A program made the translations under genes and the position numbers. Shown here piece by piece: positions 1 through 64,000 of a stretch of 64,000 bases of DNA. The notes below the pieces were generated by a model. The model worked only from the letters and a program-made list of their open reading frames with translations, had not been told where the DNA came from and did not search any database. Position 1 is the stretch's first letter. Every line of letters starts with the position of its first letter. Source of the DNA: Tricholoma matsutake (lineage: Eukaryota; Basidiomycota; Agaricomycetes; Agaricales; Tricholomataceae); contig AP026538.1 in assembly GCA_026075535.2 (NCBI GenBank), forward strand, positions 15,260,337-15,324,336, read 5' to 3'.

Positions 1-3000
1 CAGATAGGCGGAAGTCCAAACATGGTGTGCCTGATCATCATGGGCCTGACTGTGAGCTTGCCAGTAAAGACAATGTCACAGATCATGATGATAATTCACA
101 GCATTCCAGTAAATGCTCCTTACTCTCATTCCAGGCTGGTCACCCACTTGCCAATACCCATGGCATGCACTGTCATTCCCTGTCAAAAATTAAAATTCCC
201 AACTTCATAGGTGCAACTCTTCCATGCTTCGACCAAGGTGACCGTGAGTACTACTGCTGTACAATGTTAACACTTTTCAAGCCCTGGAGATCTGGTTTAG
301 ACTTGAAAGGAAGGGAGGAAACTTGGGATGATGCATTCTCAGCACACTCATTTTTGCCACAGCAACTTGAAATAATGAAGAACATGAACATTCGATAGGA
401 GTGCATGGATGACCGAGATGACTTCCATGCTCAAATGAAGAAAGGTGCTGCTCACATACCTGACACAGGAGGCCTTGACAAATGTTTTTTACCGAGCACT
501 GAGGACATGATATTCAACAAAACTACCAATGCCCTTGGTGAACCGCCCACCATCAATGATGAGGATATCTCTGCTGCAGCTGGTAAATGGGAAAGAGCAA
601 GATGTGTGTTAATGAATGATACACACTGCATTCTATCAGACATTGGGTGGTCTGAAACTAAGCCAAGCTCGCTTTCTGAAGAAATCAGCTCTCGACTCTC
701 ACCCTTGCTCCCCACCATTGTCCAAGCACCAAGTGCATGGAAAGCTGTGGTTGCTGCCAAACATGCTGAAACTCTGAATAATAGATCTCGCTATCTGCCT
801 GCCAATGCACAGCTGGGATTCAGACCAGCAAATTTTATCCCAGATGACATGCGTGTCATTGATAAATCCTACTTGTCCAACTCATTCAGGTCAAAGGAAT
901 GGCAGAAGATGATCAACAATGTTTCATGCAGCTTCCAGTTGAACAAGGAACAAAGTCGTGCATTTTCGCATTGTGGTGAACCATATTTGTAACAATGATT
1001 CTGAGCAGTTAAAGATGTATATCGGTGGCATGGCTGGCACTGGCAAGTCCCAGGTTTTCAAGGCACTTCTCAAGTTCTTTTCCTTGAAAAATGAATCTCA
1101 CTGTCTCCTGGTTGTGGCACCCACAGGAAGTGCAGCCGCACTTCTAGGAGGTTCTACATATCATTCCGCTTTTGGTATCAATACTGACAGTTCTCAAACT
1201 TCAAATGTCCAACTCTCACAAATTAAATCAAGGTTGGTAGGAGTGGAATATGTATTTCTTGACGAGGTCTCTATGCTATCATGTAGGGATATGTACCTAA
1301 TCAGTGAATGGTTATCATGACTAATGAACAACCTTGACACCCAATTTGGTGGCATGAACATCATCTTTGCTGGTGATTTTGCACAGTTGCCTCCTGTTAT
1401 AGGTCAAGAGCATGCTTCCCTCTACAGTCGTACCATTGGTAGAAAAGCAACCTCCCTCCAAGAGCAAGAACCTGCGATTGGCAAAGCCTTGTGGCATCAA
1501 GTTATGATGGTTGTTATCCTGTGGGAGAACATGAGGCAATGCATGCAAACAAAAGAAGACACCAAGTTTTGGGAGGCACTGACTAACATGCATTACAAAG
1601 CCTGCTCTCCTGAAGACATTGCATTTCTGAGGAGTAGGGTATTGAGTGGTTTGCCTGGACGATCATGTGTCAATGAACCTCAGTTTCAAAACATGTCCAT
1701 TATTATGGCACTTAGTTCTGTAAAGGACAAAGTAAACAGAATAGGGTGCTTGAGATTTGCCGCTGAAACAGGACAGGAATTGACTCACTTCTATTTGGTA
1801 GATACAGTGCCTTCCAAGGAACCCTCAGGGAATGCTTGCCATGGATCATCTGGCAAGAGATGAACAGTCAAGCACAACAAGATACCCAATAATATCCAGA
1901 GAGTGCTTTGGGAGTAACCTTGTTGCACAAATACAAAGCTCATTCCTGTGAAGCTTTCGCTCTGTATTGGTATGCCACTGATGATATGGAACAATGCTGC
2001 AATGGAGCTTGGCATTACAAAAGGACAAGAGGCCTTTGTGTGGTCATGGGAATCCTCACATAACTTAGAGGGAAAACAAGTATTGGAAACCCTCTTTGTC
2101 AAGCTTATAGATCCTCCAGCCATGGTTCGGGTGGAAGGGTTGCCTGACAATGTGGTACCATTGATGAAAATGAGCATGTCAACCACCTGTCAGTTACCAG
2201 ATGGTACAACAATCACTGTCTCACGAAATCAGATAGAAGCAATTCCAGATTTTGCAATGACCAACTATGCATCCCAAGGAAAGACAAGGCCTTACAATGT
2301 AGTTGACTTAAGCTACAGCCAATCCCACCAGGGATACTACACCACCTTGTCTTGGAGCGCCACCGCTAATGGGACATTGATTCTGTTGAGCTTCCATCCA
2401 TGAAAAATTACAGGTGGGGCATCAGGTGCTTTGAGACAAGAGTTTCATGAGCTGGAGCTTCTGGACAACATAACAATGTTGAGGTTTGTGGACAAGCTTC
2501 TGAGATGAATTGCTATGGCCAACCGAAGAAATCATTTAATCGCATTGTTTTGAGAGCATAAGGGTGCAAATTACATACCTTCAACCATGCACAAGGCGAT
2601 ATGGTGGAGTAAGGCAGATCCTTTCCTTGAATGTGAAGGTTCCAATGTGGAATGGTCTGTCATTGGCAGAAAATTGAGTAAACGAGCGGTGGATGATAAG
2701 AAACTGGAGAATAACATGGGTAGTGAACTTCCTGATTTGAAAGCCATTCAGATGCCGATGGGTAAACACCTGAGTTCAGTTACTAAACCCTGCAGCCCGC
2801 CTAGAAAAAGAAAGAGATCAGATATGTTTGTCCCTGCAAAAAAGCTAAAGATGATTGGTTTTGAGCCCACCTCGATGGGAAGCCTGCAGTCCCTTTCCAT
2901 GAATGTACCTTTTGGAATGCAATAGGAAAACAATAGTTGTGCCTATGATGCAATCTTCACACTACTCTTTAATGTTTGGAGGGAGGATCCTGCTTCTATA

Positions 3001-3276
3001 CATGCCAGTTGGCAAGAACTGCAATCTGATATGTTGAATGAATTATTGGACAGTTTTAGATCACATAAAAGCATACCTGCGGAGCATTCTGAGGCATGCT
3101 ATACCTTGGATCAAATCAGAGAATACATGAGGCATCACTTAGCAAGGTTATCAGGTAACTTTGTGTTTGGCAAGTATACGAGTGTCAACTCGGTCTTGGA
3201 CCATTTGTTGACTTTGGCATCTGTTGTAACAAGGTTGGTCTGGTTTTGCCCGAGAGGTCATGACATTGATATGTGA
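1..3276 (+). pseudogene. PIF1-like DNA helicase with cysteine-protease-like tail (Helitron-associated type), broken, 5' end outside window
   Basis: The reading frame is already open at base 3, so the gene starts upstream of the window. It shows the GDREYYC...FKPWR block known just upstream of the helicase in fungal Helitron-type proteins. It continues to the helicase motifs: Walker A GMAGTGKS (1027-1050), Walker B VFLDEVSML (about 1253-1278), GDFAQLPPV (1372-1398) and the C-terminal TNYASQGKT...SYSQSHQGYYTTLS block near 2260-2360. After about 2590 a basic linker leads to ENNSCAYDA (candidate catalytic Cys codon 2938-2940) and CPRGH (3247-3261), which resemble a papain-fold protease or deubiquitinase start. 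The frame is broken by stops at 396, 1318, 1861, 1915, 2401, 2506, 2551 and 2923 and a frameshift near 964. Five of the eight stops are TGA. Helicase identity is firm; the protease label is an inference from the NNSCAYDA motif. Confidence 0.85.
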
Positions 3277-3887
3277 CAAGCTGAATCATCTTGTCATATA
3301 GTATTGTCAAGGCATGGGTGTGGTTTGGATTTGACTGGGATAGCCACGAAAGACACTTGCACTTGTGCAATGTCCCCTGCCCGAAACATCTGTGGCTTGC
3401 AGTTCTTGTATCTGTGCATTCACCCAATCAGTTTTATGCACTTTTGGGCTTCTTTGTTGAGTCTGCATGTTGAAAAGTAATGAACTTGGTTGTCTTCGGT
3501 GTGTTCAAATGAATGTGTTCTGTTGCCTTGCACCATGCTCTGCAAGATGCCTTTTGGATCAACACCTGGTAGGAATGGTGTGTCCTTCAGCCCCAGTGAA
3601 AATTGGACCTGACCACGCCAAGAAAGAACATTAAAGAATGATATGGGAAATCTTATTTTGATTGTGATTGATATTGATTGATTTGACATTTTGAATTCTA
3701 AATCTTCCTATGATGTTCACATCCTTTGACAAGTACATCAAGTCTCATAGAGTTTCCTGCAGCCTTGGACACAAAGCAACGTTTACATGTGCACTTTACA
3801 CCTCTTCACACAAATGTTTATGAGTGCCACACAAAGGTATGTCAATATATCAATATCTTGCATGAGCTTTGCATTGAATTGCACATC
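3277..3887. other. No gene recognised
   Basis: This stretch follows the last in-frame residues of the PIF1-like relic. Short open frames exist on both strands but none shows a recognisable motif. It may hold the decayed end of the helicase element. I looked for a Helitron 3' hairpin followed by CTRR and saw no convincing one. Confidence 0.5.
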
Positions 3888-4702
3888 TCACACTAGCAGT
3901 CATATATTCACATAGACACCTACATCAACTAGCCAGTAAGCTGCAGTATGTCCAGTTAGTGTACTAATCAAGACATTGACTAGTCAGTATGCCCATACCC
4001 CTCTGCTGAACCTACGCCCTTGTCTTTGATGACCTAACTGGACACACAAAATTCTTATCTCCCCACCAATCCACTCCATCCTTTCCCAAGCTCTCTCTTC
4101 TGTTGCTCCAAATATTCGTCCTATAAGCCAGAGACAAACCTTTACTGCAAAGCCTTAATGTCGAGCTTGCAGAGAACACCTGAAGGTTCATTGTTCTTAC
4201 TCAAGACAATGAGCACCAATGAGCGCGCAGCAGTAATGGGACACACTGACAAAGAATGTGGGGTTAGTAATGCATAACATGTTTAATGTGTTAACAGTCT
4301 AATTGTAGATGAATAGCCTGGTAGATCTATGTGTAGCCCTCAGGGGCCTTGAGGAAGACCTAAGGCCTAGTGCACAGTGGGGTGTGAGGTGCTGAGATTC
4401 AATACACAACATTTGGTCAATGTGTAATTTCGCTTTCCAGATATTTTTTATTTTATTGCTACTTCTCATTGTGTCGTATAGCAATCTGATACTCAGTACT
4501 CAAGTAGCTCAAGTACTAGTCCCATGCAGTACTCACATTCTTTGTCCATGTCGACTATGCCTTTCTTTTCAATAATATACTTATCAAATCAGTCAGAATC
4601 AATGGAATTTGAATTCTTGGCACTTGGGATCCCACACCCATTTTGCTAGTCCCAAAATTCCTTAATGTTCCTTAAGCCTTTCTACCACTTTCTACCTAGC
4701 TT

Positions 4703-7700
4703 ATGATGCTGCCAAAATACTCTGAGAAACCTGCCACTAATAGGCCCAGCAAAGAATACTTCTGTGACTGCTCTAGGTTTTGCAAAGGTCAACAAAACAA
4801 AGTCTCTTGTTCCACACACCTTAGACATGCTCCATCTCACAATGCTGACCTCGAGAAGAGATTGGCACGGTTTAAAAGGAGCAACAATTCTGCTGCCATC
4901 CAAATGACCAGGACATCATGGGAGGGAGATTCCAGACCATCCAATGGAGCAAGCCTGCCCCAAGAAAGCTTATTGAACACAGCAAATGCTGCAACACCAG
5001 CGATGGTATGTCATATTCAATGTTAACCCTGCCAGTGGTTTGCTAAACAACTCTAGTCAATTCCCAAGGCTCTGGACACAGACTTTGACTGTGGAGCAGT
5101 TGTTGGAATGCCAGTGGAAATGATGGGTGCAGAGACCCAGCCAACAGATGCAGATGCATGAACGGTATGTTGCTAGCATGAATTAACTACTAGATTTTTA
5201 TGAATTATGTCACGGTGGACAAGGATCATGCTCAAGCCACCCCTATGCCTACCCCGGAAATGGACGAAGACCATATAACAAATGTCCATCATAACCAGTG
5301 TGGCAGACATGACTCGGGAACAGGGCTCAATACCACTGATGAAATGCAGGGAATTCTCGGTGATTCCAGATGTCTGGACTCAGATCATCTTCATCGCTTG
5401 TGGAATCCACCAACATCATGTGCTGATGTTACTGATCCTGATTTCCATCTGGGGTTGGACTTATGCCTTGCAAGCATTAATTCTTCTCAGGACACATCCA
5501 CAGCTTCCCGAGATGCTATACTATGGTATCACCCTGATGATGAGATACCATCATATGATCAGATGAAATGACAGATTGCCAAAATCACTGGTGTTGTACC
5601 TATAGTGGATGACGTGTGCAAAAATAGCTGTATAGCATACACTGGTCCTCTGGCAAAGCTTGATGAGTGCCCAGAGTGTGATGCTCCACGTCTTGATCCT
5701 TTGACAAAAAAGGCTGAACAGCACCTTTTTATGATCCCTCCTGGACCACAGTTGCAAGCACAGTGGCAAGATGTTGAAGGTGCAAATCAGATGAGATATC
5801 GGAGGACAAAAATGAGTGAGATCATTGCCAAACTACAGTGGACTGGTGGAGTGCTGTCTGCTTTTTCCGACTTCTTACACTCCAGTGCATATCTTGAAGA
5901 GGTCAGAAGTGGTTGTATCAAGGACACTGACATGGTTCTGATGCTCTCCATGGATGGGGCCCAACTCTACAAGCACAAAACATCAGATTGTTGGATCTAT
6001 ATTTGGATCATATTTGACCTTGCCCCTGACTTACACTACAAGAAGAGATATGTCCTTCTGGGTGGTTTTATTCCAGGCAAACCAAAATTTGTTGAATCGT
6101 TCCTTTTTCCAGGATTACATCAGCTTGCTTCTTTGCAGTGTGAGGGCCTTTGGATTTGGGATGCATCACAGAATGAGGTCTTCATGTCAAAACCATTTTT
6201 TGCCTTGAGAACTGCGGATGGTCCTGGCATGGCATCTCTGAATGGACTTGTTGGGCATCTTGGTAAACATGGATGCCATTTATATTGCTCGATTCCTGGA
6301 TGACACAAGCCTAATGGGCCACATTATTATCCAGCCCTTCTTAAGCCCAACAACTACACAGTCAATGGGTGTGACCATGGCGACATATCATCTACAAACC
6401 TTCCATCTTGCTCCCAGGCAAATTATATCACAAACCTTTGCCATCTCATGTCTTCTCCAAATGAAACAAACTATAAGAAACAATGGCTTGCAACAGGGAT
6501 ATCAAAGCCAAGTATCTTCCTTGGTCTACAACATGACAAGATGCTGGGTATTCCAAGTTGTTTTGGTTCTGACATCATGCACCTTGGTTCACTAAATTTG
6601 CCTGACCTTCTGATTAACTTATGGCATGGCACTTTTGATTGTGATACAAGGGATAAATGCTTGACCTGGGACTGGGCCAAGCTCCAAGGCAGTAGATGGG
6701 TAGAGCATAGGCATCAAGTTGCTGCGGCTACTCCATATCTGCCTGGTTCCTTCGATCAGCCACCATGCAATCCAGCTGAAAAGATATCAAGTGGTTATAA
6801 GGCCTGGGAATTTCTTCTGTATCTATTTGGATTGGGACCAGGGCTACTATACAGCATCCTACTGGAGAAGTACTATCAGAATTTTTGCAAACTTGTCTTT
6901 GGGATGCATATTATCCAACAATACCATATCATTAATGAGGACCTTTCAAAAGCTCATGCAGCCTTACTAGAATTTGCATATGAATTTGAGCTGCTATATT
7001 ATCAGCGTCAAATGGATTGCCTTCAATTTGTGAGGCAAAGTGTCCATGCATTGACACACCTTGCACCCAAGGTTATTTGCATTGGACCACCTGCCTGTTC
7101 ATCACAATGGACCATGGAATGCACCATTGGGAACTTGGGCCAAGAGATGCACCAGCCATCAAACATGTACACCGATCTCTCTCAGAGGGGTCTTCTACAA
7201 TCTCAGATCAATGCTCTCAAAGCAATGGTACCAGATCTTGAACCATCACCACCTGTTGTGCCTCGAGGGGGGAAGGATATCAGCGATGGATACATTCTTT
7301 TGCAAGCAAAGGACAGCTGTCTTCGGCCTATCACAGATATCGAGAAACAGGCATTTTCAATTTACTTGAAAGACACTCATGCATTGGAATTTGCTGAAGA
7401 CTGGTCCCCAGGGGTTGCTAAATGGGCAAGGCTACATCTCCCTAATGGTCAAGTAGCATGGTCTTCCTGGAAGGAAAAGCTGAAACCCCTGGAGAAAGTA
7501 AGAATGGCACAATATATCAAGGTGTGTACTGTTTCAGATCACTCTTTGGATCTTTCATCCAACCTCACATGAAATTATTTTAGTTTCAATGTTCTGCCAA
7601 TGGAGGAATCCATTTTGCCAAAGTCCATTATTATTTTTGATCCCTCATCAAGGATATTGAAAAAACCCTAGCAATGGTTTCACTCTACTCACATCCTCAC

Positions 7701-7931
7701 AAAGAACTTTATGAGTACTCATTTCAGACATTATTGTCTTGTACATATGTGGGTGACAAGCATAGTAATCTCTGGGTAATCGATGTTAAGTTGATCAAGA
7801 GTGTGGTTGCAATGGTTCCTCACCATCCATTTCCTGGGGAAACTCTTGAGCGGTATTTTGTAGTTGAGAAACCTGGACTTGATGTAGCTTGTGTTGGGGG
7901 AGTTGTAGAAGTTGTCATAGATGAGGAATAG
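4703..7931 (+). pseudogene. Tnp2-family transposase, copy 1, broken
   Basis: This is a relic of the large Tnp2-type transposase of basidiomycete CACTA-like elements, which would cut and paste its own element. The N-terminal Cys-rich block KEYFCDCSRFCKG lies near 4757-4795. A probable intron starts at 5006 (GTATGT). The frame then runs from 5200 through CPECDAPRLDP (about 5668-5700), a likely first catalytic Asp in SMDGAQLY (about 5950) and WTMECTIGNLGQE (about 7108). A 62-bp intron at 7522-7583 (GTGTGT...TTTTAG) joins to the conserved C-terminal block ending in RYFVVEKPGLDVA. In-frame TGA stops lie at 5569, 6301 and 7638. The 6301 stop falls where relatives read GRHKP, so a CGA to TGA change is likely. 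About 50% of the protein can be lined up with copy 2 at 14990-17103. Confidence 0.85.
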
Positions 7932-7933
7932 AA

Positions 7934-7963
7934 TTCAATATTCAATATTCAATATTCAATAAT
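7934..7963. repeat. ATTCAAT microsatellite
   Basis: Four tandem units of the 7-mer ATTCAAT / AATATTC follow directly after the Tnp2 stop codon. It is a simple repeat with no assigned role. Confidence 0.8.
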
Positions 7964-8245
7964 GAGTCAAATAACTCGGAACTGTATACAGTTGTATTAT
8001 GAGTTGCTTACATACACATCATACACATGCACACCTTTCCTCCACATTGCCTTTTCATAATTCTCATAATACTAGTGTCACCCTCTCAAACAACCATCGA
8101 TATTGTTTCACAATTCACTGATTCATCAAGATTCACTCACTTTACGTTTTCTTTTTGCATATTTGTACTTGAGTGTATGTAAAGGTGATGAATGACATCT
8201 TCTCTCTCTTCACCTTCCTTGACAATTCTTGTTTTAGCATTCTCC

Positions 8246-8253
8246 ATCAAGTT
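8246..8253. repeat. 8-bp target duplication ATCAAGTT, left of E1
   Basis: ATCAAGTT abuts the TAGTGCTTGAA end of E1. Its partner is not on the other side of E1. It is the reverse complement AACTTGAT at 17812-17819 beside E2, so the pair has been separated by rearrangement. Confidence 0.85.
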
Positions 8254-8544
8254 TAGTGCTTGAAGGTCCAGTCCTAAGGACTGGAAAAAGACTGGGACCA
8301 GACCAAACCAGAACCGATAGAACCGGACTTTTGGTCCCAGTCCTGCTGGTTATGGGGTCAGTTCAGTCCACAGTCCACTGATCTCATGGCGAGCAGCAGG
8401 ACCGCTCGAGACTGGTTAGGACCAGTCTTGAACTGAACTTTGGCATATACATACTACTACTCTGAGTACTATTAGGAGTGCTGGGGGGGAACTCCCCACT
8501 GTCCCTTCTCCTCGCCGTCTCCCTAGTTATAGTCATCTTTCCAC

Positions 8545-9135
8545 TCGTGATCCACCCCACGAGCAGTGGCTTGTGAGGCTAGAAGTGGGTGATGGGTCCT
8601 TCATCATCATTCCCCTTCCCCACCCCCTCATTGTTCACCCATCCTGCCACCCCTCATCATTCCCCCTCCCCGCCATTTCCCTCCCCAGTCGTTGTCATCC
8701 TTCCACCTGCGATCCACCCCATGAGCAGTGGCTTGTGAGGCTGGGAGTGGGTGGTGGGTCCTTCATTGTCATCCCTTCCCCACTGTCCCTCATCATTCCT
8801 CTTCCCCACTGTCCCTCATTGTTCCCCTTCCCCGCTGTCCCTTGTCGTGCCCCCCTTCCTGCTATCTCCCTCCCCTGTCGTAGTCATCCGTCCACCCACG
8901 ACCCACCCATGAGCAGTGGGTTGTGAGGCTGGGAGTGGAGTGGTGGGTCCTTCATTGTTGTTCTAGTACCTCCTGCCCACTCTGCGAGCAGTGGCAGTTG
9001 GTGGTTGGTTGGGGCCAGTTTGTGTTGGCAGCATTGGGCATCCCTACTGTCCACATTGCTCCCCTTCATCATCCTCATATACTAGCACCTGCAGTCCACC
9101 CTACAAGCAGCTGCTTGTAGGGCTGGAGGCAGATG
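8545..9135. repeat. CGAGCA palindrome cluster with C-rich minisatellite (E1)
   Basis: Palindromes of the form CACGAGCARYTGCTCGTG, more or less decayed, occur near 8557, 8715, 8905, 8980 and 9097. They are separated by degenerate CCCCTTCCCC-type units such as GTCCCTCATCATTCC. Several frames stay open across them only because the repeats lack stops. I do not call a gene here. Confidence 0.8.
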
Positions 9136-9281
9136 CGAAGTTGTTGGTGTGTTGTGGGTGCAGTGGTGCCTAGTTGAGGGGGTTAGTGGCACGTCGGTGA
9201 TGTGGTGTGGGTAGAGGAGGCTTACCGGATGGGGTAGGTGCTGTTTGGGGGTCGTGAACCTTGTAATTGCACTGCTAGAAC

Positions 9282-9372
9282 CTAAAGAACAATGTAAAAT
9301 GTCAGTTAGTCTTGAAAAAAAAGGAAGCAGGCTTACCTGGGGGCCCAAATGACATCCAGCATTGTTTGGGCC
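9282..9372 (-). other. Hairpin-intron cassette, E1 copy
   Basis: Read on the minus strand, a 31-base inverted repeat (GGCCCAAA...TTTGGGCC, 9342-9372) is followed within six bases by a consensus intron at 9336-9282: GTAAGC donor, CTAAC-type branch and TTTAG acceptor, 55 nt. The sequence after the acceptor starts GTTCTA as in the other copies. This suggests a transcribed and spliced unit, not proven. Confidence 0.75.
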
Positions 9373-9938
9373 TAGTTTTGGTATCCTATTGAGATAATCT
9401 AGATAAAAAGATAATTAAGCCATTGAAAAGAACAAAAAATGACTTACTTTAACAAAAACAAGCACTACATAGGTTGAATGCAAGGTGGGGAGGCTATGAG
9501 CTGGCACTAACAAGTGTACGCATGTCGATCAATGTGTCGATCACTCAGTCTGGAAGTTGCTGGACAATGTTGGATGCACAGATGTCACTTTGCTGTGTGT
9601 TGAGGACCCTTAAATTGAATCTAGTAAGCAAGAGAATTAGTAGCAGGACACTTGACAACTGTCTGATAAGTTTAAGGCTATATCTTGTGCTTCGAACATC
9701 CAAATTGAAAAAGAAATGCACTTCTAAAATCATCCAAATACATAGAATGAATTTATGGATAAAGATTATATTTATATGTTTTACCCTTTGTGAGCTTAGT
9801 ACATGTCAGAAATCAATTTGGAGGGTTGGGAATGAGCCATAGGATGTCTTTCAATGTTCTGAGATAAGTAGTTGAGTGTTTAATGTGATGTGGAAGTGGT
9901 TGTGGCCAGAAATCTAGTTGAAGTGCATGAATTGACCA
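9373..9938. other. E1 interior without recognised gene
   Basis: Open frames at 9474-9842 (plus) and 9545-9733 (minus) lack known motifs. The plus frame is preserved in E2 (19728-20096, minus) almost residue for residue, with one substitution. That reflects the recent common origin of E1 and E2 and is not evidence of function. Confidence 0.6.
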
Positions 9939-9940
9939 TA

Positions 9941-10870
9941 CTATATCACCCAATTGGTCTGAAATCTCCCAGGGAGTCTGAAATTCAATTTCTACATTTT
10001 ATCTGCTTGTGCAATCCCCCCGGAGTTTTACGGGATCTAATTGACCAGTAGTAATGGATGTATGTATGATTTCACTAAGGAATACAAGCTGTGGAAGCAG
10101 TCAAGAAACAGTAGCTGGAGTGATCAAACAGTGATACAAATGAAAATGTCTTGTTCACCATGGCAAAAACCACTCCCAAAGCCCGAAAAAATTTGACAGG
10201 ACACCTACACTATACCAGACTATGGTAGTATGCTCTCTGCAAATCTCTGGGGGTGTTGTGCCCATGTTCGAGAGCAATGAAGGGACACTGTCAATTTTGT
10301 CACACTTTGTCATGGTAAAATTGAATGTCCACTGGCCGGCTCAACGGCAAGTGGCTCGAGATGCTTGAGGCACAAGAAATCACAAGCAAATGTAAAGCAC
10401 GTGCACTACATACTGTTTCTGGGTGGACCTTGAATTTCGATGAGTTTTGTCACGCTGTCTCTCCTCGCTCTTGAACATGGGCTCACCACCCTGGAGACTT
10501 GAAGAGAGTGTGTTACCGTAGTTTGGTCTAGTGTACAAAAAGCTTGCCTATCTTTGTTCCATATTATGATATCTTTTATGAATTCAATGAAGATTTAAAA
10601 AAAAATGTGTCCTGTAAAATTACTTCGGGCTTTGGGAGTGATTTTTGCTATGGTGAACAAGACATTTTCATTTGTATCACTGTTTGATCACTCCGGCTAC
10701 TGTTTCTCGACTGCTTCCACAACTTGTATTCCTTAGTGAAATCATACATACATCCATTACTACTAGTCAATTAGATCCCGTAAAACTCCGGGGGGATTGC
10801 ACAAGCAGATAGAATGTAGAAATTGAATTTCAGACTCCCTGGGAGATTTCAGACCAATTGGGCGATATAG
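9941..10870. mobile_element. G: foldback/MITE-like element with long inverted arms
   Basis: The sequence starts CTATATCACCCAATTGG and ends with its complement. Inverted arms of about 260 bp (9941-10205 and about 10600-10870) are nearly identical. TA is duplicated at 9939-9940 and 10871-10872. E2 has the empty site with a single TA (19630-19631). The TA duplication points to Tc1/mariner-type mobilisation. There is no coding capacity. Confidence 0.9.
10208..10533. mobile_element. G2: small TA-flanked MITE nested in G
   Basis: Imperfect terminal inverted repeats of about 20 bp (CACTATACCAGACTATGGTA and the relative CACTAGACCAAACTACGGTA) face each other. TA lies at 10206-10207 and 10534-10535. 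The unit sits in the loop of G, so it inserted after G formed. The 326-bp length and TA flanks suggest a mariner-like MITE. Confidence 0.75.
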
Positions 10871-11196
10871 TATGATCTAGTAAAGTTTGACTCGATTGTT
10901 TTGTTTACAACAATCATTTGGCAATTGTATATTGAATACTCTACATAAAAATAAAAACAAAGTTGCTATATATTGCAGTATTGATACTATACATGCCCCA
11001 CCTGTATTTTGTGCATTGGGGGCAGTGAAGGGAGCTTCAGAGATGTCAAAATCGACGAGCTCACTGTGTCAATCATTGTCTGGCAATTGCCGGATACATT
11101 TGATCGACGTGCGTACACTTGTCTTACTGCCACCTCACACTTTCCACCACCTCTCATGCCTCCCATCCAGCCTCTATCACCTTTATCTTGTTTCTA

Positions 11197-11322
11197 GTAA
11201 GTCTTTCACTCTCATTTCTTACAGTTTTCTTTCTTCTTTTGCAGGTTGTATGGCCAAGGTAAGTATTTTCTTATGTTCTTTTCATCTTTTCAACTAACTA
11301 GTGTTTTCTTTGATTTGTAGGT
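11197..11322 (+). other. Two consecutive intron-like segments in E1
   Basis: A GTAAGT...TTTTGCAG segment (11197-11244) is followed, after 14 bases ending GGCCAAG, by a second GTAAGT...CTAAC...TTGTAG segment (11259-11322). The base after it starts the GTTCTTTATGC sequence, like the acceptor side of the cassette in J (47862). The GGCC hairpin is reduced here, so this may be a decayed second cassette on the opposite strand of E1. Confidence 0.55.
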
Positions 11323-11364
11323 TCTTTATGCTACGACGACCTGGCCAGATGACCCCTGCACTGC

Positions 11365-11985
11365 CGCTGCAAGCCTCTGCTTGCAGGGTGGATAACAGGA
11401 CAAGGCGGATCCCAATGACCAGATGCCAGATGACAATGGGCAGCTACAAAACAGATGGAGATGATGCATGTCCCCTGCATCCAGCCTCACAAACCACTGC
11501 TCGTGGGGTGGGTGCTACTTTTCCAACAATGCAAGGTATGTGCGCCTTGTCACCCTGACATTGCCATGTCACTAACAACGACCCCAGTCAGCACCCATGT
11601 CCAGCCTCATGAGCCACAGTTTGTGAGGTGGATCGTGGGTGCAAACTGCCCAATAACGATGGGACGACGAAAAAGACGATGACAAACGGGGGCAGGCAAG
11701 CCAATGAGGGACGGACGACAAACAAGTGACAAACAGTGAATGAACAAGGGACAGCGAGGGAGGCACAGCAAACAATGAAGACGAATGGTGGGTGGGGATG
11801 ATGGTGACAGTGACGGCTGCAACGGGGACAACAACAATGGTCACAATGGGGACAACAACCACAACAGCAGGAGCAGCAGCCCCCTCCCTCACTCAAAGTG
11901 CGAGACGGAGGGGGCCATTATCTTTCTTTTTGTACTAACGAGCCATCCCACATCCAGCCTTGCGAGCCGCTACTCACAGGGTGGA
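11365..11985. repeat. CGAGCA palindrome cluster, right part of E1
   Basis: Degenerate palindrome copies lie near 11370, 11485, 11605 and 11965. They are joined by AAC/ACG-rich spacer sequence that is open in several frames. No protein family is recognisable. Confidence 0.7.
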
Positions 11986-12059
11986 TTTCTTTTCTTTTAA
12001 TTTTAATTTCATTGTTGTACTCGAATTTACTACATATAAGTACAGTAGTAGTATCTAGT

Positions 12060-12246
12060 CTGCAGAGATCGGTCCAGTTAAGGACTGGTCAGAACTGGTT
12101 TGCGAACCATTCAGGACTGGTCTAACTGGTCCCTGGTGGTTTGGTCCATGGTTCCATAGATAATGTGAATATACAAGACCGGTTTGGTTCCTGGTTTGAC
12201 CCCAGGAGGGTGAAAAACCAGGACCAGACCAGACTTTCAAGCACTA
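12060..12246. repeat. Subterminal ACTGGTC repeats and right terminus of E1
   Basis: At least eight copies or complements of ACTGGTC/GGACCAG lie in under 200 bases next to the terminal TAGTGCTTGAA. The matching set is found at the left end of E2 (17820-18000). Confidence 0.8.
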
Positions 12247-12254
12247 GAGGGAAT
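12247..12254. repeat. 8-bp target duplication (ATTCCCTC on minus), right of E1
   Basis: On the minus strand this reads ATTCCCTC and ends the FunK1 codons for D-S-L. The partner copy ATTCCCTC lies at 21289-21296, outside E2, where the same kinase frame continues I-G-R-A-T-K-V. Confidence 0.9.
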
Positions 12255-12439
12255 CCAAATTGTAGATCAACTTCACAACTGAGAATATCATGTTAGCCAA
12301 TGTGATCCATTCCACTCTCCCAGTAGTAGAGTTGATCTTCACATTTGGATCAAGTCCAAGGTCAGAATCATCTCTAAACATGAGGAAGGCAATGACTTTG
12401 AAGAACAGCTTGACATGCAACCTTCTGCCATGCTGCAAA
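12247..12439 (-). pseudogene. FunK1-type protein kinase a, second fragment of the 5' half
   Basis: The minus-strand frame reads HGRRLHVKLFFKV, LMFRDDSDLGLDPNV and KLIYNLDSL, the stretch that precedes the kinase core in FunK1 proteins. Upstream it is cut by element F and downstream by E1. Removing F with one copy of its 8-bp duplication fuses FPLW to HGRRLH in frame. Removing E and joining to 21289 continues the frame in the same way. There are no internal stops in this piece. Confidence 0.85.
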
Positions 12440-12644
12440 TAGGGCACGGCATGGGTAACCCTCGGGTATATTTCCTCATACCCTTACCCATACCCGTGAA
12501 CACCATACCTGCACAGGTAGGGGTACGGTGTTACTGTGGGTTTCTGCAGGTTACCCGTGGTTATTTGCGGGTTTCAGCATGAATATGTATCTAAATAATC
12601 TAATTACCCTAAATTAATTACACTAACTAATATATTAAAAGAGA

Positions 12645-12830
12645 AACCCCCCTCCTCACATTTTCAGTGAGGGGTGGTGGTGGTGGTGGTGGTGGTTGTT
12701 GCCCAGAATGAGATGAGAAACCCCCCCTCTTGCATTTGAAGTGAGGGAGGGGGGGTGGTGCCTGTAGTCGCTGAGAACAGAATGAGTAACCCCCCCGCTT
12801 GCATTTGCAGCGAGAGAGGGGGGGGTGCTG
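12645..12830. repeat. Three tandem C-run/G-run hairpins in F
   Basis: Three units about 70 bp apart have the form CCCCCCnCTTGCATTTGnAGnGAGnGGGG, each able to fold with a TTGCATTTG-like loop. Related C-run/G-run hairpins sit near 30240 (E3), 39065 and 57640 (I) and 48540 (J). Confidence 0.75.
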
Positions 12831-13062
12831 CCTGTAGTCATCATTTGATCCCTGTTTCCACCCCACGAGCAGTTGCTCGTGGCAGCAGTTGGGGGTGCTA
12901 TCGTGGTGGTGGTCCTCCTCCTGGTCATCATTGTCATTCCACCTGCTATCCACCCCACGAGCAGTTGCTCGTGAGGCTGGGGCGGGTGGTGTGCCATCGT
13001 GACGTGACAGCATTGGCATGGGGTTGTTCCATGTGAGCTCCTCGCTCCAAGGGAATTCCAAC

Positions 13063-13163
13063 CTAGGAAATGAAAGAAACAAAATAGTTAGTTTACAAAA
13101 AAAGAAATGAACAAAAAAAAAACTTACCATGGGCCTGAATGACGCAATCACATTGTTTGGGCC
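13063..13163 (-). other. Hairpin-intron cassette, F copy 1
   Basis: On the minus strand the imperfect hairpin (13131-13163, GGCCCAAAC...CAGGCCC) is followed by a 65-nt intron at 13127-13063: GTAAGT donor, CTAAC branch and TTCCTAG acceptor. Removing it would keep a frame open into the CGAGCA palindromes (reading ...SLTSNCSWGG then stop). Confidence 0.7.
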
Positions 13164-13232
13164 TGGGTGATGTGGCACCGTTGGGTGTGTGTCATTAGCT
13201 GTCATTATCCGTCGTTATCAGTAGTTTAGAAC

Positions 13233-13333
13233 CTGAAAAAGAAGAAACATAATCAGTTAGTTTACAAAAAACAAGAAATGAAACACAAAAAAACTTATTA
13301 TAGGCCCAAATGACGATTCCCATCATTTGGGCC
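13233..13333 (-). other. Hairpin-intron cassette, F copy 2 (donor decayed)
   Basis: The hairpin GGCCCAAATGA...TCATTTGGGCC (13303-13333) is well kept. The donor reads ATAAGT where the other copies have GTAAGT, a single G to A change. The CTAAC branch and TTTCAG acceptor at 13233 are retained. Confidence 0.65.
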
Positions 13334-13552
13334 ATGCTATGGTGGTGGTTGGATTGTCCTATAGTTTAGAATTAGATGTGTCGTGAGTAATCAACAAGGT
13401 CAGATGATCACTCACCTGACCAAAATCTGGGTACCGGCATACCTGCACATACCCATAACACCGTGGAAAAGAGTACAGTGTTGCCTGGGTATGGCAATCC
13501 CATACCTGTGACCAGAAACACATGGTGTTACCCATACCTGTTCTGTGCCCTA

Positions 13553-14450
13553 GCCACAAAGGGAAATTGCAAAGGCAAACTTGGCCATCATGATCTATAA
13601 GAGTAAGGGAGAGAGTATGGTCGCCTGTGAAGGCAAGAGCAATAATATAGCATCGATTGGCTTGGCACCCAAATATAATGTATGATTTGGTACTGGTTGT
13701 ATCAGTTATACGATTGTTGGATCTGGATATGGGTGTTGTGGTTGATTCGTAAATTGCATGGATGAAACACCAATCAGAGTGGGCTTTCTCTGTATTGAGA
13801 AGTTGATTATAAGCTTTGTCAACGAGGATGAGGTCTGGCTTCCTGACGACGGTGCTACCGACTGGTGCTCTGTTACAATCGCAGTACAACCAGATGCGAC
13901 AGCTGGTATGTTTTGTTGCAAATTCCATAGCAGAAGTAATACCGTTCAACCACCCAGCAACCGCCTCCTTGGTATAATCCCTCATGCTCTGAAGTTCTTG
14001 TCTTCCAGCATCCCAAATGGGCTTCTGCTGAACACCTTTGGCAGTCATAAATGGCTGTCCCATCTTTGTGAAGAAGGCATCATCAAGTTCAAATGGAAGG
14101 CACTCATCAGGAAAGAGGATATTGATGAGAAGGATGGTTGTGGTAATGACATGGTCAGCATCGAGCTCTTTTTGGATAGCTTCATTGAGCTTCAGACCTG
14201 GGAAGGCTTCTCCAGGGAGCAAAGACATGTATAGATGAGAGACAATCAAAGGTGCAGGCTGTGGAGCGGTGTAGAGAGGATGGCCTTTGGGCATTGGTCG
14301 GGGTGCACATGGAAGTTGGTGGGTAGAAGTTTGTTCGGGAATAGCAGTGGCAAGATATTGATCTATGGCATCATTGACACCATAATGATGAGGACCAGTA
14401 GAGTCCTGTGAGTTACTATATGCATGAAGTTGAGGTAATGGTGAAGGCAT
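13553..14450 (-). pseudogene. FunK1-type protein kinase a, N-terminal fragment
   Basis: The start at 14450 was chosen because MPSPLPQLHAYSNSQDST lines up with the start of paralogue b. The frame holds FunK1 N-terminal features: SHLYMSLLPGEAFPG, an FFTKMGQPF...PIWDAGRQ block, TVVRKPDLILVD, the HSDWCFIHAIYE block and the CQANRCYIIALAFTGDH strand. It ends at FPLW, where F is inserted. These kinases are expanded in mushroom-forming fungi and their targets are mostly unknown. This piece has no stop codons, so the kinase may have died by insertion rather than by point mutation. Confidence 0.85.
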
Positions 14451-14574
14451 AGTGGAAGATTGGCTACAAGGGAATCTATGCAAGATGCTGAAGCAGGAGT
14501 TGTGAAGGAATGTGGAAGGGGAAAAAATGGCATCCATGGCTTATGTAAAATATGCCAAGTCAAATACAAACATG

Positions 14575-15065
14575 CAAAGGAAGCGAGAGAGAGATTGATA
14601 AACCAGGAAGCAATGTATGGACGGGTCTTTGCTTATATGAAAAGAAAAACATGCACTAATATCACATGATAAGCAACCCAATACAGTAGTTTGAAATTTC
14701 GAGTTCTATTATTCCTCTAGAGCAACTTCTACAACTTCCCTGAGGCAAGCTATATCAAGACCAGATTTCTCAACTACAAAATATTGCCCAAGAGTGTTTC
14801 TCAACTACAAAATATTACCCAAGAGTGTCTAATGCAAGCAGGCATCTGAAGCGAGAGAGATTAATAAATCATGAAATGATATCCATGTTGAACATTGATG
14901 GACCTTACCACTTAACATGTAATATATTTATCACTAAGCTACCCAATACAGTATTTTTAAATTTCAAGTTGTTCTATGATTCCTCTAGAGCAACTTCTAC
15001 AACTCCCCTGAGGCAAGCTATATCAAGACCAGGTTACTCAACCACACAATATCGCTCAAGAGTGT
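14575..15065. repeat. Tandem duplication of the 3' end of Tnp2 copy 2
   Basis: A unit of about 250 bp (AGAGAGATTRATAAA ... CTAGAGCAACTTCTACAACT ... GCAAGCTATATCAAGACCAG) occurs at about 14580-14830 and again at 14855-15065. A 32-bp unit (TTTCTCAACTACAAAATATT...) is itself duplicated at 14765-14828. The right copy is the true C-terminus of the transposase frame. Confidence 0.7.
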
Positions 15066-17103
15066 CCCCAGGAAATGGATGGTGAGGAACCATCGCAACC
15101 ACACTCTTGATTGACTTAGCATCAATTACCTGAAGATTATTATGCATGTCACCTGCATACGTGCAGGATAACAATGTGTGGAATGAGAACTCATGAAGTT
15201 CTGTATGAGGATGTGAGTATAGTGAAACCATAGCTAGTGTTTTCTCAGTATCCTTGATGAGTGATCAAAAATAGTAGTGTACTTCAGCAAAACAAATTCC
15301 TCCTCCACAGGCAAACTAAAAATTCATGTGAGGTTGATCAATGATCAGAAAAACTTGAATTTGAAGCAGTACACACCTTAATATTTTGTGCCATTCTTAC
15401 TTTCTGCAGTGGTTCCAGCTTTTCCTTCCAGGAAGACTGTGCTATCTGACCATTGGGGAGATGTAGCCTTGCCCATTTGGCAATTCCTGGTGACCAGTCC
15501 TCAACAGCAACTTCCAGTGCACGAGTGTCTTTCAAATAATTTGAGAATGCCTGTTTCTCAATATCTGGTATAGTCTGGAAACAATTGTCCTTTGCTCACA
15601 GAAGAATGTATCCATCATGAATGTCCTTTCCCCCTCAAGGCACAACAGGTGGTGATGGTTCAAGATCTGGTATCATTGCTTTGAGTGTGTTGATCTGAGA
15701 TCATAAAAGTCCCCTCTGAGAGAGATTGGCATGCATATTTTATGGTTGGTGCATCTCTTCACCCAAGTTTCCAATAGTGCATTCCATGGTCCATTGTGCT
15801 GAATAGGCAGGTGGTCCAATCCGAATAACCTCAGGTGTCAATGCATGGATACTTTGCCTCACAAAGTGAAGACGATCCATTTGATGCTGATAATATAGCA
15901 GCTCAAATTCACAGGTGAAATTTGGCAAGGCTGCATGAGCTTTCAAAAGGTCCTCCTTGCTGATATCATTTTGTTGGATAATGTGCATCCCAAAGACAAG
16001 TTTGCAGAAATTCCAATAGTACTTCTCTGGTAGAACATTGTATAGTAATGCTGGTCCCAGTCCAAATAGATACAGAAGGAATTCCCAAGCCTTATACCCA
16101 CTGGATATCTTTTCAGCTGGATTGCATGGTGGTCAATCAAAAGAGCCAGGCAAATATGGTGTAGCAGCAGCAACTTGCCACCCATGCTCTTCCCATGTAC
16201 TGCCTTGGAGCACAGCCCAGTCCCAGGTAGAGCAGTCATCAGTTTTATCACAATTGAAAGTACCATGCCATAAGTTGATCAGAAGGTCAGGCAAATTTAG
16301 TGAAGCAAGGTGCATGATGTCAGAACCAAAACATCCTGGAATACCGAGCATGTTGTCATGTTGCAATCCAAGGAAAATACTTGGCTTTGATATCCCAGTT
16401 TCAAGCCACCATTTCTTATATTGTGTTTCATTTGGAGAAAAATGATGTAATCCTGGAACAAGAAATGAATTGACAAATTTTGGCTATCCTGGAATAAAAC
16501 CACCAGGAAGGACATATCTCTTCTTGTAGCATAAGTCAGGAGCAAGGTCCAATATGATCGATCCAACAATCTGATGTTTTGTGCTCATAAAGCTGGGCAC
16601 CATCCATGGAGAGCATCAGAACCATGTCAGTGTCCTTGATACAACCAACTTTGACTGCTTCAAGATATCCACTGGAATGTAAGAAGTTTGAAAATCCAGA
16701 GAGCACTCCACCAGTCTGCTGTAGTTCAGTGATGATCTCTTGTGTTTTTGTCCTCATCTGATTTGCACCTTCATCATCTCACCACTGCACTTGCAATTGA
16801 GGTCCAGGAGGGATTGTATAAAGGTGCAGTTCAGCCTTCTTTGTCAGAGGATCAAGACGTGGGGAACCACACTCTGGGCACTCATCAAGCTTTGCCAAAG
16901 GACCTGTGTATGCTATACAGCTATTTTTGCATATATCATCCACTATAGGCATGACACCAGTGATTTCAGCAATACGACATTTTATCTGATCATATGATGG
17001 TATCTCATCATCAGGGTGACACCAAAGAATAGCATCTCAAGATGAGGTGTAGGTGTCCTGAGAAGACTTGATGCTTGTGAGGAATAAGTTCAGCCCCAGA
17101 CGG
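14990..17103 (-). pseudogene. Tnp2-family transposase, copy 2, truncated and broken
   Basis: On the minus strand it starts inside the protein at DFRLGLNLFL and continues through DEIPSYDQIKCR, CPECGSPRLDP, SMDGAQLYEHK, WTMECTIGNLGEEMHQP and VVAMVPHHPFPGDTLERY, matching copy 1 (4703-7931) block by block. A segment corresponding to about 6000-6450 of copy 1 is largely missing. Several frameshifts and stops are present, including a TGA at 15265-15267 at the same residue as the 7638 stop of copy 1. Its 5' end fuses directly to FunK1-b at about 17103 with no CACTA terminus visible. Confidence 0.8.
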
Positions 17104-17799
17104 AAATCAGAAGCACCAATCAGAATGGATTGCCAGCTCATTCTAAAGATGAGTTAGATAGGCTTTGTCAATGAGGATAAGATCAGGTTTCCTAATGATG
17201 GAGCTCCCAACCAGTGTGGTGTTGCAGTTACGGTATGACCAGACCTGACTGCTGGTGGTCGAGGTTGCCTGTTCCATGGCGAGAGTAACATGATTTAACC
17301 AATCAGCCCCCACAACCTCTAAATAATCCTTCATAAGGCGAAGCCACATTCTTTCAGCATCCCAGATTGGTCTCTGCTTGATGTCTTGGACTGAAAAAGA
17401 TTGTCCCATTTTTTTGAAGAAGGTGTCATCAAGTGGGAAGGGAAGTCAATCATCAGGAAAGAAGATATCAAGGAACATGGATGATGTGGTGATAGTATGT
17501 CCAGTAAGGTCTTTTTGAAGAGCTGCATTGAGCATTGGACTGGGGAAAGCTTCCCCAGGTAAAAGCAATGAATATAGATGAGAAACGATGGTGGGTACTG
17601 AAGAAGCCAAGGCAGCAGCAGGATGTAGGGCACATTTGCCTTTTGGCAGGACTGCCTGTGCATCTTTGAGAGTGTAATCTCGACCATGAAGAGCAGTGGC
17701 AAGGTATGAGTCAATGGCTGCATTGGGGCTGTGAGGTGCATGGGAGGGATCTTGAGAGTCAACCTGATAATTATGGAGTTTCGGTAACTGTGAAGTCAT
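17104..17799 (-). pseudogene. FunK1-type protein kinase b, N-terminal fragment
   Basis: The start codon at 17799 gives MTSQLPKLHNYQVDSQD, parallel to kinase a. FFKKMGQSF, IKQRPIWDAERMW, SIIRKPDLILIDKAY and HSDWCF follow. TGA (17446) stands where paralogue a has Cys, and TAG (17143) interrupts later. The frame ends at the residue after which paralogue a continues IHAIYE, because Tnp2 copy 2 begins there. The start codon lies 20 bp from E2, so E landed in the 5' leader or core promoter. Confidence 0.8.
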
Positions 17800-17811
17800 A
17801 GAGGGACAGGA

Positions 17812-17819
17812 AACTTGAT
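17812..17819. repeat. 8-bp target duplication (ATCAAGTT on minus), left of E2
   Basis: AACTTGAT is the exact reverse complement of the 8 bp left of E1 (8246-8253). Together with the other exchanged pair it marks the inversion. Confidence 0.9.
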
Positions 17820-18244
17820 TAGTGCTTAAAAGTCTGGTCCAGTCCCGGTTTTTTGCCCTCCTGGGGTCGAACCAGGAACCGAACCAGTCTTGTATATTCA
17901 CATTATCTACGGAACCGTGGACCAAACCACCAGGGACCAGTTAGACCAGTTCGCAAACCAGTTCTGACTGGTTGGGACCAATCTCTGCAGACTAGATACT
18001 ACTACTGTACTTATATGTAGTAAATTCAAGTACAACAATGAAATTAAAATTAAAAGAAAAGAAATCCACCCTGCGAGCAGTGGCTCGTGAGGCTGGATGT
18101 GGGATGGCTCATTAGTACAAAAAGAAATATAATGGCCCCCTCCATCTCATGCTTCGAGCAAGGGATGGGGCTGCTGCTGCTGCTGCTGCTGTTGTTGTCC
18201 CTATTGCTGCTGTTGTGGTTGTTGTCCCCATTGTGGCCGTTGAT

Positions 18245-19250
18245 AGGTTGTCTCCTTGGCTCAAAGGCCAATTCACCATTTCAACCACATTCTAATCACA
18301 TCGGATAACTCGCACAAGGTCCCAGAAGCAGCACAACCACTCCTGACCAAGTCTACTGAGTGTGATTTCGTATCGACTGCATTGAAACATCACCAGCGAC
18401 GTCGATCGTACTTAGAAACCACATTGCACAACTTTAGGACTACCTCGAAAGCCCCTAAGATCCTTCTAACTGACCATTGAACATCCCCGATCAACGTCGA
18501 ACAAACTGCGACCGCGATCAAACATCGTCGACCATTGTCGAGCATTATTGATCGATATCGAGAGACTACGAGTGACATCGGGCACCGCATTTGTTATCTA
18601 AATGGTGGAATACCATGCACCTGGAAGTATTCCAACTCGTGCTCAAACCTGCTGATAGTAGGTCAGCCTCGTTCCAAGTCCCTATCGCATACAGAACCCA
18701 CTGGATGAATTATTGCGAGACTTAGCATGGTTTATACACAAAGGACAGTCCCTTTTTAGTTCTACACCCTTTATTACTCTTTCATCATATGATATATATC
18801 TTTCTTGTTTGGATTCCAGTCTCCTTTTTTGCCTTGTGCCTTAACTCATATCTTTTGCCTCATGTTCTACACATGTTTCTCATTCCATTTTAGGAAGTTT
18901 CTTTAAAACATATAAAACTCTGTAGTATCTACTTGGAAATACAAGAAATTGTCTTCACCTATCATCTCGTATACAGATCTAAGCATCCGATCAATCTTCT
19001 AAAAACAATCTAAGTCTCTACATGGTTTCTCAATCAATGAGAAACCTCTGTGATCATCGTGTCCTCGATCTTCCTTCAATCCTCTTGTCGTTAGCACTAG
19101 CAACCATTCCAACACATCCTAGCCATTGGCTATAGCCTTTGTATACTATCGACCTATCGAAAGGTCCTTGGAATTCACACTTTGACCATCGACAAAAACA
19201 TCATTCGCCGTCGATCTCGTCGATCATCCTCAATATTGATCGATACTCGC
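18245..19250. repeat. E2-specific interior segment, related to 24980-25700
   Basis: This kilobase is absent from E1. It is rich in TCGA and TCGAT motifs. Its part at 18731-18950 (GGACAGTCC..., TTTGCCTCATGTTCT, AGGAAGTTTCTTTA) resembles 25495-25690 in order and spacing. No coding frame is recognised. It may be a piece of another repeat captured by E2 or lost from E1. Confidence 0.55.
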
Positions 19251-20197
19251 ATACAACCTGCAAAAGAAGAAAGAAAACTGTAAGAAATGAGAGTGAAAGA
19301 CTTACTAGAAACAAGATAAAGGTGATAGAGGCTGGATGGGAGGCATGAGAGGTGGTGGAAAGTGTAAGGTGGCAGTAAGACAAGTGTACGCACGTCGATC
19401 AAACATATCCGGCAATTGCCAGACAATGATTGACACAGTGAGCTCGTCGATTTTGACATCTCTGAAGCTCCCTTCACTGCCCCCAATGCACAAAATACAG
19501 GTGGGGCATGTATAGTATCAATACTGCAATATATAGCAACTTTGTTTTTATTTTTATGTAGAGTATTCAATATACAATTGCCAAATGATTGTTGTAAACA
19601 AAACAATCGAGTCAAACTTTACTAGATCATATGGTCAATTCATGCACTTCAACTAGATTTCTGGCCACAACCACTTCCACATCACATTAAACACTCAACT
19701 GCTTATCTCAGAACATTGAAAGACATCCTATGGCTCATTCCCAACCCTCCAAATTGATTTCTGACATGTACTAAGCTCACAAAGGGTAAAACATATAAAT
19801 ATAATCTTTATCCATAAATTCATTCTATGTATTTGGATGATTTTAGAAGTGCATTTCTTTTTCAATTTGGATGTTCGAAGCACAAGATATAGCCTTAAAC
19901 TTATCAGACAGTTGTCAAGTGTCCTGCTACTAATTCTCTTGCTTACTAGATTCAATTTAAGGGTCCTCAACACACAGCAAAGCGACATCTGTGCATCCAA
20001 CATTGTCCAGCAACTTCCAGACTGAGTGATCGACACATTGATCGACACACGTACACTTGTTAGTGCCAGCTCATAGCCTCCCCACCTTGCATTCAACCTA
20101 TGTAGTGCTTGTTTTTGTTAAAGTAAGTCATTTTTTGTTCTTTTCAATGGCTTAATTATCTTTTTATCTAGATTATCTCAATAGGATACCAAAACTA

Positions 20198-20288
20198 GGC
20201 CCAAACAATGCTGGATGTCATTTGGGCCCCCAGGTAAGCCTGCTTCCTTTTTTTTCAAGACTAACTGACATTTTACATTGTTCTTTAG
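20198..20288 (+). other. Hairpin-intron cassette, E2 copy
   Basis: The GGCCCAAA...TTTGGGCC hairpin (20198-20228) ends five bases before the GTAAGC donor. The intron is 20234-20288 (55 nt), with branch CTAAC and acceptor TTTAG, followed by GTTCTA. It is identical in layout to the E1 copy. Confidence 0.75.
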
Positions 20289-20439
20289 GTTCTAGCAGTG
20301 CAATTACAAGGTTCATGACCCCCAAACAGCACCTACCCCATCCGGTAAGCCTCCTCTACCCACACCACATCACCGATGTGCCACTAACCCCCTCAACTAG
20401 GCACCACTGCACCCACAACACACCAACAACTTCGCATCT

Positions 20440-21010
20440 GCCTCCAGCCCTACAAGCAGCTGCTTGTAGGGTGGACTGCAGGTGCTAGTATATGAGGATG
20501 ATGAAGGGGAGCAATGTGGACAGTAGGGACGCCCAATGCTGCCAACACAAACTGGCCCCAACCAACCACCAACTGCCACTGCTCGCAGAGTGGGCAGGAG
20601 GTACTAGAACAACAATGAAGGACCCACCACTCCACTCCCAGCCTCACAACCCACTGCTCATGGGTGGGTCGTGGGTGGACAGATGACTACGACAGGGGAG
20701 GGAGATAGCAGGAAGGGGAACAATGAGGGACAGCGGGGAAGAGGAATGATGAGGGACAGCAGGGAAGGGATGACAATGAAGGACCCATCACCCACTCCCA
20801 GCCTCACAAGCCACTGCTCGTGGGGTGGATCACGGGTGGAAGGATGACAACAACTGGGGAGGGAAATGGCGGGGAGGGGGAATGATGAGGGGTGGCAGGA
20901 TGGGTGAACAATGAGGGGGTGGGGAAGGGGAATGATGATGAAGGACCCATCACCCACTTCTAGCCTCACAAGCCACTGCTCGTGGGGTGGATCACAGGTG
21001 GAAAGATGAC
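20440..21010. repeat. CGAGCA palindrome cluster with minisatellite (E2)
   Basis: This is the inverted counterpart of 8545-9135. Palindrome copies lie near 20450, 20585, 20645, 20810 and 20975. The spacer units GGGACAGCGGGGAAG and relatives differ in copy number from E1. Confidence 0.8.
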
Positions 21011-21288
21011 TACGACTAGGGAGACGGCGAGGAGAAGGGACGGTGGGGAGTTCCCCCCCAGCACTCCTAATAGTACTCAGAGTAGTAGTATGTATATGCC
21101 AAAGTTTGGTTCGAGACTGGTCCTAACCAGTCTCGAGCAGTCCTGCTGCTTGCCATGAGATCAGTGGACTGTGGACTGAACTGACCCCATAACCAGCAGG
21201 ACCGGGACCAAAAGTCCGGTTCTATCGGTTCTGGTTTGGTCTGGTCCCGGTCTTTTTCCAGTCCTTAGGACTGGACCTTCAAGCACTA

Positions 21289-21296
21289 ATTCCCTC
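21289..21296. repeat. 8-bp target duplication ATTCCCTC, right of E2
   Basis: It is identical to the minus-strand reading of 12247-12254. It encodes the D-S-L codons at which the FunK1-a frame is split. Confidence 0.9.
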
Positions 21297-22595
21297 ATTG
21301 GTCGCGCAACTAAAGTTTAGGTCATGATAGAGAGTAATAAATCCTACATACTGAAGGATTCCTGGATCCAACTCTGTCATGCACAGTCTGAAGCCAGCAT
21401 CCTGGCGCTGATGCATGGTCATGATGCCATCAAAGGATGTGTACCCTTGTTGCTCTGTAGTGAGGATGTGCAGATTAATGGTTGAAGGGACTGCACAGAG
21501 AATTACTAAAAACATTCACATGGGTGGCCATTTTTGCAGCATGTTCATCATTGCTATGCAACCTTGCCCATTGGTGCACCACTGGCATCTTTCAAAAGCA
21601 AGAAAGAATTTATCACTGTGATGATATCTCTTATTCAAAGTAAGTTGTCTAGTTTGCATGAGTAATGAAGCTCACAGTAACTCTATAGCTCATCAATATC
21701 TTGTTGAAAAACTTGGAATACTGGATTGTGATATAAGCATCAACAACCTTTTGATCAATTGTACTGATGCTATTGTACGTGGGCTTCTGATCGATTTTGA
21801 CTTTGCAATACTCTTGCATTGCTTAGCTGTCAATGCTCCAGTGGCTCAAACTTCCACTAGTACTTTGGGCAATGTTGCCGTGGACACGATGTATGAGGCT
21901 AGTGGGACTAACAGCAATATTGGTGATATTGAGAGGATTGTTGATGTGTCCAACGATGAAGATGACCAAGGGTTCAAGACATCCAACTCTAAGGTCAAGA
22001 ATGTTTGCACTGTAGGTTCCTTCATTTCAAAGTCTATGAACCAGAGAGTTAATTATAGGTAATTATTAATCAGGGCACACCACCATTCATGGCAGTCAAA
22101 ATCCTTGTTAGCAAAGATGAACAATTCACACATCAGCCTCATCACAATCTCGAGTCATTCATTTATGTCATATTCTACATTTGCACTTTCATGGGTGGAC
22201 CTGGAATCTGTCAATCAAAATCTGAAATTCCTGCAGAGGACACCATGCATGCCTGGTTCAACAACAACAGTAAACTCAGTACTATTGGGTGGACTAAAAC
22301 TGGACATATGTGTGGCCCTTATATCACAATTGTGCCCCACTTTTTGGAATATTGGCAGGATTTTGGGCCCTTTGCCCTAAAGTTGTCCCAAGCTTGTTTT
22401 CCTGCCAATGCAACTTCCCACACTGTCAGGCCTAATGGACTCACCTATGAAATGGTTCTTGCAATATTGGAGGAGGCATTGGAGAAGGTTACAGAGCCTA
22501 TTATGATGCCCAAATTATGCACCAAATGGCAGGCTCCCAATGCTGGCAATCATATGTGCTTGAGGGGGGCAAAGCGAACAAAGTGGGAGGGCTAG
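21289..22595 (+). pseudogene. FunK1-type protein kinase a, C-terminal kinase half
   Basis: The frame resumes with LIGRATKV, a TAG where relatives have Trp, and SYILKDSWIQ. It continues with LPIGAPLASFKSKKEF, a probable 38-bp intron (21640-21677, GTAAGT...CACAG), the catalytic loop as ILDCDISINN (about 21715-21747, with D-C-D in place of H-R-D) and the metal-binding LIDFDFA (21787-21807). After a one-base shift near 22060 come GTPPFMAVKIL, HNLESFIYVIFYICTF and the C-terminal tail to TAG 22593. The two halves together give about 780 residues, in the usual range for FunK1 proteins. It lies on the opposite strand from its 5' half because of the E1-E2 inversion. Confidence 0.85.
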
Positions 22596-22850
22596 CTTTA
22601 TGTGATTGTCAGATTTCAAGCTTTCAAGGACCCCTACATTACTGTTACTGTGTTACTGTACCTCGTTACACATTTACGATCCATGTGTATTGCTCCAATG
22701 ATGCAACATATGTAACCTTCATTTATTTTTTCAAAACATTGTGTTAGTCATTTTGCAGTGTCTATTTTGGGATATAAATAAATAATATCATGTGTGCCAA
22801 AAACTGCCAGCCTCCGAGTCATGTCTTCTGCTTAGCTCCACCATGTTTCT
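22596..22850. other. Intergenic, nothing recognised
   Basis: AT-rich sequence downstream of the kinase without a recognised feature. Confidence 0.5.
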
Positions 22851-24711
22851 CATTCCAGGTGCAAATTCAAGAAGATCTCTTGGTCGCAGTATCAGCCTGA
22901 TATCTCATACATCTCATACATCTCATGCAACACTTGTTTCGTCTACTAATATTGGTTCCATTTGGAGTTATGATACATTTGATGATTCACGCTCAAATTC
23001 CTTTGAAAGTGTAAGTATCAGATTCTTTGGGTTCTCTAAAAGTCCTACTGAAGTTGTCATATTTTCAGAACGATTACAAAAACCCAATCACTTCACAAAC
23101 TGCCCAGCTACATCGTCAATCGTCCTCATATGTTTCCTCTCATAGCAAATCAAAACCCTAGAAGAGGAGGTAATCAAGCTACTAAATTGCATGTCCAATC
23201 CAGAGAAGGAAAACCTGGTGGTCAAGACATGGTATAATACACTCTGGTAAGGTTTTCCAATTGTTAACAAATGTACTAGCATCTGACAAACTCCAAGTGA
23301 AGCTTATAATGCACTTCTTGCAGTTATCCCCAAACAAGGCAGTAGCATCCAGAACTCTCAAGGAGATACTGGAATGTTGTTGCCTTTATCACAGAAAGAT
23401 TATCCTGATGTCAAGTTTTGGACAAAACAACAGTGGACTGAATCTTTATCTGACAGTGACATAACCAGTGATGTTAGTTTAGGTCCTCAGGTTTGTGGGA
23501 GGAGCCATGCAGCTCAGGGAATCAATGTCACTATGCAATTTGTTGAAAAAGAAGATGGTACAGTAATTGATGGTGACAGGGCTGCCGAAGTTCGCAAGTT
23601 TGCTCAGGCTATTTGGGTTTCAATTGCTAAAAGAGGACCACCTCCACCGAAATGGGGCCAAGCTGATGCTGAGACCAGGAGACAATACTGTGATGGGATG
23701 GTGTCCCGTTTTCCAGAGTTACAACTCTGCGAGCATGACTGGAGAGCAGAGCAAATTGCAAGAGACAACTATCCATCTTGGTATGTAAATCGGTAGGCCT
23801 CTGAAGTGAAACAGATGAAGCAGGATGTTGAAGAGCCGCCATCTCTGGAGATTGGTACAAAATGTGCTCATAAAGCATCAACAAAATGAGCATCAAAGAA
23901 GACAAAGATTGAGGTGGTGATTGATGATATGGAAACAAGCAACATGGTGGTGAGTATCTACTTGAGCCTTACATGTCTTACCATCACGTCAACACATGTA
24001 CTGACCATAATCACTATGATAGACGGGTTCTGGTATGTTTGCTTGCATGACCAAAGACTCCTCAGCATTCAAAATTCAAAATTCAACAGCTAACACCACC
24101 AATACTAATATGCTAAATTTTACTATGGATCTAAACGTTGGCATCAATGTTCCTCAAGCTTTATCTTTTACTATGGATCTAAATGCTGGTATCGATGTTC
24201 CTCAAGCTTTATCTTTTACTATGGATTTAAATGCTGGCATTGATGTTCCTCAAGCTTCATCTTCTCAGGATAATATGCTATTGGGTGTTCAAGTAGTCAC
24301 TGGCACCATTTCCCCTGTTCCGACAGGTAATTCAGTCAACACTTCAATTGCAGGCAGCAAGACAAGTCCTGCCATCACTACACCTGATACTAACTTTGAA
24401 GTCAGTTTCAATGTGATGCAGTGAATTATGGGATGCAACTGACATTGTCATAGGTGCAGAATCCCATGACTCTACTGGCCAGTTTCTATGATTCTATGAA
24501 TGCACTTGTTTCAGTCAGATCTCCAGCCCCCCAGCCCATCTTGGGTGATCCTTGCCTTCCATCTGAATCAACAGCCATGCTTCCATCTTCAACTGATGTC
24601 CATGCTGTGGCCCCTAGCTTGGGTGATCCTGCACCACTGTCCATATCAAAATGGACTTACTGGTATCTCCAGCTGTCATCACAACTGATCTTGCTCCAGC
24701 CACTTTCTTGA
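22850..24711 (+). pseudogene. Unidentified multi-exon gene, broken
   Basis: Coding character is visible in several exon-like blocks that join across plausible introns: 23011-23069 (GTAAGT...TTTCAG), about 23950-24021 and about 24430-24453. The best block, YPDVKFWTKQQWTES to ARDNYPSWYVNR (23395-23795), is 130 residues long, acidic and rich in Trp, and looks like a conserved domain. I cannot name the family. After it come KKTKIEVVIDD, a 16-residue tandem repeat and a Pro/Ser-rich tail. In-frame TAG (23794) and TGA (about 23887) stops break it. I infer an element-associated gene because similar frames often sit beside transposons in these fungi. Confidence 0.5.
24118..24264 (+). repeat. 48-bp minisatellite encoding a 16-residue repeat, three units
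   Basis: Three 48-bp units encode FTMDLNAGIDVPQALS with few changes, in frame with the surrounding open frame. Units differ mostly at third positions or by conservative residues. Confidence 0.85.
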
Positions 24712-24979
24712 GTGATCTCGACATTCCACCTGCTGTCTTGGGTGATCTTGATGCTTCAGCTGCCATATTTGATTCTGGCTGCCTCAGCAGCTCCAGCTGC
24801 AATATTGACTGCAGCTGTTTCACCAATGCTGAATAATCTCATTCCAGCCACTATCCCAATGATAGGTCCACCTTGTCGTTCAAGTTCAGAAAACACATCT
24901 ATGATCATTGTCAAAGCTCTACAAACCCATACAAACCCCTCCAAAGCTCTATGAACCTCTACAAAGTCACGAAAATGCT

Positions 24980-25720
24980 TCGGAAATCTTTGCAACACTT
25001 CGAAATTCTTTGTATGCCTTCGGCCGCCATAATACAATCCCCCCAACCTTCGTACAGCTCAGGATATACACTTGGAACATCGTTGGTGAGTTCTGAACCA
25101 GTTTCGAGCAATATCGCAGTGATATCAGCCTTCAAACAAGTCTGATATTTCCTTGACTGACTTCGAAAATCATTGAACATTGAAAATCGACATCGGACAC
25201 TATATCGCTATCTGAATGGTCATCGCACACATGCCAGATGTATCCCCTACCATTGTCAAACAATATCGCACCGATTTCGGGCCACGAACAAAGTCCAAAG
25301 AAACTTCGAAAATCTTCAAAAAACCTCGAACCTCAAAAAACATCTTCGGACACAGTATTTCCTATTCAAACGATCTTCGGATGCATGCTGGACACATGGG
25401 ACACTATCTCGAGTATATTGAACACATTTCGACCGCATGTGCACACATACAATCTGCTCGAAGCAGTTTCCGATGTTTTATGCAATTTATAACAAGGACA
25501 GTCCGCTTTTAGCTATTCTTTCTTATTATTTCTTCATCATGTGTTATATTCACCCTTTCTAGTCTCGCTTTATTGCTCTGATGTACTTCTATTGTCTTTT
25601 GCCTCGAGTTCTCCACATGTTTGCCTCATGTTCTCTAGCCTTTTTAGGTAGTTTCTTTATTTTATATAAAAAGATGTACTAGATACAAAGAAAAACAAGA
25701 AAGTCGTCATCGACCTCCCA
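24980..25720. repeat. Interspersed repeat related to the E2-specific segment
   Basis: The sequence has dispersed CTTCGAAAATC and TCGA motifs. Its distal part 25495-25690 follows the same word order as 18731-18950 (ACAAGGACAGTCC, TCATCATGTGTTATAT, CTCATGTTCTC, GGTAGTTTCTTTA). Terminal repeats were not found. The unidentified gene before it ends at its edge, so it may be an insertion. Confidence 0.45.
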
Positions 25721-26538
25721 GATCGCAGTGATTTGAGAGTACAGTTTAGTCTTATTCAGTCTGAAGTCTGGTGATTTATGCTAAATGTCTTCAAAAATCT
25801 TCAAAAATCTTTGCATTACACTATTTTTGCTCTTGTTTCCCTTGATTTGCCTTTGCTTTGCTTCTATTACTTGTCTAGTCCCCCGATCTTGTCAGAATCG
25901 CTACGAGCCTCCACCAGAGTTTCCTCTGGCTTCACCCTATTCAGGCATAGTTCACCATCTTTCGGGTCCCAGCATACATGCTCAACCGCGGAACCGTCAC
26001 AAAAGTTCTGGTCCGGGCATTGATGCTCCCCATGACAGGGATCTCAATTTTCACTTTCATTACGCGCTCGGGTTTTCCACCCAAACACTTGCGTGCATGT
26101 TAGACTCCTTGGTCCGTGTTTCAAGACGGGTCGATTAAAGCCATTATGCCAACATCCTAAGCACGTAACGTGGTGTAAACACCCAGCCTTGCGGCGTGCT
26201 GAGTTCCTCAATCCCAACCGATGTATGCGACCAAGAGCTATAAACACATCCGAAGATGCCACCTCCGAACATATTTGTGCACTCCAAATTCGTTGATCTA
26301 GCCATGAAATTCCTTGAAATTCCTTGAAAGTCCTCAAAACACATTCTTTTAGCTTTGAATTGCTTTGACACACAGTCCTTTTATGACTATTTGATGGTTG
26401 ATCTGACAGGTGACATCTAGAGGGCCTCACATCCTTCCTCTGACTTGTGTTATACCATCCGAAGCTATTTTGTAGGTTTTGTTTGGGTTTCTGGGTTGAG
26501 CATCATCACTGAGCAATCTCAGTCTTCCTGCCAGCAAG
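25721..26538. other. No gene recognised
   Basis: Short frames on both strands have no motif. The local CG content is higher than in the older relics, for example at 26000-26260. Confidence 0.5.
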
Positions 26539-27000
26539 ATGGCTTCGTCTTCTGACTGCATGGTGCAGCCAGCTGTTGCAACTGCTGCTGTCATTCCTTC
26601 TCCACCTATCATGGTGATCTTGGAAAACCTCAGTGGAAGCCACAGTAATGGTCTTGCTGCAGGGATATCAAAGACTAGTACACCTGGTCCAACAGCCTCC
26701 AAGAAGCCTTTGAAGATGTGGCCTGGAATGACAATTACTGTGTGGTGCGATCATCTTTTTGTAAGCACCATTCTATCTGAACTGATGTATTATCCAGGAG
26801 TCTCTGTTCCCAAGATTGGTGCCAGCAACACCCACAAGGAACCATGGCAGAGTTCAAGGCATACTTTGACAACTTGTCACCAGAAGACCTGGAGGTGATA
26901 TCATGGATTTAAGTACATTGCAGGGATCTGATATATTGTTTCATAGCAATATGAAGAACAGTCTGTACAGCTTGCAGCGGAGAAGAAAAAGGTCATTGCG
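26539..27000 (+). pseudogene. Unidentified fragment with one clear intron
   Basis: The frame opens MASSSDCMVQPAVATAAV and passes through a Pro/Ser-rich stretch. After a frame change near 26840 it reads MAEFKAYFDNLSPEDLE, then a 52-bp intron 26895-26946 (GTGATA...CATAG), then QYEEQSVQLAAEKKKVIA up to a GT at 27001. The exon join creates a charged helix-like segment, which supports real coding origin. Family unknown; similar pieces may continue to 31.4 kb. Confidence 0.45.
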
Positions 27001-29206
27001 GTATGATTTCTGTCAACATTTCAATGCTGGCTTGAGTAACCTGCGCTAACAGAAGTCGACTACTGGAGGTGATTGATAATTCATAGAATCTTGAGGATAT
27101 CTGTTTTGTGCCAGCATTATTAAAATATATCATTTGTTGATGAAGTTCATTGATTATTATTGATAGGTCCCGAAATAACCAGATTTCTGTTCCTCAAGTA
27201 TTATCAATGGGTCCCAAAATTACTAGATATTTGTAAGTTCAGGAACACCAGTTCAATCGAGGAGGATTGAGAAATCATGTATCGATAAAAATATCATTGT
27301 TGTATGTAGATGTATCTCGACTGATGTCAACAAGAAATCAAGGTAGTGCATCAATTTTAGAATTATATCGATCCTGTTTGATAAAAGTTTCTGTAATTGC
27401 TGCTTCTCGATTTCCCTCGCTCAGCTCTGACCTAATTCTGACTGGGCTTCAGCCCTGCCTCTGTTGCTGGAGTGAAGTACCTGTTTGATAGATTGATGCT
27501 TTCCAGGATGCCATCTGCTGCCTCAGATTCTGTCCAGGGGTCTAGGGTGCATTCTTCAAACTGATGGTCAAAATGATCATATATGGTTTTCACTGCTGAT
27601 AATGAGCTGGAAAATGTGGGGCTTCCCAGTCCTGTAAGGGTTACGCTCTGGCACAGGTACTTGTATCGGTAGGCTGCCATCCTGCCTCCTGGTTGTTTGT
27701 GATGTTTGTTATGTGGGATTGTCTGGATGCACCTTGGCTTAGCCATGACTGGTGGTAAGTTTTTTGCTTTTATGATACCTTAGATCATAAAGATGACTTC
27801 TTCCTTAGCTGTCTCGTCATTTCCTCGTCTTAATATCCTCCACGATGCAGGCTTTGTGAGTTGCTCTATCTTGACAGTGTCCCAGAACATTGTACCCTCC
27901 TGGTTCATGTTGCTGGTGTGAGTGTCTTATGCATTTTCTGAGGTCCTTTATCTCACCTTGGCTATAGCTGTCAGGCTTTCATGCTCGGCATCTGCTGTTG
28001 CTTCAACAGTGATTTGCTCAAGCATGTATCCTGTTCATTTTTATAAGCTTTTGGACACCTGGATCCGTTGTTTACACATGTGCTTTCTCAGTATTGGTTT
28101 GGCTTTGCATGGTTTTGTCTCTGAGCCTTTTTGTGTGGGGAAGAGGGGGCAGGCACTGTGTCATGCTTAAGTCATGAGTTTTGTTACCTCTATCTGATGC
28201 TCATCTGGTTTGTGCTTACTGTTTAGGTTCTGCAGTGGTCTGCCTATCACTTTGGTGTCTGCAGGTCACCATTTGATTGCCACATGCTCAATATTTCTAT
28301 GCCCTTCAATTAATTGCTCAGTGTCATCTTGTGCTTCTGGGTTACTATTGCTGGTTTCCAAGAATCTCAATTGGTTGCTTGCCACTGTCTTGGCACCCAT
28401 GCTGTGCTTTGTTTGGTGCTTCTTCTCTTCTGTTGTCTTTTGTTCCACTATGTGTTAGGGTATCTTCTCCCTGTTAATGTGTCCTCGCTTGTCTGCATTC
28501 TCCATTCATGTGCTTGTGTTTTCTTTTTCCTTTTGGTCTTTGGCCTTTGGCTTCTGTCCATTTCCGTTGCTTTGGTTCTTGAGTTTTTGTATAAAGGTGT
28601 TCTGTGCTCAGAGCTCCAGTCTTGCCCTTGTTGCTCAAAACAATTTGTCTCTGCTGTTGCCATTTACTCTTTTCTACATTTATGCTCCAAATGGCAAAGT
28701 CTCAGTCATGCGTTTGCTCACTCCTTTTTTCCCCCATGTATTGATCAGCATTTCAGCTCTTCAAAGAAGGTTCCTTCAGTTCTGGCTGACCTGTAAGTCA
28801 ATGGTGCTTTCTCTATGACACAGTGTCTCATTGCCCATGTCAGCGTTGACATTGACTTGCAAGAGTGAGTTTGTTGGTCTTGATCTGCCTCTGTTGTCTC
28901 ACAATGATGTTATGCAGACTTGTTACTTGTCAACTATCTTCTATGAGCCTGGTGTATGTTATGACTTGTTTTCCATGTTGTAGATTTGCATGTTGATTGC
29001 CCAATAGCAGCCCTCAGAGCTCTGGCTGTTTGAAGAAGCGTAAATCTGCACCTGTTGTGTTTAGTGACAGCTCCGACGTGTATATATTTTTAGTGCTCTA
29101 GGTTCAGTTGTCTAGTGCTGACTTGTTTTATAGCAAAATCATGGTGTCCCCCAAGTGCAAGCATAGCAGTGGTACTCCTCCTGCTCCCAGGTCTCCTGCT
29201 TTTGAC
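27001..29206. other. Degraded sequence with scattered coding-like fragments
   Basis: No continuous frame longer than about 160 codons exists. One plus-strand fragment near 29020-29090 reads CLKKRKSAPVVFSDSSD, a basic patch followed by Ser/Asp residues, like a nuclear protein tail. The fragment MVSPKCKHSSGTPPAPRSP (29140-29200) runs into E3. The long hydrophobic frame 28314-28796 has no motif and I do not treat it as a gene. Confidence 0.45.
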
Positions 29207-29214
29207 CTCTTACC
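29207..29214. repeat. 8-bp target duplication CTCTTACC, left of E3
   Basis: Matches 30529-30536 at all eight bases. Confidence 0.95.
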
Positions 29215-30528
29215 TAGTGTTTGAAAGTCTAGTTCATTGAACTGGAAAAAAAACCGAAACCAAACTGAACCAAACTGTGGTTCAGTCTTTTTGTGGTTGC
29301 GGTTGCCCTTATTCCATGATTCTATCAGTTGAATCAAATATTTATTTAAAACCAATTAAAACCAGTTCAAACTGGTTCTAACTGAACCTCAGTCTACATT
29401 CTATACTTGTAATATAATTATAATCAAAAGTAATAATAACTAAAACAAAAGGGACATGCCCAAGCGAAAGAGAACAAAAAGCAAGGCTTTATATACTGTG
29501 AGGCTGCACACAGACCATTGGTCATGTTTGTGCTCCCAAACAAAAAGTGGTGCCACTTGTTTACCATTCCCACGGCAAACCACAATGCCACATCAACATC
29601 AACCACTGCTACCACCCTTGACACTGCCGCCACCGCTCTGCCTCCTTTGACCACCACCACCTTGTCAATGCCCACCGCTACTCCCATGTCCCCTGCATTG
29701 GATAACACTGTCAAACACTGCAAACAAACCACATTGGGCCCAAATGATGACAGTTGTTGTTTGGGCCCCAGGTAATGTTTTTTAATATTCTTTTTTCAAC
29801 CAACTAATCTTTTGTTTTCATTTTTCAGGTTCTAACTATGTTGTAACCATGAGACAGTGCCGAAATGGGTACCATTCTGGACAACAACAATTGCAGAGAT
29901 GACACACCACCCACACCACTGCCATGAGCAACTGCTCATGGGGTGGATGGGGGTGGTGATGACAGATGAATGACTAACAACAGTGACCACCAATGGCCAA
30001 CAATGGACGACAATGACAATGCCACCCCAGCACCGCAAGATGACAATGACAACAGATAACAACAATGGGACAACAAACACAATGAACGACAACAACACAA
30101 CATGAGGCAATGAGGGGCAACAATGACAACAAGGGATGGGGATAGGGATGACAATGAGGGATGGGGACAGCAACAGCAATGACAGATGTCCCCTCACCCC
30201 CCGTCCCCTGCCCAAATGTGGGGTTCTCTGCTAATAAACACCCCCCCCCCTTCCCTCAGGCAAGGCAAGGGGGTTGTACTTTATTTTATTTTATTACATC
30301 ATTAGAATAGTATTACTATGTAAGTAAGTATGTAATGTCAGTTCTGACCAACCTTAGGTTGGTTGACGACCGCGTAACTGGTAGTTGGACTGAACTGGAC
30401 TGCATGAAACCAGTTTTGTGCGGTTTGGTTTGGTTTCTTTAGTCTGTGAATAAAATAGAACCAGTTTCGGTTCTGGTTTGGATCCAAAAAGGAAAAAAAA
30501 CTGGACTGAGCCAGACCTTTAAACACTA
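29215..30528. mobile_element. E3: short non-autonomous hAT-like element
   Basis: The ends are TAGTGTTTGAAAGTC and the complement of TAGTGTTTAAAGGTC, flanked by a perfect 8-bp duplication. This fixes the boundaries of the E family independently of E1 and E2. Subterminal AACTGGTT/AACCAGTT repeats are present. A short plus-strand frame (29518-29775) rich in Thr, Ala and Pro ends LGPNDDSCCLGPR over the hairpin of the cassette. One CGAGCA palindrome lies near 29925, followed by AAC/ACG-rich spacer. Confidence 0.9.
29736..29828 (+). other. Hairpin-intron cassette, E3 copy
   Basis: The hairpin GGGCCCAAATG...TGTTTGGGCCC spans 29736-29768. The intron is 29772-29828 (57 nt), with GTAATG donor, CTAATC branch and TTTCAG acceptor, then GTTCTAA, which would end the upstream frame. 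Confidence 0.75.
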
Positions 30529-30536
30529 CTCTTACC
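30529..30536. repeat. 8-bp target duplication CTCTTACC, right of E3
   Basis: Exact copy of 29207-29214. Confidence 0.95.
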
Positions 30537-31445
30537 TGCCATCTCAATAACATATGTTCCTGTATGGGCTTGAGTTGCCTGATGTATTCAGCTTGATTGT
30601 CACATAGTGCATTGATTTATCATGCTGTTTGTGATGGGCATGCTGTAATCCCGACCCCTGTTTTCAGTAATCAGTGGTGTGTCCCCCTCCCAACTCCCCT
30701 GATTTGTTGCCTCACTGATGTTGGCTGTAGCAAGACTAGGCCCAAGTATGCATGCTACTTTGCACCAGTGTTACTTTGGCTTATCATGTGGCTTTTAGGC
30801 AGAATGCTGTCAAGACCAAAAAAGGCAAGGCTAATGAAGATGTGTCCAACAAGAAGTATGTTTTCTCAGTGGGCGCAGCATTGGTTGTTGATCTTGTTTC
30901 AGGGTTCAAAAGCACAAAACAGTAGAAGTCCAGGCTGCTGGAAGTGATGACATGGTGTCCCTTGCTCTGTCAAAGTACAAGAATTTCTCTTGCTTTATCA
31001 TTTATCTTACTCCTTCTGTGAAGTTCCCCTGTGCAGCTCCAGATCGCTACTGGTAGCATTGGGGATGAATTACCCCCCTGGATAGGACTGTGGATCTCAG
31101 TATGTCCTGCTGATCCTCTCTGGCTTCGTTAACCTTGTCTAACTAGATCTCTGGGTTATGAGTCCCAGGAGGATACACCTTGCATCCCAGCAAGTTTGCC
31201 TTTGAACACATCTGGGGATCATTCCATTCCTGTGGATGGTGATACCGATGCTTCCCTGCAAGTCTTCGACACTCTTATGGTTGACTTGATGATGACTTTC
31301 ATTCCCAGCACAGGGCAATTGTTGGTCAGCCACATGACAGCAATAGCAATTTGGTCATGCTGACTCCATGCCCTGACCCAATATTGGTTCCTTTTTATGC
31401 AGGCCTCCCGCACCTCCCATGAGTTAGACATTTCCTGCTTTTGCT
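30537..31445. other. Continuation of the degraded region, no gene called
   Basis: Coding-like remnants such as a Lys-rich segment near 30810-30850 can be read, but frames change often and no family is recognisable. Confidence 0.4.
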
Positions 31446-31666
31446 TGTGTCTGGAAGCTTACCTCAGTAAGCAACACTCAGAGAGAACCTAGACAGAAAT
31501 AGGACCAGAATATATAGCAGAAGCAGTAGAATGATACAACAGAGTACTGGAACATGAGTAGAAGTTAGAAAAAGGAGATAAGCAAAAGGGTCCGTGTTTG
31601 TGTCTATATAGGAAATATGTGCCAGTGTGTCAATATGTGTCAGTAGATGAGTAAGCCAGGATTACA
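31446..31666 (-). repeat. Candidate 3' LTR of the gypsy relic
   Basis: The 221-bp segment starts TGTGTCTGG and ends GGATTACA on the plus strand, so it has TG...CA ends, and it directly abuts a purine tract on the coding (minus) strand. No second copy exists upstream of the pol relic, so identity cannot be confirmed here. The outer end is a guess. Confidence 0.4.
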
Positions 31667-31700
31667 CCCCCTCCCCCCTCTGAAAAATTTGCCCCCCCCA
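31667..31700 (-). promoter_or_regulatory. Polypurine tract of the gypsy relic
   Basis: On the minus strand this reads GGGGGGG CAAATTTTTC AGAGGGGGGAGGGGG directly before TGTAATCC. A long purine run at this place is the expected primer for plus-strand synthesis in LTR retrotransposons. Confidence 0.6.
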
Positions 31701-31824
31701 AAAATTAACCAGAAAGGGAAAAATAAGTGACGTACATAAAACTGCTCATCAGGTGCATCAAAAACCCCATAGGGAAAAGCTACCAGTGGCAGGGACAAGA
31801 AGAAGGTGAAATAAACAAAAACAC

Positions 31825-34672
31825 TCAACCATTATCCACCAACCAGTCATCAAGAGCAGTGTTGTCCACGAGATCTGCACCTGGGAGCCACTGGTCATCT
31901 TCTGGGCTGTAGCCCAACCAGCAGACAAGATATTGCATTCCTCATCCATGCCTTCTAGCATCCACAATCTTCTCCACAAGATATTCCTGTATGCCATCTG
32001 CAGTGTCAAGAACCGTTCCTTGCCCGATCGGAACCCGCATCCATCCAACCCTTTCCTGCACGTTGAACCTGACTTTTGTCTACACCTCCCGATTTTGTAC
32101 CCAGCTGCCTTGCACTGCCCACACTGCTGCACCAGGCCACCTTGTACAGCACCCATGGCTGCCTTCCAAGGCTGCCGTCTCTATTGCAAATTCGACTACA
32201 GATTCCTGTGCAGCTCCCGCTAGGTAATTTATCTATGCAGTCGAGACACTGCCACAGTCTTTGTTCCTGTTCCGCATTTATTCCAGACTACAGTATTTGA
32301 GCTTAGTTAGTTTCATCTTGTATTCCTCAGTTTGTATATCGACATAGACTTGACTTTAATCTGCCAATCCAAACCTCCTTCTACTCCAACCACAGTTCTC
32401 TAATCCATTCAACTCGACCTCCAGTCTCCCTCTGAAGTTCTAACCTCATCTGAACTTAACCTAAGTCCCTCTGTACTCCTTCCCGTGTTTACCCGCACTT
32501 TCCCGCTCCTACCTCCAAACCTTCAACTTGAAATTAGGACACCAGACAAGGTGAAAGGCGCAGCTTCTTACAAGCTGAAGCCAAGTCCTTTCCGTTTCCC
32601 CTCCCGCAGAATCCGCAATGACCCAACACCCTTCTGTAAACAACACCCGCAGTGTCCGATCGGATTCCAATGAACCTTCTAGGATCAGTTCTTAACATGC
32701 AGTTACAATAGCACCCGGATGCACCAGCTCCCAGGACGGAAACAGTGTTTTGTCATTCCTGTGATGTAGGAATACTTCAGATGTGTGGAATTTCGAGTCC
32801 ATGTTGAATGTAACAGGCAGGTCCAGTGTAACCATTGACAATTTAGAGTTCCCATCTACAATTGTGAAAGGCCCATCAAAACATGGCATGAACTTTGCCA
32901 CTCGGTTTTGCCCTTTAGACATGTACTGCCTGCATTGGTTATCTGTAAACAGCAATATGTTATACCCAATGTTGAGATCAGGCTCATCTGCACGGGTTTG
33001 ATTTGCATGTGTAGCTTGGGACACCTTTGCTTTCAACAAGTTATCCTGCACTTCCAAACACATCTAACTGCAGCCGAGAAATCAATACCTGTGCATGCTC
33101 TTCCTCAGGCTCGACAGGTCTGACTGGAGGCACCAATGGGAGCGTGAGCCGAGGGCTAAGACCCATTTGAAGCTGAAATGGAGAAAATCCTGTTGACTTG
33201 TTTATCGTGTTCATCAGGTCAAAATGAATGCGTGGCAATGCATGCAACCAGCCTTTTTGTGTATGGGCCACATGGTACCACAGCGCCTGGTTCACAGTCT
33301 TGTTCATACATTCAGATGATCTGTCAGTCAGTGGGTGGTAAGCTGTCAACATCTTCAAATTCACTCCTGTCAGTGCATGCAGTGCTTTCCAGAACTTGGA
33401 CAGGAAGAGCTTGTCTCAGTCAGAAACAATATCCAGTGGCAGACCATTCTCACAGTACCAGCAATCAAAAAACAACACCACCAAGTTGTCTGCAGTGATG
33501 TCCATTTGCATCGGGATGATTTGTATGTCAGCTCCCAGATGGTCTGTCATAGTAAGGATGCAGTTAAATACATTGTCCTCCACTAAAGTACCAATGAAAT
33601 CTATCACTACAGAGTCCCCATGTCCATCTGGAACTGGCAGGGAATGAAGTGGACCAGTCGGACGTGTTGTTCAGCTTTTGTTTCATTGGCAGTCAGAGCA
33701 GCTTGGTATGTATGCCAATTCCAAGTCTCACCGCATGTTTGGCCAGTAGTAGGAGTTTTGTAATGAACCATACAATTTCTCAAATTTAAAATGACCCAAG
33801 GAGTCATGTGCTAGATGGAACAGTGACTCTTGGACAGAGGTTGTCAATGGAATCACCAGCCATTCACCAATAAACAGTAACCCATCCTTCTCTTGTATTC
33901 CTGGCATACCAGGAGCAGTAGCTTTAAGTTTCACACACCAGTCATCATTGTTATAACCAGTCTTGATTGCCTCCCAAAGCGAACCATCATGTGTAATAGA
34001 TAGTACTGCAGTCACCGCTTGAGTGGTTGCAATATCTGTTTCTGCCAAGGCATGTGTGCAGAACAAGGGGGAGTCCTTGGTAGCAGGCAGAACCACGTTG
34101 ACTGTTACCATGTTGTCAATGTCAGCACAGTAATCATATGGGTGTTGAGCAGTGTTGATAGCTGCTCCACTATCCGCAGCTTCTTTCATAGGCAACTGGG
34201 AGAGCATCTGTGACAGAGATATCCTCACCCTTGATGTATACAATCTTAGCGTCAAACTGTGACATGAATTCCATCCAGTGACCATATTTGAATTCAGCTG
34301 TCTGTACAGCATGGCAGAACAGTTGTATCAGCCTTTGGAATTATGAATGCAGGCGACGTGCAGGCAGACACCAATGGTCAGATCTGTCCTGCATCCAGGT
34401 GTTTCTGTATCAGCATTCCCCATGCATCACAGAATTTCCATGGACATTGGTAAGAATGAGTTTTTATTATGTGATCCATATCTTTCAGTTTTATCTGCAC
34501 TTGCACATCCATTTGGCAACTGGTGTACATGAGGGATAGGTTCAAAAATGTCGCTGAACTCATCTTTTAGTTTGTCCTCATGCTGCATCAGGGCTGCCAG
34601 ATTTGTCAGAGTTTCAACTCGGGTGTTGATAGCACCTACAATATTGATTGGGGTGACCTTTTCAAAGATCAT
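31825..34672 (-). pseudogene. Ty3/gypsy pol relic with integrase and chromodomain
   Basis: Read 3' to 5' on the plus strand. The start of the RT region is present (FSDIFEPIPHVHQLP, HLDAGQI, SPAFIIPKADTTVLP), then most of the RT is missing. The end of RNase H follows (YGHWMEFMSQFDAKI in a shifted frame, then TSRVRISLSQMLSQLP), the H2C2 region (HLAHDSLGHFKFEKLYGSL..YYWPNMR), the integrase core (MIDFIGTLVEDNVF, MTDHLGADIQI, WYCENGLPLDIVSD, TAYHPLTDRSSE) and FPSWELVHPG. Near 31970-31827 a chromodomain reads YLVCWLGYSPEDDQWLP to TGA at 31825. Region 32160-32690 does not align and may be inserted or decayed. At least five frameshifts or stops are present. A purine tract and candidate LTR lie downstream. 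Confidence 0.8.
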
Positions 34673-35395
34673 CAGCTTCCTGCATTTTGCAAGAACATAG
34701 TTCAGTTCAGCCAGCAGGAGTTTACAGTCAGATCTTATCTGCTTCAGTTGTTTGCAGATAAATGGTTTCTTTCATTTTGGAGGCAATGGTGCTGCAGGGT
34801 TTAATCATAATCCTGTATTTTATCTATACATGTACATGCTGAATGGTCAGTAACAATATTATTATGCATCAGGAAAGGCAGTCCAAGAATTACAGATGAT
34901 GATGACAATGATGATGTACCAATTGAGCCAAAAATGCATGACAATGCTGCTGACATATAAACCTCAAGTAATGGGCCTGGATTTGCTCCTCTGCGAAAGC
35001 CCGTTTACCCGGCTGAGAAGCATAGAGGCCATTCCACATAATTTGTGCCAATGCCATTGCAAGTGATGGTGCAAGATTGGATGAGTGGAAAGTAACTCCT
35101 AAAATGGCCATACTTGCATCAAAGTATTACATACTCAATACTCACATATTGCATAGTGTTTGATGAATTTGGGGCATCTCCAGAGAATAACACGCAACAA
35201 AAGTTACATATTACTTTCTCCCAGTCATTGGCAAGGTATCCACGGCACGACGGGGGGTCATCATTGCCAAAACAGGTTTCTCACTCAGACCTTCTAGCAC
35301 GTTTGGCGCCACCCATCTTGACAGGTAGAGTCTCTAGGTTGAACTCGCAGCCTGGGGGTGGCTCAAGCAGGCGCAGACAGAGGTGTTGCAGATTG
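34673..35395. other. No gene recognised
   Basis: A minus-strand fragment (35111-34890) reads MWNGLYASQPGKRAFAEEQIQ but no family is recognised. Otherwise nothing is identifiable. Confidence 0.45.
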
Positions 35396-35650
35396 CTAAG
35401 AATTGATTATCCCTTCTCTGCAGGTGTCATACTGTGAACGCCCAGCCCGTCCAAGCATTAGCAGGACATCCTGAGACGAAAGACCCACCATCCTGCGGGA
35501 AGGAAGATTGGTTCCCCAGGTGAGTGTCGCTGCACAGACAAGAACTCGGAGATAGAAGTCACCAAAAATGTCTTCAACAAGCCCTTGGTCCTGTGATCTG
35601 GCAGCAGTGGAGGTGGAAGGTGGTCGGTGGGTTCTCTCGCTGCGCATATC
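35396..35650 (-). pseudogene. Brr2-like (Ski2-type) RNA helicase fragment
   Basis: The minus-strand frame contains [27 protein letters not shown] (helicase motif V), [21 protein letters not shown] (motif VI region) and EGIINS. These match the second-domain motifs of Brr2/Mer3-type helicases. About 18 residues usually found between NLP and the VGLSSQD block are absent. Only this 85-codon piece remains, with nothing of the rest of the 2000-residue protein nearby, so it is a captured or dead fragment of a host splicing-type helicase. Confidence 0.7.
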
Positions 35651-35840
35651 TTGTCAACATCTGCAAGCTGCCAGGCTTGAGGCTCAGGCTGACAAAAGGC
35701 AAGGCATGTCAATATGGAGGCTGATGAGCAATGTGATTAAGGCACTGAGCTGTGATGCAAGGAGCCATATGTAAAGCCTGGGTTCTCATCCATAGTGATG
35801 GAAAGACTCAAACACTACCAGCACAACCATTTGACAGCCC
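35651..35840. other. Spacer between helicase fragment and S repeats
   Basis: Nothing recognised. Confidence 0.4.
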
Positions 35841-37430
35841 ACATAAACCTAAATTCTGGCACCTGAACACTCAATGGCATGAGGGGTTTGAACATACTGT
35901 AATTGCCCAGTAACAATACCACACAATTATCACAAGAAAAACAGAACCTGCTGGTTGCCAAAGGGTCTTGGTAACATCTTGTAGTAGATGCAGGTCCCAA
36001 GCTCAACACATGTTTGCGTGAGTTGGGCAAACTGTTACAGCATCACAACAAGCAGGACTTCATACTTGCATGAACTTGAGGTAGATGTAGGTCCCAAACT
36101 CAACGCATATCAGCGTGAGGCTGGTATATCCTGGAAATGGCAGAACTACTGTGGCGTTCTCCTTGCAGTGCTCAACGCTCGAGGGGTTTGAACGTACTGT
36201 AATCGCCAAGGGTAAGAATTATCACAAGAAAAACAAAACCTGCCTGTCGCCAAAGGGTCTCGATAACACCTTGTAGATGCAGGTCCCAAGCTCAATGCAT
36301 GTCTGCATGAGATTTGCAAACTGTTACAGCATCACAACAAGCAGGACTTCATCATGGTTGCAAGAACTTGAGGTGGAAGATTTGTGTTCTGGTGCTCAAC
36401 ACTCAATGGCGTGAGGGGTTTCAGCGTGCTGTAAGTGCAGGGACTTGGGACAAGAATACGACACAATCATCACGAGAAAAACAAGAGTTGCCTGGCACCG
36501 AAGGGGATGGATAACAGCTTGTAGATGTCGGTACCAAACTCAATGCAGATCAGCGTGAGGCTTGCATATTAGGAAGAACTCAAGTTGTGGTGCTCAACAC
36601 TCAAGTGCGTGAGGGTTTGAGCTTGCTGTAACTGCCAGGGCTTGGGAGTGGAAGGACTACACTTGGCAAAACTTCGAATGGAAGCACCATGGTGATGTTC
36701 TACTTGCGGTGCTCAACACTCAATGGCGCAGAAGGGGTTTGAATGTACTGTAACCACCAGAACATGAGTATAAGAATGCAACGCAATTATTAGAAGAAAA
36801 ACAAGACTTGCCTGCTGCCGAAGTCTCGATAACAGCAGGTCCCAAACTCAACGCATATAGTGTGATATTTAACAACTGTTGCAGCCTCACAGTATCTGGG
36901 ACCTCATTGGTTGCATACTTGTAAAAACTTGTGATGGCAGAACTACCGTGACGGTCTACTTGTGGTGCTCAATGCTCAATGGCGTGAGGGGTTTGAGCGT
37001 ACTGTAATCACCAAGGGTAAGAATACCACACAATTATCACAAGAAACACAAAACCTGGCTGTTGCCAAAGGCACCTTGTAGATGCAGGTCCCAAGCTCAA
37101 CGCATGTCCGCATGAGATTTGAAAACTGTTACAGCATCATGACAAGCAGGACTTCATCATGGTTGCAAGAACTTGAGGTGGAAGAATTGTGTTCTGGTGC
37201 TCAACACTCAACGGCATGAGGGGTTTGAAGGAGTTGTGACAGCCGTTGCCAGATTGTTGAACACCAAGGGAAACTCAATGCATATCAGCGTGAGGCTTGC
37301 ATATACTGGAACTGGCAGAACCTCTGTGATGTTCTCCTTGTGGTGCTCAACGCTCAACGGCATGAGGGGTTTGAACTTTGAAGGAGTTGTGGACAAAACT
37401 ATACAAATTTGCCCAAGTCTTTAGGGCCAG
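35840..37430 (+). repeat. S repeat array, forward part
   Basis: A divergent repeat family recurs with the anchor GCTCAACRCTCAAYGGCRTGAGGGGTTTGA at about 35865, 36165, 36395, 36595, 36712, 36968, 37198 and 37345. Between anchors are ordered blocks: TACTGTAAYCRCC, AATACCACACAATTATCAC, CTTGTAGATGCAGGTCCCAA, TCAACGCATGTCYGCATGAG, ACAAGCAGGACTTCATCAT. Spacing varies from 120 to 300 bp because blocks are dropped in different units. No coding role is seen. Confidence 0.8.
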
Positions 37431-37493
37431 TTAGACATCAGATACACTCATCGATATCGCTCATCATCAATCATCAATCATCCCTCCCTCAGT

Positions 37494-38480
37494 GTTCAAC
37501 AATCTGGCAATGGCTGTCACAACTCCTTCAAACCCCTCATGCCGTTGAGCATTGAGCACCGCAAGGAGAACATCACGGTAGTTCTGCCAGCTCCAGTATA
37601 TGCAAGCCTCACACTGATATGTGTTGAGTTTGGGACTACATCTACAAGATGTTATCCATCCCCTTCGGTGCCAGGCAAGTTGTGGCTCGCTTTCCAGAGG
37701 CTATCCTTTCCCCTTGTTCTTTTCTACTCTGTGATGATGCTAGTTTACTTTGTCAAATTTGCCTCTGGTTGTTAGTGGATGATATCTGTTGGGGGAGATT
37801 ATCAGCTTTGGTTATGTCTGACTACGTGGTAAGTCAGTTTATCTTCGCTCAGCAAGCTGTTTCTCATTATCTCCTCCAGTTTCAATGACTACTATGGATC
37901 TGCTCTTGTTTTTCTTGCAAAGACTGTCATATTCTTACTCTGAAGTCCCGGTGGTCATAGCACGCACAAATCCCTCACGCTGTCGAGCATTGAGTACTGC
38001 AAGTCAAACATCACGGTGGTACTTCCAAGTATGCAACATATGAAGTCCTGCTTAGCTGCAACAATTTGCAAAAACCTCATGCTGATATGCATTGAGTTTG
38101 GGACCTACATCTGCAAGCTGGTATCCATCCCCTTTCGTGCCAGGCAACCAGTGTTTTTCTTGTGATGATTGTGTCATATTCTCCATGTCATACCCACTGG
38201 CGATCCGACTGGCCTTCTAGGTGCCCTCATTGGCACCTGTTCTTTTCTACTTTTGATGAGTTTGCCTCTTGGTTGCTAGTCTGGTTATCTGCTGGGGGCG
38301 ATTATTAGTTATGGGTTATGTCTGACTATGTGGTAAGTCAGTTCATATTCACTCAGCAAGCTGTTTCTCATTATCTCCTCCAGGTGCAATGACTGCTATC
38401 AATCCCCTTCGGTGGCAGGCAACTCATGTTTTTCTTGGGACGATTGTGTTGCATTCCTACTCCCCAGCTCTGGCTGTCAC
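37494..38480 (-). repeat. S repeat array, inverted part
   Basis: From 37494 the S blocks appear as reverse complements, starting with a close inverted copy of 37198-37266. The two arms enclose about 230 bp. Further inverted S blocks occur near 37965-38150 and 38400-38470, mixed with other sequence. Confidence 0.75.
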
Positions 38481-38486
38481 AGCATT

Positions 38487-38494
38487 CTCAAACC
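38487..38494. repeat. 8-bp target duplication CTCAAACC, left of I-1
   Basis: Matches 46349-46356 exactly, with element I-1 and its nested copia between them. The target is an S repeat. Confidence 0.9.
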
Positions 38495-38760
38495 CACAAC
38501 TTTGCACTCCCCCCCGTATTCCTATCGGAGTCCTAGGAGTAGGAGTCCGAGTTTTCTGATAAGAGTCCTACTAGTCCGACAATAGTCCTAGGAGTCCAAT
38601 AGGAGTCTGATCAGAAGGTATCTTGATTACCATGTACTTTTATTTCCAAGAAATTCCTAGTAAATTCCGAGTAAAGTCCTATGCAATTCCAACAGGTAGT
38701 AGTCAGAATACCACACCATTTCGGAAGACTTAACTTGATGAAAGTGCTTACAAAGTAAAT

Positions 38761-38846
38761 GGGCAGAGCAGGAATTGAACTCTAGACCTTGGGATATAAG
38801 TGACATGACTACCAAACAAGTGCTCAACCAGTTGAGCCACAGGAGC
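38761..38846 (-). ncRNA. tRNA-like sequence, left end of I-1
   Basis: On the minus strand a box A-like TGGCTCAACTGG lies close to the start and a box B-like GAGTTCAATTCC about 50 bases further, in an 86-base unit starting CTCCTGTGG and ending CTCTGCCC. The spacing and boxes fit a tRNA-derived RNA polymerase III promoter. Arms do not pair well enough for a working tRNA. Confidence 0.6.
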
Positions 38847-39059
38847 ATTAATAAATATGTAATATAAAGTCCATTTAAAGGACTTAGGATTAGTTCACTT
38901 ATTTTTAACCTCTCTCACAAGAGCTCGAAAAAAAATTGTTGAGCCCTCGCATCTTCGCAAGGGAGTAGATAACTAATATAGATTTTTAAAAAACCCCCCA
39001 TGCAAATGCGAGGGGGAGAATTGATTATACTATTTAATTATACTATTTTAAATTCTACA

Positions 39060-39110
39060 AAAAAAAACCCACCCCCCTGTTTTGTGGGGGGGAGGGGGTG
39101 GTGGTGCGTC
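39060..39110. repeat. C-run/G-run hairpin in I-1
   Basis: ACCCACCCCCC TGTTTTG GGGGGGAGGGGGTGG can fold on itself. The same place in I-2 is 57635-57685. Confidence 0.65.
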
Positions 39111-39239
39111 ATGTTGGCTGTCTTGTCAGCCCTGTCCCATGGTTTCCCCTCCCTCTCATCTCCATCGTGTCTCACCTCCCTCACCTCGCCTCCCCCGTGG
39201 CTTCCCTCTCCTCCCTTGTCTCCCCTCCCTCATCGTTCC

Positions 39240-39710
39240 ACCCACTGTCCACCCCATGAGCAGTTGCTTGCGAGGCTGGTGGTGGGTGGTGCATCGTATG
39301 TTGGTGGTGCATCGTATGTTGGTGGCAGCATTTGTCCATCGTCCCCTCCCTCCCTCCCCCTCCCCTTAAACACCCTACGAGCAGATGCTCGTAGGCATGC
39401 ATGGGGTGGGTGTCACCGTCATCTCCCCTTCTGCTCGTCGTTTCCCTTTCCCCTTGTTGTTTTGTCACCCTTGTCGTTCATCCCCCTCGTCATCTGCACC
39501 CACAAACCACCCTATGGGCAGCTGCTCGTAGGCGTGTCATTTGGTGCCGTCATCATCCTTCCACGCCGTTCCCGTGTTCTCGCACCCCATATACACCCCA
39601 TGAGCAGTTGCTCACAGTGGTGATGGGTGGTGCTGGATGTCATTGGTGTTGTGGGGGGTCCATGCACTCACGATCCACCCTACGAGCAGCAGCTCATAGG
39701 CGTGGGGTGG
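39240..39710. repeat. CGAGCA palindrome cluster in I-1
   Basis: Copies near 39252, 39378, 39515, 39600 and 39682 are embedded in CTCCCC-rich minisatellite sequence. I-2 has fewer copies (57830, 58045), so copy number changes between elements. Confidence 0.8.
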
Positions 39711-39754
39711 GTGCGTTGTCGGTTCGTCAGTGACGTGGCTCCAGGGGAGGGGTT

Positions 39755-39759
39755 GGGTG
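39755..39759. repeat. Copia 5-bp target duplication GGGTG, left
   Basis: GGGTG is repeated at 45434-45438. The uninterrupted sequence in I-2 reads GGGTGGTGCTTAC at about 58118. Confidence 0.95.
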
Positions 39760-40033
39760 TGTTGGAGCAGACTATATACGCTGCACAGTGGAAGAGACAA
39801 CATGTTCCTTACAACCTACCTGGGGTTTACTTAGACTTACAGCTAGGGTTAGCAGAGGTAAGAACACTGTATTCCTACTACGGTACAGGTTCTCCTTATA
39901 TACATAATAATAAGGACGTCACATGACTCAGGAATGTGTTTACCGCATGTATGCGCAGTAAGCGCAGTAACATGCGTATGCTGCATGTATTGCCTCATGT
40001 ATACAGCATGCATCACTGGGATTAATTTCAACA
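39760..40033 (-). repeat. 3' LTR of copia
   Basis: 274 bp, TG...CA ends. It carries a TG where the 5' LTR has CG. Confidence 0.95.
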
Positions 40034-40042
40034 CCCCCCCTC
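40034..40042 (-). promoter_or_regulatory. Polypurine tract of copia
   Basis: On the minus strand GAGGGGGGG directly precedes the 3' LTR. Confidence 0.85.
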
Positions 40043-40065
40043 AAACTGTACAGCGCTCTAAGCAG

Positions 40066-41811
40066 CTAAGTTTGAATCTTGAAAGTAATTCCGAGAGAGT
40101 CTCTAAATTTCCTGAATAGGACAGCGCCAAGGTTCTTTGTGAACATGTCAGCCGGATTATCACTTCCAGGAATGAAAACGACTGTGACTTTGTCATTTTC
40201 TATGCATTCGCGGGTGTAGTGGTAGCGAATGTCTATATGTTTGGTCCTTCTTTCCTGAACTGGATTTGATCCAATAAAGATGGATCCCTGATTATCAGCG
40301 CAGATTGGTATGCGCTTCAGTGTATATCCAAGTTCCTGGAATAAGGACTCTATCCACACTATCTGCCGACAAGTGTCGGAGAGAGCCATATATTCGGCTT
40401 CTGTGGATGACAGTGCTACAGTTTTTTGTAAATGGGACTGCCAGCACACAATGCCACTTGCTAGAGTAGCAAAGTAACCCGTTGTAGATCGGTGCTTGAC
40501 AGTGTCAGCTGCCCAATCAGAATCTGTGAAGGCCTGCAGCCCCTCGGATTTCTCTCCATCATAGACTATACTGTACTTCTGGGTTCCCACCAGATAGCGC
40601 ATTATGTACATTGCTTTGTCTAGATGTTCTTGGCTAGGATTAGCCGAGAATTGCGACATCTTGATTACCGCATAAGCGATATCAGGTCGCGTTCCGAGCA
40701 TCAGATACAATAAAGATCCGATCACAGACTGATATTTCGATCTAAGCGCCGCATTTGGCGTCGCTGTGTTCTCCGACGGTTTGTAGCCAGTCGGGAGCAG
40801 AGTGGGGGCAACTTTGGCATTTGTCATCTCGAACCTCTCGAGCACTTTGGCGAGATATTCTGTTTGATCGAGTTTGACTTTTGTAGCGGTCTGGGTGACG
40901 CGCATGCCTAAGAATTCCATGACTTTTTCAGTACTACAGCACTCCCAATGCTTCAGGCAAGCATTCTTCTTTTCATCCACAAGTTTCTTGTTCTTGCCCA
41001 TGAACAAGCCATCGTCAACATAGACTAGCACAATAATGATGCTGCCTGTCTTAGGATCCTTGTGTATGAAGATGCCGGCATCGGAGCTGGCGCGCACAAA
41101 CCCAATGGTGCGCATAAATGCCTCTAGCTCTTTCCACCATGCTAGTGAAGCCTGTTTAAGGCCATACAATGCTCGGCGTAAGCGCATTACTTTGCGCTCT
41201 TTACCCTCGAGTCTGAAACCCTCAGGTTGATCCATATAGATCTCCTCATCAAGTTTGGCATATAAAAATGCGGTTTTTACATCTAGACCAGTCATATACA
41301 TGCCTTCTAGAGATGCAAGGGCAAACATGAGGCGTACGGTCTCGTAGCAGACTACTGGTGAGAAAATCTCATCAAAGTCAATGCCTTCGACTTGTGAAAA
41401 GCCTTTGGCCACGAGTCTGGCTCGTTTTCTTCCATCCGATTTCACAGAGAAAACCCATCTATTTTTGATCGTTTTCCGATCATGTGGAAGATCGACGATA
41501 TCATAGACTTGTCGCTTGCGAAGAGCCTCTAACTCTTCACGACAAGCCTGTTTCCACTCAAGTTGCTGCTGCCGGGGTAGGCGCGCAATATCGCGAAATT
41601 GGTTTGGAACTAGGCTTTTTCCGCTTGATGGTGTGACTGCTTTTGATAACAGCCAGCGGATAAGCTCATCTCCACCTTCCTTGGTTATCTTTTTAATATA
41701 ACCTGCTTCGTCCGGTTCCCCCATTGGGTAATCATGTTCTTGATTATTGGAATCGGGCACACTCTCGTGGGGTGCCGAACTCGGTCCAGTAACTGGTTCT
41801 TGCTGTTGAGG
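40066..41811 (-). CDS. Copia reverse transcriptase and RNase H
   Basis: The minus-strand frame begins after the TGA at 41812 and runs to TAA near 40066. It contains the RVT_2 blocks WKQACREELEALRKR, KNRWVFSVK, KGFSQVEGIDFDEIFSP, DVKTAFLYAKLDEEIYM and YGLKQASLAWWK, the catalytic LVYVDDGLFMG, and the RNase H segment with SLLYLMLGTRPDIAYAV, FTDSDWA, ALSSTEAEYMAL and the C-terminal GSDNPADMFTK. All catalytic Asp residues I can place are present. It synthesises cDNA from the element RNA in the particle. It should be one polyprotein with the integrase part, from which only one TGA separates it. Confidence 0.95.
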   Translation of the reverse strand, partial: PQQQEPVTGPSSAPHESVPDSNNQEHDYPMGEPDEAGYIKKITKEGGDELIRWLLSKAVTPSSGKSLVPNQFRDIARLPRQQQLEWKQACREELEALRKRQVYDIVDLPHDRKTIKNRWVFSVKSDGRKRARLVAKGFSQVEGIDFDEIFSPVVCYETVRLMFALASLEGMYMTGLDVKTAFLYAKLDEEIYMDQPEGFRLEGKERKVMRLRRALYGLKQASLAWWKELEAFMRTIGFVRASSDAGIFIHKDPKTGSIIIVLVYVDDGLFMGKNKKLVDEKKNACLKHWECCSTEKVMEFLGMRVTQTATKVKLDQTEYLAKVLERFEMTNAKVAPTLLPTGYKPSENTATPNAALRSKYQSVIGSLLYLMLGTRPDIAYAVIKMSQFSANPSQEHLDKAMYIMRYLVGTQKYSIVYDGEKSEGLQAFTDSDWAADTVKHRSTTGYFATLASGIVCWQSHLQKTVALSSTEAEYMALSDTCRQIVWIESLFQELGYTLKRIPICADNQGSIFIGSNPVQERRTKHIDIRYHYTRECIENDKVTVVFIPGSDNPADMFTKNLGAVLFRKFRDSLGITFKIQT

Positions 41812-43275
41812 TCATGGTCGTGTTCGGTTATGATCCGAATCTTGACCCACAGACTTCTTCCAATATCGATCACGCGCAATGTCTCTCTCTATGTCAGAGG
41901 GGAGTCGCTGTTCTCCATAGGTATTGCCGGGATGGTTTGGGATTTTCCTCTGCCTGCCTGATCGATGGGGCAATTGCTGCCATTCCTGTTGATCTTCACA
42001 TCTTGGACAAAAGTCCTCAGTGTTAACTGGAGGCGGCGGAGGAGGAGCATTAGTCACATTGTCATGCGCCTTTTGCTCACTTGGTAAATCATCATCATCT
42101 TCTGATGATGGAGGAAGGGGCAGATTTTGTGGCGGTATAGGGTCATCGCCATCCGTTCCAGATGAGTGGTCATCATCTTCTGGTTCTGGAGGTGGAAAAT
42201 CACCAAGGTCTGTCTTGGCAGGAGTTTTAGCTCCGGGACAGCATGGGAACATCGTTTCATCAAATAGTGCCGTGGCACCAATGAATATTGCGCCATTTTG
42301 TTGCATGAAACGATATGCTTTAATGCCATCTTCTACTCCAAGGTACATCATTAACTCCGATCGAGGAGATAATGTTGTTGGACGTTTTTCCTTTGGTAGA
42401 TAGACATAAGCACCGCAACCGAAGACCTTCAGATTGTTTAGATCTGGGCGGACCTTTGTCAGGTCCTCAAAAGGTGTCAGCCATTTCAGGCGCCTTATTG
42501 GGGTTCGGTTGTATAAATGTGTTGCATGTTCTATGCAAAATTCCCACCATGATTGTGGTAGACAAGCGGTGAATCGCAAGGTTTGCGACTTTTCCATTAT
42601 TGTCCTTATGGTGTGCTCTGCGCGCCCGTTCTGTTGATGAACATGGGGTGCAGACATCTCTATTTTGATGCCTAAGTCCTTGAGCTGTTTTTGTAGCTCA
42701 CGATCCTTGAACTCCCCCCCTGGATCGACACACCAGTGCTTGATTGTAGCGCCATATTGGGTTTTAGCCATTGCTTGAAATTGTCTAATCGCTGCAGGAG
42801 CGTCAGATTTCTTTCTGAGACATTGGACCCAAATATGTGACGTTTTGTCATCCAGAAATACAATGAAGTATTTATGTTTGTGGTATGATAGTACCGGGAG
42901 TTCCTTTAGGTCGGAATGTATTAATTCAAAGGATTTGTCAGCTCGTGAGTCTGACTTGGGAAAAGATTTTGAGGTCATTTTCCCTTCTGCACACCCTGGA
43001 CATATAATTTTGTCTTTAGGAATAATTAAATTCCTTGGGAATTTTATGGTGCTTTTAGGCATTTTCCCTAGCGCCTCTTTGGATGGGTGTCCAAGTCGCC
43101 TATGCCAAGTCAAGTAGTCAGCAACATAAATGGTCGCGACATTAACCTTTTTGGTGCTCAATATATGAGTCCGAGCCCAATAGATTGTGTCTTTCCTCCT
43201 TAGAGGGACACAATGCATGATCGGGTTTCCATGCTCGATAAATGAAATGTGTGCGGAGGAACCACCGCACATCAC
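41812..43275 (-). CDS. Copia integrase and linker
   Basis: The zinc-binding region reads HRRLGHPSKEALGKM...CPGCAEGKMTS. The core has HSDLKELPVLSYHKHKYF, FLDDKTSHIWV, CVDPGGEF, APHVHQQNGRAEHTIRT and YNRTPIRRLKW, followed by KVFGCGAYVYLP and a Pro/Asp-rich linker. The expected D,D-35-E triad positions are occupied by D, D and E. Its start is defined by a frameshift near 43270 relative to the gag-protease frame, and it ends at an in-frame TGA (41812-41814). The codon context (CCATGACC on the coding strand) fits a CGA to TGA change. Confidence 0.93.
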   Translation of the reverse strand: MMCGGSSAHISFIEHGNPIMHCVPLRRKDTIYWARTHILSTKKVNVATIYVADYLTWHRRLGHPSKEALGKMPKSTIKFPRNLIIPKDKIICPGCAEGKMTSKSFPKSDSRADKSFELIHSDLKELPVLSYHKHKYFIVFLDDKTSHIWVQCLRKKSDAPAAIRQFQAMAKTQYGATIKHWCVDPGGEFKDRELQKQLKDLGIKIEMSAPHVHQQNGRAEHTIRTIMEKSQTLRFTACLPQSWWEFCIEHATHLYNRTPIRRLKWLTPFEDLTKVRPDLNNLKVFGCGAYVYLPKEKRPTTLSPRSELMMYLGVEDGIKAYRFMQQNGAIFIGATALFDETMFPCCPGAKTPAKTDLGDFPPPEPEDDDHSSGTDGDDPIPPQNLPLPPSSEDDDDLPSEQKAHDNVTNAPPPPPPVNTEDFCPRCEDQQEWQQLPHRSGRQRKIPNHPGNTYGEQRLPSDIERDIARDRYWKKSVGQDSDHNRTRP

Positions 43276-44932
43276 TTCCGTCTTGTAAAAAGACCCCCAT
43301 TGACATCAATCGAGTATTAATGTCGGGTATGTAGTAGACGGGGTATAACCGCGTTTCACGCATCTCTGACTTCCCGTGACATACTACCTGGTGTTTAATG
43401 AAGACTGCTCCTTTTCCTACTATATGAGTAGTACCAGTGGCCGTTTGGACCAAGGTAGAGTCCTTTCTCAGTAAAGGCTCATAAGAAGCGAAATCTTTTA
43501 TTTCACCAGTGAAGTGTTTTGATGCGCCTGAATCCATGATCCAGTCGGCACCTTTCTTACAATCTCCCTTTGCACACATAGCACATATATTAAGATCTAA
43601 ATAATTCCATGATACATTTAATAGCGGTAAAATTTCACATGAAAAGTTCGCTGTATTCATAGGAATATTAATCTTAGTGCTTGTGGCAGGGAAAAGGACT
43701 GACCTGTCATCATATGCCCCTGTATCAAGGGGTTCATCGATGAGCATTTCGTCGACGGCTTTCCACACTTCCTCATCAGACACCGGAGGTTCAGATCCGA
43801 GGGAGACGGTATCGTCTTCTACCTCCTCGATCCTAGACTCGGGTTCTGGTTCTATCCTTCTTCTCTTTCCTTCTTGCACTGTCAGGTGCTCTTCCAGCGG
43901 TCGCAGATTTTTTGCGCTGTGCGGAAGTTGCATTTGCTCGAGGGTGTCTCGAGCTTGCTGATATTCGGCATAAACCAAATGAGAGGTAGAGGCCGCGCCC
44001 ATATATGCCTGTGCAGGCAGTCGGCGGCGAGGATCCCTTGTGGGAGTGTGTTTGCATCTTTCGATGCACTGTATAAGCAGCATCGGCGGTATGATGGTGC
44101 CATTACCATTTATGGTGGTATAGGCTTTGGAGGCGAGGTGGGTATGTTTATCCTTCGGCTTCTCCTCCTTAGTCTTTCTGTCCCCACATCGTCCACACTT
44201 TCGGGACGAGTCTCCGTTGCTGTTTTGCCCTTCTTTGGGCTGCCATTTGGGGTTTCCCCCTTTGCGCTTAACAGCAGAAAGTTTGTTGGCCTGAGGCTGG
44301 CCAGCGGGCTTTCCTACTGCTGTGCGCCTTGAGGCTTCAGCGACAATGGAGTCCTTGACATGTTTAAATGTCAAGGCGCTAGTAGCAGTTGTGTTAAGGA
44401 CCGTTGCAGACAAGGAATCGTACTTGCGCGGCATCGCAGCCAGTAGAATCATTGCTTGCACTAGCTCGGGGATGGCGACGTTAGCAGCCATAAGGCACTC
44501 AAATTTGTCTGCCATTCTAGCAATCTCCGGTGCGGGGTTCGCAGCCGGGATCTTGATCGCTATTGCGGACCTAAAGTCTGCGAAGACTTGGGAGGGGCCA
44601 TCCACACCATAATCGGTGCGGATGAGATCCCACACCTCCTCAGCAGTGTCCTTTGAGTTGGCACACTGATGAATGGAGGGGGCCAGGCAGAGCACTATGC
44701 TACCAATGGCCTGGTCATTTTTGTTGCTCCAGGTCTGGAGCTTGGCATTAGCATCCGCTACCAAAGTAGCATTCGTCGCTGTCAAGGGAGGCGCCGGGGG
44801 CGGTTTTTGCTCCGCCCCGCTAGTTATTTGCCAGAGGCCCTGAGACCTGAGCCACACCTTCATTGAGTCGGCCCATTGAATGTAATTTGATCCGTCGAAA
44901 GTTTGAACGAGTTTCTCAAGAGTTGAAGACAT
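43142..44932 (-). CDS. Copia gag and aspartic protease
   Basis: The start at 44932 (MSSTLEKLVQTFDGSNY) was chosen because copia gag proteins begin close to this motif. An upstream ATG at 44965 is in frame. The UBN2-type gag block contains YIQWADSMKVWLRSQ and EEVWDLIRTDYG. A degenerate Cys cluster KCGRCGDRK replaces a standard CCHC knuckle. The protease active site is WIMDSGASKHFTG near 43535. After LMSMGVFLQDGSDV the frame slips by one base and the last residues are out of frame. The slip lies after the protease, so it is more likely a mutation than a programmed gag-pol frameshift. Confidence 0.93.
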   Translation of the reverse strand: MSSTLEKLVQTFDGSNYIQWADSMKVWLRSQGLWQITSGAEQKPPPAPPLTATNATLVADANAKLQTWSNKNDQAIGSIVLCLAPSIHQCANSKDTAEEVWDLIRTDYGVDGPSQVFADFRSAIAIKIPAANPAPEIARMADKFECLMAANVAIPELVQAMILLAAMPRKYDSLSATVLNTTATSALTFKHVKDSIVAEASRRTAVGKPAGQPQANKLSAVKRKGGNPKWQPKEGQNSNGDSSRKCGRCGDRKTKEEKPKDKHTHLASKAYTTINGNGTIIPPMLLIQCIERCKHTPTRDPRRRLPAQAYMGAASTSHLVYAEYQQARDTLEQMQLPHSAKNLRPLEEHLTVQEGKRRRIEPEPESRIEEVEDDTVSLGSEPPVSDEEVWKAVDEMLIDEPLDTGAYDDRSVLFPATSTKINIPMNTANFSCEILPLLNVSWNYLDLNICAMCAKGDCKKGADWIMDSGASKHFTGEIKDFASYEPLLRKDSTLVQTATGTTHIVGKGAVFIKHQVVCHGKSEMRETRLYPVYYIPDINTRLMSMGVFLQDGSDVRWFLRTHFIYRAWKPDHALCPSKEERHNLLGSDSYIEHQKG

Positions 44933-45139
44933 GATTTTGTGGTGGCAGCTGTTAAAAGCACTCAATCAGTCTTTTTACTCAATAAACACGTTTAACGTTC
45001 TCAGGAGAAAACACTCCTTCAGAGTGGTTAACCCTAGTCAACCTAGGTTTTATGTGCAGCTCGCAGGGAGCGCAAGGTTATAATTTGGAGACGATGAAGT
45101 CAACGTCGTTCGCAGGCAATTAAGGCGCGTTCGCGACGT

Positions 45140-45159
45140 GCCCAGCAGGGCCCATAACC
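45140..45159 (-). promoter_or_regulatory. Primer-binding site of copia, probably half-tRNA type
   Basis: Right after the 5' LTR the minus strand reads GGTTATGGGCCC. This is complementary, with one difference, to the anticodon stem-loop of initiator tRNA-Met (GGGCUCAUAACC) and not to a tRNA 3' end. Drosophila copia and yeast Ty5 are known to prime with such half-tRNAs. Confidence 0.55.
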
Positions 45160-45433
45160 TGTTGGAGCAGACTATATACGCTGCACAGTGGAAGAGACAA
45201 CACGTTCCTTACAACCTACCTGGGGTTTACTTAGACTTACAGCTAGGGTTAGCAGAGGTAAGAACACTGTATTCCTACTACGGTACAGGTTCTCCTTATA
45301 TACATAATAATAAGGACGTCACATGACTCAGGAATGTGTTTACCGCATGTATGCGCAGTAAGCGCAGTAACATGCGTATGCTGCATGTATTGCCTCATGT
45401 ATACAGCATGCATCACTGGGATTAATTTCAACA
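45160..45433 (-). repeat. 5' LTR of copia
   Basis: 274 bp, one difference from the other LTR. Confidence 0.95.
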
Positions 45434-45613
45434 GGGTGGTGCTTACCAGGTGGGTATTCCCCTTCTGGGGTCTCCTGGTGTTGCTCCCCGTGCTCCTGAC
45501 CATGATCGATACCCTCACATCCCATTTTGACGGGGAGGAGGGGGGTTGCCAGGGGTGTCATTGGGTGTGGGTTTGGCTCACGTCAGTCTGTCGTTACTCA
45601 TGTAGATTAGAAC

Positions 45614-45712
45614 CTAGAAACAAAACAAATGAATTAGTTAGTTTACAAAAGTAAAAAACAAATGAAAAAAAAAACTTACTATGGCCCAAATGATGATTGC
45701 GTCATTTGGGCG
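45614..45712 (-). other. Hairpin-intron cassette, I-1 copy
   Basis: Minus strand: hairpin GCCCAAATGA...TCATTTGGGCC (45683-45712), then a 66-nt intron 45679-45614 with GTAAGT, CTAAC and TTTCTAG, then GTTCTAA. Upstream on the same strand a short frame (45913-45713) is rich in Pro and Thr, as in E3 and J. Confidence 0.75.
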
Positions 45713-45952
45713 TCATTCGGCATCGAAACCAGTCGTTTCCGGTCTTGGGGGCTCGTCTAGAGATGGGGGTGAAGTGGGAGTGGTGGGAGTTGCTGGGTTG
45801 AGGTGGTTGAGGTGGGGGGATGGAGGTGGCATGCTTGTCGTCGTTGGTGGTGGTGGGAGTTGATGAGCTGGCAGGTGTGATGACACGGCTATGTGCTTTG
45901 TCATCACACCCACGGGAAGGTATGTAGTGTAGTATGATCACTTACCTGTAAT

Positions 45953-46032
45953 GACTGTTTAGCCTAATGGTATTGTTGTCGGTTTATGCTTACATAATCT
46001 TCTGTAGTCAAGTGTTCAATTCTCGTCTGTGT
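45953..46032 (+). ncRNA. tRNA-like sequence, right end of I-1
   Basis: A box A-like TTTAGCCTAATGG (45958-45970) and a box B-like GTGTTCAATTCTC (46013-46025) lie in an 80-base unit on the plus strand, pointing out of the element. It differs from the left-end unit, so the two ends took different tRNA-like heads. Confidence 0.55.
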
Positions 46033-46348
46033 GTTTAATTTTTCATACTATATTACTAAGCAAGGCTGCTTTCATTCCTATCAGAATCCTATGTTGTCTG
46101 ATGTCTTAGCATAACTTTGGACTAGTCCTATGTGATTTATATGATCGGAAATTCCTAGGAAATTCTGATAGTCCGATTGGACTCTGATCAGACTACATCG
46201 GACTGGACTAGGACTAAATGTGCCATTTCATGTCAATTTGGCTGGTGAAAATGACATCGGAATATGGTTGGATTCCAATCGGAGTCCAATCGGAATCATC
46301 GGAATCATCGGATTCCTATAGGAATATGGGGGGGAGTGTAAAGACCTC

Positions 46349-46356
46349 CTCAAACC
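46349..46356. repeat. 8-bp target duplication CTCAAACC, right of I-1
   Basis: Exact copy of 38487-38494; an S-type sequence continues after it. Confidence 0.9.
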
Positions 46357-47109
46357 CCTCACGCCATCTGCATTTATGTCAGGTTTTTCAACCAAAGATT
46401 TCCAAATTCCTACCAACAGATTCACACAATCACGGGATCAAAACCTTATGCCGATGTGTTGAGTTTAGTGCATTGATCCACAATGTTTTTGACTTGCTGT
46501 TTACGTCTTATATCTCACTCCCCATCTCACTTGGCATTGGGCGCCATAAGACATGTGATGTTGGTGTTGGACGAAGTTTGTTGTGGCTGAATCAGTGGAG
46601 TCCACTGCACATGGCATGTTAGCGCTCCTGGTGATGCTCAGGTGGCAGAAGCTCAGTGTGTGTGATATATCCTCAGCGTAGAGTACGCCGGTGCATGCCT
46701 CTGCATAGAGCCCTACCGCATACCTATTGACTTCCACTTCCATCCCAGTCTGAACCTGAATGCAGTGCTGCTGGGGTTGAGGAGGAACTCCAGCTACTAA
46801 GGTGGCTGTGAATTGTTATCAAGACATAGATGTTGTTGGAGACAATGATATCATTTACCATGAGAAGGTCAATATGGAGTAAGACGACAAGGAAGTGGGT
46901 TCTGACACAGGCATTCTTCCACTACTTCACCCATGATGGCAAACGAAATTGACACCCTATGTACTCCTCCCTCTCTATGTTGTCTATGGTGGAGATACCG
47001 GGTCACAGTGACTCTCGACCTTGTCTTCCATCCACAGGAGAGAGGGAGGATGTATGACATGTGTAGGCCACCTACCATATCCATTAATCAGATCCTAGAC
47101 GCTAATCAT
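46357..47109. other. No gene recognised
   Basis: S-like sequence for about 30 bp, then mixed open frames such as 46933-47117 (plus), none with a known motif. Confidence 0.45.
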
Positions 47110-47117
47110 ACTTCTTT
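47110..47117. repeat. 8-bp target duplication ACTTCTTT, left of J
   Basis: Seven of eight bases match ACTTCTTC at 49005-49012; the difference is one transition. Confidence 0.75.
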
Positions 47118-47442
47118 GAGGTCTTTACTGTGCCCCACATATTCCGAGCCAGTCCACGTGGAATTTGCTGGACTCCGCACAGACTAGCTCAGACTGGACC
47201 CACTCATTTGGCTCAAATGTCCTGTATATTGCTCAGACTCCTAGAGAGTCCGCACGGACTTTTGTGGAGTCCGAGCTATTTTTGGACTTTTACTCGGAGT
47301 GCACATGGACTTTGTCCAAGCAACATCAATTTACTCGGACTCAGACAGACTCGGACAGATACATGTCCGAGTCAAGTCCGAGTTGAGTCCATGGATGCAC
47401 AACAGAGGCTTAGCTGACTACAGAAAAATTATGTATTAAAGT

Positions 47443-47508
47443 AGAATCAAACCCCAAGCCTTGTCGCCAAGCATAAATAGCGCAATTAACCACTACACCA
47501 CAGAGCCG
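47443..47508 (-). ncRNA. tRNA-like sequence, left end of J
   Basis: The minus strand starts GGCTCTGTGGTGTAGTGG (box A-like TGGTGTAGTGG) and has box B-like GGTTTGATTC about 40 bases later. Size (about 70 bases) and order are close to a real tRNA. A flawless cloverleaf is not formed. Confidence 0.6.
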
Positions 47509-47563
47509 TTATCAGTAAATGCAAACAATTGCACTATCTAACCATATTTAAATCACGTGACTC

Positions 47564-47800
47564 ATGTGCAAGTTCAAGACGCGTCAACAATCATTGTTGA
47601 TGTTGATCACCACCATCACTCTTGACGCCACTGCCTCCCACCTCCCTCTACCACCACCACCGCCCAGTCAGCCCCTGCCTCTGATGCCTCTTGCACCATC
47701 AGCAACAAACAGCAAACTAGCTGAGCCGATGCAACAGGACCCAATGAGCCAAGCTGACACAATGGGCCCAAACGACAATAATCATCGTTTGGGCCCCTAG
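47564..47800 (+). other. Short Pro/Thr-rich open frame over the J hairpin
   Basis: The 78-codon frame contains TLDATASHLPLPPPPPSQ and ends MGPNDNNHRLGP across the hairpin. The E3 frame (29518-29775) has the matching order TLDTAATALPP ... LGPNDDSCCLGP. The hairpin itself forces the LGP and GPND residues. Only the Pro/Thr-rich part is independent evidence for a shared peptide. Confidence 0.35.
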
Positions 47801-47861
47801 TAAGTGTTTTTTTTTGTTTTTTGTTTTATCAATCAGCTAATTGTATTTTATTGCCTTTTAG
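47764..47861 (+). other. Hairpin-intron cassette, J copy
   Basis: Hairpin GGGCCCAAACGA...TCGTTTGGGCCC (47764-47796), the most perfect copy, with both CG steps kept. Intron 47800-47861 (62 nt): GTAAGT donor, GCTAAT branch, TTTTAG acceptor, then GTTGTATGCTAC. Confidence 0.8.
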
Positions 47862-48144
47862 GTTGTATGCTACTGGGCACGACCTGCCATGACAAAAAAC
47901 GCGCAACCCATGCACATGCCCACCCAATCCCCTCCTCCCCATTCAAACGGGATGTGAGGCTGTCGACATGGGCTAGGAGGGTGCCCAGGGATGCCAGGAG
48001 ACCCCAGAAGGGGGATACCTGCCTAGTAAGCACCCACCAACCTCCATAATCGCGCCACATCGCACTGACGTGCCCAAACCCCCCCCCCCCCCAAAAAAAA
48101 AAATACAGAAACCCAAACGGGGAACGATGGCGATGAACGATGAC

Positions 48145-48470
48145 AAGCCACCCACCCCCAGCCTCATGAGCAACTGCTCGTGGGGTGGAACATGGGTGGA
48201 ATGATGCCCAGACGCAGGGAAAGGAGACGACAACAATGCACCACATGCCCCCAGCCTCACGAGCAACTGCTCGTGGAGTGGAACATGGGTGGAACGATGC
48301 CCAGACACAGGGAAAGGAGACGACAACAACGCACCACCCACCCCCAGCCTCACGAGCAACTGCTTGTGGGGTGGAGAGTGGGTGGAACAACACCTAGGTG
48401 CAGGGATAGGAGATGACAGCGCACCACCCGCCCCCAGCCTCACAAGCAACTGCTCGTGGGGTGGATCACT
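48145..48470. repeat. Four-unit CGAGCA palindrome array in J
   Basis: Units of about 93 bp carry AGCCTCACGAGCAACTGCTC near 48164, 48258, 48350 and 48444, with the spacer GGTGGAAC...GATGCCCAGAC. This is the most regular array in the window and shows that the palindrome is the conserved core of a tandem unit. Confidence 0.85.
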
Positions 48471-48773
48471 GGTGGAACGACAACAACGACAAGCCACCCG
48501 CCTCCATCGTGGGGTCGTGGGGTGGGTTTTTTTTTCTTCTTTTTCTTTTAGCCCTCCCCCACATTTCGGGGGGAGTTTTTTTTTTTTAAATCTATAGTTT
48601 GTAATGTAATTATTATTAGTTTTTTTTGTATTTCTTTGATTGTATTGTATACTCCCTCGCGTCTAATGTGAGGGATGCAGTTAATAAAATTTATTTGTTC
48701 AATTTTTGAAAGATAAATACTTGAGTTTGAGTTTGAGTGTCATAAATAAACTATGTATTACTAACAAATAATT

Positions 48774-48858
48774 CTCCTGTGGCTCAACTGGTTGATCACA
48801 TGTGTTTGGTTTGTTGTGTGATGACTTGGAGGTCTTGGGTTCAATCCTTGCTCTGCAC
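48774..48858 (+). ncRNA. tRNA-like sequence, right end of J
   Basis: Plus strand CTGTGGCTCAACTGGTTGA (box A-like) and GGGTTCAATCC (box B-like, one of the best in the window). It is the same family as the left-end unit of I-1 and I-2 but in outward orientation at the other end. Confidence 0.65.
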
Positions 48859-49004
48859 ACCTATATTTTGTAGGCACGTCATGACTTTCATAAAGTCTGA
48901 AAAGCTTGGAACTCGTAAGATATCAAATTGACCCAGATTCTGCATACAGACTAGCTTGGACTGTGCGGAGTCCACTAGAACATGTGGGGCACTGTAAATT
49001 ACTG

Positions 49005-49012
49005 ACTTCTTC
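49005..49012. repeat. 8-bp target duplication ACTTCTTC, right of J
   Basis: Partner of 47110-47117. Confidence 0.75.
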
Positions 49013-49630
49013 GGTAGGAGGATAACAGAGCAATCCAATTTCATCTGCACCTGCCACTGCCACTCTAACATCCACTATAAGAATATTCCCTATGTGGAGG
49101 CGGTGGACATCATTCCTGACTTTCACCATCAGGGACGTGGACAGGCAGCCACTCACAGGAGAGTCAGTTTCTAGTCTTGAGGTTCATAGAGAACAACGCG
49201 GTGGTTCTTAAAGAGTGGGATAAGTGTGACCGTGAAGTGGAGAAAGTGGGAGGGAGTAACAAGCAGTGCCTCGAACATGAGCACCAGCGCTATCTATATC
49301 ACATTCAACAGCAGAATGCACATTGGAACGCTCTGCTACTTCATCATTACCAACAGGTACATTCTGTCCCTCCGAACTAACCACACTATCGCATTCAAGG
49401 GCCATACCACCACTACGGTCTTCACCACCACTGTATTCTGTACCATCACCGGACCCAACATTGGGACTTCCCAAAAGGCTCAACAGCCTCTGTCTATGAT
49501 AGCACTAACTAACACTCAACGGAGAATATTTATCTGTCTCCCTCAAGCCACCGGAAAGTCAACAAATAAAATGCTGCGTCGCATGACTCGTACACTGGTG
49601 TCACCCATGTCTATGCTCGCCAAATTGTTG
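49013..49630. other. Coding-like remnant, unidentified
   Basis: Two overlapping plus frames (49177-49380 and 49226-49640) have no known motif. The sequence interrupted by J (47040-47109 joined to 49013) may belong to the same lost gene. Confidence 0.35.
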
Positions 49631-49639
49631 ACGGCCTTG

Positions 49640-50745
49640 AGGTCGCTGACGGTGTTTGCAAATCTCATGCGGACATGTGTTGAGCTTGGGACCTGCGTCT
49701 ACGAGGTTATTGAGACCCTTTGGCGACAGGCAGGTCTTGTTTTTCTTGTGATAATTGTGTGGTATTCTTACCCTCAGCGGTTACAGTACATTCAAACCCC
49801 TCACGCCATTGAGCGTTGAGCACCAGAACACAATTCTTCCACCTAAAGTTCTTGCAAGCATGATGAAGTCCTGCTTGTTGTGACGCTGTAACAGTTTGCA
49901 AATCTCACACGGACATGCGTTGAGCTTGGGACCTGCGTCTATGAGGTGTTATCGAGACCCTTTGGCGACAGGCAGGTCTTGTTTTTCTTGTGATAAGTGT
50001 GTGGTATTCTTGCCCTCGGCGGTTACAGTACATTCAAACCCCTCATGCCGTTGAGCATTGAGCACCGCACGGAGAATGTCATGGTAGTTCTGCCATTTCC
50101 AGTTCTTTCCATTATGCAAGCCTCACGCTGATATGCGTTGAGTATGGGTATATCTCCAAGCTGTTATCCATCCCCTTTGGCGCCAGGCAACTCTTCATTT
50201 CAAGTTCTTCAACCTGCAACTTCATTCTTACTTGATGCACTCAAGGACAACAAGTCTGAGCAAGGACACTTGCAAACACATTTACTGGAGATGAACCTTG
50301 TCCATGCTGCTCAGGTTGCCAACACTATTCTTGGCAATGAGATGTTCACACATTATGACCAACCTCGGATTGCCGACCTTTATGAGACGGCTGGTTGAAA
50401 CCCCTCACGCCATTGAGCATTGAGCACTCGAACATCACACTAGTTCCATTGGTTACTGTGAGACTGCAACAGTTGTTACTTATCACGCTATATGTGTTGA
50501 GTTTGGGACTGACATCTACAAGCTGTTATCCATCCCCTTTGGCACCAGGCAACCCTAAGTCCAGGTGGTTACAACATGCTGAACCCTCATGCCATGGAGC
50601 ATTGAGCACCGCATGTACAATGTCACAGTATTTCTGCCATTTCATGCCTCACGTTGATATGTGTTGAGTTTGGGACCTTCATCTACAAGCTGTTATCCAT
50701 TCCCTTCGGCACCAGGCAATTCTTCGTTTTCAAGTTCTTCCAAGT
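49640..50745 (-). repeat. S repeat array, second locus
   Basis: Reverse-complement S blocks recur, with TCAAACCCCTCAYGCCRTTGAGC at about 49794, 50036, 50396 and 50582 and AAGCTGTTATCCATYCCCTTYGGC at about 50158, 50520 and 50690. Unit spacing is about 185-360 bp. Part of 50195-50395 is unrelated and open in frame. Confidence 0.75.
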
Positions 50746-50929
50746 AGGAGCTGACCAGTTACATACAAAATACAACTGCAAATTTTACTGATAAGACCAA
50801 GCTGCTGGATGTTATCCCATGAGTGACCCTCCGAGCATCCATCGTGCCCATACCCATTGAGTGAGTCCCCGTGGGAGTCGCTCATCGCACGATCATCGAC
50901 ACGATGAGTGGGGCGATTGATGTATCTTT
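50746..50929. other. Short CG-richer segment
   Basis: Around 50820-50915 the sequence repeats GAGTGA...CGATCATCG-like words. Nothing recognised. Confidence 0.3.
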
Positions 50930-51335
50930 TCGTGTTTCCCATGGAAAAATGTCATGTGTTTTCTCGATTCGTGTTTCTCTGGGAAACACGTGTAATGTTT
51001 CCAAAGCATATTTCCAATACATAAACTATAAGGTTTTTCAACAGACACATGCATGGATCCTTGATACATTTATTTCTTAGGAACATGGTAAGAAAAATGT
51101 AACAAATTTTTAAAGTAAACAATATGGAAACACTTTCCATTTTTTCTACCTGTTTCTTAGAGAAAAATTCTTGGATAAATGTCTGATTTTTTAAATTAAA
51201 ACAGCTGACAAACATCATTCATGTTTTTAAGATTTCACCTGTGAATACTTTCTACATATTTCTCATGGAAACATGGATCAGAAATCTCAAAACACATATC
51301 CTGATCCATGTTTCCAGAGGAAACAGCACCCAGCC
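50930..51335. repeat. Segment rich in GTTTCC/GGAAAC palindromes
   Basis: Six pairs of GTTTCCn(2-5)GGAAA-type words lie between 50935 and 51325. The two outermost are oriented as weak inverted ends. It may be a MITE-like unit, but no target duplication was identified. Confidence 0.35.
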
Positions 51336-51960
51336 CCAGCAGTGACCAAAAACATAAAGCAGTGGTCAGGATCTTGAAAACTTCACAGTAGTAGGAATAT
51401 CTGGTGGATGAAGGTATTGCAGCCCTAGTGAAGTGCGAAAAAAGACAAAGAGCTCAAAAGACAAGTTCATGTCATAACACGTTTCCATTTTTGCTGCTGA
51501 CCGTTGAGTGTCAAGGCTTGCTAAGAAGAAAATTGATGAGAAAGGTGCACTTGTCCTCCTGTACCCACCTGAGAGACACCTCCAGTAGCTGACATTGGAA
51601 AAAAAAAAAGCACGATGGGGTGTGTCAAGTAATGGATGAGAAGGTGTGATTGAGAAAGCTCCCAAAGTCGTCGAATAGAACATTGAGAGCATGGCAATTG
51701 GTCAAGGCACAAAACAAAAACATGATGGAAGAGAGGAAGAGAGTGATGGCGAAAATGTTCATATGATTGTGATTTCCATAATGTCTCCCTCGAAAACTAG
51801 ATGGATTGACAAAGCAGAGAAACAATGACATCGGCCACATCCTGAAAGAACGACGACCACAAGTGGGTGGGCAGGTGAAGAAGCATGAGCGGTGAATATA
51901 TCTTGATCCAAATAGTCTGCCCAGCAAAATGACCAGGCTGCAAAGTTAGATGGGCGACAA
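51336..51960. other. No gene recognised
   Basis: Minus frames at 51366-51692 and 51625-51927 contain hydrophobic runs but no family motif. Confidence 0.4.
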
Positions 51961-51984
51961 GCATATATACCCAAACAGAGGCTC

Positions 51985-52625
51985 AGCTCGTTCATCTGAC
52001 ATGGGAAGAGAGGTTGAGCCTTGCAAAGGCTTGCGCAAGACCAGCAAAAGGGAGTTTGGCAGCATCCTGAGACGCACAAGTGAAATCGAGCCTCATTCGT
52101 TCAGCATGAAACACTGTGCGAGGCATATAGAGGGCATCACTAGATGACCGTGTGTTCAGAAGACAAGGCTCGTTCATCTGACATGGGAAGAGAAGTTGAA
52201 CCTTGCAAAGGCTTGCGCAAGACTAGCAAAAGGGGATTTGGCAGCATCCTGAGACGTGCAAGTGAAATCAAGCCTCGTTCACTTAGCATGAAACACCATA
52301 TGGATGGCATCACTAGACAACCGTGTGTTCAGAAGGAAATGCTCAATCATCTGACATGAGAAGGGGAGCTGAGATTTGCGAGAGCTTATGCAAGACTAGC
52401 GAAAGGGAATTTGGCAACATCCTGAGACGCGCAATTGAAATCGAGCCTCATTCACTTAGCATGAAACACCCTGCAAGGTATAAGCCTTGCAAGAGCTTGT
52501 GGAAGACTAGCGAGAGGGAGTATGGCAGCATCCTGAGACATGCAATTGAAATCAAGCCTCATTCATTTAGCATGAGACACCCTGCGAGGCATACAAAGGG
52601 CATTACTAGACAACCGTGGGTTCAT
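51985..52625 (+). repeat. T tandem repeat array, locus 1
   Basis: Three full units start TTCATCTGACATGRGAAG at 51991, 52173 and 52346 (spacing 182 and 173) and a fourth, truncated unit starts near 52483. Units encode, in one open frame each, KTSKREFGSILRRASEIEPH. Because the period is not a multiple of three, the frame changes between units. A single decayed unit lies at 56045-56140. Confidence 0.85.
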
Positions 52626-54678
52626 TAGCTGTCGATACCAGTGGGAATAAACTTGGACTTACGATGTTCATCAAGAAGGATACATGTGAATGTTTGAAGC
52701 CAAGTTTCATCCTAAATAACCTGCAGAGAGATCTCTCCTGCGGTTCTCAGGGTGAAAACCTGATTCTCAACATTGAAGCTGAAGGGAGTTGTGAAGAACG
52801 ACAGTGACAGCTTCAAGTTCAAGTTGTTGTGCCAGTCACAACATTACATAATGAGCTTAACAACAATAAACAAGTAAACGTTGAATGTTCAACTTCAACT
52901 TCAACTTCTTCAAGTTGTCCGAGTCGTTATCGTATTACCCCAAAGTCAAGCTTAACTTTGTTGAGTAAAACCATAGGAGAGAACTCTCTGCAGGTCTTTC
53001 TGGACAAAGGTTATCTTCTGGATATGTTATCTTCTCTGCCATCCTGGATTGCATGAAGGTATGCGTACCACGCCTATAGATTGATATCATATCTCACCAA
53101 ACTAGCAAGCGAAAACCTTCTTCTTACAGGCTTCGTCGCAATATTGTGTTTCTCTCTGATTTCTTGTTTAGGATTGGTAATCTTCCCACCTAGATTTGGA
53201 ACACCACCTGCGCATCTTTTGATGCTGCCAATCTCTATGCTCCTCCTTCGTTCTCTATGCATTGTTTGGAAACAGGTAGCTCATGTTGTCACAGAGCTAC
53301 TTCCTGTGCCTACCAATGTGCATCCTTCTGATGCTGCCACCACATGCTATCCTGCGTCGCAGAATAATTCTACTTTTATTTATGCCCACTTGTCAAATGA
53401 TGTCCGACCTTGGTGTTTACCAGCTGAAGCTTTTGCACATGTCTTTTTATGCTACCAACACAGCATAGTGCATATGGCATAGCTTTTGACAAAGGACATA
53501 AAACAACATAACTATGCTACATGGGAACTGTTAAGCGATCAATGTGGAGAGAGATCGGTGTTGTGTGTTATCAATATGGAGTAGTTGGCATCCGAATCCC
53601 ACCAAGGTTTCCTCAATCTATGTATACCTCTGCTGGGAATTGAGGTTCTATCCTGTGTTCTTCAGCTGTCTCTAGGTCGGGTGCAATTTCTTTCAGGAAC
53701 CTGGAGGCACATTGCACTCTAAGCCCTCTGGAGAACTCTGACTATGTTCGTACTCACTGTGAGACTGCCCATAGCACGGCCATTCTTTCGTGCCCTGCAC
53801 TCAAATTAACATAGCTGTGATTCACCCCCAGCTTGCAAACCACCATATCTCCAGACCAGACGATGTCCCAATTAATTCCTCTGAGACCTTCGTTCCTTAA
53901 GAATAGTCTGTGGAAGCGATATGCCAGTAAGAAGGAGAAAGAGTCCCCAAAGTACTCTAGTGTGACAATGGTTTTCCTGATAGGGATGTGGGGGTGGCGT
54001 TTGAGGATGGTAGTGACAATGGGGATCCTGTTGTAGCCATCCTGCATGATGGCCATGGTTACTAACTTCGAGCGACATTTGTTGGACAGAAAGGATAATG
54101 TCTGGATGTATCCGACTTCTCCATCTACTTGCTAGATGCGTTGTGATGAAAGAGTGGCGATGGAGCTGAATACCCAAGGCAACTCACTGGTGATGTGCAG
54201 GAAGCAGGATCGACAAGGTCATCAGTTATTTCTTCGATGGAGGCGACAGAGCTCATAGCTATACAACTGGTAATGGATCTCAAATGCAAGTGGGAAATGT
54301 CGCTTTGTGATGGTTTGAGTTTGGAGGGAGGTATAAAAGGATGGTTTAAATACTGACAGTCTTTGTTCGGATCGGCACGCGGTTAAGGACTTCAAGTTCA
54401 AAATCTGGCCGATAAAGACAAAGGGTGAAAGATTGCTCATCCACTTTTGGAGAAATCTGAGCTGTTTTTTGTGACTTCATAGTCGTGGTTGTATTGGTGA
54501 TCCTTGAAATGGCATCTATGCATGAATTGCGATTGCGACTGGAAGCAAGATCTAGACCCCTCTAATGTCATGTGCCTAATGAAGTGGTAAGCATTGTTTT
54601 TTTTGATTAAATAATGATGGTCAAGATACTGTGCTTCCCTCCTCAATCAATTAGTCTCAGTATGATGCTCCTGCATAC
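52626..54678. other. Unassigned region with decayed frames
   Basis: The plus frame 53081-53482 has a hydrophobic start and no motif. A minus-strand pair of overlapping frames (54177-53754) shows the segment RKTIVTLEYFGDSFSFLLAY, probably from one lost gene of unknown family. Nothing else is recognised. Confidence 0.35.
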
Positions 54679-56348
54679 ATGTGGAGTCATGTGATCTCAT
54701 CCCTTTCATCATGTAGTTTCCTTTGTTTTTGGTCCCTTGTGAAGGGTTATAAAATCCATCTGATGTGTGCATCCCCAGCTCATCTACTTCTCCATCCTCC
54801 TATTATGCATCCACGTACCCAGCATAATTGCATACAAAGGCATTGGAATTTGAATCAGCATTTTGGACGGGGTGGAGCTGCATTACCACTCCATCCTACA
54901 CCTGACGTTCGCAAGCGTGCTCGATCATACTCCCCTGTGCAGTCAAACAAATGCCCACAACAGTTAAGTCAAGTTGCCGAATATCAGTCCCCCCATGTAG
55001 GATTACTGCATGATAGTATTGTGGTTGATACTGCCAGTGAAGATGAGTATACCGAGACCGATAACACCCTAGTTTGTTGCCCCTTTTTTTTGTTAACTTT
55101 GGTAGTAATGCTTGAGTTAGGACGGTTGTGGCCTATCCAATGATTCTCGTTCTGATGTAGCAATGTCATTCAGTACAGCGCAGGCAATTGCACATGGATC
55201 TGACTTCTCTATCTCTGTAAGTTTATTCATTGTTCAGGATATCGTTAGAATATAATGTCCTTGAGTAGAATGATGCAGATACCAAATGCCCAGGTTGCCA
55301 GGTTCTCAAACAAGAGAGGGATAGACTTATTGCCCACCAGATGGTGCTAGAGGTCGAGAGGGATGATTATCAACATGCAAGAAAGAGATGCGCTGAAAAT
55401 GAGCAACCAGGAACTCATTGCATTGGGTCAAAAGGTATTTCTTTCATTCTCAATCCGCTTATTTGCACTCCTTTATGTTGGAATTAGATGCAAACTACTG
55501 TCAGAGACGCTGTCGGGAAACTGCAGATGGCGCTTGGCGACCATTTTTAAATGACCGAACCCAGTGGCTTGTATGTTACAACATATGGTGGATCATTGGT
55601 TCACAATACGATTAGATCTGTTTTTCTTTCCTTTCATGTCTGATTTCCCTGTCTTTCTTCATACTGTACCTCATGATCGGACTCGCATGCTAGTTTCCTT
55701 CTCACTATTCCTTTCGTGTCCTGATTTCCCTCTAATCCTGTGTACTATACCTCACGATCAGACTCGTACACTAGTTTCCTTCCTGATTACTGCTGTCTGA
55801 ACCACTCGCTTTTGAATTACACTATACTTGTATGATCCACCATCGCAAGCTCTCACTCCCTGTCACTCCATTATAGTACGCTATCATTTGAGCTTGTTTA
55901 TTTAACATTATTTGACATCAATGTCGTTGACAACTCAGAGTCCAAGTCCGACAATGGTAGTTGAGTTTATGCTTTTAAGATAGAATTGTCACACAAGTGA
56001 TCACCCCAATCCGAGTTGTCAGTGTAACAAATGTTTGCAGTAAGAAAGGAAGAAAGGGAGTTTGGCAGCATTCTAAGATGTGCAAGTAAAATCGAGCCTT
56101 GTTCGTTTAGCATGAAACACCCTGCAAGGTATATAGAGGGCAAACTGCCATCACGGTTGGCATAACATTTTCCTTGTCCAAGTTTGCCTATTTTTTAAGT
56201 TGTCAAGTTTCACTCTTGTACTGCTGTTGTCAGGTATGTAACGAGCCTCACAAAGTAAGTATAAAACTGCTCCGTATGTAATGTCACATTTTTCTGCATC
56301 AGGAGACCACACTACCCATCCCCCAGATTTCCTCCAGAAGTTGTTTGC
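54679..56348. other. Unassigned, possible 5' remains of the third Tnp2 unit
   Basis: Plus-strand fragments include VRKRARSYSPVQ and SIVVDTASEDEYTETDN (54900-55060) and a coiled-coil-like CPGCQVLKQERDRLIAHQ stretch (about 55290-55350). No family is recognised. A lone T unit lies at 56045-56140. Confidence 0.35.
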
Positions 56349-57065
56349 ATGACTCACTGCAGCACCCATCTTTCTGGCATGCCATCAACTGATTCCCGGC
56401 TATGTCAGTGTAACATTTGCTCTAAATATGCCACTATGGATCCCGACACAGATGAACCCATCATGGGTGTCATGCTGACCCATGCAAAATGGACATCACA
56501 TCAAGCAGCCTACCGACAATGGGTCAAAGACAATCCTCCTGGATCTCCAGCGGTAGACTCAGGGCTTACTGAAGCTTTTATAGCAGCAACTCTCCATCCT
56601 GTGAGTCAGTTGGATCCCATTCTTTCTCAGCAATCTGAGGTTCTCCCTCCTCGCATTCAGTCCAGCCAGGAAGATCTGGACCCATCAGTAAGTTCTGAGA
56701 GGGTGGGGTCACCAACCCTTGATTATGCCAATGGTGAGTTTAACTTCTATCCTTTTTTCCAATACCACATTTAACTTCATCCCACGATATCGCCTCTGCC
56801 TCAATTCAGCATGCTCATCACAAGCTTGATCTTCTAGAAAAGGAATTCCAGCGTCAGACAGAATCATTCGTTCTCCCTCATCTAATCTTCGACTCCGAGG
56901 TAGATGGTCAGACTGTGAACTCATCCTCCCTTGAGACACCCACCCTCCCTTACAGTTCAAACAAGGCTTTCTTGAGTCATCAGAACTTGATTTCGAAATT
57001 GGTAGACAAACTTGACCGTCTTGACTCTGCTGCAGACCAGGGTATCAAGGACCGACGCTGTGCAC
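56349..57065 (+). pseudogene. Tnp2-family transposase, copy 3, N-terminal part
   Basis: A Cys-rich start (CQCNICSKYATMDPDTDEPI) leads to MLTHAKWTSHQAAYRQWVK and an acidic Ser/Pro segment. A probable intron runs from about 56733 (GTGAGT) to about 56810 (TTCAG). The next exon has HKLDLLEKEFQRQTESF and KLVDKLDRLDSAADQGIKD, ending RRCA at 57065, where I-2 is inserted. Removing I-2 with one copy of CTGTGCAC continues in frame as RRCALVLEVQAHEDF. Confidence 0.75.
57058..57065. repeat. 8-bp target duplication CTGTGCAC, left of I-2
   Basis: Exact match to 59048-59055. Confidence 0.95.
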
Positions 57066-57336
57066 GTAAACTTTGCACTCCCCCCCGTATTCCTATCGGA
57101 GTCCTAGGAGTCCGAGTTTTCTGATAAGAGTCCGATCAGAATCCGATAGGAGTCCTACTAGTCTGACACTAGTCCTAGGAGTCCGATCAGAATGTATCTT
57201 GATGACCATGTACTTTTATTTCCAAGAAATTCCTAGTAAATTCCGAGTGAAGTCCTATGCAATTCCAACAGGTAGTAGTCAGAATACCACACCATTTCGG
57301 AAGACTTAACTTGATGAAAGTGCTTACAAAATAAAT

Positions 57337-57422
57337 GGGCAGAGCAGGAATTGAACTCTAGACCTTGGGATATAAGTGACATGACTACCAAACAAGTGCT
57401 CAACCAGTTGAGCCACAGGAGC
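57337..57422 (-). ncRNA. tRNA-like sequence, left end of I-2
   Basis: Nearly identical to 38761-38846 with the same box A-like and box B-like words. Confidence 0.6.
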
Positions 57423-58297
57423 ATTAATAAATATGTAATATAAAGTCCATTTAAAGGACTTAGGATTAGTTCACTTATTTTTAACCTCTCTCACAAGAGC
57501 TCGAAAAAAAATTGTTGAGCCCTCGCATCTTCGCGAGGGAGTAGATAAATATAGATTTAAAAAAAAAAACCCCACGCAAACGCTAGGGGGAGAATTAATT
57601 ATACTATTTAATTATACTATTTTAAATTCTACAAAAAAAACCCACCCCCCTGCAAAACGGGGGGGAGGGGGTGGTGGTGCATCACATTGGCTGTCTCGTC
57701 AGCCCTGTCCCATCGTTTCCCCTCCCTCTCGTCTCCGTTGTGTCTCGCCTCCCTCACCTCGCCTCCCCCATGGCTTCCCTCCCCTCCCTCGTCTCCCCTC
57801 CCTCATCGTTCCACCCACTGTCCACCCCACAAGCAGTTGCTCGCAAGGCTGGTGGTGGGTGGTGCGTCGTATGTTGGTGGCGGTGTTTGTCCATCGTCTC
57901 CCCTTCTGGTCGTCGTCTCCCCTTCTGGTTGTCGTCTCCCCTTCTGGTTGTCGTCTCTCCTTCTGGTCATTGTCTCCCTTTCCCCTTGTCATTTCGTCAC
58001 CCTTGTCGTTCATCCCCCTCATTGTCTGCACCCACGAACCACCCTATGGGCAGCTGCTCGTAGGCGTGGGGTGGGTGCATTGTCGGTTCATCAGTGACAT
58101 GGCTCGAGGGGAGGGTCGGGTGGTGCTTACTGGGCAGGTATTCCCCTTCTGGGGTCTCCTGGTGTTGCTCCCCATGCTCCTGACCATGATTGATACCCTC
58201 ACATCCCATTTTGACAGGGAGGAGGGGGGTTGCCAGGGGCGTCATTGGGTGTGGGTTTGGCTCGCATCAGTCCGTCGTTACTCATGTAGATTAGAAC

Positions 58298-58395
58298 CTA
58301 GAAACAAAAAAAATGAATTAGTTAGTTTACAAAAGTAAAAAATGAATGAAACAAAAAACTTACTATGGCCCAAACGACGATTGCATCATTTGGGC
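58298..58395 (-). other. Hairpin-intron cassette, I-2 copy
   Basis: Minus strand hairpin (58367-58395) followed by a 66-nt intron 58363-58298 with GTAAGT, CTAAC and TTTCTAG. Both splice sites are conserved with I-1. Confidence 0.75.
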
Positions 58396-58641
58396 GTCGT
58401 TTGGCATCGAAATCAGTCGTTTCCGGTCTTGGGGGCTCATCTAGAGATGGGGGTGAAGTGGGAGTGGTGGGAGTTGCTGGGTTGAGGTGGTTGAGGTGGG
58501 GGGGATGGAGGTGGCGTGCTTGTCATTGTTGGTGGTGGCGGGAGGAGTTGATGAGCTGGCAGGTGTGATGATGCAGCTATGTGCTTTGTCATCACACCCG
58601 CGGGAATGGTATGTAGTGCAGTATGATCACTTACCTGTAAT

Positions 58642-58722
58642 GATTGTTTAGCCTAATGGTATTGTTGTCAGTTTATGCTTACATAATCTTCTGTAGTCAA
58701 GTGTTCAATTCTCGTCTGTGTG
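58642..58722 (+). ncRNA. tRNA-like sequence, right end of I-2
   Basis: Box A-like TTTAGCCTAATGG and box B-like GTGTTCAATTCTC, as at the right end of I-1. Confidence 0.55.
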
Positions 58723-59047
58723 TTTAATTTTTCATACTATATTACTAAGCAAGGCTGCTTTCATTCCTATCGGAATCCTATGTTGTCTGATGTCTTAGCA
58801 TAACTTCGGACTAGTCCTATGTGATTTATATGATCGGAAATTCCTAGGAAATTCCGATAGTCCGATCGGACTCTGATCGGACTACATCGGACTGGACTAG
58901 GACTAAATGTGCCATTTCATGTCAATTTGGCTGGTGAAAATGACATCGGAATATGGTTGGATTCCGATCGGAGTCCGATTGGAATCATCAGAATCATCAG
59001 AATCATCAGATTCCTATAGGAATATGGGGGGGGAGTGTAAAGACCTC

Positions 59048-59055
59048 CTGTGCAC
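59048..59055. repeat. 8-bp target duplication CTGTGCAC, right of I-2
   Basis: Partner of 57058-57065. Confidence 0.95.
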
Positions 59056-62000
59056 TGGTGTTAGAAGTACAAGCGCATGAAGATTTTCTTGATACCAACA
59101 TACGCGATGCATGGATGAAGAAGAAAATGGTGGATGGGCCCAGAGATCCTAATGTGCCTGAGTTTGTTGATGTTTGTGAGTTTATCTCTTTTCCTATCTA
59201 TTGTCTAATCCAAGCAAAATTCATGCAATTAAGGAAGATGCCTGGACCCCTCATTGCATGCTTGATTACAGTTATCATTCTACATCTGCTACCTGGTCTA
59301 TCCAGGTCCGGGTCCAATTTTCTGCTGGTAGCTATGCAGACCATCGTGTCATCATCTTGTATCATGTATGTGGCAGCTTGTGGCATTAGAGGCAAGTTTC
59401 CCAACCTGCTGAATGCACTTGGTGGAAAGTGGCTTTGGCCGGTGGATGTTTGTACTGCAATGGACACATTTGATCTTATGCCAGACCTGGTGGTCTATGC
59501 ATGCTGCCCAAGCTGCTATAGTCTATACCGCCCAAAGACAAAATCCAATCCATGATATCCAGAATTCTGTAAATACCAGGAATTCAGCGGCGAAAGAAGA
59601 TGCGGTCATCGGCTCATTCACAAGAAGGAACCAGGAAAACCTACTGTGGCACTTCATCCCTATGCATATCAACCATTCAAATCATGGTTGGCAAGGTTTC
59701 TCTCCCGACAGGTCATTATTCAATCCATGTGTACCACCGAGCGTCTATGGAAAAACCCCACTCACATTTGGGGCGACATTTTCGGTGGTAAAGTGTTACA
59801 GGAGTTTCTTGGTCCGGACAAGAAAACTCGATTTCTGGATATGCCGAAGAATGCAAACGAACTGCGGCTGGTGTTCAACTTGAACATTGACTGGTTTAAC
59901 CCATTTGGCAGAAAGATATCGGGTAGACATTGTACAGTTGGGGGCGTTTATATGGTTTGCATGAACCTTCCAATCCATCTTCGGTATTGAGTCGAAAATG
60001 TATATCTTGTGGGCATCATCCCAGGGCCTAACAAACCTTCACTTCATTAACTTAATCACCTTCTTCAACCTCTTGTGGACGACCTCCTTCACTTTTGGCA
60101 TCCTGGGGTTCTTTTCTCACAGACTGCAGTGCATACTGCAGGTTGCTTAGTGCAGTGCATGCTGCTTGCGGTGATATGTGACTTAGGTGCCATTCGAAGG
60201 GTGGCTGGCTTTGCATCGATTAGTGCAGACCATTTCTGCTCTTTCTGCAGACTCCCAAAGACAGAGAGGACAAACTTTGATACTATGAGTTGGAAGCAAT
60301 GGACTTATCAAGAACATATGTCAGCTGCCGTTAAGTGGAGAGATGCTTTGTCGCGCAAGAGCAGGGATGTGGAATTTGAGAAAAATCAAGTCCGTTGGTC
60401 GGAGCTTTTGCGTCTGCCATACTGGGATCCCATCAAGTTCAGCATGCTGGACGTGATGCACAACATCTTCTTGAATGACATACCGCATCACTGTCGCACA
60501 TTATGGGGCATGGATAGTTCCGTTGCTCCACATAAGACAATGAAACCCCACACCCCAGCCAAGCAGAAGGAAGAATTGCAGAAGGTCTTAGATGCGGTAG
60601 TTGGGAAACACCGCAACAAGTTGAAGGAGCCTTGCCATACCTACCTCATTGCATTTGCAAGAGAAAACTCGGTCCATATCCCCACAAATTCAAAGTTGAA
60701 GCCAACAAAAGCGGAATACGTGGAAGGGCTCATTGCGTGGGTGCATCGAAGCTTAGCTATTTTCCTTATCACTGCTCATTCAAACACTAGCGAATTGCAA
60801 ATCTGAATATCCGAATTAAAGTCCCAGTGACACATACAGAAGATGTGGTTGACTTGCTAAAGGCCAAAGAACCTCCTGTCATTCTTGATGGGCCCACCCT
60901 GGAAGAAGTTTGGAATGACATGGCTAATACAATTCAACCATCCTGGATTGCACATGGTCCCAAAGGCCTAGGGTCTAAAGGCTCTGGGAAGCTTTCAGCA
61001 GATCAGTGGCGAACCTTATTCCTGGTAAATCTGGTTATCACTTTGATCTGACTCTGGGGAAATCCCGAAGCAACATCTCGCCAAGCTGCCCTTCTAGATA
61101 ACTTCTTGGCATTGGTAACAGCAGTTTTCTGGGCCACCAAATGCTCAACGTCTGAGGAGCATATCAAAATTCTCAAGGATCAGTTACAGAAATACTTACA
61201 CTCACTAGTGCAACTTTTTGGGAAGAGTGTGATATGGGCCAACCAACACCTTTCCCTTCATCTTGCCGAGTGCATACACAACTTCGGACTGGTTCATGGT
61301 TGGTGGGCTTTTCCTTTCAAACGATACAACGGCATCATCCAGCGACATAATACAAACAATAAGTTTGGTATGGAATATCTATTGTCAAGTCAATTGTCAT
61401 CTCACGTTTCCGCACCATAGGGGAGCTTGAACTAACATTCATGAGAACCTTCTGTTGAGGTGGACAACTGAAAGCCTTGATGTCACGCGAAGGCATCCCT
61501 GAGGTTTTGAATGATATCAAGCCCACATTTGAGAAATCATTTGGCACTGAGTTCCGAGGAACCCTTCTGAATGACCTCTTGGTTCTAGGTGCACAGGGAG
61601 AGCTGCAACAACCATTGGTTTGGGATGCCAAAGAAAAGGCAACTGATCTCCTGAACTCAACGTATGATCGACTGGTGGAATGTATCAACTGTTGCTCGCT
61701 GTCACCGAAGTTCCACTCCTTTAGATCACCAGAGTCATCATCATCCATTCCTTTGGAGCCGGGGGTCCAATATCATCATTGCGTACAGGCAAATGGTGTG
61801 GAATTTGCAACATTTCAGAAGTCTAAAGGCAACGCCCAGATTCTCTATTGTTGTGGACAAGATGGTGGTCCTGTCTTCACAGGACAAATTCAGGATATAT
61901 TTGTTCATGAAAGATCAGGGCCCAACGGTAATGCAATAAGCGAGTACTTCTTGGCTGTCAAGAAGTACCAGGAGCTGTCACACGATGAGGCTAGGTTCGA

Positions 62001-62193
62001 TCCCTACCAAAAATACCCACTGCTGGACGTACACCTTTGCCATGATAATCTTTCCTCGGAAGTAGATGTCATTTCTCTGGATGACATTGTTAGCCATTTT
62101 GCGAGCTGTCCATTCGAGACGGATGCCATTGAGGGAGGCTTGAGGATTGTGCTTTCCCTGGATCGTGTGAGTGGTGTTCTCTACATACCGTAA
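59048..62193 (+). pseudogene. Tnp2-family transposase, copy 3, main part
   Basis: This is a different Tnp2 lineage from copies 1 and 2. The frame reads LVVYACCPSCYSLY, PYAYQPFKSWLARFLSR, FNLNIDWFNPFGRK, VENVYLVGIIPGP, LHFWHPGVLFSQT, VCDLGAI-like ICDLGAIRRVAGFASIS, FCSFCRLPK, WSELLRLPYWDPIKFSML, DVMHNIFLNDIPHHCRTLWG, NNKFG and a C-terminal domain ending RVSGVLYIP with TAA at 62191. TGA at 59553, 59988, 61049 and 61456 and TAA at 60048 interrupt it. Frame changes occur near 60800 and 61390. An intron probably starts at the GTGAGT near 59175. Several TGAs stand where Arg is expected. Confidence 0.85.
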
Positions 62194-63634
62194 TCTTGCT
62201 ATCTAACACCATGACAGAGTTAATATTTTCAGCCAATATTTGTCTATTTAGATTCTCTGTAAAACTTTGAATCGACATCGAAATAACCTCAGAAACTCCA
62301 GTCACAGGTCACGTAGTCAACCAAATTAAGTTCTAAATAACACTTCATCTAGAAAGAGAAAAAATCCTATATATGAATTCAGAATTCCCCCATTGTTTGT
62401 AACCTGTGATCATGATCATAATGAAAAGTTGAAGCACAATGATCTGGATTAGTCTCTCCTACTCGTTGGACTGAAACCATTTCTTGCTGGCGCATGTTGT
62501 AATTTGATGTGAGAGCCTCGTGCATGGTGGAGAGGGTATTGAGTTGGTTGAGAATGGATTGTGTGTGGCAGCACTGGGATAGGATATCATATACACGTCA
62601 GTTTTGGACCAGCAGAATGCATGTAGAGAAAGGAAGCCCATATATGCGTTAGAAGCAAAGAGAAAAGTATACGAACCTCTCCTACGAGCTCATCATTGTA
62701 CTCATCAGCATCTTGAATAGGGTTGTAATTTATGGATATGCGAAGGACAAGTTTAGCAAAAATATGTACCAATGAGAAGACTAGAAAGTATAAGCAAGTT
62801 AGAAATCTATTAACTCAATCTGAATCTGTGGTGGCTGATGGCTACGTGGCAATCCCCACTCACCCAACCAGCGGGGGGGCCCACCCCCTTCCCTCCAGAT
62901 TTCTACCCCAGAACCACTAGCACCCTCTCTAACTTGACCAGGTCCTGACAAAGGCTGAGCTGATCATAGCCCCCCAATAGTAGGGTTAAAAGCCCTGTGA
63001 ACTGCGGAGCGCCAATCACAGCACTTTAGTTTCCTACAGTTCACTCCTGGTGTCCCAGCTAGCTGGTGAGAGGCCATCGGTGGAGACTGGTCTCAAGTAG
63101 CATCCTGGGAGTTTTTTCCAGCTGCATGCACACTGGCAGATGACAGAAAACATGTGACTGTGATACTGTGACTCATGACTTTTGTCAAAATGTTTCACTG
63201 TGTCTACAATCTAGGTCTAAATAACGAGAGCACTTATATGTACGGCGCAAGATATAGTTTTGTTTTTTACCTGATCTTGGTCATTGCAGTGAGCACTGGA
63301 GGATATGGTGGCAGGAGAAGGGGGTGATGTATTGAATGTTTCAATTGCTTGCTAGTAAGTATTGTCTTCATCCTTACAAGTCTATGCATTGTTGCCATGG
63401 ACGATGTTTTTCCCTAAAATTCTGTATACCTGGGTAGGAAGCTCCCTGAAGGGAATTATGGTGAGCTTGGATCCAATGTGAAAGTCGTGGGTGGTCAAGA
63501 ACATGTGATTCAGATCGATAGCCCAGACTGTTGCCAAGAATACGAAGGATACTCAGAGGAGCATTCAAAATGTGATGCGAAATAGTTAACCCAAGATTAG
63601 TAACAATGTTGCATGTCACAACAGATTGACAAGA
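62194..63634. other. No gene recognised
   Basis: Short frames only. A minus frame (63742-63374) reads NIVTNLGLTISHHILNAPL and similar text without a known family. No transposon terminus matching copy 3 was found. Confidence 0.45.
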
Positions 63635-64000
63635 CAAGGCTTGTTCATCTGACATGGGAAGAGAAATTGAACCTTGCAAAGGCTTGCGCAAGACTAGCAA
63701 AAGGGGATTTGGCAGCATCCTGAGACGCGTAAGTGAAATCAAGCCTCATTCATTTAGCATGAAACACCATATGGATGGCATCACTAGACAACCATGTGTT
63801 CAGAAGGAAAGACTCACTCATCTGACATGAGAAGGGGAGCTGAGATTTGCAAGAGCTTACACAAGACTAGCGAAAGGGAATTTGGCAACATCCTGAGACG
63901 CGCAATTGAAATCAAGCCTCGTTCACTTAGCACAAAACACCCTGCAAGGTATAAGCCTTGCAAGAGCTTGCGGAAGACTAGCAAGAGGGAGTATGGCAGC
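63635..64000 (+). repeat. T tandem repeat array, locus 2, runs off the window
   Basis: Units start at 63644 and 63817 (spacing 173) with the truncated type near 63950. Order, spacing and the truncated third unit match 52173-52520, so the two loci are copies of one array segment, not independent amplifications. Confidence 0.8.

Follow-up and report, generated by a model that had tools for sequence, protein, structure and literature searches.

The locus described here raises the question of how two copies of one transposable-element family, E1 and E2, came to lie in opposite orientation at the breakpoints of what appears to be an inversion, each without a matching target duplication of its own. 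It lies in a 64-kb stretch of the Tricholoma matsutake genome (C1:15260337-15324336; hereafter the window, to which all positions without a contig prefix refer), and the genome searched comprised 161,040,721 bases in 13 contigs. The two copies, their flanking 8-mers, and the segment between them are as follows.

8246-8253, plus strand: ATCAAGTT, left of E1, one half of the site 1 target duplication.
8254-12246, plus strand: E1, a hAT-like element copy of 3993 bp with the terminal inverted repeat (TIR) TAGTGCTTGAA...TTCAAGCACTA.
12247-12254, minus strand: GAGGGAAT, right of E1, one half of the site 2 target duplication, now beside E1 and inverted.
12247-17819: the inverted segment, 5573 bp.
17812-17819, minus strand: AACTTGAT, left of E2, the other half of the site 1 duplication, inverted and at present adjoining E2.
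17820-21288, minus strand: E2, an inverted copy of the family of E1, 3469 bp.
21289-21296, plus strand: ATTCCCTC, right of E2, the other half of the site 2 target duplication.

Both elements end in short terminal inverted repeats (14/15 bp matching in E1 and 13/15 bp in E2) that fit the hAT type (consensus TAGTG...). The arms of the two copies align in stretches of 1089 bp (99% identity), 579 bp (97%), and 382 bp (99%), with two further stretches at the inner end of 248 bp (89%) and 131 bp (92%). The two longest reading frames of each element, four in all, gave no Pfam match above the cut-off. Furthermore, a genome search for PF05699 (at least 151 matches; 150 of 449 candidates scored) yielded no autonomous hAT partner, in that none of the matches listed was seen by eye within 5 kb of a listed E-family end. 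The nearest among them, at C3:12925466, was approximately 5.6 kb from the E-family end at C3:12919452. Given that no hAT transposase was found, we term E hAT-like and non-autonomous, and not a proven hAT.

Reverse-complementing the 8-mer to the left of E1 gives exactly the one to the left of E2, and the same holds for the 8-mers to the right of the two elements, both by direct reading and by script; the crosswise, inverted pairing of flanks described in the initial annotation is therefore exact. The own two flanks of each element mismatch at seven of eight positions. From the base composition, the probability of both matches arising by chance is approximately 3e-10. Within the window, GAGGGAAT and ATTCCCTC each occur once, both at E borders, and ATCAAGTT and AACTTGAT occur six and four times, respectively. 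As a family control, we inspected the flanks of other copies. All four of the other full-length, two-ended copies (on C11, C3, C9, and C2, with GTATGAAG, ATAGAAAT, CATAGGTT, and ACCATAAT, respectively) are each flanked by their own perfect 8-bp duplication, a trait of the hAT superfamily, and neither E1 nor E2 is (0/2); the copy on C8, whose right end was not found, was excluded. Shorter two-ended relatives at three loci have flanking 8-mers that match at 8, 7, and 6 of 8 positions. The four full-length copies indicate that E normally duplicates its own target, and that E1 and E2 are exceptions.

Both E copies were then cut out, 12247-17819 was turned back, and the resulting joins were searched against the genome. 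At the turned-back E1 junction (an 800-nt join), all three non-self matches that reached the junction crossed it uninterrupted (C7:4567206, C4:2047102, and C7:3486808, at 92, 88, and 87% identity, respectively), and the remaining non-self matches lay entirely on one side of it. The turned-back E2 junction (a 388-nt join) was crossed by all eight non-self matches, with identities of 95, 92, 92, 91, 91, 90, 73, and 70%. The joins in the present order, for which shorter queries of 173 and 146 nt were used, were crossed by 0/11 and 0/11 matches, which stopped exactly at the junction; longer present-order joins were crossed by none of seven paralogous loci. Uninterrupted target sites for both junctions thus occur in the turned-back order only, and these sites are paralogues, not alleles.

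The arrangement of genes in and around the segment was compared with the two orders as well. The features concerned are listed below.

5572-7572, plus strand: Tnp2-1, a decayed transposase, with PF02992 in 5572-6303 (30.6 bits) and none in 6304-7572.
12247-14540, minus strand: first part of FunK1-a, with a Pfam match of 17.6 bits, below the cut-off, in 13359-14540; interrupted by E3.
12440-13552: E3, another TIR element (TAGGGCACGG / TAGGGCACAG), within FunK1-a and the flipped segment.
14972-17115, minus strand: Tnp2-2, an inverted remnant, 83-88% alike to 5433-7933.
17111-17819, minus strand: FunK1-b, the 5' part of a kinase gene, ending at about 17111 where Tnp2-2 starts.
21289-22595, plus strand: second part of FunK1-a, in which two reading frames match PF17667 (39.9 and 33.5 bits).

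Turning the segment back places Tnp2-1, FunK1-b, Tnp2-2, and FunK1-a on one strand, an order that the initial annotation had given correctly, and the neighbouring Tnp2-FunK1 unit in the window is collinear with this order but not with the one found today. The annotation had also stated that the FunK1 frame resumes at 21289 with no base lost. This holds, as the frame rejoins without a net indel when one 8-bp copy is removed (...VVKLIYNLDSLIGRATKV*VMIESNKSYILKDSWIQL); an internal TAG in the joined frame had gone unmentioned, and at its position TGG stands in the four closest of the paralogues examined. Against PF17667, the joined peptide scored 38.6 bits, with 115 residues on 115 profile positions, and the halves scored 13.4 and 14.9. 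A protein search for an uninterrupted FunK1-a in another strain returned 14 proteins, all distant FunK1 proteins (best identity 42%; 7994 candidates scored), which speak neither for nor against the inversion. E2 alone would suffice to split FunK1-a. Given that FunK1-a is also broken by E3 and that FunK1-b is truncated at about 17111, the inversion would have moved dead-looking genes; as those within the flipped segment are broken, it probably has no biological effect. The 8-mers flanking E3 match at 6/8 positions and are unswapped.

The pairing of Tnp2 with FunK1 recurs in the genome. Of 127 listed FunK1 matches, 98 were used, since additional exon hits close to a retained match were omitted. 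FunK1 lay within 6 kb downstream of 7 of 149 PF02992 places, on the same strand in 7/7, and within 6 kb upstream of 0/149; when places were drawn at random 1000 times, the mean was 0.52 and the highest count 5. The spacing from Tnp2 to FunK1 was 2.46-2.71 kb in six cases and 3.99 kb in one. Such pairs are found in the window (5207-8253 with 17819-17111) and at C1:4026713, C12:2450523, C13:6232769, C2:11985431, C4:8423584, C12:4458760, and C8:9371646. FunK1 may be carried as cargo by a single Tnp2 transposon lineage; among the listed papers on FunK1 and transposition, no title pointed to such cargo. Elsewhere in the window, there are a fragment of eukaryotic large-subunit rRNA (25832-26103, minus strand), which covers positions 675-954 of 3401 and so falls well short of a complete gene, and a remnant of a PIF1-like helicase (399-2403, with PF05970 in 1321-1863), the latter possibly Helitron-derived.

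Comparison of E1 with E2 revealed a mosaic of divergence, for which the following stretches inside the elements matter.

8860-11252, plus strand: homogenised core of E1, with 11 differences from E2 in 1460 aligned bp, the fold-back insertion left out.
9939-10870: fold-back insertion, in E1 only, of approximately 932 bp, with 271-bp arms that are 96% complementary and with TA flanks.
18241-19249: high-copy repeat of approximately 1 kb in E2, replacing 11253-11828 of E1 (approximately 0.58 kb of E).

The two copies differ at 11/1460 positions (0.75%) in the core, 20/578 (3.5%) in the outer 0.6 kb or so, and 41/402 (10.2%) at the inner end. The ratio of inner-end to core divergence is 13.5 (p 5e-19), by far the largest contrast when set beside nine other E-family pairs, whose ratios were 1.02-2.04 (the copy on C2, whose interior aligns poorly, and that on C8, whose right end was not found, were excluded). 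The inner end was also somewhat more divergent in four of the nine control pairs (p 0.017 to 0.0003), so it is somewhat faster family-wide, and part of the contrast is a family trait. The inner ends of E1 and E2 are no closer to each other than to unrelated family copies. When the ancestry of the outer and inner parts was compared in order to map the crossover, other copies were about equally distant. As regards chimerism, E1 and E2 show mosaic divergence and a homogenised core. The interior of E2, which lacks approximately 0.58 kb and carries the 1-kb repeat, complicates the history of this copy. Of 40 candidate genome places scored for the repeat, nearly all match at 86-91%. The repeat is LTR-like in starting with TGTC and ending with TACA; no target duplication was seen around it by eye.

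These comparisons suggest, with a probability that we put at roughly 0.92, that E1 and E2 inserted in opposite orientation and that ectopic crossing-over between them then inverted the 5.6-kb segment, with gene conversion of the core. Two related hAT-like elements would have inserted approximately 5.6 kb apart, at site 1 upstream of FunK1-b, duplicating ATCAAGTT, and at site 2 inside FunK1-a, duplicating ATTCCCTC. Later, the copies would have paired, and homologous crossing-over within the element would have inverted the intervening segment and exchanged the inner halves of the duplications, making E1 chimeric, while a gene-conversion tract would have rendered their two middles nearly identical. 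What is seen directly is the swapping of the duplications, the existence of both target sites solely in the turned-back order, and the mosaic divergence; that there was a single crossover, that it lay within the homogenised core, and that it and the conversion formed one event are inferred. Crossing-over between the E copies had already been put forward in the initial annotation, and the swapped duplications, the paralogous sites, the Tnp2-FunK1 collinearity, and the homogenised core all support it.

It is possible, although we consider it unlikely, that the exchange was not confined to the past, and that E1 and E2 form a live inversion switch in which the pair keeps recombining, the cores are thereby kept alike, and both orientations coexist in matsutake, segregating between the nuclei of the dikaryon. 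For the T. matsutake assembly TMA_r1.1, the published description reports HiFi reads with an N50 of 10-11 kb and a heterozygosity of 1.05% (PMC10211490). The core divergence of 0.75% is near the latter value, but the one assembly examined has a single orientation. Hybrid-element (aberrant) transposition, in which sister-chromatid copies of one E would give one end each and the hybrid would insert at a second site, is reported to yield an inversion with an identical duplication pattern (PMC2775673). Swapped duplications alone are compatible with it, and the word 'proven', used in the initial annotation, was too strong. Such transposition would also agree with the nearly identical cores, but it predicts identity over the full length, whereas 10.2% of inner and 3.5% of outer positions differ; because the inner ends diverge, we regard it as very improbable. 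We give almost no credence to an assembly artefact, namely a segment misoriented between two long inverted repeats, even though such repeats generally favour this error and the material is a dikaryon with the above heterozygosity, whose haplotypes are mixed in the primary assembly (PMC10211490), as the 64-kb window has zero N and the HiFi reads are longer than E1 (4.0 kb) and E2 (3.5 kb), so that single reads can span each copy. Flipping of the segment by a transposase acting on its ends was rejected by reasoning, because both outer ends are left ends and both inner ends are right ends.

Read as an inversion by crossing-over between E1 and E2, the locus would be a clean and complete case of transposon-mediated inversion in a mushroom, with swapped duplications, both target sites, and a conversion tract in one genome, and it would show that decayed repeats still recombine in a repeat-rich fungus. 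The process itself is well known, and the argument from exchanged duplications is already known from Galileo. A literature search for matsutake, hAT, and inversion found no paper, and we make no claim of a fungal first. In maize, hAT (Ac/Ds) elements at p1/p2 reportedly yield inversions by alternative transposition, and those inversions are ascribed to a transposase that works on ends belonging to two elements rather than to homologous recombination.

Within the Agaricales, protoclones of Marasmius oreades carry short non-autonomous hAT families, and deletions were ascribed to recombination between copies (PMC9674265). One inversion there, like that in matsutake, occurred at a pair of copies, in that case of MarorhAT-10, but there one copy was turned round and the middle was lost, in a protoclone derived in the laboratory, and swapped duplications are not described in the parts of that account cited here (PMC9674265). 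Galileo generated inversion 2z3 of Drosophila buzzatii, for which opposite copies at the breakpoints, exchanged target duplications, and a single-copy target in uninverted sequence are likewise reported (PMC2775673). Galileo belongs to the P superfamily and makes 7-bp duplications, whereas E is hAT-like, makes 8-bp duplications, and bounds an inversion of 5.6 kb. Furthermore, 2z3 is a chromosomal inversion that is naturally polymorphic and was seen as alleles, whereas the empty sites in matsutake are paralogous; and Galileo chimerism was shown against two other copies (PMC2775673), whereas E1 and E2 show an apparent conversion tract instead.
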